Positions 1 through 64,000 of a stretch of DNA of 64,000 nucleotides are shown piece by piece (position 1 is the first letter of the stretch; each line of letters opens with the position of its first letter). The DNA is from Pseudotamlana agarivorans. Lineage in GTDB: Bacteria > Bacteroidota > Bacteroidia > Flavobacteriales > Flavobacteriaceae. A program made the position numbers and the translations under genes. The notes under the pieces are model-generated. The model was not told the origin of the DNA, ran no database searches, and worked only from the letters and a program-made list of their open reading frames with translations. The stretch is taken from NCBI RefSeq assembly GCF_018860245.1, contig NZ_JAHKPD010000008.1:253821-317820 (forward strand), in the 5' to 3' direction.

Positions 1-664
1 TTTCGATGTTGTCTATAGCGATGTCTTCTTCGCTATTGTCAGTGCGAATTTCTATTGTAATAATTAATTTGTCGCCTGTTCCAGATATTTTGTTAGATGT
101 AAAAGTTGAGAACGTTGGTGTTATTCGTGTTCCATCACCTGTCCCGTTACTATTTGTGTCGATTGCTAAATATCCTTCGCTTGAATTGGTCGCATCCCAA
201 CGAATATCTAACAATTGTGATGTAGCATTAGTTGGAGTCGGCCCAGCTGTGCTGTAAATGTCATACTTAAAAAAAATATAGTCATCCTCCTCCCAAGAGG
301 TGCCATTATCGTCTTCTGCTAAATCTACTTTAAATTGTAGGTTATTAAATCCTGCAATGTCAATGTCGGTAATGTTTATAGTCGCAAAGAAGTTTGTGTT
401 AAAACCAGAAAAGTAACGAAAGTCTTGAGCTCCAAAAAAATAACCTGTTTGATTGTTGTACTGCATGTCTGAAGAAATCGTACTACCGTTGGTTCTTATA
501 AAATAGTCTTTCTCGTCTTTACCTGTTATAATTTGTTCCATAGGGTCAGTCGTATAACCAAGAGGACTGACCGTTTCAAAGTCCAAAATATAAATCTGTT
601 GCGACTGCCCAAAGCAAAGACTAACAGCAAAGAAAAAAAACAGGGAGAGGGTAAAGTTTTTCAT
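1..664 (-). CDS. Secreted protein, C-terminus beyond window edge
   Basis: The reading frame opens at the ATG ending at 664 and stays open to the window edge, giving 221 N-terminal residues. Residues 1-20 form a clear signal peptide (Met-Lys start, Phe-rich core, cleavage after CFGQ). The mature part begins QIYILDFET and is rich in Asn, Thr and Asp, as in extracellular beta-sandwich proteins of Flavobacteriia. I do not recognise a family. The next gene upstream on the same strand also encodes a secreted protein with a T9SS-type tail, so this may be another exported surface protein, but its own C-terminus is not visible. Function unknown. Confidence 0.75.
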   Translation of the reverse strand, partial: MKNFTLSLFFFFAVSLCFGQSQQIYILDFETVSPLGYTTDPMEQIITGKDEKDYFIRTNGSTISSDMQYNNQTGYFFGAQDFRYFSGFNTNFFATINITDIDIAGFNNLQFKVDLAEDDNGTSWEEDDYIFFKYDIYSTAGPTPTNATSQLLDIRWDATNSSEGYLAIDTNSNGTGDGTRITPTFSTFTSNKISGTGDKLIITIEIRTDNSEEDIAIDNIE

Positions 665-848
665 GGTTAATTATTTTAAAGGCCTTGGTGTAAATTTAAG
701 ATTGTATAGCAAAAATAGAGAAGACTCCAAGGGCGTTGTAGATCAATGTTATTGATTTATAAAAAAATACGAAGAAAATATTTATTCTTTAGTTAGAAGT
801 TGGTAGCTAAATTTAACAATGAAAAATGAATATTTACAGGTGAAAAAT

Positions 849-950
849 TCACACATGAACCAATTAATCATTAGTCAAAAAAATAATAAATGACCTAGTC
901 GTGGTCATGATTTTGAGTATCACAGCCAACAATTACAGGATTAAACGAAT
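849..950. repeat. Dispersed intergenic repeat, copy A
   Basis: About 100 bp that can be aligned by eye with 4117-4220. Both contain ATTAATCA, TAGTCAA, AATAAT, CCTAG, TTCATGA or GTCATGA, ATTACA and GGTTAAAC or GGATTAAAC in the same order and orientation, at roughly 70-75% identity. No reading frame runs through either copy. It lies just downstream of the T9SS-tailed gene. Confidence 0.55.
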
Positions 951-957
951 ATACCCT

Positions 958-3333
958 TTACCGCTTCCCTTTTTTAGTAATCACTTCCCCGCTATCTAAT
1001 TCAATTTGAGCAATAAAAATAGAGCTTAATTTGGGAAGTTTGTAGGTTTTAGATTTACCACCTCCTTGTAAATGGTATAAGTTTTGTCCTAAGATATTGA
1101 AAATGTCAATCGAGTTAATCGCGTATTGTGAGGATATAAATTGTATGGTATTATTATCTAATGCCATAATTTGTACCGTCCTTTCACTATCGATTTGTGT
1201 TGCCGAAAGTGTTTTGTCAAAAACAACTTCAAAACGCTCGTTAAATTCGCCAATTTCTGAAGTGAAAGTGTAGGCGGCATCAGATAAATTATGAATCGTG
1301 TTTAGTAAATGATCTTTTAAATAGACCTTGTTTTTAGAAAGGAAATCACCTTGAAAATGATCTAGTTCTAATTTATAAATTGTAGAAGCGTCAACATTAG
1401 TGCTATACCCCAGTTTAATGATTTCATTTTCATGAATACCATTCACGCTTTTACCTTGAATCACGTATTTTTTATTGTTTGTGTCTATTGAAGAATATAA
1501 AAAGGCACTAAAATCCTGATTAACAATTCTCGTGGCATCATAAGATAAGCCGTCGTCGTAGGAAGTTGCTCCCTCAACATAGGCTATTAAAATCTGACTA
1601 AAAATTCCTTGGTTTGTGGTGAGGTTAAGCCACAGTTTGTTTTCTAATTCATTTGCTATTTTCTTGTTCTCTAAATTTTTTAAAAATTGGGCATTACTCG
1701 ATGCATCGGCCATGCGCATCGCGTTTGTAAAAGTCACCGTGCCATTGGTTAATCCTGGTATAAAAAAGCCTTGACCCGATGGTATGTATTTGTTTGGAAT
1801 GATGCCACTTGCGCCAGCGGCTCCTCCCGAGCCTATGGTAAAGGTGGCATAATCATTTTGATGAAAATTGGACTGCTCATTCCCCGCATGTGAATCGTGA
1901 TGTGCCGTGGTATGAGACCAAAAATAAGCAGCGCCATCAATAACAGTGGCATTGGCTTGTTGGAAGGCCACAAAGTCGATTGCCGAGGGGTAGGGGTTTC
2001 CTATGAAATTCCAAGGAATACCGGTATTACTCGAATTTTTAGAAATACTGGCTAATATATCTCCTGTGTTAAATGCGCCTTCAAAAGTGACTTCGTGTGT
2101 GCTTGGGTAGGTTAATATTTTGCTCGACATACAAGCATATCCTGTTCCAGGTGTCATGCTGTGATCTCCAGAAACAATTTGCCAATCGTTTCCATCGTCG
2201 TCGATATCATCCCCGTTGGTGTCAATAAAATTTTCAGCTTTAAATAAATAGGTTTTGTCATTATCTACATCGGGGAAGGCGTGGTCTATAATTTCAGCAT
2301 TTACTGGAGAACTCCAATAGGTGTAGTGGTACCATTCATTTTTTATAGGCGTTACTTTATTAACTTGAGAAACCCCTGGAGTATTAACTATAAATGTTCC
2401 ATTTTTATTATTCTGAACAAAATTCGCTTGTGTTTCAACAATTATGTTGCCGTTTACAATCACATCGTTTTCAATTTCTACGAAGGTGTTATTTTCAACC
2501 GTAAATGAGGTTCCAGCTCCAACAGTTAATTTACAGGCTTTAAAACTCCCTAAGCTTGTGTTGTAATCTGCTAATATTTGAACTTCTGTGGTTAAATCTG
2601 GCGTTCCGCTCCACCCTGAATGATCGTAAACAACGGATGTTACACAGGGTGTTGGTGTGGTACAGGTGTAAGTACATGCCGTTAAAGTTATTGTTCCGTT
2701 GGTTCGTGTCCAATTGGTGGTTTGTATCACATCGGCTAAAATCAAGGATTTATTATTTGTTGTGGTGCAGTTGTAAGAACCGTTTTCAAAATTACCCATA
2801 TTCATGGCGTTAACACCATTGGTTAATCCGGCAGGTACGCCACTTCTATTGGCCGTTACGTTAGCATCGGTATCGGCCCAGCCCAAAGTGTTTCCAAAAT
2901 GTATGGCATATAAAAAAGTTGGAGTTTGTTCGCTGCCTTGAAAAGCAGATATTTCATCGCCAGAGGTTTCATTTAGAGCAAACCCGAGTTCCGATTCTAT
3001 CGCGTTTCCAACCGTCGCAGAAAAAGTGTTTGTGGTAATGTGGCCGGTATCTGCAATGGATATCGCTGTGCCGCAAGGTAAGTCGGTGGTAGCTGTCCAT
3101 GTTACAGTGCCTTCGCCAATGGTAGAAAATTTGCCGCCCGTGGGGAGCCAGTTTTTATCGGTAAAATGAATGGCTGTTCCGCTTAAAACATCGGTTAATA
3201 AAACGAATGAAAATTGATCTGGATTTACCGAAATGACACCTGTGATTGCAATGTCGCCTTCGGTTAAGGTGGTTTGAGAAAAGCCTAAATTAAATATAAT
3301 GAGGCATAGGCTTAGTAAAGTGGTTTTCTTCAA
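958..3333 (-). CDS. Large secreted protein with T9SS type A sorting domain
   Basis: A 791-residue exported protein. Residues 1-19 are a signal peptide ending LGFSQ. The middle is Asn/Thr/Gly-rich with no catalytic motif that I recognise. The last ~70 residues look like the type A C-terminal sorting domain of the type IX secretion system: IDIFNILGQNLYHLQ, then YKLPKLSSIFIAQIEL, then a basic end (TKKGKR). In the family this tail directs transport across the outer membrane and surface attachment or release. The N-terminal part (GDIAITGVISVNPDQFSF, AIHFTDKNW) resembles N-terminal modules of other flavobacterial surface proteins of unknown role. It is divergent from recX. Substrate unknown. Confidence 0.8.
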   Translation of the reverse strand: MKKTTLLSLCLIIFNLGFSQTTLTEGDIAITGVISVNPDQFSFVLLTDVLSGTAIHFTDKNWLPTGGKFSTIGEGTVTWTATTDLPCGTAISIADTGHITTNTFSATVGNAIESELGFALNETSGDEISAFQGSEQTPTFLYAIHFGNTLGWADTDANVTANRSGVPAGLTNGVNAMNMGNFENGSYNCTTTNNKSLILADVIQTTNWTRTNGTITLTACTYTCTTPTPCVTSVVYDHSGWSGTPDLTTEVQILADYNTSLGSFKACKLTVGAGTSFTVENNTFVEIENDVIVNGNIIVETQANFVQNNKNGTFIVNTPGVSQVNKVTPIKNEWYHYTYWSSPVNAEIIDHAFPDVDNDKTYLFKAENFIDTNGDDIDDDGNDWQIVSGDHSMTPGTGYACMSSKILTYPSTHEVTFEGAFNTGDILASISKNSSNTGIPWNFIGNPYPSAIDFVAFQQANATVIDGAAYFWSHTTAHHDSHAGNEQSNFHQNDYATFTIGSGGAAGASGIIPNKYIPSGQGFFIPGLTNGTVTFTNAMRMADASSNAQFLKNLENKKIANELENKLWLNLTTNQGIFSQILIAYVEGATSYDDGLSYDATRIVNQDFSAFLYSSIDTNNKKYVIQGKSVNGIHENEIIKLGYSTNVDASTIYKLELDHFQGDFLSKNKVYLKDHLLNTIHNLSDAAYTFTSEIGEFNERFEVVFDKTLSATQIDSERTVQIMALDNNTIQFISSQYAINSIDIFNILGQNLYHLQGGGKSKTYKLPKLSSIFIAQIELDSGEVITKKGKR

Positions 3334-3396
3334 AGGTTTGTTTTTGGTGTCTTTTGCGAGAGAAACTAAAACGTGTTTTTAAATATTTTTATACAA

Positions 3397-3423
3397 TTGT
3401 TAATTTAATCCTTGTTATTTTTG
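3397..3423 (+). promoter_or_regulatory. Bacteroidota-type promoter for recX
   Basis: TTG at 3397-3399 and TATTTTTG (exact TAnnTTTG) at 3416-3423, spacing 16 bp. The -7 box ends only 8 bp before the recX ATG, so the mRNA should be almost leaderless. Confidence 0.5.
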
Positions 3424-3431
3424 GCGCCGCT

Positions 3432-3905
3432 ATGCTATCTAAAAAAACATACACGGTACAAGAAGCTACAAAAAAAATGGAGCATTATTGTGCGTATCAA
3501 GAACGTTGCCATCAAGAAGTCAGGAAAAAGTTGGTGTCTATGTTCATGATACCCGAAGCTATCGATGTCATTATAGTCCATCTTTTAGATGAAAATTATC
3601 TTAATGAAGAACGTTTTGCCAAAGCCTTTGTTCGGGGAAAATTCCGAATAAAGCACTGGGGTAAGCGGCGGTTAACTTCAGAATTAAAACAGAGGGACAT
3701 TTCAAAATTCAACATCACTCAGGCATTAGCTGAAATTGATGATGATGAATACATCAAGGTGCTCACCGATTTGTCTGAAAAACGTGCGAATTTAATAAAA
3801 GAAGGTAATACCTACAAGAAACGTAAGAAATTTATTGATTATTTTTTATATCGCGGTTGGGAATCACATCTTGTTTATGAAAAAGCTCACGAGTTTATTA
3901 CTTAG
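3432..3905 (+). CDS. recX: RecX family regulatory protein
   Basis: A 157-residue protein of typical RecX length, built from short helical repeats. Recognisable segments are YTVQEATKKMEHYCAYQERC at the start, LLDENYLNEERFAKAFVRGK with FRIKHWGKRRL in the middle, and a C-terminal KKFIDYFLYRGW. RecX binds RecA filaments and modulates recombination and the SOS response. I chose the ATG at 3432. An upstream in-frame TTG at 3354 would add 26 hydrophobic residues atypical of RecX, and a promoter-like TAnnTTTG box lies inside that extension. It is transcribed alone, divergent from the secreted-protein gene. recA is not in this window. Confidence 0.88.
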   Translation: MLSKKTYTVQEATKKMEHYCAYQERCHQEVRKKLVSMFMIPEAIDVIIVHLLDENYLNEERFAKAFVRGKFRIKHWGKRRLTSELKQRDISKFNITQALAEIDDDEYIKVLTDLSEKRANLIKEGNTYKKRKKFIDYFLYRGWESHLVYEKAHEFIT

Positions 3906-4032
3906 GTTTTGAGCTTTAGGACGGGTGACGGATGTTTCAAGCTTCAAGTTGAGTTATCGTTCCTGCCGAAAGAAAGTGTCTTTATTAATTCAAGTCGCAG
4001 GGTTAAGTTAAAAGTGATAAATTTGCCCTATC

Positions 4033-4064
4033 GTCAAGAGTCAAGAGTCAAGAGTCAAGAGTCA
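4033..4064. repeat. Short tandem repeat, unit GTCAAGA
   Basis: Four perfect head-to-tail copies of GTCAAGA starting at 4033, then a partial GTCA. It lies in the 347-bp gap between the convergent recX and dgt genes, where no convincing gene is present. Confidence 0.8.
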
Positions 4065-4116
4065 TCCGACTTCGGTCAAACTTTTCAGTTCACCAATTAA
4101 AAATTAAAAGTTCAAA

Positions 4117-4220
4117 TCCACACGTAACACCATTAATCAATAGTCAATAAAAAATAATCAATTCCTAGAGGGGTTCATGAATTTCAGAGGTATAGCTAGC
4201 CGATTACACGGTTAAACCAA
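4117..4220. repeat. Dispersed intergenic repeat, copy B
   Basis: Second copy of the ~100-bp repeat described at 849-950, in the same orientation, in the gap after recX and before the end of dgt. The rest of this gap (3906-4252) holds a GTCAAGA tandem repeat and nothing else that I can support. Confidence 0.55.
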
Positions 4221-4252
4221 TAAACGATTCAACAATGTCAATAATCAATCCC

Positions 4253-5593
4253 CTAAAACCCCAGTCCCTTAATCTTCTTATAATCCAAAATGGCTTTACT
4301 GTCCGATAAAAGTGATACATAATGACAAACACTAAGTAGGCGCGTGTAAAGGTCCTTATCGTTTGTTTTTAAAGTGTCTGGCAATCCTTTTAAAATAAGG
4401 GTGTCATAATTTGAAGCGGTATTGTTATAGCTGTTATTTACTGCTGAGGTATACGTACTTAAAAGCGTATTAATAACCCCGTAGCCAACAATTTCTTTGT
4501 CGATAACTTCTGTAGACTGATATACCTTGTCAATACTAATTTTTATAACATCTTTAATTTGAGCCTCGTAGGCACTTTTATCCAGTAGGGCACAATCAAA
4601 ATCTCCACTTAATATGGCTTCTTCGTTAGCCATGAATATATCAACAGCCTCGTTTATTAAGGTGCCAATGGCTAAAGCTCGTAAATAACCAATGCGATCT
4701 TTTTGAGTTTCGAGTGCGTAGTAATGTTCTGGAATGATGTTTTTTCTAATAATTTTAGATAAATATTCCAGTGCATATTCTTCTTGAATTAACCCTAAAT
4801 TGATGCCGTCTTCAAAATCGATGATGGTATAACAAATATCATCGGCGGCTTCAACTAAAAAGGTGAGAGGGTGCCTTGAGTAGCTCAGGCCCTTATCGGT
4901 ACGTTTTAGTAAACCAAGTTCTTGTGCAACATCTTCAAAGTTTTCTATTTCAGATTGAAAAACACCATATTTTTTATCAGCAATGTGTTTTGTTGGTTTT
5001 TTTGGTAGCGATTCTTTAGGGTATTTAGTGAATGCGCCAAGGGTGGCGTAACTTAAACGAATGCCTCCTGGGCGTCCAGCTCTGCTTTCGGTTAAAATTT
5101 TAAATCCGTTAGCATTGCCTTCAAAATCACATAAATCTTGATATTGTTTGGGTGTTAACTGGGCTTTATAGCCTTTGCCTTCACCGTTGATAAAGAATTC
5201 ACCAATGGCTTTTTCACCGGAATGGCCAAATGGCGGATTTCCAATATCGTGTGCTAAGGCTGCAGCGGCGACAATAGCTCCAAAATCATTAGGATGATAG
5301 CCGTGAATGTTTTTTAAATGCGGGTGTTTTTCTAACAGTTTGTGACCAACGCTACGTCCCAAGGAGCGGCCCACCACACTTACTTCTAAACTGTGGGTTA
5401 GGCGTGTGTGTACAAAATCGGTGTTAGATAAAGGAATCACCTGGGTTTTATCTTGAAGACTTCTAAATTCTGAAGAAAATATAATACGATCGTAATCGAC
5501 TTCAAAGCCTATCCTGTTCTCGTCTTGTTCTTTTCTAATACGTTTATTGGTGTCGCCAAAGCGTTTTAAGGATAGTAGTTGTTCCCAGTTCAT
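4253..5593 (-). CDS. dgt: Deoxyguanosinetriphosphate triphosphohydrolase (HD domain)
   Basis: A 446-residue HD-superfamily enzyme of the dGTPase family, which cleaves dGTP to deoxyguanosine and tripolyphosphate and so balances dNTP pools. Metal-binding HD-domain residues are visible: H67 in RLTHSLEV and H115-D116 in ALAHDIGNPPFGHSGE. The N-terminal DYDRIIFSSEFRSLQDKTQV is characteristic of the family, and EAADDICYTIIDFEDG supplies a later conserved acidic patch. Length agrees with long dGTPases. The start at 5593 gives the usual MNWEQLLS N-terminus. It converges on recX and is apparently monocistronic. Confidence 0.93.
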   Translation of the reverse strand: MNWEQLLSLKRFGDTNKRIRKEQDENRIGFEVDYDRIIFSSEFRSLQDKTQVIPLSNTDFVHTRLTHSLEVSVVGRSLGRSVGHKLLEKHPHLKNIHGYHPNDFGAIVAAAALAHDIGNPPFGHSGEKAIGEFFINGEGKGYKAQLTPKQYQDLCDFEGNANGFKILTESRAGRPGGIRLSYATLGAFTKYPKESLPKKPTKHIADKKYGVFQSEIENFEDVAQELGLLKRTDKGLSYSRHPLTFLVEAADDICYTIIDFEDGINLGLIQEEYALEYLSKIIRKNIIPEHYYALETQKDRIGYLRALAIGTLINEAVDIFMANEEAILSGDFDCALLDKSAYEAQIKDVIKISIDKVYQSTEVIDKEIVGYGVINTLLSTYTSAVNNSYNNTASNYDTLILKGLPDTLKTNDKDLYTRLLSVCHYVSLLSDSKAILDYKKIKGLGF

Positions 5594-5695
5594 CGATATC
5601 TGTTAAAAGTGAGGGCAAGATACTTATTTTCATTAAAAAAATGAGCTTGTAAATGTGTTCTTCAAACTTAAACTAAAATAAGGCCTTAACATTAG

Positions 5696-5764
5696 GGTAA
5701 CATTTTAATCATAAACGATTAATCATTTGGTAACATGGAACTTCAAGTTGTGTCGTTACTTTGC
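5696..5764 (+). promoter_or_regulatory. Putative operator and promoter, small receptor-domain gene
   Basis: GGTAACA occurs at 5696 and again at 5729, exactly 33 bp (three 11-bp steps) apart, with TTAATCAT copies between. The second GGTAAC lies 30 bp before CTTTGC (5759-5764), part of a near-consensus -7 box (TTACTTTG). The same TTAATCAT, TGGTAACA and CTTTGC arrangement with the same 30-bp spacing occurs before the next gene. Confidence 0.55.
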
Positions 5765-5786
5765 AAAATATTATCAGACAGAAATA

Positions 5787-6173
5787 ATGAAACAATATAT
5801 TTATATTTTTATGTTTTTTTTCACTGCTTTTGGGATTGCTCAAAACGCAGGTTCTATAAGTGGTAACTTATTAGATTTAGAAGCCGAGAACGCTCCCTTG
5901 TTATATGCTAAGGTTCTAGTAAAGGAAACAGGAACTGAGGTGTTATCGGATGAGCAAGGTTTTTTTAAATTCGATAACCTAAAGGAAGGAACGTACACAT
6001 TGGTTTATAGTTTTATTGGTTATGAAACGAAAACATCTGAAGTGCAAGTAGAAGCTTCAAAAAATGAAGTTTTAGAATTGTATTTAGGTGCGAGCACGAT
6101 TTCATTAGATGATTTAGCTTCGGTATATGCAAGTGCTGATAATAATGAAACAGCAGTGGTTAGCAACAAGTAA
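5787..6173 (+). CDS. Stand-alone carboxypeptidase-regulatory-like secreted protein
   Basis: A 128-residue protein consisting of a signal peptide (MKQYIYIFMFFFTAFGIAQ) and one carboxypeptidase-regulatory-like beta-sandwich. It closely resembles the N-terminus of the receptor encoded next: both have GTYTL-YSF-GYET, SD--G---FDN and a final S(L)DD/EL stretch after the same spacing. Here the frame stops where the receptor would enter its plug domain. I start at the ATG at 5787, which follows the promoter and begins the signal peptide; an upstream in-frame start at 5727 precedes the likely transcription start. It has its own terminator. Role unknown: it could be a truncated paralogue or a periplasmic partner of the receptor. 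Confidence 0.7.
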   Translation: MKQYIYIFMFFFTAFGIAQNAGSISGNLLDLEAENAPLLYAKVLVKETGTEVLSDEQGFFKFDNLKEGTYTLVYSFIGYETKTSEVQVEASKNEVLELYLGASTISLDDLASVYASADNNETAVVSNK

Positions 6174-6228
6174 ATTAGATTGAGGGAAAAATCTAACTTA
6201 GTATAAACTTCTTTAGATGACATATATT

Positions 6229-6267
6229 AAAAGCTGCTTTCGGTTTAACGAAAGCAGCTTTTTTTTT
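6229..6267 (+). terminator. Intrinsic terminator
   Basis: Perfect 13-bp stem AAAGCTGCTTTCG / CGAAAGCAGCTTT with a 6-nt loop, followed by a T run. It ends the small secreted-protein transcript before the receptor gene. Confidence 0.9.
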
Positions 6268-6371
6268 GTGATTATTTTTTTCAAATTATTTTCAATGTTA
6301 AATTAATGTAACCAATAATGCTTGGTTTTTCATTTTGAGATAACGGTATCATAACACTTTTGTTACCGTTC

Positions 6372-6418
6372 TTTAATCATGTGGTAACACTAGAATTAAA
6401 GTCCTATGGTTTCTTTGC
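6372..6418 (+). promoter_or_regulatory. Putative operator and promoter of TonB-dependent receptor
   Basis: TTTAATCAT and GGTAACA (GGTAAC at 6383), then CTTTGC at 6413, exactly 30 bp later as in the preceding gene. An inverted GTTACC lies at 6362-6367. This suggests co-regulation of the two genes. Confidence 0.5.
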
Positions 6419-6429
6419 AGCGTGAAATT

Positions 6430-9204
6430 ATGACAAAAACAATGAAAAAATTAATAGTATTATTTACAATCATGACATCGGCATTTGCATTTGCGCAAAA
6501 CACCGGTTCGGTTAAAGGCAAATTAACCGATAAAGAATACAACAACGAACCGCTTGCATTCGCTAACGTATTAATTAAGGGCACTACAATAGGAACGACT
6601 TCAGATTTTGATGGACTTTATTACTTCGATAACATGGAGCCAGGAACCTATACTTTACTGTATAGTTTTGTTGGATACGAAACGCAACAAATTGAAGTAA
6701 CTATTACAAGTGGTAAAACTGAAGAAATTAATGTGGCAATGAATGCTAGCGCCGCATCTTTAGATGAGGTTGTTATTACAACCACTACAAAACGAGAAAG
6801 TGAATCGGCTTTATTGCTGGAGCAGAAGAAAGCGGTTGTTATTAAAGAAAGTATTGGAGCAGAACGACTATCTAAAATTGGGGTGTCTGATGCTGCTGCG
6901 GCAACAACTAAAATCTCTGGAGTTACACAAAGTGAAGGTTCTGGTGAGATTTACATTAGAGGTTTAGGAGATCGTTATTTATCAACCACTATGAATGGCC
7001 TGCCAATTCCATCTGATGATGTTAATAATAAAAATATCAACTTAGATTTGTTTTCTACAAATGTTATCGAAAATGTAGGGATTAGTAAAACTTACGATAC
7101 TTCAAGTTATGCCGATCAAACTTCTGGAAATATTGATGTAAATTCGAAGGAATATTCTAAAAAAACAATATCTGCACGTTTTCGTTCTAGTTATAATACG
7201 AATGTATTAGGATTAGATGGTAACTTTAAAAGAAGTGTAGCTTCAGACGATGTTAAATTTGGTTTCCATACTAAACAGTATGCTACAGTTGATTTAATTA
7301 CAAAGCAAGGTTGGGATCCTCTAGTTCAAGATAACACTAATAATTATAGTTTTAGATTGGGTGGCGGTACTAAAGTTAATGTCTTCGGAAAAGCATTATC
7401 ATTCTTTGCTGGTGGTTCTCACTCAAAAGCTTACGAATATCAAAGTGGAATTTTTAAAACATATAGATCTAATGTACTAGATAATAGTTTTAATGATGTT
7501 GAAAACTTTACGACTAGAACAAATTCAACAGGATATTTAAATATTGGATTGAAACTTAACAACGATCACCGTATAAAAGTAACCAGTTTAGCGGTTAATA
7601 AAAGTTCAGATAATGTTTACGAACAAGGTAGAAACGGAGAAGGCTATGTGTTCGATCAAGATCCTAAGGAAAAGCAGGCTTTTGTAAGAGATCAAAACTT
7701 TAAACAAACCATTTTACTTGTAAATCAACTTCACGGTACTCATAAAATTAGTGAAACTAATAAATTAGAATGGGCAGGAGGTTATAACTATGTACTTGCA
7801 GAAGAGCCAAACAGAGTTAGAAATGAAGCTAATATTTATAGTCCTGAAACCGATAATGTGAGTACAGATTATGTGCAATATGCACACGTTGGTGATTTTC
7901 AACAGCGAAAATCAAGTCAGAAAATTGAAGATACTGAGTATAATGCGTATTTAAAGGATCAAATCGCTTTTGGTAAATTAGATGAAGATGACAGCCGTGG
8001 GTATAAATTAAATTTAGGCGCCAATTTTAGAAGAAAGGAACGTGTTTTTAGTTCAAAGTTTGTAGGTGTAAGAGCGCGTGGTTTTCAGGTGCCAACAATA
8101 GATGATTTTTCTCAAACGTTTACTGATGCGAATTTTCAAAACGGACTTGTGCTAAGGGATAGTGATCCGGATAGATATGATGCAGATTTAACGGTGTTAG
8201 CTGGATATGCTAATGTGGATTTTGGATTGAATAAAAAGTTTTCTGGAAACCTTGGTGTACGTTATGAAAGAGATGAAATTAATGTGCTATGGGATGTAGC
8301 AAACTATGTGGGTCGTGTTGGTTCTGTAAAAAAGGATTACAACAGCATTTACCCAAGTGCAAACTTAAAATATGAGTTAAGCGATAAAAACTTTTTACGT
8401 TTTGCGAGTAGTTTAACGCAAACATTACCAGAGTTTAAAGAATTGTCTCCTTTCGAGTATGTGTCGCCTACAGGTCGTGTAACACGTGGTGATCCTAATT
8501 TAGAAAAATCTGAAGTTTTTAATGCAGATTTAAAATGGGAGTTCTTTCCAAAATCTGGAGAGGTGCTTTCTGCAACAGCATTCTATAAGAATATTAAAAA
8601 CCCAATCAATTTAGCATTAACTCGTGGTTCGGCAGGGATCTTCCAATTTTCGAACACAGGAGAAAAAGCTGATGTTTTAGGTTTTGAAATTGAAACGCGT
8701 TTAAATTTAATTGAAAATGACGAAGATGAAGCGATTCTAAATTTCAATACGAACATTACTAAAATGTGGTTCAATCAAGATTTATTTGAAAACTATCAAT
8801 ATAAAGATGTTACTGAAACTGGTTTACAAGGTGCTTCAGATTTAATCTTAAATGGTTCTTTAAGTTTCAATAGTTTAACTGAAAGAGAATTTATCGCTAC
8901 CGTTACGGGAAATTATTCTTCAGATAAAATATTTGCCTTAGGAGCGCCTGAAGATTTTAATAATAGTGATGTACTATATAATGATGAAATTATTGAAAAA
9001 GGCTTTTTTACTTTAGATTTAGTAATGACCAAAGAACTTACCGAAAACTTACAATTAAAGTTTGTTGGTAGAAACTTATTAAATCCTAAAATAGAGCAAA
9101 CTCAAAAAGTGAGAAACTTAGCTACTGGCATTGAAACAAACGAAGTAGTAAGCTCGTATAGAAATGGTAGTTTATTAAGTTTAAGTTTAGCACTTACTTT
9201 CTAA
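6430..9204 (+). CDS. TonB-dependent outer-membrane receptor
   Basis: About 924 residues from the ATG at 6430 (MTKTMKKL; MKKL at 6442 is also possible). Order of parts: signal peptide ending AFAFAQ; carboxypeptidase-regulatory-like domain (~25-110); plug domain with SEGSGEIYIRGLGDRYL and TTMNGLPIPS; then a 22-strand-type barrel ending in aromatic SLSLALTF. Such receptors import a bound ligand using TonB-ExbBD energy; an ExbBD operon lies at 22.8-25.1 kb. There is no SusD-like gene, so this is not a standard polysaccharide locus. The adjacent beta-helix lipoprotein may act as a surface ligand-binding partner (inference). Ligand unknown. Confidence 0.9.
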   Translation: MTKTMKKLIVLFTIMTSAFAFAQNTGSVKGKLTDKEYNNEPLAFANVLIKGTTIGTTSDFDGLYYFDNMEPGTYTLLYSFVGYETQQIEVTITSGKTEEINVAMNASAASLDEVVITTTTKRESESALLLEQKKAVVIKESIGAERLSKIGVSDAAAATTKISGVTQSEGSGEIYIRGLGDRYLSTTMNGLPIPSDDVNNKNINLDLFSTNVIENVGISKTYDTSSYADQTSGNIDVNSKEYSKKTISARFRSSYNTNVLGLDGNFKRSVASDDVKFGFHTKQYATVDLITKQGWDPLVQDNTNNYSFRLGGGTKVNVFGKALSFFAGGSHSKAYEYQSGIFKTYRSNVLDNSFNDVENFTTRTNSTGYLNIGLKLNNDHRIKVTSLAVNKSSDNVYEQGRNGEGYVFDQDPKEKQAFVRDQNFKQTILLVNQLHGTHKISETNKLEWAGGYNYVLAEEPNRVRNEANIYSPETDNVSTDYVQYAHVGDFQQRKSSQKIEDTEYNAYLKDQIAFGKLDEDDSRGYKLNLGANFRRKERVFSSKFVGVRARGFQVPTIDDFSQTFTDANFQNGLVLRDSDPDRYDADLTVLAGYANVDFGLNKKFSGNLGVRYERDEINVLWDVANYVGRVGSVKKDYNSIYPSANLKYELSDKNFLRFASSLTQTLPEFKELSPFEYVSPTGRVTRGDPNLEKSEVFNADLKWEFFPKSGEVLSATAFYKNIKNPINLALTRGSAGIFQFSNTGEKADVLGFEIETRLNLIENDEDEAILNFNTNITKMWFNQDLFENYQYKDVTETGLQGASDLILNGSLSFNSLTEREFIATVTGNYSSDKIFALGAPEDFNNSDVLYNDEIIEKGFFTLDLVMTKELTENLQLKFVGRNLLNPKIEQTQKVRNLATGIETNEVVSSYRNGSLLSLSLALTF

Positions 9205-9232
9205 GGTATTCAAAAACATAAATGATGTACTA

Positions 9233-9262
9233 AACCCTAAGATTTTTTCTTAGGGTTTTTTT
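9233..9262 (+). terminator. Intrinsic terminator
   Basis: Stem ACCCTAAGA / TCTTAGGGT with a T loop and a 3' T run, just after the receptor gene. Confidence 0.88.
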
Positions 9263-9348
9263 ATTGATTGGGCATTAGTTAATTAGATTCTAGTGACTTG
9301 TGGTTTGTAATATACAAGTTAACCTTTAGATAACAAAAGCGGTGTTTT

Positions 9349-9417
9349 TTACCGGTATTGGTAACTTATGTTTAATATTCTATTAAAGCTAGAACAACAG
9401 AAAACGTAGTTCTTTGC
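9349..9417 (+). promoter_or_regulatory. Putative operator and promoter of duplicated lipoprotein
   Basis: TTACC (9349-9353) and GGTAAC (9360-9365) form an inverted pair. A CTTTGC -7-like element follows at 9412-9417, 52 bp after GGTAAC, which is 22 bp (two helical turns) more than before the preceding two genes. Confidence 0.4.
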
Positions 9418-9462
9418 AGAGGAAATCAAACAAAAAATTTCAATAAATAATAAGAATTAAAA

Positions 9463-11496
9463 ATGAAAAAATTAACTGTAAAATTATTTAGTTTAGTAGC
9501 CTTAGTAGCTGCTGTTAACTTAACAAGTTGTAGTTCTGACGATCCAGAACCAATTGTAAAAGGAGACGAGAATGTGATTGTAAACTTAGAAAGTGGTATA
9601 CTTAATGGAACGCTTAAAGAAACTTATTCTTTAGACCCTTCAGTTGTTTATAGCTTAACTGGTCAGTTTATTATTGATAAAGATGCAGTTTTAAATATTC
9701 CTGCTGGAACTAAAATTCTTGCTGATAACGGTGGGTCAGATGTCTATATCGCCGTTTTAAAAGATGGAGAAATATACATTAATGGTAATGTTAATAATCC
9801 TGTTGTAATGTCTTCAATTAGTGGTGATCCTGGAGATTGGGGTGGTTTAACTATTTGTGGTAACGCGCTTACATCTGCGGGTGTTGATGCTGAAGCTGAA
9901 GTTGGTGGTTTTAAATATGGTGGAACTAACGATTCTGATAGTTCTGGTGCGATTAACTACTTACAAATTGTTGGTACTGGAGCTCAAATTAACTCTGAAT
10001 CTCAATATAACGGGGTGTCTTTCTACGGTGTAGGTTCTGGAACTATCGTTGAAAACCTTGCTGTAATTAATGGTGCAGATGATGGTGTTGAGTTTTTTGG
10101 AGGATCTGTTTCTGTAACTAATCTTTATTTAGAAGACAATGACGATGATTCTATCGACTGGACTGAAGAGTGGAGTGGTAATGTAACAAACGCATACATT
10201 TTACATACTAAAGTAGGTTTCTCTACGGCTTTTGAAGGGGATAAAAATAACGGTAAACCTACATTTACTAATATTACTGCAATTTCTACAGTAGGAGGTA
10301 AAGCTTTACAATTTAAAAAAGAATCAGGTGGTACTATTACAGGATTATCTTTAAGTGGTTACGATATAGATTTAGATATGGCCGATGGGGTTGACCCAAG
10401 TAAAAACATCATTTTCGCTGACGGATTAACGCCTGTTGAAATTTCAAATTCAGCTAATGATGACACTTATTACTATGCACTTGATGCTTCTGTTGTTCCA
10501 ACTGTTGATGTTAATTCTTTTAACTGGGTAGATTCAGATGTGTCTTTTGAAACCAGCGTTTTGCAAGGCGCTGTAACAGGAGATGTTACTTTAGATGCTT
10601 CTGTAAAGTATGTGCTTAATTCATCTTACATCGTACAAGATGGTGGTAAATTAACAATCCCTGCTGGAACAAAAATTACTGCTCGTGATGGTGGTACTGG
10701 AGTTTACATCGCTGTATTAATGGGTGGTGAAATCGATATACAAGGTACTGCACTTAACCCTGTTGTGATTGCTTCTTCCGCTGGCCAAGGTGGTGACTGG
10801 GGTGGTTTAACAATTTGTGGTAAATCTATAACTTCTGCAGGTGTTAACGCTGAAGCTGAAGTTGGTGGTTTCGAATACGGAGGAACTATTAGTGATGATA
10901 ATTCAGGATCTATTAAATATTTAGTTTTAAAAGGTACAGGAGCTCAAATTAACTCGGAGTCTCAATACAATGGTTTATCTCTTTATGCTGTTGGTTCTGG
11001 AACAACAATTGAAAACATTTCTGTAATCAATGGATCTGATGATGGTGTTGAGTTTTTCGGTGGAACAGTTTCTGCTTCAAACTTATACTTAGAAAATAAT
11101 GATGATGATTCTATCGATTGGACTGAAGGATGGAGTGGCTCGGTTACTAACGCTTACATCAAGCATACAGTTGCTGGTTTCTCTACAGTTTTTGAAGGTG
11201 ATAAAGATAATGGAAACCCAACATTTACTAACATTACTGCAATTTCTACCGTTGGAGGTAAAGCTTTACAGTTTAAAAAATTATCTGGTGGTACTATAAC
11301 TGGTCTTCATTTATCTGGGTATGCTTCAGATTTAGATATGGCTGATAATGGTGCTTTATCTAACGTGCAAATTAATGGAGCAGATGCAGATGCTACATTG
11401 ATAGCTGGTTCATCAACGGAGTACACGCTTAATTCTGGTAAAGATGCGGTAGCTTTAGATATCTCTGCTTGGACTTGGATTAACGCTAGTTTATAA
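9463..11496 (+). CDS. Lipoprotein with two 320-residue beta-helix-like repeats
   Basis: A 677-residue predicted lipoprotein; the signal ends NLTSC with the acylated Cys at residue 23. The rest is two copies of a ~260-residue module offset by exactly 320 residues. Each copy contains IPAGTKI, YIAVL, GDWGGLTICG, EAEVGGF-YGGT, GTGAQINSESQYNG, DDGVEFFGG, EGDK and NITAISTVGGKALQFKK. The short glycine- and Asn/Asp-rich turns suggest a right-handed beta-helix, as in surface adhesins or ligand-binding lipoproteins. The DNA copies are also alike, with mostly silent differences. It follows the TonB receptor and has a related promoter box, so a receptor-partner role is plausible. Not a SusD homologue. 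Exact function unknown. Confidence 0.75.
   Translation: MKKLTVKLFSLVALVAAVNLTSCSSDDPEPIVKGDENVIVNLESGILNGTLKETYSLDPSVVYSLTGQFIIDKDAVLNIPAGTKILADNGGSDVYIAVLKDGEIYINGNVNNPVVMSSISGDPGDWGGLTICGNALTSAGVDAEAEVGGFKYGGTNDSDSSGAINYLQIVGTGAQINSESQYNGVSFYGVGSGTIVENLAVINGADDGVEFFGGSVSVTNLYLEDNDDDSIDWTEEWSGNVTNAYILHTKVGFSTAFEGDKNNGKPTFTNITAISTVGGKALQFKKESGGTITGLSLSGYDIDLDMADGVDPSKNIIFADGLTPVEISNSANDDTYYYALDASVVPTVDVNSFNWVDSDVSFETSVLQGAVTGDVTLDASVKYVLNSSYIVQDGGKLTIPAGTKITARDGGTGVYIAVLMGGEIDIQGTALNPVVIASSAGQGGDWGGLTICGKSITSAGVNAEAEVGGFEYGGTISDDNSGSIKYLVLKGTGAQINSESQYNGLSLYAVGSGTTIENISVINGSDDGVEFFGGTVSASNLYLENNDDDSIDWTEGWSGSVTNAYIKHTVAGFSTVFEGDKDNGNPTFTNITAISTVGGKALQFKKLSGGTITGLHLSGYASDLDMADNGALSNVQINGADADATLIAGSSTEYTLNSGKDAVALDISAWTWINASL
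9601..11340 (+). repeat. 960-bp-period internal gene duplication
   Basis: Copy 1 is about 9601-10380 and copy 2 about 10561-11340. Landmarks repeat at exactly 960-bp offset: GGTGGTTTAAC at 9841 and 10801, ACATTTACTAA at 10261 and 11221. The frame is preserved. Confidence 0.9.
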
Positions 11497-11540
11497 TATC
11501 GTGTGATTAACCTTTCGTAGGTTATATCCTTTAAAATATA

Positions 11541-11583
11541 AAGAAACCCTGTAAATTAATATTTGCGGGGTTTCTTGTTTTCT
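11541..11583 (+). terminator. Intrinsic terminator
   Basis: AAGAAACCC pairs with GGGTTTCTT across an AT-rich loop, followed by a T-rich stretch. It ends the lipoprotein transcript. Confidence 0.75.
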
Positions 11584-11713
11584 GCCTAAAAAACCAAGTC
11601 TAATTTAGCAAATATTAGGATGGAATGGTACTATAATAAGGTATTCAAAATAAGGCTGTTATTTTCATTCCAAAAAAGCAAGAAAAACAACTTTCTTTTT
11701 AAATTAAAAAATA

Positions 11714-11721
11714 TATCTTTG
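11714..11721 (+). promoter_or_regulatory. -7 promoter element of atpD
   Basis: TATCTTTG is an exact TAnnTTTG match, followed by CAGCGCG. It lies 61 bp before the atpD ATG. The -33 region is T-rich (CTTTCTTTTT) without a clean TTG. Confidence 0.5.
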
Positions 11722-11779
11722 CAGCGCGAAAACCAAAAGAGTTTTCAACCAATTAAGTCGCATAATATTAAACAAATAA

Positions 11780-13291
<1,512 letters not shown>

Positions 13292-13302
13292 ATTAGTTAA
13301 TG

Positions 13303-13362
13303 GTTTGTAGTTGTTGGTTCTTAGATTTACTAACAGCGCATAACCAACAACCAATAACAAAC
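13303..13362. repeat. Inverted repeat between atpD and atpC
   Basis: GTTTGT and GTTGTTGGTT (13303-13319) pair with AACCAACAAC and ACAAAC (13342-13362). The 84-bp gap can fold into one long imperfect hairpin inside a two-gene operon. Confidence 0.75.
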
Positions 13363-13375
13363 AACTATATAAATT

Positions 13376-13669
13376 ATGTATTTAGAAATTGTGTCGCCAG
13401 AAGCTACTTTTTTTAGTTCAGAAGTTGATTCTGTAACCGTACCAGGAGTGGAAGGTGAGTTTCAAATGTTGAAAAATCATGCGCCAATAGTGTCATTACT
13501 AACTGCTGGAACAGTGAAAATAAGAGTACATTCTGAACTGCATTTAGATTATGATAAGTTACATCCCGATGTAAAACCTCATATGGTAGATAATAAAGTG
13601 TTATTGATTGAAATTAAATCTGGAACACTTGAAATGAAAGATAATAAGGCGATTATTTTAGCCGATTAA
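13376..13669 (+). CDS. atpC: F1F0 ATP synthase subunit epsilon, short form
   Basis: A 97-residue epsilon subunit matching the N-terminal beta-sandwich: MYLEIVSPEATFFSSEVDSV, PGVEGEFQMLKNHAPIVSLL, then IKSGTLEMKDNKAIILAD. It lacks the C-terminal two-helix domain that inhibits ATP hydrolysis in the ~135-residue enterobacterial form; short forms are usual in Bacteroidota. It follows atpD after an 84-bp gap containing a hairpin and is closed by a strong terminator. Confidence 0.93.
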   Translation: MYLEIVSPEATFFSSEVDSVTVPGVEGEFQMLKNHAPIVSLLTAGTVKIRVHSELHLDYDKLHPDVKPHMVDNKVLLIEIKSGTLEMKDNKAIILAD

Positions 13670-13692
13670 ATTTCAGTTCATAATATAATATT

Positions 13693-13724
13693 AAAAACGC
13701 GAAGCAGATGCTTCGCGTTTTTTT
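13693..13724 (+). terminator. Intrinsic terminator after atpC
   Basis: AAAAACGCGAAGC / GCTTCGCGTTTTT with an AGAT loop and a further T run; a perfect 13-bp stem. Confidence 0.95.
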
Positions 13725-13830
13725 GTAGGCAAAAAGGTAGTATGTAAAAATTATAAGGTTGTAATATTTATGATTTCAAAATTGATTATAAGCTAGTCTT
13801 AACAAGTTAAATTGAAAGTTTAAAAATAAA

Positions 13831-14331
13831 TTATAGCGTTCTAAAATATTCTAAAAGTGCTCTTGCCTCGTCTTCCGATGTTATTTGAATAGGCATAGGT
13901 GAGCCGTGATGTTCTTCTAACAAAGCTTTTGCTAATGGGTCGTTTTTAACCATGTTGTTTGGATTCAAAATAAGGTTCATAACCCATTCTGGTGTTCTTC
14001 TGGTTAAGATGTCTTTTGGAGCAGGACCGATGAATTTCTTGTCGGGTCTGTGGCATGCCGTACACGTGTTTTTAAACAGGTTTTCACCTTGCTTTGCAAG
14101 CTTTGTATCTATCGTGTCATCTAAAGTTAAGGAGGTAATTGGGCCAATGCCTTTGTTGTTTAAATCAATTGTTTTCGAAGGCGGGACATCTTTTGCTTCC
14201 GCGGAAGCGTTTAATTCGATTGATTGCGTGTTTTCATAAGAAAAACCAGGTTTCTTTTTTTCTTCACCTCCATCGCAACTTATAAGTAGAGCGATTAATG
14301 CAAGCGTAGAAATTTTTAGAGTCTTCTTCAT
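13831..14331 (-). CDS. Lipoprotein c-type cytochrome
   Basis: A 166-residue monohaem cytochrome c from the ATG at 14331; an earlier in-frame start at 14373 would place residues before the signal. The lipoprotein signal ends LLISC, with acylated Cys19. The haem motif is CTACH (C90, C93, H94), and SPMPIQ supplies a likely distal Met near 145. It should sit in the periplasm anchored by lipid and carry electrons to a terminal oxidase or reductase; the partner is not visible. It is transcribed leftward away from the barrel gene behind it, separate from atpDC. Confidence 0.85.
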   Translation of the reverse strand: MKKTLKISTLALIALLISCDGGEEKKKPGFSYENTQSIELNASAEAKDVPPSKTIDLNNKGIGPITSLTLDDTIDTKLAKQGENLFKNTCTACHRPDKKFIGPAPKDILTRRTPEWVMNLILNPNNMVKNDPLAKALLEEHHGSPMPIQITSEDEARALLEYFRTL

Positions 14332-14475
14332 AAATAGAATTTTCGCAAACAAAAATAACTTGATTTTTTGCAAATATTTATGATATAAATCATGCTTGTG
14401 CTCGTTTTTAAAAAGCGTTCAAGATGATGGTGTAGATTATTTTTTGGTTGAATATACTAGGTGAATAATTTGTGC

Positions 14476-15015
14476 TTAAAAGTAAACTCTAAAAAACGGC
14501 GACCATGGGCTGTAATATATACTATCTCTATCATTGTATAAAACATCGTATCGAATGCCAAAGGTGATATTTCTGGTGCGGTAACCTGCGCCTAAGTATA
14601 ATGCAGAAACCCAATAGTTTTCGTCGTCGAAATTAAATCTGGAATCATAATTTCTATCCACATTGAGTTGTTCAAATTCTGCCGAAATTTGAACTTGAGG
14701 AATAACGTTGTATAAGCCTATTAGGCTGCCTCCAAGGATGGTCGATTTGTAATAGTCTTTTTGACTATTAAATGTGACATTCAGTCCTAAACCAAGTGCA
14801 AACTGTTCGTTAAACTGGTAAATGGCACTAGGCGCAATAGTTCCGCTAAAAAATTCGCTTCCAAAACTAAGACCTAAGTTTCCTCCAAAGTTCACATGGT
14901 TCCAAAATTCAGCTTTCGATTGTTGTGCATGAATATTTATAAAACAGCAAGAAAAAACAACCAATATAAAAGTGGTCTTTTTAGAGATACGGAATAAAGT
15001 ATTATTTAAAATCAT
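14476..15015 (-). CDS. Small outer-membrane beta-barrel protein
   Basis: A 179-residue protein with a signal peptide ending NIHAQ, then alternating hydrophobic/polar strands (NFGGNLGLSFGSEFFSGTIA, FALGLGLNVTF, VSALYLGAGYRT) and a C-terminal aromatic (FFRVYF). This is an 8-strand-type barrel pattern. Proteins of this kind beside the 2-oxoglutarate dehydrogenase gene are, from memory, sometimes labelled alpha-ketoglutarate decarboxylase in flavobacterial records. Nothing in this sequence supports an enzyme, so that name would be an error carried over from the neighbour. Divergent from sucA. Confidence 0.7.
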   Translation of the reverse strand: MILNNTLFRISKKTTFILVVFSCCFINIHAQQSKAEFWNHVNFGGNLGLSFGSEFFSGTIAPSAIYQFNEQFALGLGLNVTFNSQKDYYKSTILGGSLIGLYNVIPQVQISAEFEQLNVDRNYDSRFNFDDENYWVSALYLGAGYRTRNITFGIRYDVLYNDRDSIYYSPWSPFFRVYF

Positions 15016-15114
15016 ATTTCTTTAATAAATTAACAAGATTCTAATCATATTCGTTAAATGATGATGAACAGCTATAAATATAGTCAAAGAATCATCTAAT
15101 TTTACTAAAAGTTG

Positions 15115-15122
15115 TATTTTTG
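15115..15122 (+). promoter_or_regulatory. -7 promoter element of sucA
   Basis: TATTTTTG, an exact TAnnTTTG match, 43 bp before the sucA ATG. A purine-rich ACAGGAG ribosome-binding site sits closer to the start. No clear -33 TTG. Confidence 0.4.
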
Positions 15123-15165
15123 AGAAATATTTTTTTGAAAAAACTACAGGAGATTAATACTAACA

Positions 15166-17910
15166 ATGGATAAATATTCTTTTTTAAACGCTGCACACAC
15201 AGCGTATTTTTCCGACTTATATAATCAGTATTTAGAGAACCCAGATAGCGTAGAGCCTAGTTGGAGAGCCTTTTTTCAAGGTTACGATTTTGGCGCTGAA
15301 AACTATGACTTAGATGGCGAGATTATAGAAGGCGTTTCAACTCAAATACCTGAACACGTACAGAAGGAATTTAATGTGTTAAGACTAATTGATGGCTATA
15401 GAATGCGCGGGCATTTGTTTACTAAAACAAACCCAGTTCGCGACAGACGAAGCTATACGCCAACATTAGAGTTAAGTAATTTTGATCTTTCAGATAGTGA
15501 TTTAGATACGCTTTTTAATGCAGGCGAAGTTTTAGGTGTTGGTCCAAAAACATTAAGAGATATCGTTAAGCATCTTAATAATATTTATTGCGAATCTATT
15601 GGTGTGGAGTACATGTACTTAAGAAACCCAGAGGTAATTAAGTGGTGGCAAGATCAATTAAACAAAAATGATAATCACCCAACATTCTCGGCCGGTACTA
15701 AAAAGTATATTCTTTCGAAGTTAAACCAAGCGGTCACTTTTGAGAATTTTTTACAAACAAAGTATGTTGGTCAAAAACGTTTTTCTTTAGAAGGTGGCGA
15801 GTCTCTAATTCCTGCAATTAGTAACGTGCTATTCTATGCTTCTAAAAAATACGATGTTAAAGAATGTGTATTAGGAATGGCTCACCGTGGTCGTTTAAGT
15901 ACTTTGGTAAATATTTTTAGAAAACCAATGAACGAGCTTTTTAGTGAGTTTGATGGTAAAGATTTTGAAGACGAATATATCGATGGTGATGTGAAATATC
16001 ACTTAGGATTAACACTTGATAAAACCTACCAAAATGGTAAAACTATCAAGATGAATTTAGTGCCTAACCCATCGCACCTAGAAACTGTTGCGCCGGTGGC
16101 GGAAGGGATTACTAGAGCAAAAATCGATAATGATTATGGTGGTGATGATTCTAAAATTATACCAATTATAGTACATGGTGATGCTGCAGTTGCTGGTCAA
16201 GGTGTGGTATACGAGGTGGCTCAAATGAGTCAGCTTAATGGTTATAAAACAGGTGGAACTATTCATATTGTAGTAAATAACCAAGTTGGGTTTACAACCA
16301 ATTATTTAGATGCACGTTCAAGTACGTACTGTACAGATGTGGCTAAAGTAACGTTGTCTCCAGTATTACACGTTAACTCTGATGATGCTGAAGCAGTAGT
16401 TCACGCAGTTGAATTGGCTTTAGAATACAGAATGCGTTACAAAAAAGATGTTTATATCGATTTGTTAGGCTATAGAAAATATGGGCATAACGAAGGTGAT
16501 GAGCCAAGGTTTACACAGCCTAAATTATATAAGCATATTTCAAAGCATGCTAATCCATTTAAAATTTATGCGGATAAGTTAGTTGCCGAGAATACAATTG
16601 ATAAAGATTATTCTGCACAAATTGTTGCCGAATTTAAAGAAACGCTTGAAACAGCATATACACAATCTAAAGAAGACGACTCTTCTAAGGTACGTGAGTT
16701 TATGATGGAGCGTTGGACAGGTTTTGTGCGTCGTGGTGTCGATGCGATGTTAGAACCTGCAGATACAGCTTATGCTCAAGATAAATTAAAAGATATTTCT
16801 AAAATTGTATCTACAGTTCCAGAAGGTGTGAAGTTTTTACGTAAAGCAGAGCGTATTCTTGATGGTCGTGCAAAAATGGTTTTTGAAACTGATAATTTAG
16901 ATTGGGGTATGGCCGAAACTTTGGCCTACGGTAGTTTATTAGAAGAAGGTTTCAATGTACGTATATCTGGTCAAGATGTAGAGCGTGGAACATTTAGTCA
17001 TAGACACGCCATTTTACGCGATGAGATTTCAGAAGAACGCATCAACTTATTAAATACAAACCCAGCGAACAAAGGAGAAATGTATATTTACAATTCTTTC
17101 TTGTCTGAATATGGTGTTTTAGGTTTCGATTATGGTTATGCCATGGCAAACCCAAATACATTAACCATCTGGGAAGCACAGTTTGGAGATTTTAGTAACG
17201 GTGCACAAATTATATTCGATCAATACTTATCGGCCGCCGAAGATAAATGGAAGTCGCAAAACGGTATTGTTGTTTTATTACCTCACGGTTACGAAGGGCA
17301 AGGCTCGGAGCATTCATCTGCAAGAATAGAGCGTTACCTTCAATTATGTGGTAATGATAACATGATTGTTGCCGATTGTACAACACCTGCAAACTTTTTC
17401 CACTTATTACGTCGTCAAATGAAACGTGATTTTAGAAAACCTTTAGTTGTATTTACACCTAAAAGTTTACTACGCCACCCTAAAGCGGTATCTTCAATTA
17501 GCGAATTAGCTACAGGAGGATTCCAAGAAGTTATTGACGATACCATTAACCCAGATAAGGTTAAGAAAATAGTGCTTTGTACTGGTAAATTCTACTACGA
17601 TTTGTTAGCAAAACGAGAAGAATTAGGTACAGAAGATGTTGCTTTGGTAAGAATCGAGCAGTTATTCCCGTTACATATTGATAAAATAGAAGCAATATTG
17701 AAACGTTATCCAAACGTAGAAAAGTATGTTTGGGCTCAAGAAGAACCTAAAAACATGGGGGCTTGGATGCACATCGCTCAGCGTTTGGAAATTGTGAAAT
17801 TAGAGGTTTGCGCTAGAGCATATAGCTCGGTACCTGCTCCAGGTTCAAGTACCAGAGATAAAAGAAGACAGCAACAAGTAATTAACGCTGTATTTGATAT
17901 AAAAAGTTAG
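15166..17910 (+). CDS. sucA: 2-oxoglutarate dehydrogenase E1 component
   Basis: A 914-residue thiamine-diphosphate enzyme that decarboxylates 2-oxoglutarate and passes the succinyl group to the E2 lipoyl arm (TCA cycle). The N-terminus SFLNAAHTAYFSDLYNQYLE and PSWRAFFQGY is typical of E1o. Conserved blocks include GMAHRGRLSTLVN, HGDAAVAGQGVVYEVAQMSQ, GYRKYGHNEGDEP and GQDVERGTFSHRHA. The length matches the family. It lies 37 bp before sucB, and the two form a unit ended by a strong terminator. An AGGAG-like site precedes the ATG. Confidence 0.97.
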   Translation: MDKYSFLNAAHTAYFSDLYNQYLENPDSVEPSWRAFFQGYDFGAENYDLDGEIIEGVSTQIPEHVQKEFNVLRLIDGYRMRGHLFTKTNPVRDRRSYTPTLELSNFDLSDSDLDTLFNAGEVLGVGPKTLRDIVKHLNNIYCESIGVEYMYLRNPEVIKWWQDQLNKNDNHPTFSAGTKKYILSKLNQAVTFENFLQTKYVGQKRFSLEGGESLIPAISNVLFYASKKYDVKECVLGMAHRGRLSTLVNIFRKPMNELFSEFDGKDFEDEYIDGDVKYHLGLTLDKTYQNGKTIKMNLVPNPSHLETVAPVAEGITRAKIDNDYGGDDSKIIPIIVHGDAAVAGQGVVYEVAQMSQLNGYKTGGTIHIVVNNQVGFTTNYLDARSSTYCTDVAKVTLSPVLHVNSDDAEAVVHAVELALEYRMRYKKDVYIDLLGYRKYGHNEGDEPRFTQPKLYKHISKHANPFKIYADKLVAENTIDKDYSAQIVAEFKETLETAYTQSKEDDSSKVREFMMERWTGFVRRGVDAMLEPADTAYAQDKLKDISKIVSTVPEGVKFLRKAERILDGRAKMVFETDNLDWGMAETLAYGSLLEEGFNVRISGQDVERGTFSHRHAILRDEISEERINLLNTNPANKGEMYIYNSFLSEYGVLGFDYGYAMANPNTLTIWEAQFGDFSNGAQIIFDQYLSAAEDKWKSQNGIVVLLPHGYEGQGSEHSSARIERYLQLCGNDNMIVADCTTPANFFHLLRRQMKRDFRKPLVVFTPKSLLRHPKAVSSISELATGGFQEVIDDTINPDKVKKIVLCTGKFYYDLLAKREELGTEDVALVRIEQLFPLHIDKIEAILKRYPNVEKYVWAQEEPKNMGAWMHIAQRLEIVKLEVCARAYSSVPAPGSSTRDKRRQQQVINAVFDIKS

Positions 17911-17947
17911 ATTAAAAGAAAATAAGATACCATTAAAATTATAAAAA

Positions 17948-19156
17948 ATGATTTTAGAAATGAAAGTCCCTTCACCGGGGGAGTCTATTACAGAAGTTGA
18001 AATTGCAACATGGCTTGTTGAAGATGGCGATTACGTTGAAAAAGATCAAGCTATTGCTGAAGTAGATAGTGATAAAGCAACACTTGAATTACCAGCTGAA
18101 GTTAGCGGTATAATAACTTTAAAGGCTGAAGAAGGTGATGCTGTAGAGGTTGGTGCTGTTGTTTGCTTAATTGATACAAGTGCAGAAAAACCAGAAGGTG
18201 CTGCTCCTACAAAAGAGGAGAAAAAAGAAGCGGCTCCGGCTGCTGAGGCTCCTAAGGCTGCAACGGAATCAAAAACTTATGCCACAGGAAGTGCTAGTCC
18301 TGCAGCTAAGAAAATATTAGCTGAAAAAGGGATAGAAGCGGGTGCTGTTTCTGGAACTGGTAAAGCTGGTCGTGTTACTAAAGAGGACGCTATCAAAGCG
18401 GTACCTTCTATGGGAACACCAACAGGTGGATCTAGAGGAACAAGCCGTAGCAAGATGTCTATGTTACGTAGAAAAGTAGCAGAGCGTTTAGTTGAGGTTA
18501 AAAACACAACGGCTATGCTAACAACTTTTAACGAAGTTGATATGTCTCCTATTTTTGCATTACGTTCAGAGCATAAAGAGGCTTTCAAAGCAAAACATGG
18601 TGTTGGATTAGGGTTCATGAGTTTCTTTACTCTTGCTGTGGTTAGAGCTTTAGAAATGTATCCTGCTGTAAATTCGATGATGGATGGTAAAGAAATGCTT
18701 TCTTATGATTTCTGTGATATTAGTATTGCGGTTTCTGGTCCTAAAGGATTAATGGTACCTGTAATTAGAAATGCTGAAAACTTAAGTTTTAGAGGTGTTG
18801 AAGCAGAAGTGAAACGTTTAGCACTACGTGCTAGAGACGGGCAAATTACTGTAGATGAAATGACAGGCGGTACATTTACAATCACTAACGGTGGTGTATT
18901 TGGAAGTATGTTATCTACACCAATTATCAACCCGCCTCAAAGTGGTATTTTAGGCATGCATAATATTGTTGAAAGACCTGTTGCTATTGATGGTAAGGTT
19001 GAAATTAGACCAATTATGTACGTAGCCTTATCTTACGACCATAGAATTATTGATGGAAAAGAAAGTGTTGGATTCTTAGTTGCTGTTAAAGAAGCCTTAG
19101 AAAACCCTACAGAAATTCTTATGAATAATGACGTTAAAAAAGCGTTAGAATTATAG
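17948..19156 (+). CDS. sucB: 2-oxoglutarate dehydrogenase E2, dihydrolipoyl succinyltransferase
   Basis: A 402-residue E2 core protein. The lipoyl domain (1-75) carries the lipoylated K43 in [11 protein letters not shown]. An Ala/Pro/Glu-rich linker follows, then the peripheral-subunit-binding domain ([12 protein letters not shown] and [13 protein letters not shown], ~115-147), then the acyltransferase core with the active-site motif [12 protein letters not shown] (H365, D369). It forms the core of the 2-oxoglutarate dehydrogenase complex with E1 just upstream. E3 (lpd) is not in the window. Confidence 0.97.
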
Positions 19157-19179
19157 AATAAAATTTAAGAAGTAATATA

Positions 19180-19213
19180 AAAAAGGGTGTTGATTTAGAT
19201 CAACACCCTTTTT
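19180..19213. terminator. Strong terminator after sucB
   Basis: AAAAAGGGTGTTGAT / ATCAACACCCTTTTT with a TTAG loop. A run of T on both strands lets it work in both directions. Confidence 0.93.
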
Positions 19214-19243
19214 CGTTTTCATAATTTTTAGTTGATAATAGCA

Positions 19244-19339
19244 TTAAACAAAAAATACGTAAATATTCACTGTTAATATGAAAACTACAATAACAGTAAG
19301 TGCTATGATACAATACCTGTCGAATGTTCTGTTTTCCAT
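19244..19339 (-). CDS. Possible 31-residue single-span membrane peptide
   Basis: An ATG-to-TAA frame encodes 31 residues: a polar N-terminus (MENRTFDRYC), then an uninterrupted hydrophobic stretch (IIALTVIVVFILTVNIYVFF) to the end. That is the shape of a small membrane protein. It sits alone between the sucB terminator and an 11-bp perfect hairpin, on the same strand as the response-regulator operon. There is no clear Shine-Dalgarno sequence and no clean promoter, so it could be a chance frame. I include it because the hydrophobic core is long for random AT-rich sequence. Function unknown. Confidence 0.35.
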   Translation of the reverse strand: MENRTFDRYCIIALTVIVVFILTVNIYVFFV

Positions 19340-19380
19340 GAGAGTTGTTGTTTAGTATTTGAGATTAAATGTCTTTTAAA

Positions 19381-19410
19381 ACTCTGCATCGTTTTGATCC
19401 GATGCAGAGT
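19381..19410 (-). terminator. Hairpin, probable terminator of response-regulator operon
   Basis: Perfect 11-bp stem ACTCTGCATCG / CGATGCAGAGT with an 8-nt loop. On the minus strand it is followed by TTTT. It lies 170 bp beyond the regulator stop. The rest of 19411-19579 holds only a small ATACG/CGTAT inverted repeat and a chance-level TAnnTTTG at 19544. Confidence 0.55.
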
Positions 19411-19579
19411 GTAATAAAAAAAATTCTCTCTCAAAAGAATTAATAGCAATACGAAGGTACAGTAGACAGCCGAAAAAAAAAATACGCACTTCTACGTATT
19501 TTAAGTCAAAAGTTAGTTTTTAACTGTTAAAAGCAGGGTAAAATATTTTTGCAGTGTATAATCTTGTGGGATAATTATT

Positions 19580-20230
19580 TCATTCCTTTAGTTTAAAAAG
19601 GATTCTTTTATTTCCCAAAGCCCAAATTACAAGTGAAGTGGGGCTGTTACTTAAATTTAACTTATTAACTATATTGCTACGGTGTTTATCTACAGTTCTT
19701 ACAGAAATTGATAAATGATCGGCAATTTGCTGGCTCGTTTTATGCTTAGAGATAAGTTTAACAATTTTTAATTCCGATTTGGTCAAACTCCGCATTTCTT
19801 CAGTAGGCTGATTATCTATATGGTCGGGATCCAAATGTGCGTCTATTTCCTTACTAAAATATGTTTTTCCCTGTGATAGTTCGTCAATACAAGCATCAAT
19901 TTGTTCAAGGGCAAATTCTTTAAGTATATAACCCTGTACTTCGTATTCTAGAGCTTTGTTGTAAAAATATTCATCAATATTTAAAGTTAGAAGCACAATT
20001 TTGGTCGATAATTTATTTTTATGGCACAGCTCTGCGACATCCAAGCCAGTCATAACAGGCATGCTAATGTCTAAAATGGCAATTTCTGGTTTAAATTTTA
20101 ATATTTGGTTGTACGCGGTTTGGCCGTCGTCTGAACTCGCAAGTATTTTATAACCTTGCTGGTTTAAAAAATCTAATAAACCACGTAAGATGAGCGGATG
20201 GTCATCGGCGATTGTAATTGAAGCTTTCAT
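19580..20230 (-). CDS. NarL/FixJ-type two-component response regulator
   Basis: A 216-residue transcription factor. The receiver domain (1-120) has the acidic pair D9-D10, phospho-acceptor D54 (AILDISMPVM), T82 and K104 (YILKEF). The C-terminal LuxR-type helix-turn-helix is LTKSELKIVKLISKHKTSQQ followed by IADHLSISVRTVDKHRSNI. Members of the family are phosphorylated by a histidine kinase and bind DNA as dimers. No kinase gene is nearby, so the partner is encoded elsewhere. It lies 12 bp after a retropepsin-like gene and is probably co-transcribed with it. Target genes unknown. Confidence 0.93.
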   Translation of the reverse strand: MKASITIADDHPLILRGLLDFLNQQGYKILASSDDGQTAYNQILKFKPEIAILDISMPVMTGLDVAELCHKNKLSTKIVLLTLNIDEYFYNKALEYEVQGYILKEFALEQIDACIDELSQGKTYFSKEIDAHLDPDHIDNQPTEEMRSLTKSELKIVKLISKHKTSQQIADHLSISVRTVDKHRSNIVNKLNLSNSPTSLVIWALGNKRILFKLKE

Positions 20231-20242
20231 TTAGTTATGCTA

Positions 20243-20686
20243 TTAACTCAACTTTAAATATAGGTATTTCTTTTCGTAGTCTATAACAGCTTTGCCTTTT
20301 TTTAAAATATCTGCCCCAATTATACCATCGACAGGTTTTGAATTGTGGTTAATTAAAGCTGTATTGACATGAGTAAGGTTGAATAATATGAGAACAACCT
20401 TATTATTTGACCATTTTCCAATTTTAACTTTATTTTTTTTCGATAGTTTGGTTTCCATGTTCGTAGCTCCTGCTCCAGCGGCTCTAATTAAAGAATCTTC
20501 AGCTTCTAATTTGAAAGTTTCTATAGCTTCAAACCCAACGCAAGAACTTGACGCACCAGTGTCTAAAATAAATAGCCCCTTTTTTCCATTAATGGAGGCT
20601 TTTATTTCAAAATGATTCGTTTTGGTAAGGTGTAATTTTACTTTTGAATAGCCTTGATTGGTAAGGAATTGTTGAAGCGTTTCCAT
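20243..20686 (-). CDS. Retropepsin-like aspartyl protease family protein
   Basis: A 147-residue single-domain protein of the clan AA aspartic protease fold. The active-site motif is LDTGASSSCV (D42-T43-G44) and the second conserved element is DGIIGADIL near 115-125, as in bacterial retropepsin-like proteins that act as homodimers. No signal peptide or membrane segment is seen, so it is likely cytoplasmic. It is the first gene of a two-gene unit with the response regulator. The link between protease and regulator is unexplained; proteolysis of a signalling partner is only a guess. Confidence 0.82.
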   Translation of the reverse strand: METLQQFLTNQGYSKVKLHLTKTNHFEIKASINGKKGLFILDTGASSSCVGFEAIETFKLEAEDSLIRAAGAGATNMETKLSKKNKVKIGKWSNNKVVLILFNLTHVNTALINHNSKPVDGIIGADILKKGKAVIDYEKKYLYLKLS

Positions 20687-20702
20687 AACATATTGTTTTA
20701 AG

Positions 20703-20710
20703 CAAATATA
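20703..20710 (-). promoter_or_regulatory. -7 element for protease/regulator operon
   Basis: On the minus strand this reads TATATTTG, an exact TAnnTTTG, 16 bp upstream of the ATG. It falls where the -33 region of the opposite tatD promoter would be. Confidence 0.45.
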
Positions 20711-20726
20711 ATCCTATAAAAACGAT

Positions 20727-20734
20727 TATTTTTG
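20727..20734 (+). promoter_or_regulatory. -7 element for tatD
   Basis: TATTTTTG, an exact TAnnTTTG, 37 bp before the TTG start of tatD. It overlaps the expected -33 zone of the minus-strand promoter at 20703-20710. Confidence 0.4.
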
Positions 20735-20771
20735 CTGAAATAGTATTGAGATTCAATTTAAACTTTTGCAA

Positions 20772-21539
20772 TTGATTATTACAGACACACACACACATTT
20801 ATATAGCGAATCTTTTGATGAAGATCGTGATGAACTGATCCAACGAGCCATCGATCAAGGGGTTTCAAGATTTTTTATTCCAGCGATAGACTCAAATTAC
20901 ACCGAGTCGATGTTTCAGCTGGAAAAGCGATTTCCAGAAAATATGTTTCTAATGACGGGCTTACATCCCACGCATGTTAAAGAAAATTTTAACGAAGAAT
21001 TGCAGCATGTTGAGGATATGTTGGGAAAACGTCATTTTTATGCAATAGGGGAGATTGGCATCGATTTGTACTGGGATAAATCTACATTAGCGATGCAGAA
21101 AGAAGCATTTATACGGCAAATCCGATTAGCAAAAAAACATAAATTACCAATCGTAATACATTGTAGGGAAGCATTTGATGATATATTTGAAGTTTTAGAG
21201 CAAGAAAAGGCGGAAGATTTATTCGGTATATTTCATTGTTTTACTGGAAACTTGGAGCAAGCGCATCAGGCCATTTCCTATAATATGAAATTAGGAATTG
21301 GTGGTGTGGTGACCTTTAAAAACGGAAAGATCGATCAGTTTTTAAATAAAATCGACTTAAAGCATATTGTATTAGAAACCGATTCTCCTTATTTGGCACC
21401 AGTGCCATATCGTGGAAAACGAAATGAAAGTCTTTATATATTGAAGGTTTTAGAAAAACTATCGCTAATATATGATGTGCCAGAAGAAGAAATAGCCGAA
21501 ATTACAACGCAGAATTCAATTGATATTTTTAAGGTATAG
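20772..21539 (+). CDS. tatD: TatD family metal-dependent hydrolase
   Basis: About 255 residues of a TIM-barrel metallohydrolase. TatD-family enzymes are 3'-5' exonucleases acting in DNA repair and nucleic-acid turnover. Metal ligands are visible: H7 and H9 in DTHTHLY, Glu in GEIGIDLYW, His in PIVIHCREAF, His in GIFHCFTG, and Asp in LETDSPYLAPVPYRGKRNE. There is no ATG near the start. I choose TTG at 20772 (MIITDTHTHLY), which matches the family N-terminus; TTG at 20766 is the alternative. It lies 3 bp before ansA, so the two are probably co-transcribed. Confidence 0.92.
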   Translation: MIITDTHTHLYSESFDEDRDELIQRAIDQGVSRFFIPAIDSNYTESMFQLEKRFPENMFLMTGLHPTHVKENFNEELQHVEDMLGKRHFYAIGEIGIDLYWDKSTLAMQKEAFIRQIRLAKKHKLPIVIHCREAFDDIFEVLEQEKAEDLFGIFHCFTGNLEQAHQAISYNMKLGIGGVVTFKNGKIDQFLNKIDLKHIVLETDSPYLAPVPYRGKRNESLYILKVLEKLSLIYDVPEEEIAEITTQNSIDIFKV

Positions 21540-21542
21540 TAA

Positions 21543-22574
21543 ATGAATAATTCCAAAGCAAATATTTTATTAATCTATACAGGGGGAACGATTGGTATGG
21601 TGAAAGATTTTAAAACGGGAGCCTTGAAATCTTTCGATTTTAAAACACTACTAGACCAAATACCAGAATTAATGCTTTTGGACTGTGATATCGATACGGT
21701 TTCTTTTAAAAAACCAATTGATTCTAGTAATATGAATATCGATTGTTGGGTGCAAATTGCGCAGCTTATAGAAGATAATTATGATGCTTTTGATGGTTTT
21801 GTGGTGCTTCATGGAAGTGATACTATGAGTTATACAGCTTCCGCTCTTAGTTTTATGCTTGAAAACTTAGGTAAACCTGTTGTCTTTACGGGTTCACAAT
21901 TGCCTATTGGAGATTTAAGAACCGATGCCAAAGAGAATTTAATAACCTCCATTCAGGTGGCTTCATTGCAAAGTGAGGGTAAGCCTCTTATAAAAGAGGT
22001 GTGTTTGTATTTTGAATACAAATTGTATCGGGCCAATAGAACAACGAAGTTAAACGCCGAAGATTTTCTAGCATTTTCCTCCTTTAATTATCATGATTTG
22101 GCCGAATCTGGTGTGCATCTTAAAGTAAATACTGAGTACTTATATAAGCCAGACGAGAAGAAAACGCTTAAGATACATAAGAATTTAGATAATAATATTG
22201 CACTCATAAAGGTTTATCCGGGCATTACGGAGGCCGTAATTCAAAGTGTTTTTAATACTCCAGACCTAAAAGCCGTAATTATTGAGACCTATGGTGCGGG
22301 TAATTGCACTACAGAATCATGGTTTTTGAATATTTTAACAAAAAATATTTTAAACGGCATTCATATAATAAATATTACACAATGTGTAGGAGGAAGTGTT
22401 ATGCTCGGGCATTACGAAACCAGTAGTGCGCTAAAAAATATTGGCGTGATCTCTGGAAAAGACATCACAACTGAAGCGGCTCTTGGAAAATTAATGTTTT
22501 TGTTAGGACAAAAAATATCGGGTAACCTGTTCAAAACCATGTATGAAACGCCATTACGCGGAGAATTGTCTTAA
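21543..22574 (+). CDS. ansA: Type I (cytoplasmic-like) L-asparaginase
   Basis: A 343-residue asparaginase that hydrolyses asparagine to aspartate and ammonia. The first catalytic-Thr motif is YTGGTIGM near residue 13; the second is LHGSDTMSYTASAL. GSQLPIGDLRTDAKENL supplies the conserved Lys region. There is no signal peptide, so the enzyme should be cytoplasmic. It starts 3 bp after tatD stops, indicating translational coupling or an operon. The downstream gap contains tRNA-Ser. Confidence 0.93.
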   Translation: MNNSKANILLIYTGGTIGMVKDFKTGALKSFDFKTLLDQIPELMLLDCDIDTVSFKKPIDSSNMNIDCWVQIAQLIEDNYDAFDGFVVLHGSDTMSYTASALSFMLENLGKPVVFTGSQLPIGDLRTDAKENLITSIQVASLQSEGKPLIKEVCLYFEYKLYRANRTTKLNAEDFLAFSSFNYHDLAESGVHLKVNTEYLYKPDEKKTLKIHKNLDNNIALIKVYPGITEAVIQSVFNTPDLKAVIIETYGAGNCTTESWFLNILTKNILNGIHIINITQCVGGSVMLGHYETSSALKNIGVISGKDITTEAALGKLMFLLGQKISGNLFKTMYETPLRGELS

Positions 22575-22646
22575 AATTAACCTTCAAAATTTTACCGTTC
22601 AAAGATTTTTTTGTTATTTCATCCCCGTAATTAAAGTAACATAAAT

Positions 22647-22734
22647 AGAGAGGTGGCCGAGTGGTCGAAGGCGCACGCCTGGAAAGTGTGTATACCTCAA
22701 AAGGGTATCGAGGGTTCGAATCCCTTTCTCTCTG
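22647..22734 (+). tRNA. tRNA-Ser(GGA)
   Basis: 88 nt that fold as a class II tRNA. Acceptor AGAGAGG pairs with TCTCTCT (one G-T), with discriminator G. The D-arm is GCCGAGTGG-type. Anticodon stem CACGC/GTGTG has loop CTGGAAA, anticodon GGA. A long variable arm (ATACC/GGGTAT) is followed by the TTCGAAT T-loop. CCA is not encoded. Confidence 0.97.
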
Positions 22735-22744
22735 CTGTGATTTT

Positions 22745-22777
22745 TTGTTATTTAATTGCATTTTTTTTTTATCTTTA
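22745..22777 (+). promoter_or_regulatory. Putative promoter of exbB operon
   Basis: TTG at 22745-22747 and TATCTTTA (one mismatch to TAnnTTTG) at 22770-22777, spacing 22 bp; 32 bp before the exbB ATG. Confidence 0.35.
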
Positions 22778-22809
22778 ACCCTTTAACTAATAAAATTAAG
22801 ATCTAGAAC

Positions 22810-23580
22810 ATGAAAAGATTATTTTCTATCCTTGCCATAACAGGAATGATGGTATTTGGAACTGCTAATGCAACTACAATTGCAAGTACAACTACTACGA
22901 CAACAGTAGCAACAACAATTACACAAGATGATGCTGCTCCTGCTGAGACTTTAGGGTTTCACCAACAATTAAAAAAGAGATTTATTGAAGGTGGTCCTGG
23001 TTTTATGGGGATCGTATTATTATGTTTAATTCTAGGTTTAGCAATTGCTATTGAGAGAATTATCTTTTTAAACCTTTCTACTACAAATACTAAAAAATTA
23101 ACTCAAGAAGTTGAGGACGCATTAGCATCAGGTGGTGTTGAAGCTGCTAAAGAAGTTTGTAGAAACACAAAAGGTCCTGTTGCATCTATCTACTATCAAG
23201 GTTTAGATAGAACAGATGAAGGTCTTGATGCTGCTGAAAAAGCTGTTGTAGCTTATGGTGGTGTTCAAATGGGACAATTAGAAAAGAATGTATCTTGGAT
23301 TTCTTTATTTATCGCTCTTGCACCAATGCTTGGTTTCATGGGTACGGTAATTGGTATGATTCAAGCCTTTGATAAAATTGAGGCAGCTGGTGATATGCAA
23401 CCTTCGCTTGTAGCAGGTGGTATTAAAGTAGCACTTTTAACAACTGTATTTGGTTTAGTAGTAGCGATTATACTTCAAATTTTTTACAATTACATTATTG
23501 CTAAGATTGATAGTATCGTTAACAACATGGAAGATGCTTCTATTACGTTAATGGATCTATTAATCAGACACAAAAAGTAA
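22810..23580 (+). CDS. exbB: MotA/TolQ/ExbB proton channel family protein
   Basis: A 256-residue inner-membrane subunit of the TonB-ExbB-ExbD type motor. Residues 1-22 look like a signal peptide, followed by an unusual Thr-rich run and QDDAAPAE. Membrane segments: MGIVLLCLILGLAIAIERI, then WISLFIALAPMLGFMGTVIG, then VALLTTVFGLVVAIILQI. The GTVIGMIQAF segment is the ExbB signature around the proton path. First gene of a four-gene operon with two exbD genes. It probably powers TonB-dependent receptors such as the one at 6.4-9.2 kb, but no tonB lies beside it. Confidence 0.93.
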   Translation: MKRLFSILAITGMMVFGTANATTIASTTTTTTVATTITQDDAAPAETLGFHQQLKKRFIEGGPGFMGIVLLCLILGLAIAIERIIFLNLSTTNTKKLTQEVEDALASGGVEAAKEVCRNTKGPVASIYYQGLDRTDEGLDAAEKAVVAYGGVQMGQLEKNVSWISLFIALAPMLGFMGTVIGMIQAFDKIEAAGDMQPSLVAGGIKVALLTTVFGLVVAIILQIFYNYIIAKIDSIVNNMEDASITLMDLLIRHKK

Positions 23581-23607
23581 GAGTAACAAATTTAAAAGAC
23601 TAAAATT

Positions 23608-24039
23608 ATGGGTTTACATAAAGTATTAAAAATAGTGGCTTTTGCTCTTGCTATTATTGGTGCCATTTTTGCACTAATGATTATGACAGGAGACGATGAG
23701 ACTGCTTTAAGTATGAGTGGAAACATGCTATATATAGCCTACACGGTGTTAGGTATAGTATTGTTCCTTGTATTATTATTTGTAATTAAAGGTCTGTTTT
23801 CAGGAAATATTAAAAAGACAATAATGACTGTGGGTGCTTTTGCGCTAGTACTTGTTATTTCTTATAGTTTATCTTCTGGTTCAGATTTAAATTTAACACC
23901 TTTTACAGATAAGGGATTAGACGTTAATGAAGCAACATCGAAAAATGTTGGCGCTGGATTAAATGCATTTTACATTTTGGCAGTTATTGCCATTGGATCG
24001 ATGCTTGTTGGTGGAGCGAAAAAATTATTTAATAAATAA
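23608..24039 (+). CDS. Unknown membrane protein within exbB-exbD operon
   Basis: A 143-residue protein with about four predicted membrane helices: IVAFALAIIGAIFALMIM, LYIAYTVLGIVLFLVLLFVI, IMTVGAFALVLVISYSL and FYILAVIAIGSMLVGG. One soluble loop (SSGSDLNLTPFTDKGLDVNE) lies before the last helix. I do not recognise a named family. It starts 28 bp after exbB and ends 3 bp before exbD, so it is made together with them and may be an accessory subunit of the energy-transducing complex. Inference from position only. Confidence 0.8.
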   Translation: MGLHKVLKIVAFALAIIGAIFALMIMTGDDETALSMSGNMLYIAYTVLGIVLFLVLLFVIKGLFSGNIKKTIMTVGAFALVLVISYSLSSGSDLNLTPFTDKGLDVNEATSKNVGAGLNAFYILAVIAIGSMLVGGAKKLFNK

Positions 24040-24042
24040 ATT

Positions 24043-24630
24043 ATGGCAAAAAGAGCATCACCAGAAGTTAATGCAGGCTCTATGGCCGACATCGCGTTCT
24101 TGCTATTAATATTTTTCTTAGTAACTACAACAATTGAGACAGATTCGGGTATTAACCGTAAACTTCCTCCAATGGAAGACAGTGAACAAGATGTTATTAT
24201 TAAGCAAAAAAATATTTTCACTGTTCTTTTAAACGGGAAAGATCAATTGCTAGTAGAAGATGAACTTATGGAGCTTAAAGATTTAAGACAAGCTGCTAAG
24301 GAATTTTTAGACAACGGTGGTGATAGATCTTGTGATTACTGTGAAGGGTCTAAAGATGCGGCTTCATCAGACAATCCAGATAAAGCGATCATTTCGTTAA
24401 AGAACGAACGTGAAACTACTTATAAAACTTATATCGCTGTACAGAATGAATTAGTGGCAGCATATAACGAATTAAGAGATAAAAGGGCACAATCATTATA
24501 TGGTAAACCATTTAAAGAAATGGAAGCTAATTATAATGATGTAAATTGGCCAGGGAATAAAGAAAAGTTGAAGGAGCAGATTGAGCAAATTAAGCTTGAT
24601 TACCCTCAAAAACTTTCAGAAGTTCAATAG
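24043..24630 (+). CDS. exbD: ExbD/TolR family protein, long form
   Basis: A 195-residue biopolymer-transport protein. The N-terminal membrane helix carries the conserved Asp in AGSMADIAFLLLIFFLVTTT, which couples proton flow in this family. A periplasmic domain follows. Unlike usual ~140-residue ExbD, the periplasmic part has an insertion with two cysteines (SCDYCEG) and a Glu/Lys-rich helical tail. It pairs with a second exbD 23 bp downstream; two exbD paralogues in tandem are common in Bacteroidota. Confidence 0.9.
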   Translation: MAKRASPEVNAGSMADIAFLLLIFFLVTTTIETDSGINRKLPPMEDSEQDVIIKQKNIFTVLLNGKDQLLVEDELMELKDLRQAAKEFLDNGGDRSCDYCEGSKDAASSDNPDKAIISLKNERETTYKTYIAVQNELVAAYNELRDKRAQSLYGKPFKEMEANYNDVNWPGNKEKLKEQIEQIKLDYPQKLSEVQ

Positions 24631-24653
24631 ATTAAAAATAACATTTAAACTAT

Positions 24654-25130
24654 ATGTCTAAATTTAAAAAGAAAAAAGACGGAGGAATCCCTGCGGTTAA
24701 TACAGCAGCTTTACCCGATATTGTATTTATGTTATTATTCTTCTTTATGGTTGCCACAGTAATGAGGCAAAATACTTTAATGATTGAGAATAATTTACCT
24801 TTTGCAGATCAAGTAGAGAAGCTAGATAAAAAGGACTTGGTTATGTATATATATGCAGGAAAACCAAGTGAAAATTACAAGCAATATGGAACAGAAGCAA
24901 AAATTCAATTAAATGATAAGTTTGCAGATGTAAAAGAAATTGCTGCATTTATCGCTTCGGAAAGAGCTTCGAAAAGAGAAGAATTAATCCCATTTTTAAC
25001 TACGGCTTTAAAAGTAGACAAAGGTGCGAATATGGGACTAATTGGAGATATTAAACAAGAACTACGTAAAGTTAATGCGCTTAAAATAAACTACACTACC
25101 AAAAAAGGTACTGTGTTTGGAAGAGATTAA
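24654..25130 (+). CDS. exbD: ExbD/TolR family protein, second copy
   Basis: A 158-residue protein, the last of the energy-transduction cluster. The membrane helix with the conserved Asp is TAALPDIVFMLLFFFMVATV; the periplasmic part ends NYTTKKGTVFGRD. It is shorter than the preceding ExbD and lacks the cysteine-containing insertion, so the two are distinct paralogues. A perfect hairpin terminator follows. Confidence 0.92.
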   Translation: MSKFKKKKDGGIPAVNTAALPDIVFMLLFFFMVATVMRQNTLMIENNLPFADQVEKLDKKDLVMYIYAGKPSENYKQYGTEAKIQLNDKFADVKEIAAFIASERASKREELIPFLTTALKVDKGANMGLIGDIKQELRKVNALKINYTTKKGTVFGRD

Positions 25131-25152
25131 TTTACATTCTTAATTTTATAAT

Positions 25153-25184
25153 AAAGGCGTTTTGATTTTATCAAAACGCCTTTT
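25153..25184 (+). terminator. Intrinsic terminator of exb operon
   Basis: AAAGGCGTTTTGA / TCAAAACGCCTTT with a TTTTA loop, followed by T-rich DNA; perfect 13-bp stem. Confidence 0.93.
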
Positions 25185-25234
25185 ATTTTTTTAATACCTT
25201 TATTGTTTTAATTGTATTCAAAGATTTTCTATTA

Positions 25235-25927
25235 ATGAAGTATATCTTTATTATTTATTTTTTGCTATTTAATTCGATCTTCTGTATGGCGCAAGATGTG
25301 GCTATTAAAGCAGTCGATTCGCTTTATAAAGAAGATCATTTTTATGCTGGAATTACTTATAATTTTGTAAGTAACCGCCCTGATGGTTTAGAGCAAAATG
25401 GTTTTTCTTGGGGTTTGAATGTTGGTTATATCAAAGATATGCCTATTAATAAAGCTAGGAATAAGGCTATTGGTATAGGTTTAGGCTATGCCACCGATGC
25501 CTATAACCATAATTTGTTAGTCACCGAAGCTAGCAATGGTGGTTTTCAGTATGAAATTCTTGATGAGGGAAGCTCTTACTCCAAAAACAAATTTTCTTTC
25601 CACCTTATTGAAATTCCTATAGAATTTAGATGGCGTACTTCAACCCCAACTGATTACGCGTTTTGGCGCATTTACGGCGGTTTTAAGTTTGGTTATGTGT
25701 TTAGTGATACTTCCAGCTATAAAGGGGAATTAGGTGAGTATAGATACACGAATAATAGCGATTTTAATAAGTTTCAGTATGGTTTAATGCTTAGTGCGGG
25801 TTATAACACCTGGAATTTTCATGTTAATTATTTACTGAATCCTATTTTTTCAGATAAGGCGCAATTAAATGGGACCAATATAGATATGAGTATTATAAAA
25901 ATCGGACTCATATTCTATGTTCTCTAG
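25235..25927 (+). CDS. Outer-membrane beta-barrel protein (PorT-like fold)
   Basis: A 230-residue exported protein. The signal peptide ends FCMAQ. Alternating strands follow (FYAGITYNFVSN, FSWGLNVGYIKD, AIGIGLGYATD, WRIYGGFKFGYVF, FQYGLMLSAGYNTWNFHVNY), ending with the hydrophobic IIKIGLIFYVL. This is the pattern of the porin-like barrel family often called PorT-family in Bacteroidota. I see nothing that ties it specifically to type IX secretion. It follows the exbD terminator after 50 bp and ends 8 bp from the convergent gene. Confidence 0.75.
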   Translation: MKYIFIIYFLLFNSIFCMAQDVAIKAVDSLYKEDHFYAGITYNFVSNRPDGLEQNGFSWGLNVGYIKDMPINKARNKAIGIGLGYATDAYNHNLLVTEASNGGFQYEILDEGSSYSKNKFSFHLIEIPIEFRWRTSTPTDYAFWRIYGGFKFGYVFSDTSSYKGELGEYRYTNNSDFNKFQYGLMLSAGYNTWNFHVNYLLNPIFSDKAQLNGTNIDMSIIKIGLIFYVL

Positions 25928-25935
25928 GTCTTCTT

Positions 25936-26541
25936 TCACAACCAATAAGGTACAAGTATTAATTGCGGAATAAAGCCGATAAAAGCGCCTGTAATGAGTT
26001 CTATGTTGTTATGAGCTTTCAAGTGTAGTCTTGAAGTTGCTACTGCTCCTGTTATAATAGCCATTAGTGCCAAAGTACCATTAATATTTATACTATAATG
26101 GATGCTTAATGCAATAAAAAACATGATTAGTCCGTTAACGCCAATCATATGAATGCTAGCTTTGAAACCGAATACTGCAAGACACATGCAGGCCATATTG
26201 GCGATTAGAATGCCAATAAAGAAGTAGTACAATTCAATGGATTGGTTTGGTGGTAATATCTTTTTAATGACTAAGAGTAGAATGATACAATTCAGCGCAA
26301 GAGGAAGTATGCGTTGTTTTGCAGTTGTAAGATGAATACTTTGGACTTTACCGATAATTTTTAGAAGAAAAAATAGTAGTATTGGTAATACGACCGTAAG
26401 AATTAAAAGCGAAATTAATTTTGCGGTTATAATTTCAACAGGAATAAATCTTGGGGATTTTGCGAAATAAAATACAACACCTAAAACAGGCATGAGTAAT
26501 GGATGAAAAATATACGAAATACTCTTTAACAGTTTATCCAT
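25936..26541 (-). CDS. Membrane protein, PAP2-like C-terminus
   Basis: A 201-residue polytopic protein with about six hydrophobic segments. Near the C-terminus TSRLHLKAHNNIELITGAFI resembles the third phosphatase motif of PAP2-type lipid phosphatases (SR-x5-H), but the usual final Asp is not evident and the first two motifs are not clear, so activity is doubtful. Its ATG overlaps the rpoN stop by one base (TAATG), indicating translational coupling. Function unknown. Confidence 0.75.
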   Translation of the reverse strand: MDKLLKSISYIFHPLLMPVLGVVFYFAKSPRFIPVEIITAKLISLLILTVVLPILLFFLLKIIGKVQSIHLTTAKQRILPLALNCIILLLVIKKILPPNQSIELYYFFIGILIANMACMCLAVFGFKASIHMIGVNGLIMFFIALSIHYSININGTLALMAIITGAVATSRLHLKAHNNIELITGAFIGFIPQLILVPYWL

Positions 26542-28001
26542 TATATTTTTTTACGTAATCGAGCCACTGGAATATCTAATTGCTCCCTATATTTAGCAAC
26601 TGTTCTTCGCGCAATTGGGTAACCTTTCTCCTTTAAAATCGATGCTAAAGTTTCATCGGTTAATGGTTTTTTCTTGTTTTCTTCTTCGATTACGGTTTCT
26701 AATATTTTTTTAATTTCTCTAGTAGAAACGTCTTCACCTTGATCATTTTTCATCGATTCTGAAAAGAATTCTTTAATCAGTTTCGTACCGTAAGGTGTAT
26801 CGACATATTTACTGTTTGCCACGCGTGATACCGTTGAAACGTCCATAGAAATTTCATCGGCAATATCTTTTAGTATCATGGGTTTTAAGTTGCGTTCATC
26901 ACCTGTTAGAAAGTAATCTTCTTGATAATGCATGATGGCACTCATGGTTACAAAAAGTGTTTGCTGACGTTGTTTAATAGCTTCTATAAACCATTTTGCA
27001 GCATCTAGCTTTTGTTTGATGAACATCACAGCATCTTTCTGAGATTTAGATTTCTCCTTAGATTCTTTATACCCTTTAAGCATGTTATTATAAGCACTGG
27101 ATACATGAAGCTCTGGAGCGTTTCTTCCGTTAAGTGTTAATTCCAGCTCACCATCAACAATTTTAATGGCAAAATCGGGAACCACATGCTCTACAATACG
27201 GTTGTTTCCAGCGTAGGTTCCACCTGGTTTCGGATTTAAATGTTCAATTTCTGAAATCGCTCCTTTAAGCTGCTCTTCAGTAATATTAAATTTCTGAATT
27301 AATTTTTTGTAATGCTTTTTGGTGAACTGATCAAATGCATGATCAATGATAGCTGTCGCTAACTCGGTATCTGCTGTTTTATCCTTTCGGTGTAATTGAA
27401 TACTTAAACATTCTTGTAAGCTCCTTGCTCCAACACCTGAAGGATCCAGTTGATGTACAATTTTTAAAACCTTTGTTATGGCTTCTTCAGTCGTATAAAC
27501 ATTTTGAGTGAAGGCCAGATCATCCATGATATCGCTAATTTCGCGCCTGATATAACCACTTTCATCCACACTTCCTACTAAAAATTCCGCGATATCACGT
27601 TCTTCATCGGTTAATCGATAGGTGTTTAGTTGACTAATTAAATACTGTGTGAAGGACGTTCCCGCGGCATAGGGCATGGTTTTTTCTTCATCGTCGCTAC
27701 TGTAATTGTTCGCTTGTGTTCTGTACTCCGGTATTTCGTCATCACTTAAATAATCATCAACATTAATATCATCGGTATTGATGGTTTCATTGTCATCATA
27801 GTCATCTGAGGTATTATCGAAATCGGAATCTAAATCACTTAAACTTTCTTCTTTACCCCCTTCTAAGGCTGGGTTTTCTTCCAATTCCTGCTTTAAACGC
27901 TGCTCAAACGCCTGTGTAGGCAACTGAATCAATTTCATTAATTGAATCTGCTGCGGTGACAGTTTTTGTGATAATTTAAATTGTAAATGTTGTTTAAGCA
28001 T
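26541..28001 (-). CDS. rpoN: RNA polymerase sigma-54 factor
   Basis: A 486-residue sigma-54. Region I is Gln/Leu-rich (LSQKLSPQQIQLMKLIQLPT and LKQELEENPALE). An acidic region II follows (DDYDDNETINTDDINVDDY). The core-binding and helix-turn-helix regions are present, and the C-terminal RpoN box ARRTVAKYRE precedes PVARLRKKI. It directs RNA polymerase to -24/-12 promoters and needs AAA+ activators, none of which is encoded here. It is first in a coupled pair with the PAP2-like gene. Confidence 0.96.
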   Translation of the reverse strand: MLKQHLQFKLSQKLSPQQIQLMKLIQLPTQAFEQRLKQELEENPALEGGKEESLSDLDSDFDNTSDDYDDNETINTDDINVDDYLSDDEIPEYRTQANNYSSDDEEKTMPYAAGTSFTQYLISQLNTYRLTDEERDIAEFLVGSVDESGYIRREISDIMDDLAFTQNVYTTEEAITKVLKIVHQLDPSGVGARSLQECLSIQLHRKDKTADTELATAIIDHAFDQFTKKHYKKLIQKFNITEEQLKGAISEIEHLNPKPGGTYAGNNRIVEHVVPDFAIKIVDGELELTLNGRNAPELHVSSAYNNMLKGYKESKEKSKSQKDAVMFIKQKLDAAKWFIEAIKQRQQTLFVTMSAIMHYQEDYFLTGDERNLKPMILKDIADEISMDVSTVSRVANSKYVDTPYGTKLIKEFFSESMKNDQGEDVSTREIKKILETVIEEENKKKPLTDETLASILKEKGYPIARRTVAKYREQLDIPVARLRKKI

Positions 28002-28072
28002 GATTTATGTTTACATATATCAAAAATAATTAATTTACCTTAATTAGTCGATGTGATACAGGCCTTTCTTGC

Positions 28073-28240
28073 ATTATACCAATTTAAGCCCATAATGCCG
28101 TATTTTTAATTTGAATAATTATTTGTTCAGATGATATAGAAAATTCAAGCATAGCAATAGCTACGGTTTTATTTTATATTAAAATATGGGTGAAAAAGAA
28201 ACAAATCATATGCCAGATTACAGACCTAAAATGGTATTAT
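28073..28240. mobile_element. MITE-like element with inverted ends and 5-bp flanking repeat
   Basis: ATTAT at 28073-28077 and again at 28236-28240 flank a 158-bp unit. Its ends are inverted: ACCAATTTAAGCCCATAAT on the left matches 14 of 19 positions of the reverse complement of the right end (ACCATTTTAGGTCTGTAAT). There is no open frame inside. It fills most of the 325-bp gap between asnS and rpoN; the remainder has no gene. Confidence 0.55.
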
Positions 28241-28326
28241 AAGTACAAACTCGTGCCTAATAGGTTTTATGGCCTTAAGGTAATTGATAAATTAAGTAAT
28301 GTTGTATGCTGGTTGGTGAGAATGAA

Positions 28327-29760
28327 TTAAAATTCTGCGTTTTGTGGCGTTCTAGGGAATGGAATCACATCTCTAATATTGCTCATTCCAGTAGCAAACA
28401 TCACTAAACGTTCGAAACCTAAACCAAACCCAGAATGAACTGCAGTCCCGAATTTACGTAAATCCAAATACCACCATAATTCTTCTTCAGGAATATCAAT
28501 GGCAGCCATTTTTTCCTTTAAAACATCTAAGCGTTCTTCACGTTGTGCTCCACCAACAATTTCACCAATGCCCGGGAAAAGAATATCCATGGCTCGAACC
28601 GTTTTACCGTCGTCGTTAAGGCGCATGTAAAAGGCTTTTATATTTGCTGGGTAATCAAATAAAATTACAGGACATTTAAAGTGTTTTTCAACAAGGAAAC
28701 GCTCATGTTCACTTTGTAAATCTGTTCCCCATTCGTTAATAAGATATTTAAACTTCTTTTTCTTATTTGGTTTGCAGTTACGTAAAATATCAATGGCTTC
28801 AGTATAACTTACACGTTTAAAATGGTTATCGGTCACAAAATTTAATTTCTCAATTAAAGACATGTCGCTACGCTCTGCTTGAGGTTTTGTTTTTTCTTCG
28901 TCTTGTAAACGTTTATCTAAAAACTCTAAATCTTCACGGTTGTGTTCTAAAATGTATTTAATAACCGATTTCATAAAGTCTTCAGCCAAATCCATATTTC
29001 CAGCCAAATCCATAAACGCCACTTCTGGTTCAATCATCCAAAATTCGGCTAAATGACGGGAGGTGTTTGAGTTTTCAGCTCTAAACGTAGGTCCGAATGT
29101 ATAAACCTTACCCAGGGACATGGCGTAAGTTTCAGCTTCTAGTTGCCCAGAAACGGTTAGATTCGTCTCTTTTCCGAAGAAATCTTGAGAATAATCTACT
29201 TTGCCGTCTTCGGTACGTGGTATGTTTTTCTCATCAAGTGTGCTTACCTTGAACATTTCACCGGCACCTTCAGCATCACTTCCAGTAATAATTGGCGAGT
29301 GCATGTAGTAAAAACCACTTTCATTAAAATATTTATGAATGGCAAATGATAGCGAAGATCGCAAACGCATTACGGCACTAAAAGTATTTGTTCTCGTACG
29401 TAAATGCGCATTTTCTCTTAAAAATTCAAAAGAGTGTTTTTTAGGTTGAATGGGATAGGTTTCAGGATCTGAATCGCCTAAAATTTCTAATTTAGAGACT
29501 TGAATTTCAACTTTTTGACCTTTACCTTGACTTTCCACGAGTTCACCTTTTACATGAATAGCTGCTCCCGTAGTAATACGCTTAAGCAAGGCTTCGTTAA
29601 AGTTTTCAAAATCCACAACACATTGAATGTTATTCAATGTAGATCCATCGTTTAAAGCAATAAAACGGTTTGCTCTAAATGTTCTAACCCAACCTTTTAT
29701 TTCAACTTCTGGTATAACAATATTTTGTGTTAATAGATCTGAAATAGTTTTTGGTTGCAT
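28327..29760 (-). CDS. asnS: Asparaginyl-tRNA synthetase
   Basis: A 477-residue class II synthetase that charges tRNA-Asn. An N-terminal OB-fold anticodon-binding domain ([20 protein letters not shown]) is followed by the catalytic core, with motif 2 in [20 protein letters not shown] and motif 3 in [16 protein letters not shown], then [11 protein letters not shown] start at the ATG at 29760 ([10 protein letters not shown]), which fits the family; an in-frame start at 29811 would add 17 unusual residues. Confidence 0.96.
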
Positions 29761-29878
29761 AGGTGTAAGTGTTGAACTGTAAAGATAATAGTTTACATTG
29801 TTTAAATTCAAATAATAAAACTAAAAAATGATATTAAATTTCGGTTTAAAAGCTAAAAATGATGTTAAACTGTAATTT

Positions 29879-32284
29879 CTAGCTTTTTGAGTTTTTAATT
29901 TTATCATCGTTAGGAATAACGTTAATAGCAGGTTTTTTGAACTCTTTCTTGTTAGCAATATTACGTTCCAAAGACAATAATAAAGAAGGTAGCAATAACA
30001 AGTTGGCCAACATAGCAAATAAGAGTGTAGCCGAAACCAAAGCCCCTAATGCTACGGTGCCTCCAAAGCTAGAAATTGTGAAAACCGAAAAACCGAAGAA
30101 AAGTACAATTGAGGTATAGAACATACTAACTCCTGTTTCTCGTAGTGCCCCATAAACTGAAACTTTAATTCGCCATTTATTGGCTTGTAATTCCTGTCGG
30201 TATTTGGCTAAAAAGTGAATGGTATCATCCACAGAAATACCAAAAGCGATACTAAATACTAATATGGTAGAGGGTTTAAGCGGTACGCCTAAATAACCCA
30301 TTAAGCCAGCGGTAATAACTAATGGTAGTAAATTTGGAATTAATGAAATAATAATCATTTTCCCAGATTTAAACATATAGGCCATAAATAAAGCAATTAA
30401 TACGATGGCTAATGACAGGGATACGATTAAGTTTTTAACTAAATATTTTGTTCCTTTTTGAAAAACTAAAGCTTTTCCTGTTAAGGTAACATCATATCTG
30501 TCTTTAGGGAAAACTTTATCTATTTTGGTGAGTAGATTTTCTTCAATACGCTCCATTTTGTCGGTACCAATATCTTTCATAAATGTAGTGATACGAGCAT
30601 ATTGACCGGTGCTATCCACAAAATTTTTGAGCATGTCGATATCAGAATCGGTTGTTGAATTTTTGGCGTATGATAAAATGAAACTATTCTCTTGAGCCGT
30701 AGGTAACTGATAGTATTTGGAATTACCGTTATAGTACGCTTGCTTGGAATATTTTACCAGACCAACCACCGAAACGGGTTTAGATAATTCGGGTGTTTCA
30801 AGAATTAATTCTTCAAGTTCGTTCATCCTTTTAAGGGTGGTACGCTTCATGACCCCTTTTTTACGTTTGGTATTAACCATTATTTCAACGGGCATAATAC
30901 CATTAAATTCTTCCTCAAAAAAACGAATGTCTTGAACAAATTCCGATTTTTGTGGCATGTCTTCGATAAGACTTCCAGAGATTTTTATTTGATAAACACC
31001 AATAATACTTGCGATAAGAAGTATTAAGGACGTCACATAAATGGTAATGCGTCTATGCTTCACCATGTTTTCCATCCAATTTACAAAACCACCAATCCAT
31101 TTTCTGTTTAGGTGTTTTAAATGGCGATCCTTAGGGTATGGTAAAAAAGTATAAACAATAGGGATGATTAGTAAGCACAGCATGAAAATAGCCAGAATGC
31201 TTATTGAGGCTACAATACCAAATTCTTTTAAGAGTTTACTTTCTGTTAGTATAAAAGTGGCAAAACCAGAAGCTGTTGTCACGTTCGTCATTAAAGTGGC
31301 ATTTCCCACTTTAGTAATTACACGCTGTAATGATCTTACCTTATTACCATGTAATTTAACTTCATGTTGGTACTTATTAATAAGGAATATACAGTTTGGA
31401 ATCCCGATTACAATAATTAACGGTGGAATTAATGCCGTTAAAACGGTGATTTCATAATGTAAGAACCCAATAATTCCAAAGGTCCACATCACACCAATAC
31501 AAACCACAACAATAGAAATGAAAGTGGCTCTAAATGACCTGAAAAAGAAAAAGAATATTAGAGATGTTACTACGAGTGCTGCAAAAAGAAACATGCCAAT
31601 CTCATCAATAATATTTTGTGCATTTAATGTCCTTATATATGGCATTCCCGAGGCACGTACATCCAAATTATATGTCTGCTCAAAGGCCTTTATTTTTGGA
31701 ATAAAGTCGTCAAGCACATAATTTTTTCTGGCAGCAGTGTTTACAATGTCCTTTTTTAAATAAACAGCCGTACGTAAGGTTTTGCTTTCTTTGTTGAATA
31801 AAAAACCATCGTAAAACGGATATTTTTCAAACAAATCATTTTGAAGGCTATCTAATTGTGCTACCGATGTTATGGAGTCTTTAATGAAAGGTTCTAGTAT
31901 AAACTTTTCATGTTCGGTATCTTTAACAAGTTTTTGTAGATCTTTTATGGAAAGTACAGATTCTACAGCGGGGCTTGATTTAAACGAATTGGCAAGATTG
32001 TTCCAAGCGTTTAATTTTTCAACAGTAAAAAGGCTAGGGTCTTTAACACCAATAATGATTAAGTTTCCTTCTTCTCCAAAAGTTTCTAAGAATTTATTGT
32101 AATTCAGATTGACTTCGTGGTCGTCTGGTAATAAATTGGCTTCGGTATTCGTGAAGCGCATGTTTTTCCAATTCAAACTTAAAAGAATGGTGGCTACGAC
32201 AATACAAACCAGTATGATTATTTTATTTCGTAAAATAAGTCTAGCGACCGCGTCCCAAAAATCTTCAGTAAATAGTTTAAGCAT
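29879..32284 (-). CDS. RND/MMPL-family transporter
   Basis: An 801-residue inner-membrane exporter of the RND superfamily. An N-terminal helix is followed by a large periplasmic loop (35-230), then five to six helices (IGMFLFAALVVTSLIFFFF onward). The plan then repeats: helix near 415, second periplasmic loop, final helices with SIAFGISVDDTIHFLAKYRQ. That GISVDDTIHF segment is the proton-relay motif usual in MMPL proteins. Substrate unknown; these proteins move lipids or hydrophobic compounds. No membrane-fusion or outer-membrane partner is adjacent. Confidence 0.9.
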   Translation of the reverse strand: MLKLFTEDFWDAVARLILRNKIIILVCIVVATILLSLNWKNMRFTNTEANLLPDDHEVNLNYNKFLETFGEEGNLIIIGVKDPSLFTVEKLNAWNNLANSFKSSPAVESVLSIKDLQKLVKDTEHEKFILEPFIKDSITSVAQLDSLQNDLFEKYPFYDGFLFNKESKTLRTAVYLKKDIVNTAARKNYVLDDFIPKIKAFEQTYNLDVRASGMPYIRTLNAQNIIDEIGMFLFAALVVTSLIFFFFFRSFRATFISIVVVCIGVMWTFGIIGFLHYEITVLTALIPPLIIVIGIPNCIFLINKYQHEVKLHGNKVRSLQRVITKVGNATLMTNVTTASGFATFILTESKLLKEFGIVASISILAIFMLCLLIIPIVYTFLPYPKDRHLKHLNRKWIGGFVNWMENMVKHRRITIYVTSLILLIASIIGVYQIKISGSLIEDMPQKSEFVQDIRFFEEEFNGIMPVEIMVNTKRKKGVMKRTTLKRMNELEELILETPELSKPVSVVGLVKYSKQAYYNGNSKYYQLPTAQENSFILSYAKNSTTDSDIDMLKNFVDSTGQYARITTFMKDIGTDKMERIEENLLTKIDKVFPKDRYDVTLTGKALVFQKGTKYLVKNLIVSLSLAIVLIALFMAYMFKSGKMIIISLIPNLLPLVITAGLMGYLGVPLKPSTILVFSIAFGISVDDTIHFLAKYRQELQANKWRIKVSVYGALRETGVSMFYTSIVLFFGFSVFTISSFGGTVALGALVSATLLFAMLANLLLLPSLLLSLERNIANKKEFKKPAINVIPNDDKIKNSKS

Positions 32285-32303
32285 GCTTTATTTTAAAGTG
32301 TGG

Positions 32304-32311
32304 CAAAGTTA
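32304..32311 (-). promoter_or_regulatory. -7 promoter element of RND transporter gene
   Basis: Reads TAACTTTG on the minus strand, an exact TAnnTTTG followed by C, 19 bp before the ATG. No clear -33 TTG. Confidence 0.4.
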
Positions 32312-32330
32312 GGAAAAAGGAGCATAATAC

Positions 32331-33602
32331 CTAAAGTGAGACGTTAAATGTGAATTTAAATGCAATGTTATCACTAAAATCAGGGAGGTAATAGGCACCA
32401 TAACGGTAGGTGAAACTTAATCCAAAACCATAAAGTAGTTTGTTAAGTTCAAAACCAGATTCGGTATATCCATAATTTAAAGTATCGAATGTGATACCCT
32501 GATGGCGGTCTTGATTATCCATGTCACCCAAGGCATAACGCGTAATTAAAACCAATTGAGGCTTAAATCTGTCGGTGACTTGAAAGGGTTTTATGAAATA
32601 CTTTAGCTGAAAAGTGAAAAATTTATCTGAAAAGAATTCATTAAAATACATGGTTTCAAAGCTATTTAGTCCGGCTACCGAAAAGCGTTGTAAAATTTGT
32701 TCTTTTCTGATGTTATTTGGATAGGCGTGGTAAAGATGTGTTAGGGGGGTATCACCAATTGCCATTCCTGAAACTAAAATTATTTGTGCAAAATGACTGT
32801 TTTCGTTACCAATTTCAAAAATGGTTCTAAAATCTAATTTGGTAAAATTAAAATCACCGTTTATCACATCATGGAAACTTTTTGTGTATTGAAATGAAAA
32901 CTTAGGAAAGCCTGATTTTACTTCTTGTGTACCAAGTATGGTTTCTTTAAATCTACTAAAAGGACTCCATTGAAAACCTAAAATACCTGCTGTTAAATTA
33001 AAGGTTGAATAGTTTTTACCATTAAGCACATAAGCATAATTATAAGTGGGGTCAATATCGCTTACGGCAAAATCAAGTTTACTTAATAAGTGGTCACTTA
33101 TTTGGTGTTCTAGGGTTAGTGCTGTGGTGACATGTTTATGAAATAGATCGATGTTAAGTAAACGGGGTTCAAAGAATTGAAATACGCGATCGTCAGTAAT
33201 ATATTTGGTGCTCCCTGTTTCTTGAAGGTCATCGGTATAGGCTAAGTTTAACCAAGTATTGGTGTTTTCTGATAAGCGCATACCGCCGCCAATACTATAT
33301 TTAAAACGATTATCTCTAAACCCGTAAACCACATAACTGTTAATACGGTATTTTTCCGAGAAATCGTTATTGGTTACTCCGCCAATACCCGTTCTAATAC
33401 CTTCATATTGGTTAAATTTGATGAGATATCTCAAGTCGAAATTGAAATACTTAGTAGGGAAGTATCCTGTACCTATACTTTTTAAGAAAAGGTGCTTCTT
33501 TAGTGTGTCTGAAGCCGTTACTAATTGATGCTCTGCCAGAGATTGCGAGCTTACAAAACTTGAAGAAAGTAGAAGCAGTAAAAAAATAGAACGTTTTAGC
33601 AT
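32331..33602 (-). CDS. Outer-membrane barrel protein resembling DUF5686 C-terminus
   Basis: A 423-residue exported protein from the ATG at 33602. The signal peptide is MLKRSIFLLLLLSSSFVSSQ and all the rest is strand-rich. The end (YGFGLSFTYRYGAYYLPDFS then NIAFKFTFNVSL) looks like the end of DUF5686-type barrels, which usually follow an N-terminal carboxypeptidase-regulatory-like domain and total ~800 residues. Here only the barrel half is present behind its own signal peptide, so it is a barrel-only relative or an old truncation. It follows frr after 171 bp of palindromic DNA. Function unknown. Confidence 0.7.
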   Translation of the reverse strand: MLKRSIFLLLLLSSSFVSSQSLAEHQLVTASDTLKKHLFLKSIGTGYFPTKYFNFDLRYLIKFNQYEGIRTGIGGVTNNDFSEKYRINSYVVYGFRDNRFKYSIGGGMRLSENTNTWLNLAYTDDLQETGSTKYITDDRVFQFFEPRLLNIDLFHKHVTTALTLEHQISDHLLSKLDFAVSDIDPTYNYAYVLNGKNYSTFNLTAGILGFQWSPFSRFKETILGTQEVKSGFPKFSFQYTKSFHDVINGDFNFTKLDFRTIFEIGNENSHFAQIILVSGMAIGDTPLTHLYHAYPNNIRKEQILQRFSVAGLNSFETMYFNEFFSDKFFTFQLKYFIKPFQVTDRFKPQLVLITRYALGDMDNQDRHQGITFDTLNYGYTESGFELNKLLYGFGLSFTYRYGAYYLPDFSDNIAFKFTFNVSL

Positions 33603-33662
33603 TATTGCAACCTCATAATAACAGCGAATTAAAAAAGAGGCTGTATAAAAAGTATTAAAGTA

Positions 33663-33742
33663 CGTCATTCTGAATTTATTTCAGAATTGCATCATATTGA
33701 TAATCAATCATTATAATAACCTGAATTAAGTTCAGGTTGACG
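33663..33742. repeat. Nested palindromic intergenic element
   Basis: Outer CGTCA / TGACG enclose two smaller palindromes, ATTCTGAA-TTTAT-TTCAGAAT and ACCTGAA-TTAAG-TTCAGGT. It lies between frr and the barrel gene. Confidence 0.7.
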
Positions 33743-33773
33743 AAAACTTTACTTTCTAGACAGTCTCTTTAAT

Positions 33774-34331
33774 TTATACAGTCATGATTTCTTTTTCCTT
33801 ATTGTCAAAGACTTCATCAACTTTTTTAACGTATTTATCGGTTAAAGTTTGCACATCAATTTCAGCATTTTTCTTTAAATCTTCCGAAATATCGTCGTTC
33901 TTTTTAATATCATTATTGGCATCTTTACGAGCCGTTCTAATACTTACTTTGGCATCTTCAGCTTCAGCTTTTGCTTGTTTTGCTAAATCTTTACGACGCT
34001 CTTCTGTTAAAGGTGGTACATTAATAATGATAATATCACCATTGTTCATTGGATTAAAGCCAAGGTTAGAATAAGCGATTCCGCGTTCTATTTCTTGTAG
34101 CATATTTTTCTCCCAAGGTTGTACTGTAATCGTTCTACCGTCGGGTGTATTGACGTTGGCTACTTGACCTAATGGGGTTTGAGAACCATAATAGTCTACC
34201 ATTACGCTACCAAGCATGGCCGGGCTAGCTTTACCAGCTCTAATATTTACAAATTGTTTTTCAAGGTGGATAATCGCATTATCCATGGCTTCCTTAGTGG
34301 TGTCTAATATAAATTTAATGTCTTCGTCCAT
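33774..34331 (-). CDS. frr: Ribosome recycling factor
   Basis: A 185-residue RRF of normal length that splits post-termination ribosomes together with EF-G. Characteristic segments: MDNAIIHLEKQFVNIRAGKA, VDYYGSQTPLGQVANVNTPD, TVQPWEKNML and NVPPLTEERRKDLAKQAKAE. It lies 40 bp after pyrH on the same strand, the classical pyrH-frr pairing. Confidence 0.97.
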   Translation of the reverse strand: MDEDIKFILDTTKEAMDNAIIHLEKQFVNIRAGKASPAMLGSVMVDYYGSQTPLGQVANVNTPDGRTITVQPWEKNMLQEIERGIAYSNLGFNPMNNGDIIIINVPPLTEERRKDLAKQAKAEAEDAKVSIRTARKDANNDIKKNDDISEDLKKNAEIDVQTLTDKYVKKVDEVFDNKEKEIMTV

Positions 34332-34371
34332 GATTTTAAATTCTTGTAATTAAAGCAAAAATTGGTGAGTC

Positions 34372-35079
34372 TTATATGTTAACTACGGTTCCGATATTTT
34401 CTCCAGAAACTACTTTAAGAAGGTTTCCAATGGTGTTCATATCGAATACAATAATTGGTAATTCGTTTTCTTGACTTAAAGTAAAAGCTGTTGTGTCCAT
34501 GACCTTAAGCCCCTTTCTTAAAACATCGTCAAATGTAATGCTAGTAAATTTAACAGCGGTTTTATCTTTTTCGGGATCGGCATTGTAAATACCATCCACA
34601 CGGGTTCCTTTTAAAATAACATCGGCTTCAATTTCTATAGCACGTAAAACAGCTGCAGAATCGGTAGTAAAGTACGGATTTCCGGTACCGCCTCCAAATA
34701 TTACAACGCGTCCTTTTTCAAGGTGGCGAATGGCTTTTCTGCGAATAAAAGGTTCGGCAACCTCGTTAATCTTGATAGCCGATTGTAAACGCGTAGGGAT
34801 ATCAGCGTCTTCTAAAGCCCCTTGTAAGGCTAATCCATTAATTACAGTAGCCAGCATACCCATATGGTCGCCTTGTACACGATCCATTCCTTTACTGGCA
34901 CCAGAAAGACCTCTAAAAATGTTACCCCCACCAATAACTATGGCTACTTGTACACCTTTATCTGTAATCGTTTTTATGTCTTGAGCATATTCTGCTAAAC
35001 GTTCTGGGTCAATGCCATATTGGTGATTTCCCATTAAGGCTTCACCTGAGAGTTTTAGTAATATTCTTTTGTATTTCAT
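34372..35079 (-). CDS. pyrH: Uridylate kinase
   Basis: A 235-residue UMP kinase of the amino-acid-kinase fold, which makes UDP from UMP. N-terminus [16 protein letters not shown], nucleotide-binding [13 protein letters not shown], then [19 protein letters not shown] and an Asp-containing [20 protein letters not shown] are all typical. It has its own promoter-like element and a terminator-like hairpin upstream separating it from tsf, so it starts a new unit with frr. Confidence 0.97.
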
Positions 35080-35132
35080 GGAATGGATTAATCAATTTGA
35101 ATGTGCCCGTTTGCACGGGAATTAAAGTTTAG

Positions 35133-35140
35133 CAAAACTA
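35133..35140 (-). promoter_or_regulatory. -7 promoter element of pyrH-frr
   Basis: Reads TAGTTTTG on the minus strand (exact TAnnTTTG, then C). The predicted leader of about 50 nt contains a CCCGT-TTGC-ACGGG hairpin at 35107-35120. Confidence 0.5.
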
Positions 35141-35191
35141 CATAAAATTTTTATTTTTTTTAATTTATATGAATTCAGAATTTAGGAATAA

Positions 35192-35228
35192 AAAAACCAC
35201 CATTCTAAAACTTAGAATGGTGGTTTTT
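35192..35228. terminator. Terminator after tsf
   Basis: AAAAACCACCATTCTAA / TTAGAATGGTGGTTTTT, a perfect 17-bp stem with A/T runs on both sides. It ends the rplM-rpsI-rpsB-tsf unit before pyrH. Confidence 0.93.
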
Positions 35229-35278
35229 ATTTATTTGAGATTCCTTCCCGATAGTTGTCGGGATTCACAGGAATAATA

Positions 35279-36253
35279 CTATCCTACAGAAGCACGTTTG
35301 AATCCAGAGATTTCAACATCACCGAAAGTAGATACGTAAGCAGCAACAGTTTGCTTTTCATCTTTGATAAACTTTTGATCTAATAAACATTGTTCTTGAT
35401 CTAAAGTGGTGTTATCAGAAATGAAACGCTCCATTTTTCCAGGTAAAATTCTATCCCAGATTTTTTCTGGTTTACCTTCAGCTTGTAATTCTGCTTTTGC
35501 AGCTTCTTCAGCTTTAGCGATAACTTCAGGAGTTAATTGTTGCATAGAAATATAAGAAGGTACATTTTTAAGTGTTTTACCTAAACGACCTAATTCGATA
35601 TTATCTTTTTCAATAACAGCGATTCTTGCTTCAGTTTCAGACGCTACGTAGGCAGGGTCAAAATCTTTATAAGATAATGAAGTTGCTCCCATAGATGCTA
35701 CTTGCATAGCAACGTCTTTAGTTAAAGTTTCAGCATTATCAACTTTTGCAGTTAATCCTACTAAAGCAGCAATTTTGTTAATGTGCACGTAAGTTCCAAC
35801 GAAAGCAGCCTCTAATTTTTCAAAAGCGTTGATTTCTAACTTCTCACCAACAACACCTGTTTGCTCAACTAATTTTTCAGCAACAGTCATTCCACCAAAA
35901 TCAGCAGCTAAAAACGCTTCTTTTGTAGAAGTTGTTAAAGCGATATCTGCTAATTGATTAGCTAAAGCTAAAAAGTTTTCGTTTTTACCAACGAAATCAG
36001 TTTCACAACCTAATACAATAGCAACACCAGCAGTTTGGTCTGCATTGATTTTAGAAACAGCAGCACCTTCAGAAGAATCTCTGTCAGCTCTTTTTTCTGC
36101 TACTTTTTGTCCTTTTTTACGTAAAACTTCGATCGCTTTATCAAAGTCACCTTCAGCTTCTACTAAAGCTTTCTTGCAGTCCATCATTCCTGCGCCAGTT
36201 GCTTGTCTTAATTTGTTAACTTCAGCCGCTGTTACTTTTACTGTAGTACTCAT
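35279..36253 (-). CDS. tsf: Elongation factor Ts
   Basis: A 324-residue nucleotide-exchange factor for EF-Tu. The N-terminal domain TAAEVNKLRQATGAGMMDCK and LRKKGQKVAEKR are diagnostic, and GCETDFVGKNENF is the conserved TDFV contact region. The length is somewhat above the ~280 of E. coli, as usual for Bacteroidota. It lies 85 bp after rpsB, the classical rpsB-tsf order. Confidence 0.97.
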   Translation of the reverse strand: MSTTVKVTAAEVNKLRQATGAGMMDCKKALVEAEGDFDKAIEVLRKKGQKVAEKRADRDSSEGAAVSKINADQTAGVAIVLGCETDFVGKNENFLALANQLADIALTTSTKEAFLAADFGGMTVAEKLVEQTGVVGEKLEINAFEKLEAAFVGTYVHINKIAALVGLTAKVDNAETLTKDVAMQVASMGATSLSYKDFDPAYVASETEARIAVIEKDNIELGRLGKTLKNVPSYISMQQLTPEVIAKAEEAAKAELQAEGKPEKIWDRILPGKMERFISDNTTLDQEQCLLDQKFIKDEKQTVAAYVSTFGDVEISGFKRASVG

Positions 36254-36338
36254 AGTTATTATAATTTAAAAAAGTCGTTCAATACATTTTCTGTAAAGAA
36301 AAGAACTAAACGACTTATTTGTGTTGTGTAAATGTTAT

Positions 36339-37115
36339 TTATTCTTCTTCTTCAGCAGTTGCTTTTGCTTTAGGTGCTGCTTTAGCTTTAGGAGCGTCGT
36401 CCTTAGCTGAAGCTGAAGCATCTTTTTCTGCTTTACGTTCTGCTAAACCTTCTGCGATTGCAGATGTTACGTGAGTTAAAATTTTATCTATCGATTTAGA
36501 AGCGTCATCATTTGCAGGAATTACATAATCAACTTGACGTGGATCAGAGTTGGTATCAACCATTGCAAAAATTGGAATGTTTAATTTTTGAGCTTCTTTA
36601 ATCGCGATATGCTCACGCTTAATATCTACAACAAATAAAGCACCTGGTAAACGTGTCATATCAGTAATAGAACCTAAGTTTTTCTCTAACTTAGCTCTTA
36701 AACGATCAACTTGTAAACGTTCTTTTTTAGATAAGGTCATGAAAGTACCATCTTTCTTCATTCTATCAATAGAAGCCATTTTCTTAACAGCTTTTCTAAT
36801 AGTAACAAAGTTAGTTAACATACCACCTGGCCATCTTTCTGTGATGTAAGGCATGTTAATATCTCCAGCTTTTTCAGCAACGATATCTTTTGCTTGCTTT
36901 TTTGTTGCAACGAATAAAATTTTACGTCCAGAAGCTGCAATTTTAGCAAGTGCTGCTCCAGCTTCTTCAATTTTAGCCGCTGTTTTGTATAAGTTTATAA
37001 TATGGATACCATTACGCTCCATATATACATAAGGGGCCATATTTGGATCCCACTTACGCGTCAGGTGACCAAAGTGTACACCTGCTTCAAGTAATTCTTT
37101 TACTTCTACTGCCAT
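36339..37115 (-). CDS. rpsB: 30S ribosomal protein S2
   Basis: A 258-residue S2. Family segments: LLEAGVHFGHLTRKWDPNMA, YVYMERNGIHIINLYKT, ITERWPGGMLTNFVT, and DIKREHIAIKEAQKLNIPIF. The C-terminus carries an Ala/Lys/Glu-rich extension (residues ~225-258) that is low complexity and likely disordered. A 189-bp leader separates it from rpsI. Confidence 0.98.
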   Translation of the reverse strand: MAVEVKELLEAGVHFGHLTRKWDPNMAPYVYMERNGIHIINLYKTAAKIEEAGAALAKIAASGRKILFVATKKQAKDIVAEKAGDINMPYITERWPGGMLTNFVTIRKAVKKMASIDRMKKDGTFMTLSKKERLQVDRLRAKLEKNLGSITDMTRLPGALFVVDIKREHIAIKEAQKLNIPIFAMVDTNSDPRQVDYVIPANDDASKSIDKILTHVTSAIAEGLAERKAEKDASASAKDDAPKAKAAPKAKATAEEEE

Positions 37116-37304
37116 TTTTGTGATAGTTTACGTTCTGTTGAATTAGCAATGTTCCATTTGGCTTGCGCCTTTGGCTGCATTTAGATGCTAAACTAAATCC
37201 TGTTTTTCAATCAGGACAACAATAACTTGTTTTTAATTTTTTTAAAATTCAACCAGATTGAGACTGCTATGAGGCCATTCCCAATCGAGTTGAGGGTGAT
37301 AATA
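37116..37304 (-). promoter_or_regulatory. Leader region upstream of rpsB
   Basis: 189 bp without a gene between rpsI and rpsB. On the minus strand it can form a TCCTG / CAGGA hairpin (37209-37227) and contains a GCC-rich patch close to the start. In other bacteria S2 represses its own rpsB-tsf mRNA through the leader; a similar role here is inference. Confidence 0.3.
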
Positions 37305-37691
37305 TTAACGTTTCGAGAATTGGAATTTCTTACGCGCTTTCTTCTGACCGAATTTCTTACGCTCTACCATTCTTGGATCTCTAGTTAATAAACCTTCTGG
37401 TTTTAAAGTTAATCTGTTCTCAGCATCAACCTCACACATAGCGCGAGAAATTGCTAAACGAACAGCCTCTGCTTGACCAGTGATGCCACCTCCATATACA
37501 TTTACAGTAATATCAAAGTTGCTGTCATTGTTAGTCAAAACTAAAGGTTGCTTTACTTTGTACTGTAAAGTAGCTGTAGTAAAGTAATTAGTTAAGTCTT
37601 TTTTATTAATCGTAATGTTACCGCTTCCCGCAGAAACATAAGCACGAGCAACAGCCGTCTTTCTACGGCCAATTTTGTGAATTACTTCCAT
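37305..37691 (-). CDS. rpsI: 30S ribosomal protein S9
   Basis: A 128-residue S9. Typical parts: HKIGRRKTAVARAYVSAGSG, VYGGGITGQAEAVRLAISRA, LTRDPRMVERKKFGQKKAR and a C-terminus ending FSKR, whose final Arg contacts P-site tRNA in the family. Its ATG overlaps the rplM stop by one base, so the two are translationally coupled. Confidence 0.98.
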   Translation of the reverse strand: MEVIHKIGRRKTAVARAYVSAGSGNITINKKDLTNYFTTATLQYKVKQPLVLTNNDSNFDITVNVYGGGITGQAEAVRLAISRAMCEVDAENRLTLKPEGLLTRDPRMVERKKFGQKKARKKFQFSKR

Positions 37692-38146
37692 TATTTGAAT
37701 TCGTTTAAGTTAATTGTTTTTGGCTTTTGAGCAGCATGTGCATGCTTTTCACCAACAACAACTGTTAGGTTACGGAATAAATCGGCACCTAATTTGTTTT
37801 TAGGTAACATTCCTTTTACTGATTTTTCTACTACTCTTGCAGGATCTTTTCCATACAATTCTGTAGCAGTTAAACTTCTTTGTCCACCTGGGTATCCCGT
37901 GTGACGAATGTAACTTTTATCGTTCCATTTGTTACCAGATAACGTGATTTTCTCAGCATTGATAATGATTACATTATCTCCGCAATCAACGTGAGGTGTG
38001 AAGTTAGGCTTGTGTTTACCTCTTAAAAGTTTTGCAACTTTAGAAGCTAAACGTCCAAGCGCCTGACCTTCAGCGTCAACAACAACCCACTGTTTGTTTA
38101 CAGTAGCTTTGTTGGCTGAAATCGTTTTGTAGCTTAATGTGTCCAC
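37691..38146 (-). CDS. rplM: 50S ribosomal protein L13
   Basis: A 151-residue L13. Typical parts: KQWVVVDAEGQALGRLASKV, LRGKHKPNFTPHVDCGDNVI, YIRHTGYPGGQRSLT and KGMLPKNKLGADLFRNL. First gene of the rplM-rpsI-rpsB-tsf unit. A near-perfect promoter lies 49-78 bp upstream. Divergent from the ABC-F gene. Confidence 0.98.
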   Translation of the reverse strand: MDTLSYKTISANKATVNKQWVVVDAEGQALGRLASKVAKLLRGKHKPNFTPHVDCGDNVIIINAEKITLSGNKWNDKSYIRHTGYPGGQRSLTATELYGKDPARVVEKSVKGMLPKNKLGADLFRNLTVVVGEKHAHAAQKPKTINLNEFK

Positions 38147-38194
38147 ACTAATTATTTTTTAATTATTAAACATTCCTCTCTTAAAAAGAGTTTG

Positions 38195-38224
38195 CAAATT
38201 TACGATTATATATTTGATTACCAA
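38195..38224 (-). promoter_or_regulatory. Canonical Bacteroidota promoter of rplM operon
   Basis: On the minus strand TTTGG (TTG at 38224-38222), exactly 19 bp, then TAAATTTG (38202-38195) followed by C. This is a complete match to the -33/-7 consensus. Confidence 0.75.
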
Positions 38225-38320
38225 ATAGTGAGCTCACTTATTTTTAATCTGAGTTATTAACTAAAAATGTTAGCGCTTTCTTGTTTCTTAAATCTGCCTC
38301 AAAATTCAATAAATATTTGG

Positions 38321-38349
38321 TTGTCAATAGGATGCTTTTATTAGTTTTG
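38321..38349 (+). promoter_or_regulatory. Promoter of ABC-F gene
   Basis: TTG at 38321-38323, 18 bp, then TAGTTTTG (exact TAnnTTTG) at 38342-38349, 19 bp before the ATG. Confidence 0.6.
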
Positions 38350-38368
38350 CGGCTTTAATTTTTAGAAT

Positions 38369-40000
38369 ATGATTTCAGTAGATAATTTAGCAGTAGAATT
38401 TAGTGGACATACTTTGTTTAGCGACGTCTCATTTACCATCAATGCTAACGATAAAATTGCATTAATGGGAAAGAATGGTGCCGGTAAATCCACTATGATG
38501 AAAATTATAGCTGGTGTGCAAAGTGGTACTAAAGGACACGTGCGATTTCCAAAGGACGCTGTTATTGCTTATTTGCCTCAACATTTATTAACTGAAGATA
38601 ACGCTACGGTGTTCGATGAGGCCTCAAAAGCCTTTAGTCATGTTTATGAAATGCGCCATGAAATGGACGAGCTGAATAAGCAATTAGAAACGCGTACCGA
38701 TTATGAGTCTGATGCGTACATGAAACTTATTGAGCGTGTATCAGATTTAGGTGAAACCTTTTATGCTTTAGAAGATGTTAATTATGATGCTGAAGTTGAA
38801 AAGGCTTTAAAAGGTTTAGGTTTTAAGCAAGAAGATTTTACCAGATTAACAAGTGAGTTTAGTGGCGGCTGGCGTATGCGTATTGAACTTGCTAAAATCT
38901 TATTACAAAAGCCAGATTTAATTCTTTTAGATGAGCCTACCAATCATATAGATATAGAGTCGGTAATTTGGTTAGAAGATTTTTTATTGAATAAAGCGAA
39001 TGCTGTAGTTGTGATTTCACACGATAAAGCCTTTATCGATAATATTACTAATAGGACTATAGAAGTTACTATGGGGCGTATTTATGATTACAAAGCGAAT
39101 TACTCGCATTATTTACAATTGCGTGAAGACCGTAGAGCGCACCAAATCAAGGCTTACGAAGAACAACAAAAATTCATTGCCGATAATATGGCCTTTATTG
39201 AGCGTTTTAAAGGTACTTACTCGAAAACCAATCAAGTGAATTCGCGCGAGCGTATGCTTGAAAAGTTAGAGATTATTGAAGTGGATGATGTTGATACTTC
39301 AGCATTAAAACTCCGTTTTCCTAAAACCCAACGTTCGGGTGATTATCCGGTTATTGTAAAAGAGGTTTCTAAATCTTATGATAAACACGTCGTGTTTAAA
39401 AACGCTAGTATGTCTATTGCACGTGGTGAAAAGGTGTGTTTTGTTGGAAGAAATGGTGAAGGGAAATCAACCATGATTAAAGCGATTTTAGGGCAAATTG
39501 ATGTTGAAGGTGAATGTGCTTTAGGGCATAATGTGCAAGTTGGGTATTTTGCACAAAACCAAGCTGCTTTATTAGATGAAGAATTGACGATTTTTCAAAC
39601 AGTAGACGAAGTCGCGCAAGGCGATGTTAGAAAGCAAATAAAAAATATTTTAGGTCGCTTTATGTTTAAAGGTGATGCGATTGATAAAAAAGTAGGTGTG
39701 CTTTCAGGTGGTGAAAAAACCAGGTTAGCCATGGTGAAATTATTACTAGAACCTGTAAACTTGCTTATTCTCGATGAGCCTACAAATCACTTAGATTTAA
39801 AATCGAAAGATGTTTTAAAGGAAGCTTTATTGGAGTTTGACGGTACTTTGGTTTTAGTATCGCACGATAGAGATTTTCTACAGGGATTATCTAATAAGGT
39901 ATTCGAATTTAAAGACCAACGTGTTATTGAGCATTTCGAAACCATTGATGATTTCTTAGTGAGAAATAGAATTGAGAGTTTGAAGGCTATTGATTTGTAG
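38369..40000 (+). CDS. ABC-F family ATP-binding protein
   Basis: A 543-residue soluble protein with two ABC ATPase domains and no membrane segments. First domain: Walker A GKNGAGKST, signature SGGWRMR, Walker B LILLDEPTNHIDIES. An arm/linker follows (~240-310). Second domain: Walker A GRNGEGKST, signature SGGEKTR, Walker B LLILDEPTNHLDLKS. ABC-F proteins act on the ribosome as translation factors (EttA-like) or in antibiotic protection. The Bacteroidota housekeeping type seems most likely here; no resistance gene is near. It has its own promoter. Confidence 0.93.
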   Translation: MISVDNLAVEFSGHTLFSDVSFTINANDKIALMGKNGAGKSTMMKIIAGVQSGTKGHVRFPKDAVIAYLPQHLLTEDNATVFDEASKAFSHVYEMRHEMDELNKQLETRTDYESDAYMKLIERVSDLGETFYALEDVNYDAEVEKALKGLGFKQEDFTRLTSEFSGGWRMRIELAKILLQKPDLILLDEPTNHIDIESVIWLEDFLLNKANAVVVISHDKAFIDNITNRTIEVTMGRIYDYKANYSHYLQLREDRRAHQIKAYEEQQKFIADNMAFIERFKGTYSKTNQVNSRERMLEKLEIIEVDDVDTSALKLRFPKTQRSGDYPVIVKEVSKSYDKHVVFKNASMSIARGEKVCFVGRNGEGKSTMIKAILGQIDVEGECALGHNVQVGYFAQNQAALLDEELTIFQTVDEVAQGDVRKQIKNILGRFMFKGDAIDKKVGVLSGGEKTRLAMVKLLLEPVNLLILDEPTNHLDLKSKDVLKEALLEFDGTLVLVSHDRDFLQGLSNKVFEFKDQRVIEHFETIDDFLVRNRIESLKAIDL

Positions 40001-40025
40001 TTGTTAAACAGTCTTAACTGGTAAA

Positions 40026-40385
40026 ATTACGCCGAGATACACAGAGGTTTCTCAGAGACTCATAGAACGTTTTTTAGACACAGATTTCACAGATTAACAC
40101 AGATTCTGGATGTAAAAATTCGTGATAATTCGTGAAATTCGTGTCAAAAATATAACTTTGTGCAGCTCTGAAAACCTTCTATATAATAAGGTGTTCTCTC
40201 GCAAAGGCGCGAAGACGCAAAGCTGAAAACGTGAAAAAATCTGAAAAAATCTGTGAAATCTGTGTCTGAAATAAATATTCAGGAGCATGGTGTATTAGTA
40301 GTTAATATTTCTCTGTGTAATAATCAATATTAAATCATAATTCTCGGCGAAACTCTGTGAAACCTCTGTGAATCTCCGTGTAACA
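40026..40385. repeat. 360-bp nested inverted-repeat element
   Basis: Outer arms, 40026-40060 and 40349-40385, are imperfect inverse copies sharing CACAGAGGTTTC. Inner arms, AGACACAGATTTCACAGATT at 40076-40095 and its exact reverse complement at 40248-40267, form a perfect 20-bp pair. Between them lie reiterated TTCGTGA units and GGCGCGAAGACGCAAAG. This fills the 428-bp gap before the lipase gene; no gene is supported there. Confidence 0.85.
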
Positions 40386-40428
40386 ATATAACAATACAAT
40401 AATAAATACAATCCCATGTTATAGCTCT

Positions 40429-41598
40429 ATGAGAATTTTCATCGTTTTTATTTTTTTGCTGAATAGCATCAGTGTTTCATCGCAAATGACCGCAGGGTTT
40501 AATGCAGATGAAGCTGTTACAGCCATTGCCTTTTGTAATAGTTTTAATTTTCAGGAACAGTTTCAGAGCAATGAAGCCATCATTCCTGAAGGCTTTCAGC
40601 TACGTCATACTTCAGATATCTTGAGTATGGATAACAAATTTGAAGTTTATCAGAATGATTCTATTGGTGTTATAAATTTTCGCGGTTCTACTGCAAAACT
40701 GGTTAGTTGGATTGAAAACTGTTATTCGGCCATGATTCCTGCAAGCGGAAGTATGATGCTGAATGAGCAATCCTATGACTATAAATTTGCGGAAGATGAG
40801 ATGGCAGCCGTTCATGCAGGTTATGCCTTAACGGTAGTTATAATTTCTGAAGAATTAGAAGAGCAGATTAATGCCCTTAACGAAAATGGTATTTATCACA
40901 TTATCATCACAGGTCATAGTCAAGGAGGTGCTTTAGCTACTTTAACACGTGCTTATTTGGAGAATTTACCAAAAGGTGATTTGTCTGAAGAAAACCATTA
41001 TAAAACCTATGCTTTTGCGCAGCCCATGTCTGGGAATAAGGAGTTTGCCGAAGAGTATGACGCGAGATACAGTAAAACTGGAACCAGTTATTCTATTATT
41101 AACCCTAAAGACCCGGTGCCTTATATGCCTTTTAATTATGAAGAAGAGCAGTTAGTGACTAAAGAAAAGGTGGTCTCTTGGCTTTTAGGAACTAGAGAGT
41201 TTAAACCTAAAAAGCTAGGCCAAGATGCTTTTATTCGCTTGTTTGAAGGTGGATTAACAAAATACATTAATAATAGTAATGCTTTAATTAATAAGATTCT
41301 AGATTTTAAATTCGGTAGTATTGCTATGCCCGATTTTGTGGCCGACATCAATTATTTCCCAACTGGAGCTCGTAAGGAGTTGCCAAAATTTGATTACCCT
41401 AAAATAGAAGTTGATAGCACTGGTTTTACTGAAGATGAATTTAGTGATCTGGTTCAACATGAAGACGGGGCCTGGTATAAAAAGGAAACGAAGTTTTTTC
41501 AACATAAACCTTATAATTACTACGTTGGGGTTTTAAAAAAATGGAAGTATTTGGCTTATTACGACTTAGAAAATAAGTATTTGCCGGGCGATTTGTAG
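40429..41598 (+). CDS. Secreted lipase-like alpha/beta hydrolase (class 3)
   Basis: A 389-residue exported protein. The signal peptide ends SVSSQ. The nucleophile elbow is ITGHSQGGALATL with Ser164, preceded by a HAGYAL segment, as in class 3 lipases. NPKDPVPYMPF gives a plausible catalytic Asp, and a later His completes the triad (not pinned down). Substrate unknown; triacylglycerol or another ester is likely. No lipoprotein signal or sorting tail is seen, so it is probably periplasmic. It stands alone between the palindromic element and ygiQ. Confidence 0.82.
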   Translation: MRIFIVFIFLLNSISVSSQMTAGFNADEAVTAIAFCNSFNFQEQFQSNEAIIPEGFQLRHTSDILSMDNKFEVYQNDSIGVINFRGSTAKLVSWIENCYSAMIPASGSMMLNEQSYDYKFAEDEMAAVHAGYALTVVIISEELEEQINALNENGIYHIIITGHSQGGALATLTRAYLENLPKGDLSEENHYKTYAFAQPMSGNKEFAEEYDARYSKTGTSYSIINPKDPVPYMPFNYEEEQLVTKEKVVSWLLGTREFKPKKLGQDAFIRLFEGGLTKYINNSNALINKILDFKFGSIAMPDFVADINYFPTGARKELPKFDYPKIEVDSTGFTEDEFSDLVQHEDGAWYKKETKFFQHKPYNYYVGVLKKWKYLAYYDLENKYLPGDL

Positions 41599-41696
41599 AC
41601 CTCCTATTTTTAAGTTTTATGCTTCCTAATGGTCTTTTTCTACATTGAAAGACGAAAATATTAAATAAACAGCTGTTAATCAAAATCTTATAATTA

Positions 41697-41726
41697 TTGT
41701 AAGCTGTTGAATTTTGACTAAATTTG
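41697..41726 (+). promoter_or_regulatory. Canonical promoter of ygiQ-family gene
   Basis: TTG at 41697-41699, exactly 19 bp, then TAAATTTG at 41719-41726. The box ends 7 bp before the ATG, so the mRNA should begin within a few bases of the start codon. Confidence 0.7.
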
Positions 41727-41733
41727 CAGCGCT

Positions 41734-43686
41734 ATGCAAGAATTACAACTTTCAGATTGGTTACCTACCACAAACAAAGAGGTGAAAATACGCGGCTGGG
41801 ATGCGCTCGACGTGATACTGTTTAGCGGAGATGCTTACGTGGACCATCCATCGTTTGGTCCTGCGGTTATTGGTCGTATTTTAGAAAGTTACGGACTCCG
41901 AGTAGCGGTGGTGCCACAACCTAATGTGAACGATAATCTTCAGGATTTTGTGAAAATGGGTGCGCCAAAATTATTTTTTGCTGTTACAGGTGGTTGTATG
42001 GATCCTATGATTAGCAACTACAACGCCAATAAAAAACGTCGTGATAAAGATGCGTATACACCTAATGGTGATATTGGTTTTAGACCTGATTACGCGACTA
42101 CCGTATATTCAAAAATTTTAAAGGAAAAATGGCCTGATGTTCCTGTGCTTATTGGCGGGATTGAAGCGTCATTACGTCGTGTAACCCACTACGATTATTG
42201 GAGTGATAAGTTGATGCCTTCTATTTTAGAAACATCAAAAGCTGATATGCTGGTTTACGGAATGGGCGAACAACCTTTACGTGAAGTGGTGCGTTTAATG
42301 CAAAAAGGGGTGCCTTTTAGTAGTATCAATACTATTAAGCAAACGGCTGTTTTGGTAGATTCAGATGAAAAAATTCCGAAGAATAGCAACTGGGAAGATG
42401 TTGAAATACAATCCCATGAAATCTGTTTAAAGGATAAAAAATCTTATGCTTCCAATTTTAAAACTATAGAACAGGAGAGTAATAAGTTGGCAGCACGCCG
42501 TATTTTTCAGAAGATAGGTGATAAGACCTTGATGATTAATCCGCCGTACCCAACCATGACGGAAGATGAAATTGACGCGTCTTTTGAACTGCCTTATACA
42601 CGATTACCACACCCAAAATACAATAAGCGCGGACCAATTCCAGCTTTTGAAATGATTAAGTTTTCTATAAACATCCACCGTGGTTGTTTTGGAGGCTGTA
42701 GTTTCTGTACGATTTCTGCACACCAAGGGAAGTTTATTGCTTCTAGAAGTCAGGAATCTGTACTTCGTGAAGTCGATAAAGTCGCGAATATGCCTGATTT
42801 TAAAGGGTATTTATCTGATATTGGCGGGCCAAGTGCCAACATGTACAAAATGCAAGGTAAGGTACAATCCATATGTGATAAGTGTGTGGCGCCGTCTTGT
42901 ATTTCGCCTGTAATTTGTAGTAATCTAGATACATCGCATAAGCCGTTAACGAAATTGTATCAGGCGGTTGATAGTCACCCAAAAATTAAAAAATCTTTTA
43001 TCGGTAGTGGTATCCGACATGATATGTTGGTGCCAGAATTTAATAAAAATGCCGATCCGAAAGAGTTAGATGCTTACACGGAAGAAGTGATGACGAAGCA
43101 TATTTCCGGACGATTAAAAGTAGCGCCAGAACATACCAGTGATCCTGTTTTAAAATTGATGCGTAAACCTTCTTTCAGGTATTTTCACATGTTTAAAGAA
43201 CGTTTTGATAAGATAAATATTAAGAATAAGTTGAAGCTTCAACTTATTCCTTATTTCATATCGAATCATCCAGCTTGTGAAGCTGAAGATATGGCAAACT
43301 TAGCTGCTGAAACCAAAGATATGGGCTTTCAGTTGGAGCAAGTTCAAGGGTTTACACCAACGCCTATGACGGTGGCTACCGTAATTTATTATAGTGGTTA
43401 TCATCCGTACACGCTTAAAAAAGTAAAAACACCTATTTCAGCTAAAGAAAAAGAAGAGCAACACCGTTTTTTCTTCTGGTATAAGGATGAAAATAAAGCT
43501 TGGATAAAAAACACCTTAAATAAATTAGGGCGTCAGGATTTGTTAAAAGTCTTGCTTCCAGAAAATGATAAATGGCGTAAAAACAAACCTAAAGGTGAGG
43601 CGAAACATACTTTTGATGATGCTATTCCTTTTAATCAGCGGAAGAATAAAGCGAAGTTTAAGTCTAAGAAGAAGCGACGTAAATAA
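41734..43686 (+). CDS. YgiQ family radical SAM protein
   Basis: A 650-residue member of the YgiQ family. An N-terminal domain (LPTTNKEVKIRGWDALDVIL, DHPSFGPAVIGRIL) precedes a radical SAM core with the cluster motif C318-x3-C322-x2-C325 in RGCFGGCSFCTI. A further Cys group CDKCVAPSC may bind another metal site. A basic tail (RKNKAKFKSKKKRRK) ends the protein. The biochemical role of the family is unknown. The perfect promoter and short leader suggest constitutive expression (inference). A strong hairpin follows. Confidence 0.93.
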   Translation: MQELQLSDWLPTTNKEVKIRGWDALDVILFSGDAYVDHPSFGPAVIGRILESYGLRVAVVPQPNVNDNLQDFVKMGAPKLFFAVTGGCMDPMISNYNANKKRRDKDAYTPNGDIGFRPDYATTVYSKILKEKWPDVPVLIGGIEASLRRVTHYDYWSDKLMPSILETSKADMLVYGMGEQPLREVVRLMQKGVPFSSINTIKQTAVLVDSDEKIPKNSNWEDVEIQSHEICLKDKKSYASNFKTIEQESNKLAARRIFQKIGDKTLMINPPYPTMTEDEIDASFELPYTRLPHPKYNKRGPIPAFEMIKFSINIHRGCFGGCSFCTISAHQGKFIASRSQESVLREVDKVANMPDFKGYLSDIGGPSANMYKMQGKVQSICDKCVAPSCISPVICSNLDTSHKPLTKLYQAVDSHPKIKKSFIGSGIRHDMLVPEFNKNADPKELDAYTEEVMTKHISGRLKVAPEHTSDPVLKLMRKPSFRYFHMFKERFDKINIKNKLKLQLIPYFISNHPACEAEDMANLAAETKDMGFQLEQVQGFTPTPMTVATVIYYSGYHPYTLKKVKTPISAKEKEEQHRFFFWYKDENKAWIKNTLNKLGRQDLLKVLLPENDKWRKNKPKGEAKHTFDDAIPFNQRKNKAKFKSKKKRRK

Positions 43687-43741
43687 TTTTTTCATTTCCA
43701 AGAGTATTTAATTTCGATTTTCTTTAATTCAGTATATTTAG

Positions 43742-43781
43742 TTATGCCTCATAAAATTATTTATAAATTTATGAGGCATAA
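43742..43781 (+). terminator. Hairpin terminator after ygiQ-family gene
   Basis: TTATGCCTCATAAA / TTTATGAGGCATAA, a perfect 14-bp stem with a 12-nt loop, followed by TTTTA. Confidence 0.75.
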
Positions 43782-43820
43782 TTTTATGTTGAAATCAAAT
43801 CATTTTAAAAGTAAATTCCA

Positions 43821-44282
43821 ATGGAACATAAACCACAAAAACGTCATCAAGCCTTACAACCGTTAAGTCGCGAACATCATCACGGTTTGCTTTTGTGTTG
43901 GAAAATTAAAACGGGTTTTAGTAAGGGTATTGCTCCAGATCGCATAAAAACCTATGCCGATTGGTTTTTTAAGAACCATTTGATTCCGCATTTTGACATT
44001 GAAGAAAAACATGTTTTTTCACTGCTTAAAGATGGTCATGATTTAAAGATAAAGGCCTTAGAGGATCATAAAAATATCATCGAATTATTCTCTAAACAAG
44101 ATGATGTGGCCAATACCTTGCGTGAAATAGAAACGGCGGTAAATGATCATATCCGATTTGAGGAGCGTGTATTATTTCCTGAAATTCAAAAAGTAGCAAC
44201 GGAGGCGCAATTCGCTAAAATTGAGGCGATTCATCAAGATCATGATTTTGTTGATAATCTCGCTGACGAGTTTTGGAAATAA
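43821..44282 (+). CDS. Hemerythrin-like domain protein
   Basis: A 153-residue all-helical protein with the His/Glu spacing of hemerythrin-like diiron domains: PLSREHHHGLLL, then HLIPHFDIEEKHVF, DHKNIIELF and NDHIRFEERVLFPEI, then HQDHDF. No signal peptide, so cytoplasmic. Relatives bind O2 or NO or sense iron, but the role here is not determined. It stands alone between ygiQ and a repeat-rich gap. Confidence 0.85.
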   Translation: MEHKPQKRHQALQPLSREHHHGLLLCWKIKTGFSKGIAPDRIKTYADWFFKNHLIPHFDIEEKHVFSLLKDGHDLKIKALEDHKNIIELFSKQDDVANTLREIETAVNDHIRFEERVLFPEIQKVATEAQFAKIEAIHQDHDFVDNLADEFWK

Positions 44283-44346
44283 TTTTATACGTGAAAATTG
44301 GTAAAATCGGTGTCTAATATTCTTCTCATTGCGACGCGGCGTAGTC

Positions 44347-44366
44347 CTCTGTGAATCTCGGTGTAA
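44347..44366. repeat. Extra copy of outer-arm sequence of the 40-kb element
   Basis: CTCTGTGAATCTCGGTGTAA matches 40364-40383 at 19 of 20 positions. Nearby AAATCGGTGTCT resembles the inner arm. This is a degraded copy of the same repeat family. Confidence 0.7.
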
Positions 44367-44388
44367 TTGAAGTGTCTAGAATTAAAAA

Positions 44389-44431
44389 GACCTCGCTTCA
44401 AGTCCAAATAGCAAATGGGAGAAGCAAGGTC
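44389..44431. terminator. Hairpin between convergent genes
   Basis: GACCTCGCTTC / GAAGCAAGGTC (one mismatch) with a ~21-nt loop, flanked by A and T runs; could end transcription from either side. Confidence 0.5.
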
Positions 44432-44516
44432 ATATCTTAAAAAGATTAATAGCGACGCTAAATTAGTGTTTTTTCCCACATATTTGAATAAATTAATTCA
44501 AAGTTATTAACAAATG

Positions 44517-45650
44517 TTAATTATAGCGTACCTTTCTTAGTATTCGCAAGGTTTCTTTATAGAGTCTGTAAGTGTCTTGGTCGTAGTTTTTTATATAAAA
44601 CTTGGCTTCTGTAAGCTTGTTTATGGCATTTTCAAAATTGTTGAGATAGCAAATTAAATAGGTTTCTGGTAAGTTTTTTAAGTCAATTTCTTCAGCAGGA
44701 GTAAGGGGTAAGCCTTTTTTTAACTTTTTGATAATCGCGTTATTCGCGTTATAGATGTGGTGTAGAATTTTTTTATCAAATATTGGTGGCTCAAATAATA
44801 AAGCGGTTTCTATGCTATATTGGGCATTATCTTCAAATTTAATAAGCGTTTCTTCTAAAGGGTAATACCGATTGGTGCCTTGAAGGCCTAAATTTACATA
44901 TTCAATGATTTTGAATTGATTATCGTTTATATTGATCGAGACTTCATCCAAGGCCGAAAAAAATAACCGTACCCTTTCATTTATCAGTTCGATGTCAACA
45001 CGGGAATAGTAAATTTCGTCTTTTACTAATTTTTTTTGTCCGGCCCAACAAACCACAAAATACTCTTTAAAGACTTTGTATTGTGCGTTGTAGTCCACAC
45101 GACTGTTCATGAAGTCGAAAACACCATCTAAAGTGTGTTCTATATTGTTTTGAGCGTTGTTTTCAATGGCAGAAACAATTTTAGAATTCACATCTTTAAT
45201 TTCGATGTCGAAGACTTTTGGCATGCTCATGCTGCCATCTCTAAAAAAGACGGAGCCACCGTAGTATTTCCAAATGTTTTTTCTTAACGAGGTAATTTTA
45301 TCATTAGGCCTAATAGTTACTAAACCAACCACTTTGTTGTTAGGCAAATGTGGAAATGGAATATTTTCGTATTGAACAATTGGTGGGTTGGTTAAATAGG
45401 CGTTAATGAGGTTTTGAATTTTGCTATCATCGAAAAAATCGACACCAATAATCGTGTTGTCGTCATCTTCAACACCGATAACTATAAACGAATTGTTTTT
45501 CGGATTACTATTGGAAAGTGCGCAAACATGCTTCAAAAACTTCGCTTTTCCTTCTTTCTGACCAATGTCTATTTTACGTTTTTTGTCGTAAAAACTATTC
45601 TCGTCATTATGAGCCAAAAGGTGTTTTATAAGTAAGCGTTTGTTAATCAT
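44517..45650 (-). CDS. AlbA_2 (Schlafen-type) ATP/nucleic-acid-binding protein
   Basis: A 377-residue protein from ATG 45650 (MINKRLLIKHLL); an ATG at 45659 adds three residues. The N-terminal ~120 residues match the AlbA_2 domain: KFLKHVCALSNSNP, NSFIVIGVEDDDNTIIGVDF and LINAYLTNPPIVQYE. The remaining two-thirds is helical and not recognised. AlbA_2 proteins occur as putative regulators and in some defence or toxin systems, but no such neighbours are present here. It lies 42 bp after an SDR gene on the same strand. Function unknown. Confidence 0.8.
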   Translation of the reverse strand: MINKRLLIKHLLAHNDENSFYDKKRKIDIGQKEGKAKFLKHVCALSNSNPKNNSFIVIGVEDDDNTIIGVDFFDDSKIQNLINAYLTNPPIVQYENIPFPHLPNNKVVGLVTIRPNDKITSLRKNIWKYYGGSVFFRDGSMSMPKVFDIEIKDVNSKIVSAIENNAQNNIEHTLDGVFDFMNSRVDYNAQYKVFKEYFVVCWAGQKKLVKDEIYYSRVDIELINERVRLFFSALDEVSININDNQFKIIEYVNLGLQGTNRYYPLEETLIKFEDNAQYSIETALLFEPPIFDKKILHHIYNANNAIIKKLKKGLPLTPAEEIDLKNLPETYLICYLNNFENAINKLTEAKFYIKNYDQDTYRLYKETLRILRKVRYN

Positions 45651-45692
45651 AGCGTTCATTTCCGCGAATGCGTGTATCCCTTAATTATAGAT

Positions 45693-46445
45693 TTATAATT
45701 CTTTTTGAACGGTGGTGCTGTTTGCTTGGGCTGTTGGAAACACAAGCAGATCAGCAATATTTACATGAGCTGGTCGGGACACAGCAAAATATATGATTTC
45801 TGCAACATCTTTTGCTTCTAGGGCTTTGAAGCCTTGGTAAACGGAATCTGCAATAGGGTCGCCTTTAAAGCGCACTTTTGAAAACTCGGTTTCTACCATG
45901 CCTGGGTTTATAGCTGTAACTTTTATGCCGTAGGGGTTTAAATCTAAACGCATACCTTCTGTAATCGCTAAAACGGCATGTTTACTCGCGCAATACACAT
46001 TGCCTTTTGGGTAAACTTCTTTGCCTGCCGAAGATCCAATGTTAATAATGTGTCCCGAATGTCTTTCAGTCATTTGTGGAATGATTGCCTTACTCACATA
46101 AAGTAGTCCTTTAACATTAATATCAATCATAGTGTCCCAGTCGTCTAAATCGCCATCTTGAATGGGGTCTAAGCCGTGTGCATTTCCAGCATTATTAATT
46201 AAAATATCAATATTTTTAAAGGCTTCAGGTAGCGATTCAATGGCCTTAAAAGTTTTGTGTCTATCGCGAATGTCAAAATTTAAAGTATGAACTATAGTTA
46301 GTTTTTCTAGAGCGACTTTAATGGTGTTTAGGCGTTCTACACGTCGGCCACAGAGAATTAAATGAATACCTTGTTTAGCGAATTCATACGCAGTGGCTTC
46401 TCCAATGCCGCTAGTAGCTCCTGTTATAAGTGCAGTTTTAGTCAT
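45693..46445 (-). CDS. Short-chain dehydrogenase/reductase, YdfG-like
   Basis: A 250-residue classical SDR. Cofactor motif G9-x3-G13-x-G15 in TGATSGIGEA; NNAG at 84-87; catalytic Ser138/139, Y151 and K155 in NIGSSAGKEV and YCASK. CGRRVERL after the second strand favours NADP. The best guess is a 3-hydroxy-acid or serine dehydrogenase of the YdfG type, because ALEAKDVAEIIYFAVSRPAH resembles that subgroup. Substrate not proven. It is divergent from the bat operon across 287 bp with no evident gene. Confidence 0.9.
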   Translation of the reverse strand: MTKTALITGATSGIGEATAYEFAKQGIHLILCGRRVERLNTIKVALEKLTIVHTLNFDIRDRHKTFKAIESLPEAFKNIDILINNAGNAHGLDPIQDGDLDDWDTMIDINVKGLLYVSKAIIPQMTERHSGHIINIGSSAGKEVYPKGNVYCASKHAVLAITEGMRLDLNPYGIKVTAINPGMVETEFSKVRFKGDPIADSVYQGFKALEAKDVAEIIYFAVSRPAHVNIADLLVFPTAQANSTTVQKEL

Positions 46446-46732
46446 GATTTTATAAAGTTATAAGCAATATTTCTCTAAAAATACTTAAAAGAAATTTAGT
46501 AAACCTTGATTGTATTTAATTTTAAAATTAACATTTTGAAACTTAATATTTTGAGAGCTAAAGCACTAAAAAAGGCATTTAAGAAAAGCTTATAATAATA
46601 ATTTGTTAAATACCGCAGTGATTGGTGTTTATCTGTATTTTTAACCAATTTTTAACATGTTTACAGTAAAATTTTTAACATTTTGCGTCCTCAAATAAAG
46701 AAAGTATATTCGGGCTTTTAATTAAATAAAAA

Positions 46733-47737
46733 ATGATGGAAGAAACAGGTGCAATCGACATTAAGTCGATCAACGAAAAAATTGAAAAAGAAAGTGCTTT
46801 TGTTGATTTGTTAATGCGTGAGATAAACAAGGTTATTGTTGGTCAGAAACACATGGTTGAACGTTTGCTTATCGGGTTATTGGGTCAAGGACATATTTTA
46901 TTAGAAGGTGTTCCTGGTTTAGCAAAAACCCTTGCGATTAATACCTTATCACAAGCGGTAGATGGCAGTTTTAGTAGAATTCAGTTTACACCAGATTTAT
47001 TACCTGCCGATGTTACAGGAACATTAATCTATAACATGAAGCTTAATGATTTTTCTATTAAAAAAGGGCCAATCTTCGCAAACTTCGTATTGGCAGATGA
47101 GATTAACAGGGCGCCGGCAAAAGTACAATCGGCACTTTTAGAGGCCATGCAGGAAAAACAAGTCACCATTGGCGATGAAACTTTTAAGTTGGATAAGCCT
47201 TTTTTAGTGATGGCAACCATGAACCCTGTAGAACAGGAAGGAACATATCCCTTACCGGAAGCTCAGGTTGACCGTTTTATGCTAAAAACAGTGATTGATT
47301 ATCCGAAAATTGCAGATGAACAATTGATCATGAGAGCGAATTTAAAAGGTTCTTGGGAAAAAGTGAGTCCAGTAGTTTCGGTGGAACAAATATTAAAAGC
47401 TCAAGAGGTGGTTCGTGAAGTTTACATGGACGAAAAAATTGAGAAGTATATTTTGGATATCATCTTCGCAACCCGTTATCCAGAGAAATATAAATTAGAA
47501 GATTTAAAACCTTTAATTTCATTTGGGGCATCGCCACGTGGTAGTATTAACTTGGCAACTGCTGCAAAATGTTACGCGTTTATTAAGCGTCGTGGTTATG
47601 TAATACCAGAAGATGTACGTGCAGTAGTGTATGATGTTTTAAGACACAGAATAGGAATTACTTATGAAGCTGAAGCCGAAAATGTAACGTCTGTAGACAT
47701 CATCAACAAAATTGTAAACGAAATAGAAGTGCCTTAG
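46733..47737 (+). CDS. moxR: MoxR family AAA+ ATPase
   Basis: A 334-residue AAA+ ATPase. Walker A GVPGLAKT at 59-66, Walker B ADEINRAPAKVQSALLEAMQ, and sensor ATMNPVEQEGTYPLPEAQVD are the MoxR hallmarks. These ATPases act as chaperones for proteins with von Willebrand A domains, two of which (BatA, BatB) are encoded downstream. First gene of the bat cluster; an in-frame ATG pair opens it. A repeat-rich 77-bp gap separates it from the DUF58 gene. Confidence 0.95.
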   Translation: MMEETGAIDIKSINEKIEKESAFVDLLMREINKVIVGQKHMVERLLIGLLGQGHILLEGVPGLAKTLAINTLSQAVDGSFSRIQFTPDLLPADVTGTLIYNMKLNDFSIKKGPIFANFVLADEINRAPAKVQSALLEAMQEKQVTIGDETFKLDKPFLVMATMNPVEQEGTYPLPEAQVDRFMLKTVIDYPKIADEQLIMRANLKGSWEKVSPVVSVEQILKAQEVVREVYMDEKIEKYILDIIFATRYPEKYKLEDLKPLISFGASPRGSINLATAAKCYAFIKRRGYVIPEDVRAVVYDVLRHRIGITYEAEAENVTSVDIINKIVNEIEVP

Positions 47738-47739
47738 GA

Positions 47740-47812
47740 TTGACAATTGATAATTGACAATTGATTATTAACTCAGAATTAATCAATAATAAATATTCAA
47801 TAGACAATTGAA
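47740..47812. repeat. TTGACAATTGA-type repeat cluster within operon
   Basis: TTGACAATTGA at 47740 and 47754 (14-bp period) and AGACAATTGAA at 47802, around an imperfect TTATTAA/TTAAT palindrome. It fills the gap between moxR and the DUF58 gene. Confidence 0.6.
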
Positions 47813-47814
47813 AA

Positions 47815-48681
47815 ATGGATACTAAAGAATTACTAAAAAAAGTACGGAAAATAGAGATTAAGACACGCCGTTTGTCTGATCATATTTTTGGAGGGGAATA
47901 CCATTCTACCTTCAAAGGTCGTGGTATGACTTTTAGTGAAGTACGTCAGTATCAATTTGGTGATGACGTTCGAAATATCGATTGGAATGTTACCGCAAGA
48001 TACAGTGAACCTTATGTTAAGGTTTTTGAAGAAGAGCGCGAGTTAACCATGATGCTTATGGTTGATGTTTCGGGTTCTGAACTGTTCGGAACTTCCGATC
48101 AATTTAAAAATGAAGTGGTTACAGAAATAGCAGCGACTTTAGCATTTTCTGCCACACAAAATAATGATAAAATAGGTTTGATTTTATTTTCAGATAAAAT
48201 TGAACTTTATATACCGCCTAAAAAAGGACGCTCTCACGTACTTCGCATTATTCGTGAACTTATTGAGTTTGAACCTGAAAGCAAAAAAACAAATTACGCC
48301 GAGGCTTTGAAATTCTTGCAAAATGTCATGAAGAAAAAAGCCATCGTGTTTGTGTTGAGTGATTTTATAGCAGATGATTACCATCAAACCATGAAAATTG
48401 TTTCAGGGAAACATGATGTTACGGGGATAAGAATTTACGATAAGCGTGAGGAAGAAATTCCAAACCTAGGCATGGTTCAAATGGAAGATGAAGAAACTGG
48501 CGAATTGATGCTGGTTAACACGTCGTCTAAAACTGTACGACGTAATTACGCCAAATTCTATCAGGAAAAGGTGAATTATTACAAAGAAAGTTTTAATAAG
48601 GCTGGAGCGGGAACTATAGATTGTCGTGTGGATGAAAGTTACGTTAAAAAGCTATTGGGCTATTTTAAAAGAAGAGGATAA
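47815..48681 (+). CDS. DUF58 domain protein
   Basis: A 288-residue soluble protein of the DUF58 family, distantly like VWA domains. Signature segments: FKGRGMTFSEVRQYQFGDDV and RNIDWNVTARYSEPYVKVFE, then a metal-site-like LMVDVSGSELFG and VFVLSDFIADDY. It nearly always accompanies MoxR. Second gene of the bat cluster. Likely cytoplasmic face of a membrane complex (inference). Confidence 0.94.
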   Translation: MDTKELLKKVRKIEIKTRRLSDHIFGGEYHSTFKGRGMTFSEVRQYQFGDDVRNIDWNVTARYSEPYVKVFEEERELTMMLMVDVSGSELFGTSDQFKNEVVTEIAATLAFSATQNNDKIGLILFSDKIELYIPPKKGRSHVLRIIRELIEFEPESKKTNYAEALKFLQNVMKKKAIVFVLSDFIADDYHQTMKIVSGKHDVTGIRIYDKREEEIPNLGMVQMEDEETGELMLVNTSSKTVRRNYAKFYQEKVNYYKESFNKAGAGTIDCRVDESYVKKLLGYFKRRG

Positions 48682-48719
48682 TTTAAAAGTTTAAAGTGAT
48701 AAGTATAATTACTCAAAAA

Positions 48720-50375
48720 ATGACACATACGCTTAGAAAACGACTTAGTTTGTTTGCTGGCGCGTTTTTACTTTTTGCTTTGTCGTTACATGCACAAGTA
48801 AAATCGACGGTAGATTCTACATCTATTAAAATTGGTGCGCAAATAACCTACCACATTCAAGTGGAAACCGATTCTACAAATTTGGTGGTTTTTCCAGAAG
48901 GACAAACTTTTGAACCATTGGAAATGATCGCATCTTATGATGTAGATACCTTAAAGAATAAGGATAAATTCAATCTCATTAAGAAATACGGGTTAACGCA
49001 ATTCGATTCTGGAAAATATACCATTCCTAGACAGAAAGTATTAATAGGTGATAAAACCTTTTTTACAGATTCTGTTCGGGTAGAAGTGAATAATGTGGTT
49101 ATCGACACCACAAAAGGGCTTTTTGATTATAAACCTATTATTGCTGTTGAAAAAAGCGGGAGTAACTGGTGGAAATACCTTTTGGTTACACTGTTAGTTT
49201 TAAGCATTGTTGGGTTTTTATTGTATTGGTTTATTTGGAGACAGAAACCATTATCTGAAGAAGAAAAAATAGCCTTATTGCCGCCTTACGATCGTGCGAA
49301 ATTAGCCTTAAAAACCTTAGATGAAAGTCATTATTTGGAACATGAAAATCTTAAAGATTATTATTCCGATCTAACGTTTATTATTAGAAAATATCTAGAT
49401 GAAAAAGTATACGACCGTGCTTTAGAGAGTACAACCGACGAGCTTATCAACCGTTTAAATTTACTTAAAGAAGGCAATCAAGTTGATTTAAGCAAAGAGG
49501 ATATTAAAAATTTAGAAAGCATACTAAAACGTGCCGATTTAGTGAAATTCGCCAAGTCTGCGCCAGATATTGAATTGGCTAAATTAGATAGAAAAACGAT
49601 TGATGTTGAGATCGATCATGTTAAAGAAGCCTTACCAGAACCTTCTGAGGAAGAAAAACTACTAAACCAACAATACAGAGAAGAGCAAGAGCGTAAAAAG
49701 AAACGTAAAAAAGTATGGCTTACTGTTGGAATAAGTGCATTTTTACTTTTAGCCACATTAACAGGCTTTTCTTATAAATATGGTTTTAACTATGTGAAAG
49801 ATACCATTATTGGGCATGGTAGTAAAGCGCTTTTAGAAGGGGAATGGGTAACCAGTAAATATGGTATGCCTCCAGTAACTATTACGACACCAAAAGTTTT
49901 AAAACGAACGACTCCAGAATTACCTGAGGCGATGGCTCAGAAAATGCAATTAACCCAATTTAGTTATGGGAGTTTAATTGATGGATTCCAATTAGTAGTG
50001 GCAACAACAAGGCTTAATGCGCAAGGGCAGCAAGGACCACAGGGGCAAGGGGAAGCGAAACCTCAAATTGATATTAATAAATCGTTGGAGGCGAGTTTGA
50101 AAATGTTTGAAGCATCAGGAGCCCAAAATATCATTACTAAAAACGAAGCCTTTAATACGCCAAACGGAGCTGAAGGGATTAAGGTTTTCGGGTCTATGGA
50201 TATGCCAATTAAAGGCACTGAGAAATTTGAAAAAGGAAACTATGTAATGCTAGGGTTTGCTTCAGAAAATGTGGTGCAGCAAATCATAATATTTCATAAA
50301 GAACACGACGTTTACGCCGAGCAAATGGTGACTCGTATTTTAAATTCAGTTGAACTTAAAGACGCAGAGAAATAA
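48720..50375 (+). CDS. Membrane protein of the bat operon
   Basis: About 551 residues from ATG 48720, which opens the signal peptide MTHTLRKRLSLFAGAFLLFA, ending SLHAQ; an upstream ATG at 48696 is less likely. A periplasmic beta domain (~30-150), a membrane helix WWKYLLVTLLVLSIVGFLLY, a cytoplasmic helical part and a second helix near 340 follow, then a C-terminal periplasmic domain with a QQGPQGQG stretch. It resembles the BatD-type plan early on but is a separate gene from batD. Its stop overlaps the batA start (shared base), implying coupling. Function unknown; Bat complex component by position. Confidence 0.8.
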   Translation: MTHTLRKRLSLFAGAFLLFALSLHAQVKSTVDSTSIKIGAQITYHIQVETDSTNLVVFPEGQTFEPLEMIASYDVDTLKNKDKFNLIKKYGLTQFDSGKYTIPRQKVLIGDKTFFTDSVRVEVNNVVIDTTKGLFDYKPIIAVEKSGSNWWKYLLVTLLVLSIVGFLLYWFIWRQKPLSEEEKIALLPPYDRAKLALKTLDESHYLEHENLKDYYSDLTFIIRKYLDEKVYDRALESTTDELINRLNLLKEGNQVDLSKEDIKNLESILKRADLVKFAKSAPDIELAKLDRKTIDVEIDHVKEALPEPSEEEKLLNQQYREEQERKKKRKKVWLTVGISAFLLLATLTGFSYKYGFNYVKDTIIGHGSKALLEGEWVTSKYGMPPVTITTPKVLKRTTPELPEAMAQKMQLTQFSYGSLIDGFQLVVATTRLNAQGQQGPQGQGEAKPQIDINKSLEASLKMFEASGAQNIITKNEAFNTPNGAEGIKVFGSMDMPIKGTEKFEKGNYVMLGFASENVVQQIIIFHKEHDVYAEQMVTRILNSVELKDAEK

Positions 50376-51379
50376 TGTTTGAAGGTGTAGAGTTTTTAAA
50401 TAAAGAGTTTTTTTGGCTGCTGTTATTGCTTCCATTGGCCATTTTATGGTATGTTTTTAAAAACAAAAAGCAAACGGCCGAATTAAAGATGTCTAGTTTA
50501 AAGGGGTTTCAAGTTACAAATTCTTGGCTTCCAAAATTAAGACACCTTATGTTTGGCTTACGATTGTTGGCTTTAGCATTTTTAATTACCGCTCTTGCCA
50601 GGCCACGATCGGTAGATGTGTCGTCTAGAACAAAAACCACGCGTGGTATAGATATTGTTATGGCTATTGATGTTTCTGGAAGTATGCTGGCCAAAGATTT
50701 AAAGCCAAATCGATTGGAGGCTTTAAAAGAAGTAGCTGCCGATTTCATTAAGGGAAGACCTAGCGATCGAATTGGATTAGTAGAATACGCTGGAGAAAGT
50801 TATACCAAAACACCTATAACCAGTGATAAAGCTATTGTCTTGCGATCTCTAGAAAGTATTAAATACAATAATATTATTGAAGGTGGTACCGCTATTGGTA
50901 TGGGTTTAGCTACCGCGGTAAACCGTTTAAAGGATAGTAAAGCAAAAAGTAAAGTGATTATTTTATTAACCGATGGGGTTAATAATTCTGGGTTTATTGA
51001 TCCTAAAATTGCAAGTGAATTGGCAGTAGAATACGGTATTAAAACGTATACCATTGGTTTAGGTACGAATGGAATGGCATTATCGCCAGTAGCCGTTTTA
51101 CCAAATGGTAATTTTCAATACGGTAGGGTGCAGGTTGAAATTGATGAGGTGTTGTTAAAAGAAATCGCTGAGGTTACCGGTGGGAAGTATTTTAGAGCAA
51201 CTAATAATGAAAAGCTTGAAGCCATTTACGAGGAAATCAACAAGCTTGAAAAAACAGATGTTGAAGAGTTTAAGTTTTACAATTATCAAGAAATGTATCG
51301 TCCGTTAGTGTTGCTAGCGGGACTGCTTTTACTCATCGAATTACTGCTTCGTTTCACGGTGTTTAGAAGTTTTGTATAG
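50375..51379 (+). CDS. batA: BatA, membrane VWA-domain protein
   Basis: A 334-residue inner-membrane protein. Two N-terminal helices (FFWLLLLLPLAILWYVF and LMFGLRLLALAFLITALA), then a VWA domain with the MIDAS motif D99-V-S101-G-S103 and later conserved Thr and Asp (GGTAIGMG, ILLTDGVNNSG), then a C-terminal helix LVLLAGLLLLIELLLRF. In Bacteroides the bat genes are linked to oxygen tolerance. It starts on the last base of the preceding stop and lies 59 bp before batB. Confidence 0.93.
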   Translation: MFEGVEFLNKEFFWLLLLLPLAILWYVFKNKKQTAELKMSSLKGFQVTNSWLPKLRHLMFGLRLLALAFLITALARPRSVDVSSRTKTTRGIDIVMAIDVSGSMLAKDLKPNRLEALKEVAADFIKGRPSDRIGLVEYAGESYTKTPITSDKAIVLRSLESIKYNNIIEGGTAIGMGLATAVNRLKDSKAKSKVIILLTDGVNNSGFIDPKIASELAVEYGIKTYTIGLGTNGMALSPVAVLPNGNFQYGRVQVEIDEVLLKEIAEVTGGKYFRATNNEKLEAIYEEINKLEKTDVEEFKFYNYQEMYRPLVLLAGLLLLIELLLRFTVFRSFV

Positions 51380-51438
51380 CATATGATTTACGATATTTCG
51401 TGGCCATATAAATCTGCGAAAAACAAATAATTAATTTA

Positions 51439-52476
51439 ATGTATCAATTAGAAGAAAAAATATGGTTTTGGGCGTTAGGTATTATTCCTATAATAATCCT
51501 ACTCTTTTTGGTGCTTCAATTTTGGCGATATAAAGCGCAAAATAAGTTTGCGAATAAAAAAGCCTTAAAACGATTGAGTCCGAATCGCTCTGTGTTTAAA
51601 GGTGTTTTAAAAGTGGTAGTTTTAAGTTTGGCTTTTGCTTGTTTAGCAATTGCTTTGGTAAATCCTAAAGTTGGAACCAAGCTAGAAACAGTAAAAAGAG
51701 AAGGTGTTGATATTGTTTTTGCTGTCGATGTATCTAAAAGTATGTTGGCCGAAGACATTGCCCCTAATCGTTTGGATAAATCGAAACAACTCGTTACTCA
51801 AATTATTAATAATTTGGCCAGCGACCGTGTTGGTATTATTGCTTACGCGGGAAAAGCATTTCCGCAATTGCCTATTACAACAGATTATGCTTCGGCAAAA
51901 ATGTTTTTACAAGGCATGAATACCGATATGCTATCTTCTCAAGGAACGGCTATTAATGAAGCTATTAAATTATCGAAAACCTATTTTGATAACGCCGAAC
52001 AAACCAATCGTGTGTTAATTATTATTTCCGATGGTGAAGACCATAGTGAAGCATCAGAAGCTGTAGCTGAAGAGGCTAGTGAAGAAGGTATTCGAATTTT
52101 TACAATTGGTGTTGGCGATGTTAAAGGAGGCCCAATTCCAGAGAAGCGTAATGGTGTTGTTTTAAATTATAAAAAAGACAACCAAGGCGAAACGGTAATT
52201 ACAAGATTAAACGAAGACACCCTTAAGGATATCGCTGGAGCAGCTAATGGTGTTTATATAAACGGGAGAAATACAAGTGCTGTAGTAGATGAAATTCGTG
52301 AAATCTTAAATACTATGGATAAAACAGAATTTGAAGCCAAGCAATTTGCCGATTTTAAAGATCAGTTTCAATGGTTTTTAGGCTTCGGAATTTTCTTTTT
52401 ATTACTAGACGTGTTTCTTTTAGAAAGAAAAACAGGTTGGTTGAAAAAGTTAAATTTATTTAATGAAAACCTTTAG
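51439..52476 (+). CDS. batB: BatB, membrane VWA-domain protein
   Basis: A 345-residue paralogue of BatA with the same plan: two N-terminal helices, a VWA domain with MIDAS D97-V-S99-K-S101 (VDVSKSM), a second Asp block (IIISDGEDHSEASE), and a C-terminal helix WFLGFGIFFLLLDVFLL. Paired VWA proteins BatA and BatB are thought to form a hetero-complex. It ends with a TTCCGCGAAAGCG palindrome right after the stop. Confidence 0.93.
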   Translation: MYQLEEKIWFWALGIIPIIILLFLVLQFWRYKAQNKFANKKALKRLSPNRSVFKGVLKVVVLSLAFACLAIALVNPKVGTKLETVKREGVDIVFAVDVSKSMLAEDIAPNRLDKSKQLVTQIINNLASDRVGIIAYAGKAFPQLPITTDYASAKMFLQGMNTDMLSSQGTAINEAIKLSKTYFDNAEQTNRVLIIISDGEDHSEASEAVAEEASEEGIRIFTIGVGDVKGGPIPEKRNGVVLNYKKDNQGETVITRLNEDTLKDIAGAANGVYINGRNTSAVVDEIREILNTMDKTEFEAKQFADFKDQFQWFLGFGIFFLLLDVFLLERKTGWLKKLNLFNENL

Positions 52477-52494
52477 TTTCCGCGAAAGCGATTT
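52477..52494. repeat. Short palindromic repeat after batB
   Basis: TTTCCGCGAAAGCGATTT, starting directly after the batB stop. A close copy follows batC at 53412. Confidence 0.6.
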
Positions 52495-52553
52495 CTAAAT
52501 GATTAGAATAAAAATAGGTACACAGATTTTAAAATTAAAATAAGAGTGTCACA

Positions 52554-53393
52554 ATGAAACAATTAATAACATGCTTAGTACTCTTTATCACGCTTTTTGC
52601 CTTTTCGCAAGAGGCAGATGAAGCACAGTTATTGGCTGAAAAAAAAGCAAATGACTTTGTGTATGAAGGCAATAGTTTAGCCGAATCTGAAGATTTTATT
52701 AGTGCTGAGATGGCTTATCGTAAGGCGATTTCAGAACAAGAAACTTCAGTGGCAGCGGCTTATAATTTAGCCAACGCTTATATTAAAAGTGACAATTTAG
52801 AAGAAGCCCTTTTTCGTTTGGAGCAAGCAGCCAAAGGAGCCACTTCAAAAGATGAAAAGCATAGAGCATTTCATAATATTGGGAATGTTTTAATGAAAAA
52901 CGAAAAGTGCAAGGAAGCGGTTGAAGCTTATAAAAGCGCCTTAAGAAATGATCCTTTAGATGATGAGACCCGGTACAACCTAGCGGTGGCTAAAGTGTGT
53001 GCCGAAGAGCAACAAGATCAGGATGATCAAAATAACGATCAAAATGATGAAAATCAAGACAATAAGGACAACAAAGAGAACGAGGATAAAAAAGATCAGG
53101 ACGGCGATAACGAAGACGAAAACGAGGATAAGGATCAAGAAAACGAAGATAAGAAGGACGGCGAGGACGAAAAAGACGATGAAGGTAAACCTAAAGATGA
53201 TGATCAAGATCAAGGAAAGGATCAAGAAGATAAACAGGATAAAGGGCAGCCTCAACCACAGCCTGGGCAATTATCTCCTCAGCAAATTAAAAGTTTGTTA
53301 GAAGCTATGAATAATCAGGAGCAGGAGGTGCAAGAAAAAATTAATGCCGAAAAACAGAAGGGTGTTAAAGTGAAATCGGAGAAAGATTGGTAG
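52554..53393 (+). CDS. batC: BatC, TPR protein with acidic low-complexity tail
   Basis: A 279-residue exported protein. The signal peptide ends LFAFSQ, then tetratricopeptide repeats (~35-145) with NLANAYIKSDNLEEALFRLE and HNIGNVLMKNEKCKEAVEAY. From about 150 to 240 the protein is almost only Asp, Glu, Lys, Asn and Gln, then PQPQPGQLSPQQ and a basic end. TPRs suggest protein binding. The acidic region is likely disordered. Opposite and shifted frames across this region are open only because of the biased codons. Confidence 0.88.
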   Translation: MKQLITCLVLFITLFAFSQEADEAQLLAEKKANDFVYEGNSLAESEDFISAEMAYRKAISEQETSVAAAYNLANAYIKSDNLEEALFRLEQAAKGATSKDEKHRAFHNIGNVLMKNEKCKEAVEAYKSALRNDPLDDETRYNLAVAKVCAEEQQDQDDQNNDQNDENQDNKDNKENEDKKDQDGDNEDENEDKDQENEDKKDGEDEKDDEGKPKDDDQDQGKDQEDKQDKGQPQPQPGQLSPQQIKSLLEAMNNQEQEVQEKINAEKQKGVKVKSEKDW

Positions 53394-53411
53394 TTTAGTG
53401 CCGTTTTACAA

Positions 53412-53428
53412 TTCCGCGAAAGCGAAAA
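53412..53428. repeat. Short palindromic repeat after batC
   Basis: TTCCGCGAAAGCGAAAA, 19 bp after the batC stop; the same core as at 52477. Confidence 0.6.
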
Positions 53429-53538
53429 GTTCTTAAATTAAAATTTGAATAAAAAATTAACGACTGGTGTATATTGATTTGATCAGCCCTTATTAATTTT
53501 TGGGTCGCATTATTAATTGTTAATTACTAAAGTTAAAT

Positions 53539-55317
53539 ATGCAGTTTATAAAAAACATATATATTCTATTAATTGTGTTTTCGGCAAGTCTCGCTTCAGG
53601 ACAGAGCGTGGAATTTGTTATGAAAACAAGTAAACAAAAACTAGGCATAAACGAGCGTTTACGTGTTGATTTTGAAATGAATCGAGATGGCGATAATTTT
53701 AATCCGCCAAATTTCTCAAACTTTACAGTTGTAGGTGGCCCTAACCAATCGGTGAGTAACTCTTGGATTAATGGAAAGCGTACGTATAAAAAAACATACA
53801 GTTATTTTTTAGCGCCTAAAAAACGTGGAACGTTTACCATTTCGCAAGCATCTATCGTTATAGAAGGGAATACCTATAAAACAACGCCTAAAAGAATTCA
53901 AGTTACTGCTGCAGTTGAAATCCCTAAAGATCCAAACGATCCATCTTATGTAGCTTCAGAGGGTGTGCACTTAGTGGCTGAGGTTTCAAATGCAAGTCCG
54001 TTTTTAAATGAAGCAATTACAGTGGTTTATAAGCTTTACATTTCGCCTACCATTGGAGTGGATCAAATGAATGAAATTGATTCGCCACGGTATAATGATT
54101 TTTGGAGTCAGATTATAAATACTCAAAATGAAAAGGTTCAAAACGGTAAATACAATGGCGAAGACTATCGCTTTTTAGTTTATAAAAAGGCGGTGTTATA
54201 TCCTCAAAAAACTGGGGAGTTGGAAATCGAACCCTTAAGTTTGGACTTAGCGCTTAGGGTGCCAACAAACCGTCGTGATATGTTTGGAAATAGGCTCATG
54301 TCGCGTGTTAATAGAACTATTTCTGCTGGTAAAAAGACAATCCATGTTAAAGCGCTTCCTGAAGCAGGAAAACCCGTTGATTTTACAGGAGCCGTAGGTA
54401 GTTTTGATTTCGATGTGACCACTTCGAAAACAGAATTAGACGCTACAGAATCGTTACAGTTGAACATTGCGGTAAAAGGGGTTGGAAACTTAAAATTGTT
54501 TAAGCTACCAAAAGTGAGCTTACCAAGTTCGTTGGAAGTTTACGAACCAGAACATGATGAAAATGTAAAAACAAATTCATCTGGTATGCATGGCAAAATA
54601 ACGGACAGTTATACTATTGTGCCACAGTACAAGGGGAAATATCCAATACCTAGTATTTCATTTTCATTTTTTGACATAAAATCGAAAAGTTATAAACGTC
54701 TGTCTTCCGAAGAAATTTTAATACATGTTTTAAACGGACCCGCAAGTCATTCGGCAAACACAGAAAATAATGCCGCTTTAGGAGTTAACAAGCAAGAAGT
54801 GGTTTCTAATACCGATCATTTTGCATTTATAAAAACACAAACGGATTTTTATCCAATTAAGCAATCGTATTTCTTTAAAACAAAACTGTTTTGGAGTTTA
54901 TTATTGCTGCCGTTTTTAGCCATTCCATTAGCTATAGTTGTTAGAAATAAAAAAGCCGATCGCGATGCTGATATTTCTGGGAATAAGATTAGAAAAGCGA
55001 ATAAATTGGTTAAAAAATACTTGAGTCATGCCAAGAAATCTTTAGGTCATAAAGAAGCGTTTTACATTGCCTTAGAGAAAGCCTTGCATAATTACCTAAA
55101 AGCGAAATTGCATATCGAAACTAGTGATATGAGTAAAGAGAAAATCACACATTTACTAGAAGGAAAACAAGTGAATCAAGCCGTGATTACAGATTTTATA
55201 AGTTTGATTGAACGTTGTGAATTGGCACGATATACGCCAATTGATATCGCAACCATGCAAGAGGATTTTGAAAAGGCCGGAACAACCATTTCTTTAATTG
55301 ATAAACAAGCACGTTAA
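53539..55317 (+). CDS. batD: BatD family protein
   Basis: A 592-residue protein: signal peptide ending LASGQ, several periplasmic beta-sandwich domains (VEFVMKTSKQKLGINERLRV; NASPFLNEAITVVYKLYI; AVGSFDFDVTTSKTELDATE), a single membrane helix near 455 (LFWSLLLLPFLAIPLAIVV), and a cytoplasmic helical tail. This is the oxygen-tolerance BatD plan. It lies 1 bp before batE, so the two are coupled. Confidence 0.9.
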   Translation: MQFIKNIYILLIVFSASLASGQSVEFVMKTSKQKLGINERLRVDFEMNRDGDNFNPPNFSNFTVVGGPNQSVSNSWINGKRTYKKTYSYFLAPKKRGTFTISQASIVIEGNTYKTTPKRIQVTAAVEIPKDPNDPSYVASEGVHLVAEVSNASPFLNEAITVVYKLYISPTIGVDQMNEIDSPRYNDFWSQIINTQNEKVQNGKYNGEDYRFLVYKKAVLYPQKTGELEIEPLSLDLALRVPTNRRDMFGNRLMSRVNRTISAGKKTIHVKALPEAGKPVDFTGAVGSFDFDVTTSKTELDATESLQLNIAVKGVGNLKLFKLPKVSLPSSLEVYEPEHDENVKTNSSGMHGKITDSYTIVPQYKGKYPIPSISFSFFDIKSKSYKRLSSEEILIHVLNGPASHSANTENNAALGVNKQEVVSNTDHFAFIKTQTDFYPIKQSYFFKTKLFWSLLLLPFLAIPLAIVVRNKKADRDADISGNKIRKANKLVKKYLSHAKKSLGHKEAFYIALEKALHNYLKAKLHIETSDMSKEKITHLLEGKQVNQAVITDFISLIERCELARYTPIDIATMQEDFEKAGTTISLIDKQAR

Positions 55318-55318
55318 G

Positions 55319-56077
55319 ATGAAAACTATATTTTACCTATTATCGTTTTTTCTAAGTTTTGGCGTTTTTGCTCAAAATGAAGCCTTGTTCGAAAAAGGCA
55401 ATGCGTTTTATAATGATGGCAAGTATGCTGAAGCCATAGATAATTATCAAGCCATACTAGAAAGTGGTGTGCATTCGGCAGATGTGTATTTTAATTTAGC
55501 CAATGCGAATTATAAACTAAATAATATAGCACCAAGTATATATTACTACGAAAAAGCCTTGCTTTTAGAGCCTAATGATAGTGATATCAAGAATAATTTA
55601 GCTTACGCTGAAAACATGACGGTCGATGCTATTGATGTAATTCCTGAGGCAGGAATAGCCAAATTAATTCATAACCTCACCGATAAAATGACTTTTGATG
55701 GTTGGGCAATTACAGCGGTATGTTTTGTATTTGTATTTGTAATTTTATTTTTGGTTTATCATTTTTCGTATTCAACCACTCAAAAGCGGTTAACTTTTGT
55801 TGGGAGTTTAACTGTTTTAGCGCTAATGTGTATTACGCTTGCCTTAGCATTCCATAAATATAACTTGGATAAAAAGGATAATCCTGCTATTGTGTTTGTA
55901 CAAGAAACTAAGGTGAAAACAACACCAAACGCTAAAAGTGAAGAAGCTTTTAGACTGCATGAAGGTACAAAAGTGCAAGTTGTAGAAGTTTATAACCATT
56001 GGCAAAAAATTAAATTAGCCGATGGCAAGATAGGCTGGGTATTGTCTGAAGATATAAAAATGTTAAAGGAAATTTAA
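55319..56077 (+). CDS. batE: BatE, TPR and SH3-like protein
   Basis: About 252 residues from the ATG at 55319, just after the batD stop; an overlapping earlier start is possible. Signal peptide ending GVFAQ, TPRs (~20-110, with NLANANYKLNNIAPSIYYYE), two membrane helices (WAITAVCFVFVFVILFLVYH; FVGSLTVLALMCITLALAFH), then a C-terminal SH3-like domain (EAFRLHEGTKVQVVEVYNHW, KIGWVLSEDIKM). Last gene of the bat cluster. Confidence 0.88.
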   Translation: MKTIFYLLSFFLSFGVFAQNEALFEKGNAFYNDGKYAEAIDNYQAILESGVHSADVYFNLANANYKLNNIAPSIYYYEKALLLEPNDSDIKNNLAYAENMTVDAIDVIPEAGIAKLIHNLTDKMTFDGWAITAVCFVFVFVILFLVYHFSYSTTQKRLTFVGSLTVLALMCITLALAFHKYNLDKKDNPAIVFVQETKVKTTPNAKSEEAFRLHEGTKVQVVEVYNHWQKIKLADGKIGWVLSEDIKMLKEI

Positions 56078-56132
56078 ATGCTGTGAAGTTGTAAGAATAT
56101 GTCTTATATTTGACAACTTAAATTAAAAGTAA

Positions 56133-56435
56133 ATGTCAAGACATTTTGTTTCTATTATTCTATCAACGATATTTTTGGCGTTCATTGCGGCACCGACGGT
56201 TATCAAGATAGTTGATGAATCGATTGATATTTCCTTTTTCTACTCTTTTGCTGAAGAAGAAGAGAACGGTTCTACAAAAAATGTAAATAAAGAAATTGTA
56301 GTTCTGGCAGATTTAAATAATGAATCCAGCTTCTTTATTAGTTTTAAAGAAAATAATATGGGCTATGTTTATAAAAGCTATGCCATACCACACTTAAATT
56401 TAGTTTCTCCTCCCCCCGATTTTCACATCGTATAA
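56133..56435 (+). CDS. Small protein with N-terminal membrane segment
   Basis: A 100-residue protein. One N-terminal hydrophobic segment (FVSIILSTIFLAFIAAPTVI) acts as a signal or anchor, followed by an acidic EEEENGS patch, strand-rich residues and a C-terminal PPPDFHIV. I do not recognise a family. It lies between batE and a SulP transporter gene, 83 bp before the latter's start, so it may belong to the bicarbonate-related group or be independent. Function unknown. Confidence 0.65.
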   Translation: MSRHFVSIILSTIFLAFIAAPTVIKIVDESIDISFFYSFAEEEENGSTKNVNKEIVVLADLNNESSFFISFKENNMGYVYKSYAIPHLNLVSPPPDFHIV

Positions 56436-56518
56436 TTGTTTGTTAGCAGATCATGTTAATGGTCTCATTATTTTTAACAACTTAAGGTTCTTAAACCTTG
56501 AGTAAAATTTATTATAGT

Positions 56519-58111
56519 ATGTTTAAATATATTAAAAATGACTTGCCAGCGAGTATAGTCGTATTTTTCGTTGCTCTACCATTATGTTTAGGAATCGCTT
56601 TAGCCAGTGGCGCGCCCTTATTTTCGGGAGTAATTGCTGGTATTATTGGTGGTGTTGTAGTTGGGGGTCTTAGTGGCTCTAAACTGGGTGTTAGTGGTCC
56701 TGCAGCTGGATTGGCTGCAATCGTATTAACAGCCATAGGTACTTTAGGTGGTTATGAAAACTTCTTAGTAGCTGTGGTCTTAGCAGGTATTATGCAATTA
56801 ATTTTTGGAGTTCTTAAAGCGGGGGTTATTGGTTATTATTTTCCTTCTTCGGTTATTAAAGGAATGCTAACGGGTATTGGTATCATTATTATCTTAAAAC
56901 AAATACCGCACTTTTTTGGATACGATGCAGAACCAGAAGGTGCCGATAGTTTTTTAGAAGCTTCAGGTGAAAATACCTTTTCTGCCATTTTTCATATATT
57001 TGATAATCTTATAATAGGATCATTGGTTATTGGTTTAATCGGATTGGCAGTTATCTTATTTTGGGATAACGTATTGGCTAAAAAGGCTAAATTTTTCACG
57101 GTTATCCAAGGGCCGCTTATTGCTGTTGTATTGGGTATTATCTTTTTTGCTATAATGGGAGCAGATGGGCCTTTGGGTATAGAAGCATCGCATTTAGTTA
57201 GTGTGCCAATTCCAGAGGATATTAATTCATTTTTGGGTCAGTTTAGTTTTCCTAATTTTGGAGCGATTACAAATCCAGAAATATGGGTAGTGGCTTTTAC
57301 TATTGCTCTAGTTGCCAGTTTAGAAACTTTATTAAGTGTAGAGGCTTGTGATAAATTAGATCCAGACAAAAATGTAACACCAACAAATAGAGAATTATTA
57401 GCACAAGGTGCTGGTAATATTGTATCTGGTTTAGTTGGAGGTTTACCAATCACACAAGTAATTGTTAGAAGTTCAGCAAACGTACAGTCTGGTGGTAAAA
57501 CAAAATTATCTACAATCATTCATGGTTTACTATTATTAATTTCGGTAGTATTAATACCAACATTACTTAATAAAATTCCATTATCTGTTTTAGCAGCTAT
57601 TTTATTAGTTGTTGGTTATAAATTGGCTAAGCCTGCTTTGTTCAAAAAGATGTACAGTTTAGGTTGGAAACAATTTGTGCCATTTATTGTTACCGTATTA
57701 GGTATTGTGTTTACCGATTTATTAGTAGGAATTAGTTTAGGTCTTTTAGTAGGTGTCGTAGTTATACTATTAAAAAGTTACCAAAACTCTCACTTCCTTC
57801 ATATTGAAGATAAAAGCAATGGGAAGCATAAAATTAGTATGACTTTAGCTGAAGAAGTTACTTTTTTCAATAAAGGTGCGATTTTAAAAGAATTAGAAAA
57901 TATCCCTAACGAAACATACTTAGAGTTAAACCTTATGAAAACAAGGTATTTAGATAATGATATTATTGAAATTCTTGATGATTTTGCATTTAAAGCCAAA
58001 GAAAGAAATATTGATATCAAACTAGTTTCTAAACGTGGTGTGGTAGAAAACCCGGAGAGTTATTTTGAGTTTTTCCGTACACGACCAAAATCTGATATTA
58101 GTTTAAGTTAA
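56519..58111 (+). CDS. SulP family anion transporter
   Basis: About 530 residues from ATG 56519; an upstream in-frame TTG at 56498 is less likely. Eleven to twelve hydrophobic helices begin with DLPASIVVFFVALPLCLGIA and the GVSGPAAGLAAIV loop typical of SulP/SLC26. QVIVRSSANVQSGGKTKLST follows helix 8. A short STAS-like cytoplasmic domain ends the protein (~445-530). The immediate downstream gene is a beta-carbonic anhydrase, which strongly suggests bicarbonate as substrate. Confidence 0.92.
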   Translation: MFKYIKNDLPASIVVFFVALPLCLGIALASGAPLFSGVIAGIIGGVVVGGLSGSKLGVSGPAAGLAAIVLTAIGTLGGYENFLVAVVLAGIMQLIFGVLKAGVIGYYFPSSVIKGMLTGIGIIIILKQIPHFFGYDAEPEGADSFLEASGENTFSAIFHIFDNLIIGSLVIGLIGLAVILFWDNVLAKKAKFFTVIQGPLIAVVLGIIFFAIMGADGPLGIEASHLVSVPIPEDINSFLGQFSFPNFGAITNPEIWVVAFTIALVASLETLLSVEACDKLDPDKNVTPTNRELLAQGAGNIVSGLVGGLPITQVIVRSSANVQSGGKTKLSTIIHGLLLLISVVLIPTLLNKIPLSVLAAILLVVGYKLAKPALFKKMYSLGWKQFVPFIVTVLGIVFTDLLVGISLGLLVGVVVILLKSYQNSHFLHIEDKSNGKHKISMTLAEEVTFFNKGAILKELENIPNETYLELNLMKTRYLDNDIIEILDDFAFKAKERNIDIKLVSKRGVVENPESYFEFFRTRPKSDISLS

Positions 58112-58198
58112 AACATAAAAACAATTAAGTATGACGGTTAAAGGAGACAACTTTTAGAGCTCATAAACCTGAAGAACGCGTTAATAAATAGAACAATT

Positions 58199-58825
58199 AT
58201 GAAAGCACATACTAAAGAAACACAGGCAACAATGACGCCAGCGAGCGCATTGCAAAGTTTAAAGGAAGGAAACGAAAGGTTTCAAAATAATATAAAAGCA
58301 AATAGAGACCTTAAAGAACAAGTTAATGATACTAGTGGTGGACAATATCCATTTGCTACAGTTTTAAGTTGTATCGATTCTCGTGTTCCTGCTGAAATGG
58401 TATTCGACCAAGGTTTAGGCGATATTTTTAGTGCTAGAGTTGCAGGAAACTTTGTAAACGAAGATATCTTAGGGAGTATGGAATTTGCATGTAAATTAGC
58501 TGGTACTAAATTAATCGTTGTTTTAGGACATACAAGTTGTGGCGCTATAAAAGGCGCTTGTGATCATGCTGAATTAGGGAACCTAACAAAGCTTTTAGAA
58601 AAAATTACACCTGCAGTAAATGGAGTTGAAGAGCCAAAGGATGCTAGCGAAAGAACTTCTAAAAATTTAACTTTTGTTGATGAAGTGTCAAAAAAGAATG
58701 TGGAATTAACCATTGATAGAATTCATGCTGAAAGCCCAGTTTTAGCTGAAATGGAAAAAGCCGGTGAAATTAAAATTGTAGGTGCTATGTACGATATTAG
58801 TACAGGAGCCGTACATTTTTATTAA
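58199..58825 (+). CDS. can: Beta-carbonic anhydrase
   Basis: A 208-residue zinc enzyme interconverting CO2 and bicarbonate. Zinc ligands and the Asp/Arg pair are visible: C58-I-D60-S-R62 and H111-x2-C114 (GHTSCGAIKGA). The family segment NEDILGSMEFACKLAGTKL precedes the second ligand pair. There is no signal peptide, so it is cytoplasmic. It follows a SulP gene by 87 bp and precedes a second SulP gene, pointing to a bicarbonate uptake and conversion module. Confidence 0.96.
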   Translation: MKAHTKETQATMTPASALQSLKEGNERFQNNIKANRDLKEQVNDTSGGQYPFATVLSCIDSRVPAEMVFDQGLGDIFSARVAGNFVNEDILGSMEFACKLAGTKLIVVLGHTSCGAIKGACDHAELGNLTKLLEKITPAVNGVEEPKDASERTSKNLTFVDEVSKKNVELTIDRIHAESPVLAEMEKAGEIKIVGAMYDISTGAVHFY

Positions 58826-58911
58826 TAATATAAGCGGCGCTTATTTAATAATCAAGCCATGTTAATGGTGCTTTAAATATAAGCCTCTTTGATTAATTTA
58901 ATAGCAGAGTT

Positions 58912-58945
58912 AAAAAGTCAATACCTTGTGTGTTGACTTTTTTTT
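58912..58945 (+). terminator. Intrinsic terminator after carbonic anhydrase
   Basis: AAAAAGTCAA / TTGACTTTTT with an 11-nt loop and an 8-T tail; ends the first SulP-carbonic anhydrase transcript. Confidence 0.88.
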
Positions 58946-59028
58946 GATTTATACTTATCGGGTCTTCTTAAAAGTGATAATTTAACAATAAAACACGCTG
59001 AATATTAAATTATTATTGATGTATTTCA

Positions 59029-59058
59029 TTGTAAGTTACTGATTCTTAATTATCTTTA
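59029..59058 (+). promoter_or_regulatory. Promoter of second SulP gene
   Basis: TTG at 59029-59031, exactly 19 bp, then TATCTTTA (one mismatch) at 59051-59058, only 3 bp before the ATG; a predicted leaderless or near-leaderless mRNA. Confidence 0.55.
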
Positions 59059-59061
59059 GGT

Positions 59062-60921
59062 ATGAAGAATCTGTTTTCAAATATAAAAGGTGACGCTTTT
59101 GGTGGGATTACAGCAGGAATTGTAGCACTTCCTTTGGCATTGGCATTTGGTGTATCTTCAGGTTTAGGTCCAACAGCTGGCTTATATGGCGCCATTTTTA
59201 TAAGTTTCTTCGCTGCACTCTTTGGTGGTACCGATACCCAGATTTCTGGGCCAACAGCTCCCATGACGGCGGTAAGTATGGTGGTAATAGCAGGGATAAT
59301 TGCTGCCAACGATGGTGATGTTTCCAAAGCTTTACCAATTATTCTCACTGTTTTTTTACTAGCGGGGGTCATGCAAATTTGTTTAGGTATTATTGGTTTG
59401 GGAAAGTACATTCGTTACATCCCGTACCCTGTAGTATCAGGGTTTATGACTGCTATTGGGGTAATTATATTATTTACACAGTTACTACCAGCTTTAGGGT
59501 ATTACCCTAAGGAAGATGCCGTTTTTGTAGAACTTTTTAAACCAGAAGCTGAAGAGGTTATATTAGAGAACATCCTTAAAGAAGAAGCGGGAGAAGGGAT
59601 ACTCGTTCTCGAAAATTTTAAAGAAACCATAGCGCGTTCTAATCATATTTCACAGCAAGATATTTTAGTGGAATCCCAAACTTTGGCTGCTAAAAAAGCT
59701 GGTGGTGCCTTGGGTGCCATACGGGCTTTTCCAAGAGCCATACAAAACATTAATTGGTTGGAATGTATACTTGCCTTAGGAACAGTATTTATTATTTTCG
59801 GGTTTAAAAAAATAACAAAAGCGGTACCCAGCACCTTAGTGGCTTTGGTGATTATGTCTGGAATAGCGGTAGGTTTCGGATTAGATTATCGCCCGATAGA
59901 AAAAATACCAAGTGGCTTACCGGTGCCAAATCTTGGCATTTTTACAGCATTTAGTTTTTCTCATATCGCACCATATATTTTCACAGCCCTGACATTAGCT
60001 CTCCTAGGAGCCATAGATTCGTTGTTAACAAGTGTTGTAGCCGATAACATGACCAAAACCAAACACAAGCCAAATAAAGAGCTTATAGGACAGGGTATAG
60101 GTAATAGTATAGCCGCAGTTTTCGGTGGTATTCCAGGGGCAGGTGCAACGATTAGAACTGTAGTGAATATTTCGTCCGGAGGTAAAACAAAATTATCTGG
60201 GATGCTTTCTAGTGTCATGCTGCTTGTTATTTTATTAGGTTTAGGGCCAATAGCTTCACGGATTCCAGCAGCGGTTTTGGCGGGCATACTAATTACAGTT
60301 GGTATTGGTGTTATGGATTTTAAAGGCTTGAAAGCCATTCCGAGCTTGCCTAAGGATATGAAATTCGGACCAATAAAAATAAGTTCAGAAGTGTTAATCA
60401 TGTTTGTTGTATTAATACTCTCTACCTTTTGGAACTTAGTTTATGCCGTTGGTATAGGTTTAATCATCGCTTCATTAATGTTTATGAAAAAAATTGGTGA
60501 TTTAACGGCCGAGCGTTCCGATGTGAAAGTTTTAAAAGAAGAATCCTGGAATGATGAAGGTGATTTTCCGATAGCGCTTAAAGAAAAAGTTTTCATTAAG
60601 CATATAAAGGGACCTTTGTTTTTTGGAAGCACAAGCGATTTTCAGCAGCTTACCGTGCAAATTCCAGATACGGCAACTACCGTAATTATTCGTTTAGGGC
60701 GTATGCAGTATATGGATCAATCAGGACTGTACGCTATGGAGGATATGCTTCAGGATTTAAACAAAAAAGGTGTTGAGGTTTTGTTTGTCGATTTGCTCAA
60801 ACAACCAAAATTTATGATGGAGCGTATCGGTATTATCCCACAGTTAATTCCGAAAGCACATATTTTTAAAGATTTTAAAAGCTGTTTAAAATGGATTAAA
60901 CAAAACTTGAATCACGTTTAA
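59062..60921 (+). CDS. SulP family anion transporter with STAS domain
   Basis: A 619-residue SulP protein. Helical core with GGITAGIVALPLALAFGVSS, the TQISGPTAPMTAVSMVV loop, and RTVVNISSGGKTKLSG. A ~100-residue insertion sits between helices in the first half (FKPEAEEVILENILKEEAGE). A C-terminal STAS domain (~505-619) has the MQYMDQSGLYAMEDML motif with the conserved Ser. It probably transports bicarbonate or sulfate; the carbonic anhydrase neighbour favours bicarbonate. It has its own promoter. Confidence 0.93.
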   Translation: MKNLFSNIKGDAFGGITAGIVALPLALAFGVSSGLGPTAGLYGAIFISFFAALFGGTDTQISGPTAPMTAVSMVVIAGIIAANDGDVSKALPIILTVFLLAGVMQICLGIIGLGKYIRYIPYPVVSGFMTAIGVIILFTQLLPALGYYPKEDAVFVELFKPEAEEVILENILKEEAGEGILVLENFKETIARSNHISQQDILVESQTLAAKKAGGALGAIRAFPRAIQNINWLECILALGTVFIIFGFKKITKAVPSTLVALVIMSGIAVGFGLDYRPIEKIPSGLPVPNLGIFTAFSFSHIAPYIFTALTLALLGAIDSLLTSVVADNMTKTKHKPNKELIGQGIGNSIAAVFGGIPGAGATIRTVVNISSGGKTKLSGMLSSVMLLVILLGLGPIASRIPAAVLAGILITVGIGVMDFKGLKAIPSLPKDMKFGPIKISSEVLIMFVVLILSTFWNLVYAVGIGLIIASLMFMKKIGDLTAERSDVKVLKEESWNDEGDFPIALKEKVFIKHIKGPLFFGSTSDFQQLTVQIPDTATTVIIRLGRMQYMDQSGLYAMEDMLQDLNKKGVEVLFVDLLKQPKFMMERIGIIPQLIPKAHIFKDFKSCLKWIKQNLNHV

Positions 60922-60940
60922 ATAAAGTTAAGCTTCGTCA

Positions 60941-61486
60941 TTAAAAAAGGATTGATCCTCCGGAATAGGTTCTGGCGCTTTTTTTTTCTTCTTTAAGTTT
61001 TTCGGTTTCAGCCATAATACTTGGGTAAATTAGTGGTACGATCGATTTTACGGGTTCGTATAATATGGAATCTTTCACCGTATCTTCTTCAAGAAAGGTA
61101 AGGGTGTGGTTTACACGATCAAAAATATTTAAAATAACACTTAAAATTAATGCAATTTTTAAGGCTCCAAAAATACCACCTAAAAGTTTATTTACAATGC
61201 CAAGAGCGGCGAAATTAGCCAGTTTGGTTAACGCTTTACCGGCAAGACCTATGGTTAAAACAATAACTACAAAAGTGATGGCAAAAGCTACAATATTTAT
61301 GGTTTGCTCCTCCCACTTGGTGTATTCTTGTAAAAGATCGGCTGCATAATTACTAAAGTGAATAGCGCCATACACCCCTGCAATTAGAGCGATTAAAGAT
61401 GCGACTTCAACAAAAAGGCCCTTTAAAAATCCGCGTACCAATCCGAATAAAATTAAAGCTCCTAAAACAATATCAATAACCCCCAT
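60941..61486 (-). CDS. CvpA family membrane protein
   Basis: A 181-residue protein with four membrane helices: GVIDIVLGALILFGLVRGFL, FVEVASLIALIAGVYGAIHF, NIVAFAITFVVIVLTIGLAG and KLLGGIFGALKIALILSVIL. GALILFGLVRGFLKGLFVE is the conserved CvpA N-terminus. CvpA proteins affect envelope integrity or colicin V production in E. coli; the mechanism is unclear. Convergent with the SulP gene, 19 bp apart. Confidence 0.88.
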   Translation of the reverse strand: MGVIDIVLGALILFGLVRGFLKGLFVEVASLIALIAGVYGAIHFSNYAADLLQEYTKWEEQTINIVAFAITFVVIVLTIGLAGKALTKLANFAALGIVNKLLGGIFGALKIALILSVILNIFDRVNHTLTFLEEDTVKDSILYEPVKSIVPLIYPSIMAETEKLKEEKKSARTYSGGSILF

Positions 61487-61658
61487 AACTGTTAATATTT
61501 CTGTAAATATATAATAAATTTTGTCCTTTTTTCGTCAATACCAATCAAGTCAACTCCCCATTCCGTAACTTTGATGCCGAAAATGAAGTAGCCTAGTAAT
61601 TTCGTAACTCTGAAATTCAGAAACTGAGAATAATCTAAGCTTTGAAACTGAAATAAAC

Positions 61659-62015
61659 ATGTCTAGAGACGAAGAATTAAAAGAACGTTGGAATCTGGTG
61701 GTAACTAAATTGTCCGATCAATTTGCCGATGGCGACCCAATGGATCTTGATGCTATTATATATTTAATCGGAGTACAAGAACTAGGGCAACTCGATAGAG
61801 CCTTTAAAAAAGACCAAAAGTTGGACCTTATGCACATTGCCATTTGCAAATTGCTCGTGCCTTATGGGTATTATGAATTGGATTTTGTAGATGAAGAGGG
61901 CTGGCCACATTATAGAACCTTAGAAAACTTACCACATTTAAAGGCTGGAGAGCAAAGTGTTTTAATGAAAGAAGCCATTGTAAACTACTTTTTAGAAACC
62001 GAATATATCAATTAA
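61659..62015 (+). CDS. Conserved small protein of unknown function
   Basis: A 118-residue soluble protein with helical segments: DEELKERWNLVVTKLSDQFA, DLDAIIYLIGVQELGQLDRA and KLDLMHIAICKLLVPYGYYE. The C-terminus EQSVLMKEAIVNYFLETEYIN has no membrane segment. I do not recognise a named family. It is encoded upstream of pheS across a repeat-rich gap, so it is probably not in the same transcript. Function unknown. Confidence 0.75.
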   Translation: MSRDEELKERWNLVVTKLSDQFADGDPMDLDAIIYLIGVQELGQLDRAFKKDQKLDLMHIAICKLLVPYGYYELDFVDEEGWPHYRTLENLPHLKAGEQSVLMKEAIVNYFLETEYIN

Positions 62016-62023
62016 AATATTTT

Positions 62024-62176
62024 GGGCGTTACCTAAAGGTCGGGCTGAAAGTTTATCTTGAGCGTAGTCGAAAGGTGACAATCTTTTGGTTAAAGCTTCA
62101 CTTCGGTATCTTCAACCAAAAAATATTTTGGTTTCGATAATCTCACCAAAAGGATTTCCGCTGCAATCCCTAACGC
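62024..62176. repeat. GGGCGTTA...TAACGC intergenic element
   Basis: Ends GCGTTA (62026-62031) and TAACGC (62171-62176) are inverted. Inside are GGTCGGGCT, CTTGAGCGTAGTCGAAAG, an inner TTTTGGTT / AACCAAAA hairpin and GGATTTCCGCTGCAATCCC. From memory, similar strings recur in Flavobacteriaceae gaps. It occupies most of the gap before pheS. Confidence 0.6.
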
Positions 62177-62193
62177 AAATCACGAAAAAACAG

Positions 62194-62201
62194 TAAATTT
62201 G
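62194..62201 (+). promoter_or_regulatory. -7 promoter element of pheS
   Basis: TAAATTTG, exact TAnnTTTG followed by C, 22 bp before the ATG. No clear -33 TTG. Confidence 0.45.
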
Positions 62202-62223
62202 CATTCATTTTTGAAATGACGTT

Positions 62224-63243
62224 ATGATAGATAAGATAAAAGACCTTATAGCCGAAGCCGAAGCTTTTGAAGCAAAAAGCAAAGAAGAAGTAGAAGCTTT
62301 TCGTATAAAATACCTAGGTAAAAAAGGCTTGTTAAACGACTTTTTTGCTGAGTTTAAAAATGTGGCTAATGATCAAAAGAAAGAATTTGGTCAAACCATA
62401 AATAAGCTTAAAAAAACAGCCGAAGAGAAAGTAAATGACTTAAAAGACGCCTTAGAGTCTAAGGAAGAAGTTAAGGGGGTTTACGGTGATTTATCACGTC
62501 CGGGAGAGCCTATTCATATTGGAGCGCGTCACCCGATTTCAATTGTGAAAAATCAAATTATCGAAATCTTTTCTCGTATCGGATTTAACGTGAGTGAAGG
62601 TCCGGAAATTGAAGATGATTGGCATAATTTTACAGCATTGAACTTGCCAGAATATCACCCAGCCCGTGATATGCAGGATACTTTTTTCATTCAAACCAAT
62701 CCAGATATTTTGTTGCGTACACACACTAGTTCTGTGCAAGTACGTTACATGGAAAATAATAAACCACCAATCCGTACCATTTCTCCAGGTCGTGTGTATA
62801 GAAATGAGGCTATTTCAGCACGTTCACATTGCTTTTTCCACCAAGTAGAAGGTTTGTACATTGATAAAGATGTTAGTTTTGCAGATTTAAAACAAACGCT
62901 TCAACATTTTACAACCGAAATGTTCGGAAAAAGTAAAATACGTTTACGTCCGTCATACTTCCCATTTACCGAGCCAAGTGCAGAAATTGATGTGTATTGG
63001 GGCTTAGAAACCGAAACCGATTATAAAATCACCAAAGGTACCGGTTGGTTAGAAATTGGTGGCTGTGGTATGGTAGATCCTAACGTGCTTGAAAACTGTA
63101 ATATTGATACCAATGAGTATTCAGGGTTTGCGTTTGGTGTTGGTATTGATCGTATTGCGATGTTATTGCACCAAATAGGAGATATTCGCTTATTAAGTGA
63201 AAACGATGTGCGTTTTTTAGAGCAGTTTAAAAGCGCTTTATAA
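62224..63243 (+). CDS. pheS: Phenylalanyl-tRNA synthetase alpha subunit
   Basis: A 339-residue class II synthetase subunit. An N-terminal coiled-coil tRNA-binding arm (KDLIAEAEAFEAKSKEEVEA onward, residues ~1-85) precedes the catalytic core: HPISIVKNQIIEIFSRIGF, LLRTHTSSVQVRYM, SPGRVYRNEAISARSHCFFH and GFAFGVGIDRIAML. It forms an alpha2-beta2 enzyme with PheT, whose gene is not adjacent. A hairpin terminator follows. Confidence 0.97.
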   Translation: MIDKIKDLIAEAEAFEAKSKEEVEAFRIKYLGKKGLLNDFFAEFKNVANDQKKEFGQTINKLKKTAEEKVNDLKDALESKEEVKGVYGDLSRPGEPIHIGARHPISIVKNQIIEIFSRIGFNVSEGPEIEDDWHNFTALNLPEYHPARDMQDTFFIQTNPDILLRTHTSSVQVRYMENNKPPIRTISPGRVYRNEAISARSHCFFHQVEGLYIDKDVSFADLKQTLQHFTTEMFGKSKIRLRPSYFPFTEPSAEIDVYWGLETETDYKITKGTGWLEIGGCGMVDPNVLENCNIDTNEYSGFAFGVGIDRIAMLLHQIGDIRLLSENDVRFLEQFKSAL

Positions 63244-63263
63244 TATATTTTAAAAATTAGTTT

Positions 63264-63293
63264 AAAGCCGGCTCCTTTGTAGCCGGTTTTTTT
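63264..63293 (+). terminator. Intrinsic terminator after pheS
   Basis: AGCCGGCT / AGCCGGTT (8 bp, one G-T pair) with a 7-nt loop, then a T run. Confidence 0.88.
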
Positions 63294-63343
63294 ATTTCTG
63301 TTTTAGAAGTTAACTTAACTCCTAAAGCTTTAAACGAATTTAT

Positions 63344-63351
63344 TATTTTTG
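63344..63351 (+). promoter_or_regulatory. -7 promoter element of following small gene
   Basis: TATTTTTG, exact TAnnTTTG, followed by CAGC and directly by the ATG at 63356. The transcript should begin at or next to the start codon. Confidence 0.5.
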
Positions 63352-63355
63352 CAGC

Positions 63356-63751
63356 ATGAAAGAAGATATCATCATACCAAAGGTAGAAGGCGTTTATATC
63401 GCGATTGTAAACGAGTATAATAGCATTTATAAGAGTCAGGATTGGAATGCCTATATCATTAACGATAAAGATGTTGATTTAGAAATGGTACTTATTGTCA
63501 CTGGAGGCTATTCTGAAGATAAAATGACTTCTATTTTTAGAAAGAAAATTGATGTGCTTCCTAAGAAAAGCTATGCTAAAATCGAACTGATGCAAGAACC
63601 GCTTTTTGAAATCAACAATACCTTTAAAGTAACCTTTTTTGAAGGCAACCAGATGTTTGAAAAAACGTATTTGTTTAGAAAAAATACGGTTAATATGAAA
63701 GCCTTACAACCGTTACCTTTGATGTCTGAAAAAGGGGTTTTAGTCAAGTAA
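63356..63751 (+). CDS. Conserved small soluble protein of unknown function
   Basis: A 131-residue protein, strand-rich: IIIPKVEGVYIAIVNEYNSI, DWNAYIINDKDVDLEMVLIV, KSYAKIELMQEPLFEINNTF and VTFFEGNQMFEKTYLFRKNT. No signal peptide or membrane helix. I do not recognise the family. It begins immediately after a perfect -7 element (predicted leaderless), and its stop overlaps the first base of a hairpin element. Function unknown. Confidence 0.75.
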   Translation: MKEDIIIPKVEGVYIAIVNEYNSIYKSQDWNAYIINDKDVDLEMVLIVTGGYSEDKMTSIFRKKIDVLPKKSYAKIELMQEPLFEINNTFKVTFFEGNQMFEKTYLFRKNTVNMKALQPLPLMSEKGVLVK

Positions 63752-63865
63752 TACCAATGTTTCTATTGAGTTCTTTTTATATTTAGTAGTGATTAACCTT
63801 CTCGCTACAAGGCTTGGTTGCTATTTTTAGTAACTAAATAATAGTCGATAAAAAGAAGTTGGTAT
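63751..63865. mobile_element. Long hairpin / MITE-like element
   Basis: Ends ATACCAA and TTGGTAT are inverted. Nested inside are TTCTTTTTAT / ATAAAAAGAA, ATTTAGT / ACTAAAT and CCTT / AAGG, so nearly the whole 115 bp folds on itself. The terminal ACCAA resembles that of the element at 28078. No clear target duplication. Confidence 0.5.
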
Positions 63866-63871
63866 GGTGTG

Positions 63872-64000
63872 TTATTTTTTATAAATAGGGGTCTTTTGTA
63901 CCAGATAATCTAGTGTTATTTTATAGGCATCTAAGGTTTGCCAAAAAGAACGGTGATCTTTAGTATAAAGATTATCACCTTTGTCATTATAAATATTCAT
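63872..64000 (-). CDS. C-terminal end of a gene beyond the window
   Basis: An open frame on the minus strand enters from the right edge and stops at TAA 63872-63874, giving 42 visible residues. They end YTKDHRSFWQTLDAYKITLD then YLVQKTPIYKK. The last base triplet at the edge is ATG, so this could be a 42-residue complete frame, but more likely it is the tail of a longer gene. Family not recognised. Confidence 0.5.
   Translation of the reverse strand: MNIYNDKGDNLYTKDHRSFWQTLDAYKITLDYLVQKTPIYKK

Follow-up and report, generated by a model that had tools for sequence, protein, structure and literature searches.

An Array of 11-bp Direct Repeats, Probably a Pho Box, Upstream of a Receptor-Lipoprotein Locus in Pseudotamlana agarivorans

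A promoter box shared by three genes

In the 64,000-nt stretch of P. agarivorans DNA analyzed here (the window), three consecutive genes share a promoter box, and this original observation is confirmed. The box belongs to an array of 11-bp direct repeats that also precedes phosphate genes. We consider it very likely that it is a PhoB-type Pho box, activating genes 1 to 3 together with those for a PlcP-like metallophosphoesterase, OprP and PitA under phosphate shortage, and that the receptor and lipoprotein of the locus probably import a phosphorus-containing ligand. The box, its conservation, its register and its gene partners are read from the DNA itself. The features of the locus are as follows.

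5687..5741, + strand: P1 array (putative Pho box), five 11-bp units starting at 5687, 5698, 5709, 5720 and 5731
5756..5764, + strand: -7 promoter element of gene 1 (TTACTTTGC), consensus TAnnTTTG, TA half imperfect
5787..6173, + strand: gene 1, 128 aa, stand-alone CarboxypepD_reg-like domain (PF13715), signal-peptide-like start judged by eye
6229..6262, + strand: terminator-like hairpin 3' of gene 1, from sequence
6341..6395, + strand: P2 array (putative Pho box), five 11-bp units starting at 6341, 6352, 6363, 6374 and 6385
6414..6418, + strand: TTTGC of the -7 element of gene 2, from sequence
6430..9204, + strand: gene 2, TonB-dependent receptor, 924 aa, CarboxypepD_reg, plug and barrel domains, start possibly 6442
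9232..9258, + strand: terminator-like hairpin 3' of gene 2, from sequence
9362..9405, + strand: P3 weak array (putative Pho box), TAAC 9362, TAAT 9373, TAAA 9384, CAAC 9395, register as in P1 and P2
9413..9417, + strand: TTTGC of the -7 element of gene 3, from sequence
9463..11496, + strand: gene 3, lipoprotein, 677 aa, lipobox-type Cys23, two predicted tandem beta-helix domains
11541..11576, + strand: terminator-like hairpin 3' of gene 3, from sequence

GGTAAC occurs in the window at 5696, 5729, 6383 and 9360, with intragenic copies at 5862 and 7219, and CTTTGC at 5759, 6413 and 9412, with another copy at 7404. Recomputed from these coordinates, the spacing between the two is 30, 30 and 52 bp for genes 1, 2 and 3, as the original prediction had it. 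Its other particulars were also recovered, namely, TTAATCAT common to the first two upstream regions (at 5719 and 6373), a GGTAACA repeated after 33 bp in the first promoter (5696 to 5729), and a terminator-like hairpin for each gene. What had not been described is that GGTAACA is one unit of an 11-bp tandem repeat array. Five units precede genes 1 and 2, in the order TAACATTAGGG, TAACATTTTAA, TCATAAACGAT, TAATCATTTGG and TAACATGGAAC in P1 and TAACGGTATCA, TAACACTTTTG, TTACCGTTCTT, TAATCATGTGG and TAACACTAGAA in P2, the last beginning 29 bp upstream of the TTTG of the -7 element. CTTTGC holds this TTTG, the Bacteroidota -7 element being TAnnTTTG in the part of the Flavobacterium psychrophilum report available (PMC9723704), and none of the three promoters has a perfect TA half. 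For gene 3, the 52-bp spacing is right, but it is not a plain displacement by 22 bp, or two helical turns; P3 is a weak array whose units keep the register of P1 and P2, the proximal ones being degenerate.

With a score combining five half-sites and TTTG, P1 and P2 reached 26.6 (TTTG at 5760) and 26.2 (6414), while the next best site in the window had -11.3 and the best of two sets of 200 simulated Markov windows had 8.8 and 6.1. No five-unit array of this strength was thus found elsewhere in the window or in the 2 × 200 simulated windows. With three half-sites as the score, the three highest sites on the two strands of the window were the promoters of the three genes, although three units alone are weaker evidence, the scores of P3 (10.1) and P1 (6.9) being matched by 6/200 and 16/200 simulated windows.

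The Pho boxes of Escherichia coli PhoB and Bacillus PhoP are direct repeats with an 11-bp period at the position of the -35 element. The array described here shares this period and place, and its TTAACA-like unit recalls the Bacillus box. It differs in having five to six units (TAACATTnnnn) that reach to 18 bp before the Bacteroidota TTTG. The original guess of a direct-repeat site of the OmpR/PhoB type is supported.

Conservation of the array and of the gene order

The absence of the motif or of the gene order in relatives would have spoken against the original prediction, and both are conserved. A receptor directly followed by a lipoprotein of the FII type was found in the window and in all 35 relatives' regions, which are those of the 35 best lipoprotein matches, and the array is conserved across genera in the relatives' promoters. 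Of the 35 receptor promoters, ten had an array score of less than 20 out of 25; a contig end cuts one of these ten. The A1 analysis started from 44 receptor and gene-1 promoters, of which 34 scored at least 20 and 33 were used (L097 was left out by choice). In a tree, L078 and L084 were inseparable. A gene-1-like open reading frame was present in 9/35 regions. The lipoprotein's own promoter exceeded the 99th percentile of controls in 9/36 cases, most relatives having no strong box there.

The neighborhood of the pair points to phosphate. PhoB, OprP or PitA was encoded near it in 24/35 regions (8, 12 and 16, respectively), and in 15 of 20 named loci, including those of F. suaedae, F. oncorhynchi and F. 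tructae, PhoB lies next to it, with the PhoB homologs divergent beside the receptor in both sets (8/35 and 15/20).

The same box before phosphate genes

We scored further promoters with a half-site matrix trained only on the relatives' receptor and gene-1 promoters. The 218 control promoters excluded the labeled families, genes with a labeled family as upstream neighbor, and L176. Rows with no usable gene start were dropped (PhoX L230, L231, L234, L237, L250 and L251; PlcP L268 and L269), as was one receptor promoter for its length. By four units, 24/28 PlcP-like and 28/30 OprP promoters were above the 99th percentile of controls; for PitA, the figures were 14/16 by two units and 7/16 by four. 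Both of the two best five-unit scores among the 218 controls were PstS genes, above the NCBIfam cut-off. In the two-unit scoring, the best control was L100, a TauE-type permease encoded divergently from pstS, and others were non-phosphate genes. PhoX-family promoters mostly had no array (2/24 by four units, 6/24 by five), PhoX itself being found in only 2/10 named genomes, and none of eight phoB promoters passed the 99th percentile of controls. The array thus stands before the phosphate-starvation genes for PlcP-like enzymes, OprP, PitA and PstS, mostly not before PhoX and not before phoB.

As in a Pho box, the array keeps a fixed helical position against the promoter. Among sites above the controls' 95th percentile with a TTTG in range, phase 7 of 11 was found in 25/26 OprP, 13/15 PlcP-like, 12/14 PitA and 27/30 receptor promoters, compared with 12/96 controls, which were not filtered by score. 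The receptor and gene-1 rows contain training promoters selected partly by the register itself, while the OprP, PlcP-like and PitA sites, outside the training, had this phase in 50/55 cases. Since the relatives are not independent, p-values across them are overstated.

Whole-genome scans gave a similar picture. The R1 model, trained on relatives including the own genus, matched P1 (E, 1.7e-14), P2 (2.2e-14) and P3 (3.1e-4), and its only other own-genome site with an E value of <0.01 was 22 bp upstream of the PlcP-like metallophosphoesterase. In ten named genomes, its best site lay inside the receptor locus in nine (the exception was L176, Aureivirga). R1 is thus a model of receptor promoters and not of Pho boxes in general, which is why R2, a broader model, was built. 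Its six best own-genome sites (E up to 0.012) were at OprP, P2, the PlcP-like gene, PitA, a further array upstream of OprP, and P3; P2 had an E value of 1.4e-6, P3 of 0.012 and P1 of only 0.15 to 0.16. A3 comprised 56 promoters above the score threshold, own genome excluded. Simpler patterns discriminated less in the own genome: the loose 16-mer with up to three mismatches matched 241 times, its reversed control 217 times, and was uninformative beyond the two exact sites, and the dimer plus TTTGC with one mismatch showed a weak excess (100 versus 75), with the pitA box among the exact matches.

At oprP, we also noticed a candidate small RNA, driven by a Pho box, with complementarity to the oprP mRNA at its 5' end. 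Rfam searches on 7 of 30 oprP loci gave no match at the gathering score, and 25 of 27 small-RNA segments entered the A4 analysis (L292 and L295 were left out by choice).

The receptor-lipoprotein pair

Gene 3 had no Pfam or NCBIfam match at an E value of 0.001. Its structure model (mean pLDDT, 87.8) predicts domains at about residues 46 to 350 and 366 to 677, and the beta-helix matches in the fold search had low TM-scores (best E, 3.1e-5, to GH55 glucanases), supporting a predicted fold class only. PDB sequence searches found no match for the lipoprotein and three chains for the receptor, aligned over its N-terminal part. The pair resembles SusCD/PusCD outer-membrane importers in joining a TonB-dependent receptor to a lipoprotein, but the latter is a predicted beta-helix without a SusD family match. 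The reading as a SusCD glycan importer was set aside on these grounds.

The best reading from sequence is that genes 2 and 3 are a PHO-regulon receptor and beta-helix lipoprotein pair like Fjoh_0545 and Fjoh_0546 of Flavobacterium johnsoniae. The latter two are linked to phoBR, and Table 1 of PMC8115612 gives them fold changes of 8.02 and 9.91, described in its text as log2, when phosphate is depleted. In that PUSIV/phoBR cluster (Fjoh_0543 to Fjoh_0546), the receptor is likewise followed by a beta-helix-type lipoprotein (FII), and the order PhoR-PhoB-receptor-lipoprotein recurs in the named Flavobacterium loci L178, L188, L192 and L193. Here, in contrast, the locus is flanked by an HD-domain gene and atpD and lies apart from phoBR, phoB of this genome being on contig C21. 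Its lipoprotein is made of two domains, a separate terminator follows every gene, and gene 1 stands before the receptor as an extra gene. Orthology of the window pair to PUSIV rests on congeners of F. johnsoniae. A Caulobacter lipoprotein inducible by low Pi is 31 to 36% identical to FI, FII and FIII (PMC8115612, section 16), and Caulobacter ElpS is by description similar, a phosphate-starvation surface lipoprotein in the available part of PMC2996285.

Regulator and alternative explanations

The best PhoB match of the genome, on contig C21 (219 bits), does not reach the curated cut-off of either PhoB model, scoring 219.5 bits where one requires 296.2 and 207.5 bits where the other requires 270. 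We regard it as unlikely that another regulator of the family reads the box for envelope stress or another nutrient, its proximity to phosphate genes being mere overlap. The 11-bp direct-repeat layout is common to the OmpR/PhoB family, and a second member lies at C20:507448 (147 bits). In Riemerella anatipestifer, PhoP binds sites with the similar core TTTAACA (DAP-seq, PMC9603813, section 5), a point in favor of a Pho box; its authors compare the motif to ArcA. The targets described in the available part are redox and virulence genes, with no array or promoter register. PhoPR is upregulated in phosphate starvation according to the introduction of the same partly available source, while, in what is available of PMC5399024, phoPR deletion raised pstS 8-fold and the authors doubted a role in phosphate, which argues against a simple carry-over from Riemerella. 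Against another regulator stand the best PhoB match, a protein different from the C20 member, the divergent PhoB homologs beside the receptor, and box targets that include PstS, PitA, OprP and PlcP-like genes.

The original prediction had left the nutrient as phosphate or a metal; the neighbors PhoB/PhoR, OprP and PitA and the genes behind the box favor phosphate. TonB-dependent receptors are classically metal importers, but with phosphate genes as neighbors a receptor for iron, another metal or a siderophore, its repeats mediating an iron response, is very improbable. The F. johnsoniae low-phosphate receptors rose under phosphate depletion only, with iron and nitrogen limitation as controls (PMC8115612), and the iron reading was set aside on both counts. 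Even less credible is that the repeats are a nonregulatory by-product of AT-rich sequence and close kinship. The loose 16-mer is hardly commoner than its reversed control, but simulated windows never reach the five-unit scores of P1 and P2, the array is conserved across genera, and the register common to PlcP-like, OprP and PitA promoters outside the training already contradicts it.

A PhoB-type Pho box in Flavobacteriia

Returning to PhoB, we infer that it is the binder and acts by activation rather than repression; the ligand and the protein roles are likewise deduced. Upon phosphate shortage, the PhoR/PhoB pair, whose genes are at another place on the chromosome, would cause PhoB to occupy the 11-bp repeats as adjacent dimers. 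These would share one face of the DNA and extend to the border of the -7 element, in the place of a -33 element. The bound PhoB would bring sigma-A RNA polymerase to the promoters of genes 1 to 3 and of those for the PlcP-like enzyme, OprP and PitA. Gene 2 would encode an outer-membrane receptor that is energy-driven, and gene 3 the lipoprotein that assists it at the cell surface; the two would probably capture and import a phosphorus-containing ligand. Gene 1 would have an accessory role, as a copy of the N-terminal domain of the receptor. Most likely, genes 1 to 3 are switched on together when phosphate runs out, because their shared promoter signal also precedes known phosphate genes in relatives. 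The idea of one receptor-lipoprotein regulon thus holds, but it is wider than three genes, with the box also before PlcP-like, OprP, PitA and PstS genes.

In our literature searches, no box of this kind was found described. A Bacteroides fragilis phoB mutant loses pst and a phosphate/sulfate permease in the available part of PMC3547664, where no box sequence was found, and Pho boxes are marked before plcP in marine bacteria in a figure legend that gives no sequence (PMC4796936, available in part). A broader proposal, which we put forward only tentatively and think rather doubtful, is that Flavobacteriia have their own long Pho-box array and a regulon that adds two parts not known elsewhere, a receptor with a beta-helix lipoprotein replacing SusD and a small RNA under its own Pho box that pairs with the oprP mRNA at its 5' end. 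Should it exist, this RNA would put a posttranscriptional layer on phosphate uptake in Bacteroidota. The array itself would provide a sequence definition of the Pho box for a large bacterial group in which phosphate genes are known by expression; with it, the phosphate regulon would become readable from the genome, and receptors of unknown function could be assigned to phosphorus.

Locus organization and lipoprotein architecture

The Pseudotamlana agarivorans genome (G000; 3.73 Mb, 25 contigs) carries the window on contig C22, where an HD-domain gene and atpD flank three consecutive genes. Gene 1 encodes a protein of 128 aa that contains a CarboxypepD_reg-like domain, gene 2 a 924-aa TonB-dependent receptor, and gene 3 a 677-aa lipoprotein that matched no Pfam or NCBIfam family at an E value of 0.001. 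A terminator-like hairpin lies 3' of each. The numbers with which the original prediction described these genes and their common GGTAAC box proved exact when the coordinates were rechecked.

The lipoprotein structure was confidently predicted (mean pLDDT, 87.8; residues 1 to 39 below 50) as two all-beta domains, and a fold search returned right-handed beta-helix proteins as PDB neighbors at low TM-scores. Cys23 was invariant across 30 aligned homologues. Of the 43 proteins compared, 13 carried two copies of the beta-helix domain, including those of the window (9463-11496) and of loci L076, L079, L080, L081, L083, and L191. Since the two halves were each other's closest kin (support, 0.86 to 1.0) in 6 of the 11 doubled lipoproteins that could be split, they probably reflect repeated independent duplication or homogenization.

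Repeat arrays and their conservation

Promoters P1 and P2 (of genes 1 and 2) each contain five TAAC-like units in 11-base rows, the last beginning 29 bp 5' of TTTGC. P3, upstream of gene 3, keeps this register with three weaker units plus a CAAC at -18, and its GGTAAC, originally described as lying at 52 bp, corresponds to unit -51. Using a half-site matrix trained on receptor and gene-1 promoters of relatives, the P1 and P2 arrays scored 26.6 and 26.2, compared with -11.3 for the runner-up position in the window and, in simulated windows, a best of 8.8 (first 200) and 6.1 (second 200). Excluding the six own-genus promoters from training changed little (25.5 and 25.3). By three units, the three best sites in the window were the promoters of the three genes, with scores matched by 6 of 200 simulated windows for P3 and 16 of 200 for P1.

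Lipoprotein homologues were found in 74 of 99 genomes searched, a count that takes in the own genome and distant paralogues. Regions were fetched from the 35 other genomes with the best matches, and all 35 had a homologous receptor 5' of the lipoprotein. The full array (at least 20 out of 25) was present in 25 of 35 receptor promoters and in all nine promoters of gene-1 homologues. The 10 receptor promoters below 20 were those of L074 (truncated by the contig end, with the proximal part of the array visible), L076, L083, L086, L091, L094, L099, L100, L107, and L108. In L103 (9981-10391), a gene-1-like small domain lies 3' of the lipoprotein rather than 5' of the receptor, and the array is present there too.

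Register to the -7 element

For sites above the controls' 95th percentile with TTTG (part of the -7 promoter element) in range, we measured, modulo 11, how far the best dimer lies from the next TTTG. This value was 7 in 25 of 26 OprP (phosphate porin), 13 of 15 PlcP-like (metallophosphoesterase), and 12 of 14 PitA (phosphate carrier) promoters, counts free of training circularity. The same value was found in 27 of 30 receptor and 5 of 9 gene-1 promoters (the other four off by one base), rows that are partly circular because training promoters were chosen in the same register, as well as in 3 of 8 lipoprotein promoters, 2 of 3 PhoX promoters, and 12 of 96 controls, the last without a score filter. 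Given this shared phase, units -18, -29, -40, -51, -62, and -73 lie on one DNA face relative to the -7 element. This placement would suit an activator in contact with RNA polymerase; that the array serves activation is an inference.

The array at phosphate promoters

Model R1 (33 receptor and gene-1 promoters of relatives, six from the own genus and none from the own genome) gave four sites with an E value of <0.01 in the whole genome: P1, P2, P3, and one 22 bp upstream of a PlcP-like gene (assigned by PF12850/PF00149). Phosphate is reported to regulate plcP in the flavobacterium Dokdonia (PMC4796936), and low phosphate to induce PlcP in Flavobacterium johnsoniae (PMC8115612); the protein here is PlcP-like only. 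The six best sites of the broader model R2 were OprP (1.9e-11), P2, PlcP-like, PitA (0.0036), a further array upstream of OprP (0.0097), and P3 (0.012), with P1 at only 0.15; the OprP and PlcP-like matches are not independent, since R2 was trained partly on those promoters of relatives.

Unlike R2, the half-site matrix is independent of OprP and PlcP-like promoters. By four units, 28 of 30 OprP, 24 of 28 PlcP-like, 7 of 16 PitA (14 of 16 by two units), 28 of 34 receptor and 9 of 9 gene-1 (mostly training rows), and 9 of 36 gene-3 promoters exceeded the 99th percentile of the controls (218 promoters taken from the fetched regions), as did 2 of 24 PhoX and none of 8 PhoB promoters. The p-values of this test are too small because the relatives share ancestry, and the register is the firmer evidence. 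Most PhoX-family genes of relatives (L223-L252) lacked the array, and just three matched the Pfam model at >300 bits; a PhoX-like gene of F. johnsoniae is reported as strongly phosphate induced (PMC8115612).

Among the controls, the top two by five units were PstS proteins (above NCBIfam's cutoff), and the top one by two units was a permease of the TauE type, transcribed divergently to one of those pstS genes. Two-unit scores were also high for PF04101 glycosyltransferases of F. tructae and F. suaedae, the family of low-phosphate-induced Fjoh_0541 (PMC8115612); further high two-unit controls were not phosphate genes. In the own genome, pitA carries a separate box, located where oprP ends (L170:8211-8266, equal to G000:C21:284710-284765, minus strand), and the two genes may therefore be driven separately. 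Weak matches (E values of 0.02 to 0.1) at C21:52791-52840 (-), C5:58089-58171 (+), and C21:510658-510712 (-) had no phosphate gene clearly 3' of them and are possibly due to chance.

Candidate small RNA upstream of oprP

A conserved noncoding stretch that ends in a terminator hairpin lies upstream of oprP and is preceded by a second Pho-box-like array and a TTTG:

G000:C21, about 286,130 to 286,035, minus strand: candidate small RNA upstream of oprP (L283; relatives, L284-L312)

Its arm TATTAGTTTTTGTCG is complementary to the oprP bases right after the -7 element (CGACAAAAACTAATA), at the 5' end of the oprP mRNA. Anchoring of both arms succeeded in 27 of 30 oprP loci, and positions -4 to +9 were paired in 25 to 27 of these 27. 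The flanking positions carry the weight, because most of the nine core positions pair by virtue of the anchors themselves; position -4 showed compensatory changes (20 A-T, 3 T-A, and 2 C-G). The terminator stem also covaries. The arm 12-mer occurs in the own genome only at the two arms and at one place within a coding gene. Scanning seven oprP loci with Rfam yielded no match that reached the gathering score. In F. psychrophilum, 85 new RNAs have been reported (PMC9723704), of which the candidate may be a counterpart.

Phosphate neighborhood, probable regulator, and proposed function

PhoB was encoded in 8, OprP in 12, and PitA in 16 of the 35 fetched regions, with any of the three in 24. Among 20 named loci (L176 and L097 being one record), PhoB adjoins the receptor in 15, OprP and PitA lie downstream in 2, and neither occurs in 3, one a 4.4-kb fragment. 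The named Flavobacterium loci share the gene order of Fjoh_0543 to Fjoh_0546 in F. johnsoniae, where the listed fold changes upon phosphate depletion are 8.02 for the receptor and 9.91 for the lipoprotein (PMC8115612).

The best PhoB match of the own genome lies on contig C21, followed by a PhoR/PnpS-like kinase. It scores under curated cutoffs, and its homologues are the PhoBs beside the receptor (58 to 84% identity; eight regions). In a report on Bacteroides fragilis, PhoB bound the promoter of pst, and mutation of phoB led to loss of both pst and a phosphate/sulfate permease (PMC3547664). The sites bound by the Riemerella PhoP regulator have the core TTTAACA (PMC9603813), which would agree with the array unit; against this parallel, pstS is reported to rise 8-fold in the deletion strain, whose authors were unsure about a phosphate role (PMC5399024).

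The box architecture was found nowhere described in the sources searched, and the PHO-regulon receptor/lipoprotein system is already known in kind. Judged from sequence, the window most likely holds a PHO-regulon locus with a Flavobacteriia-type Pho box. That the lipoprotein regularly adjoins a receptor and carries a lipobox, with no SusD present, suggests that it is a putative surface partner of the receptor for a phosphorus ligand.
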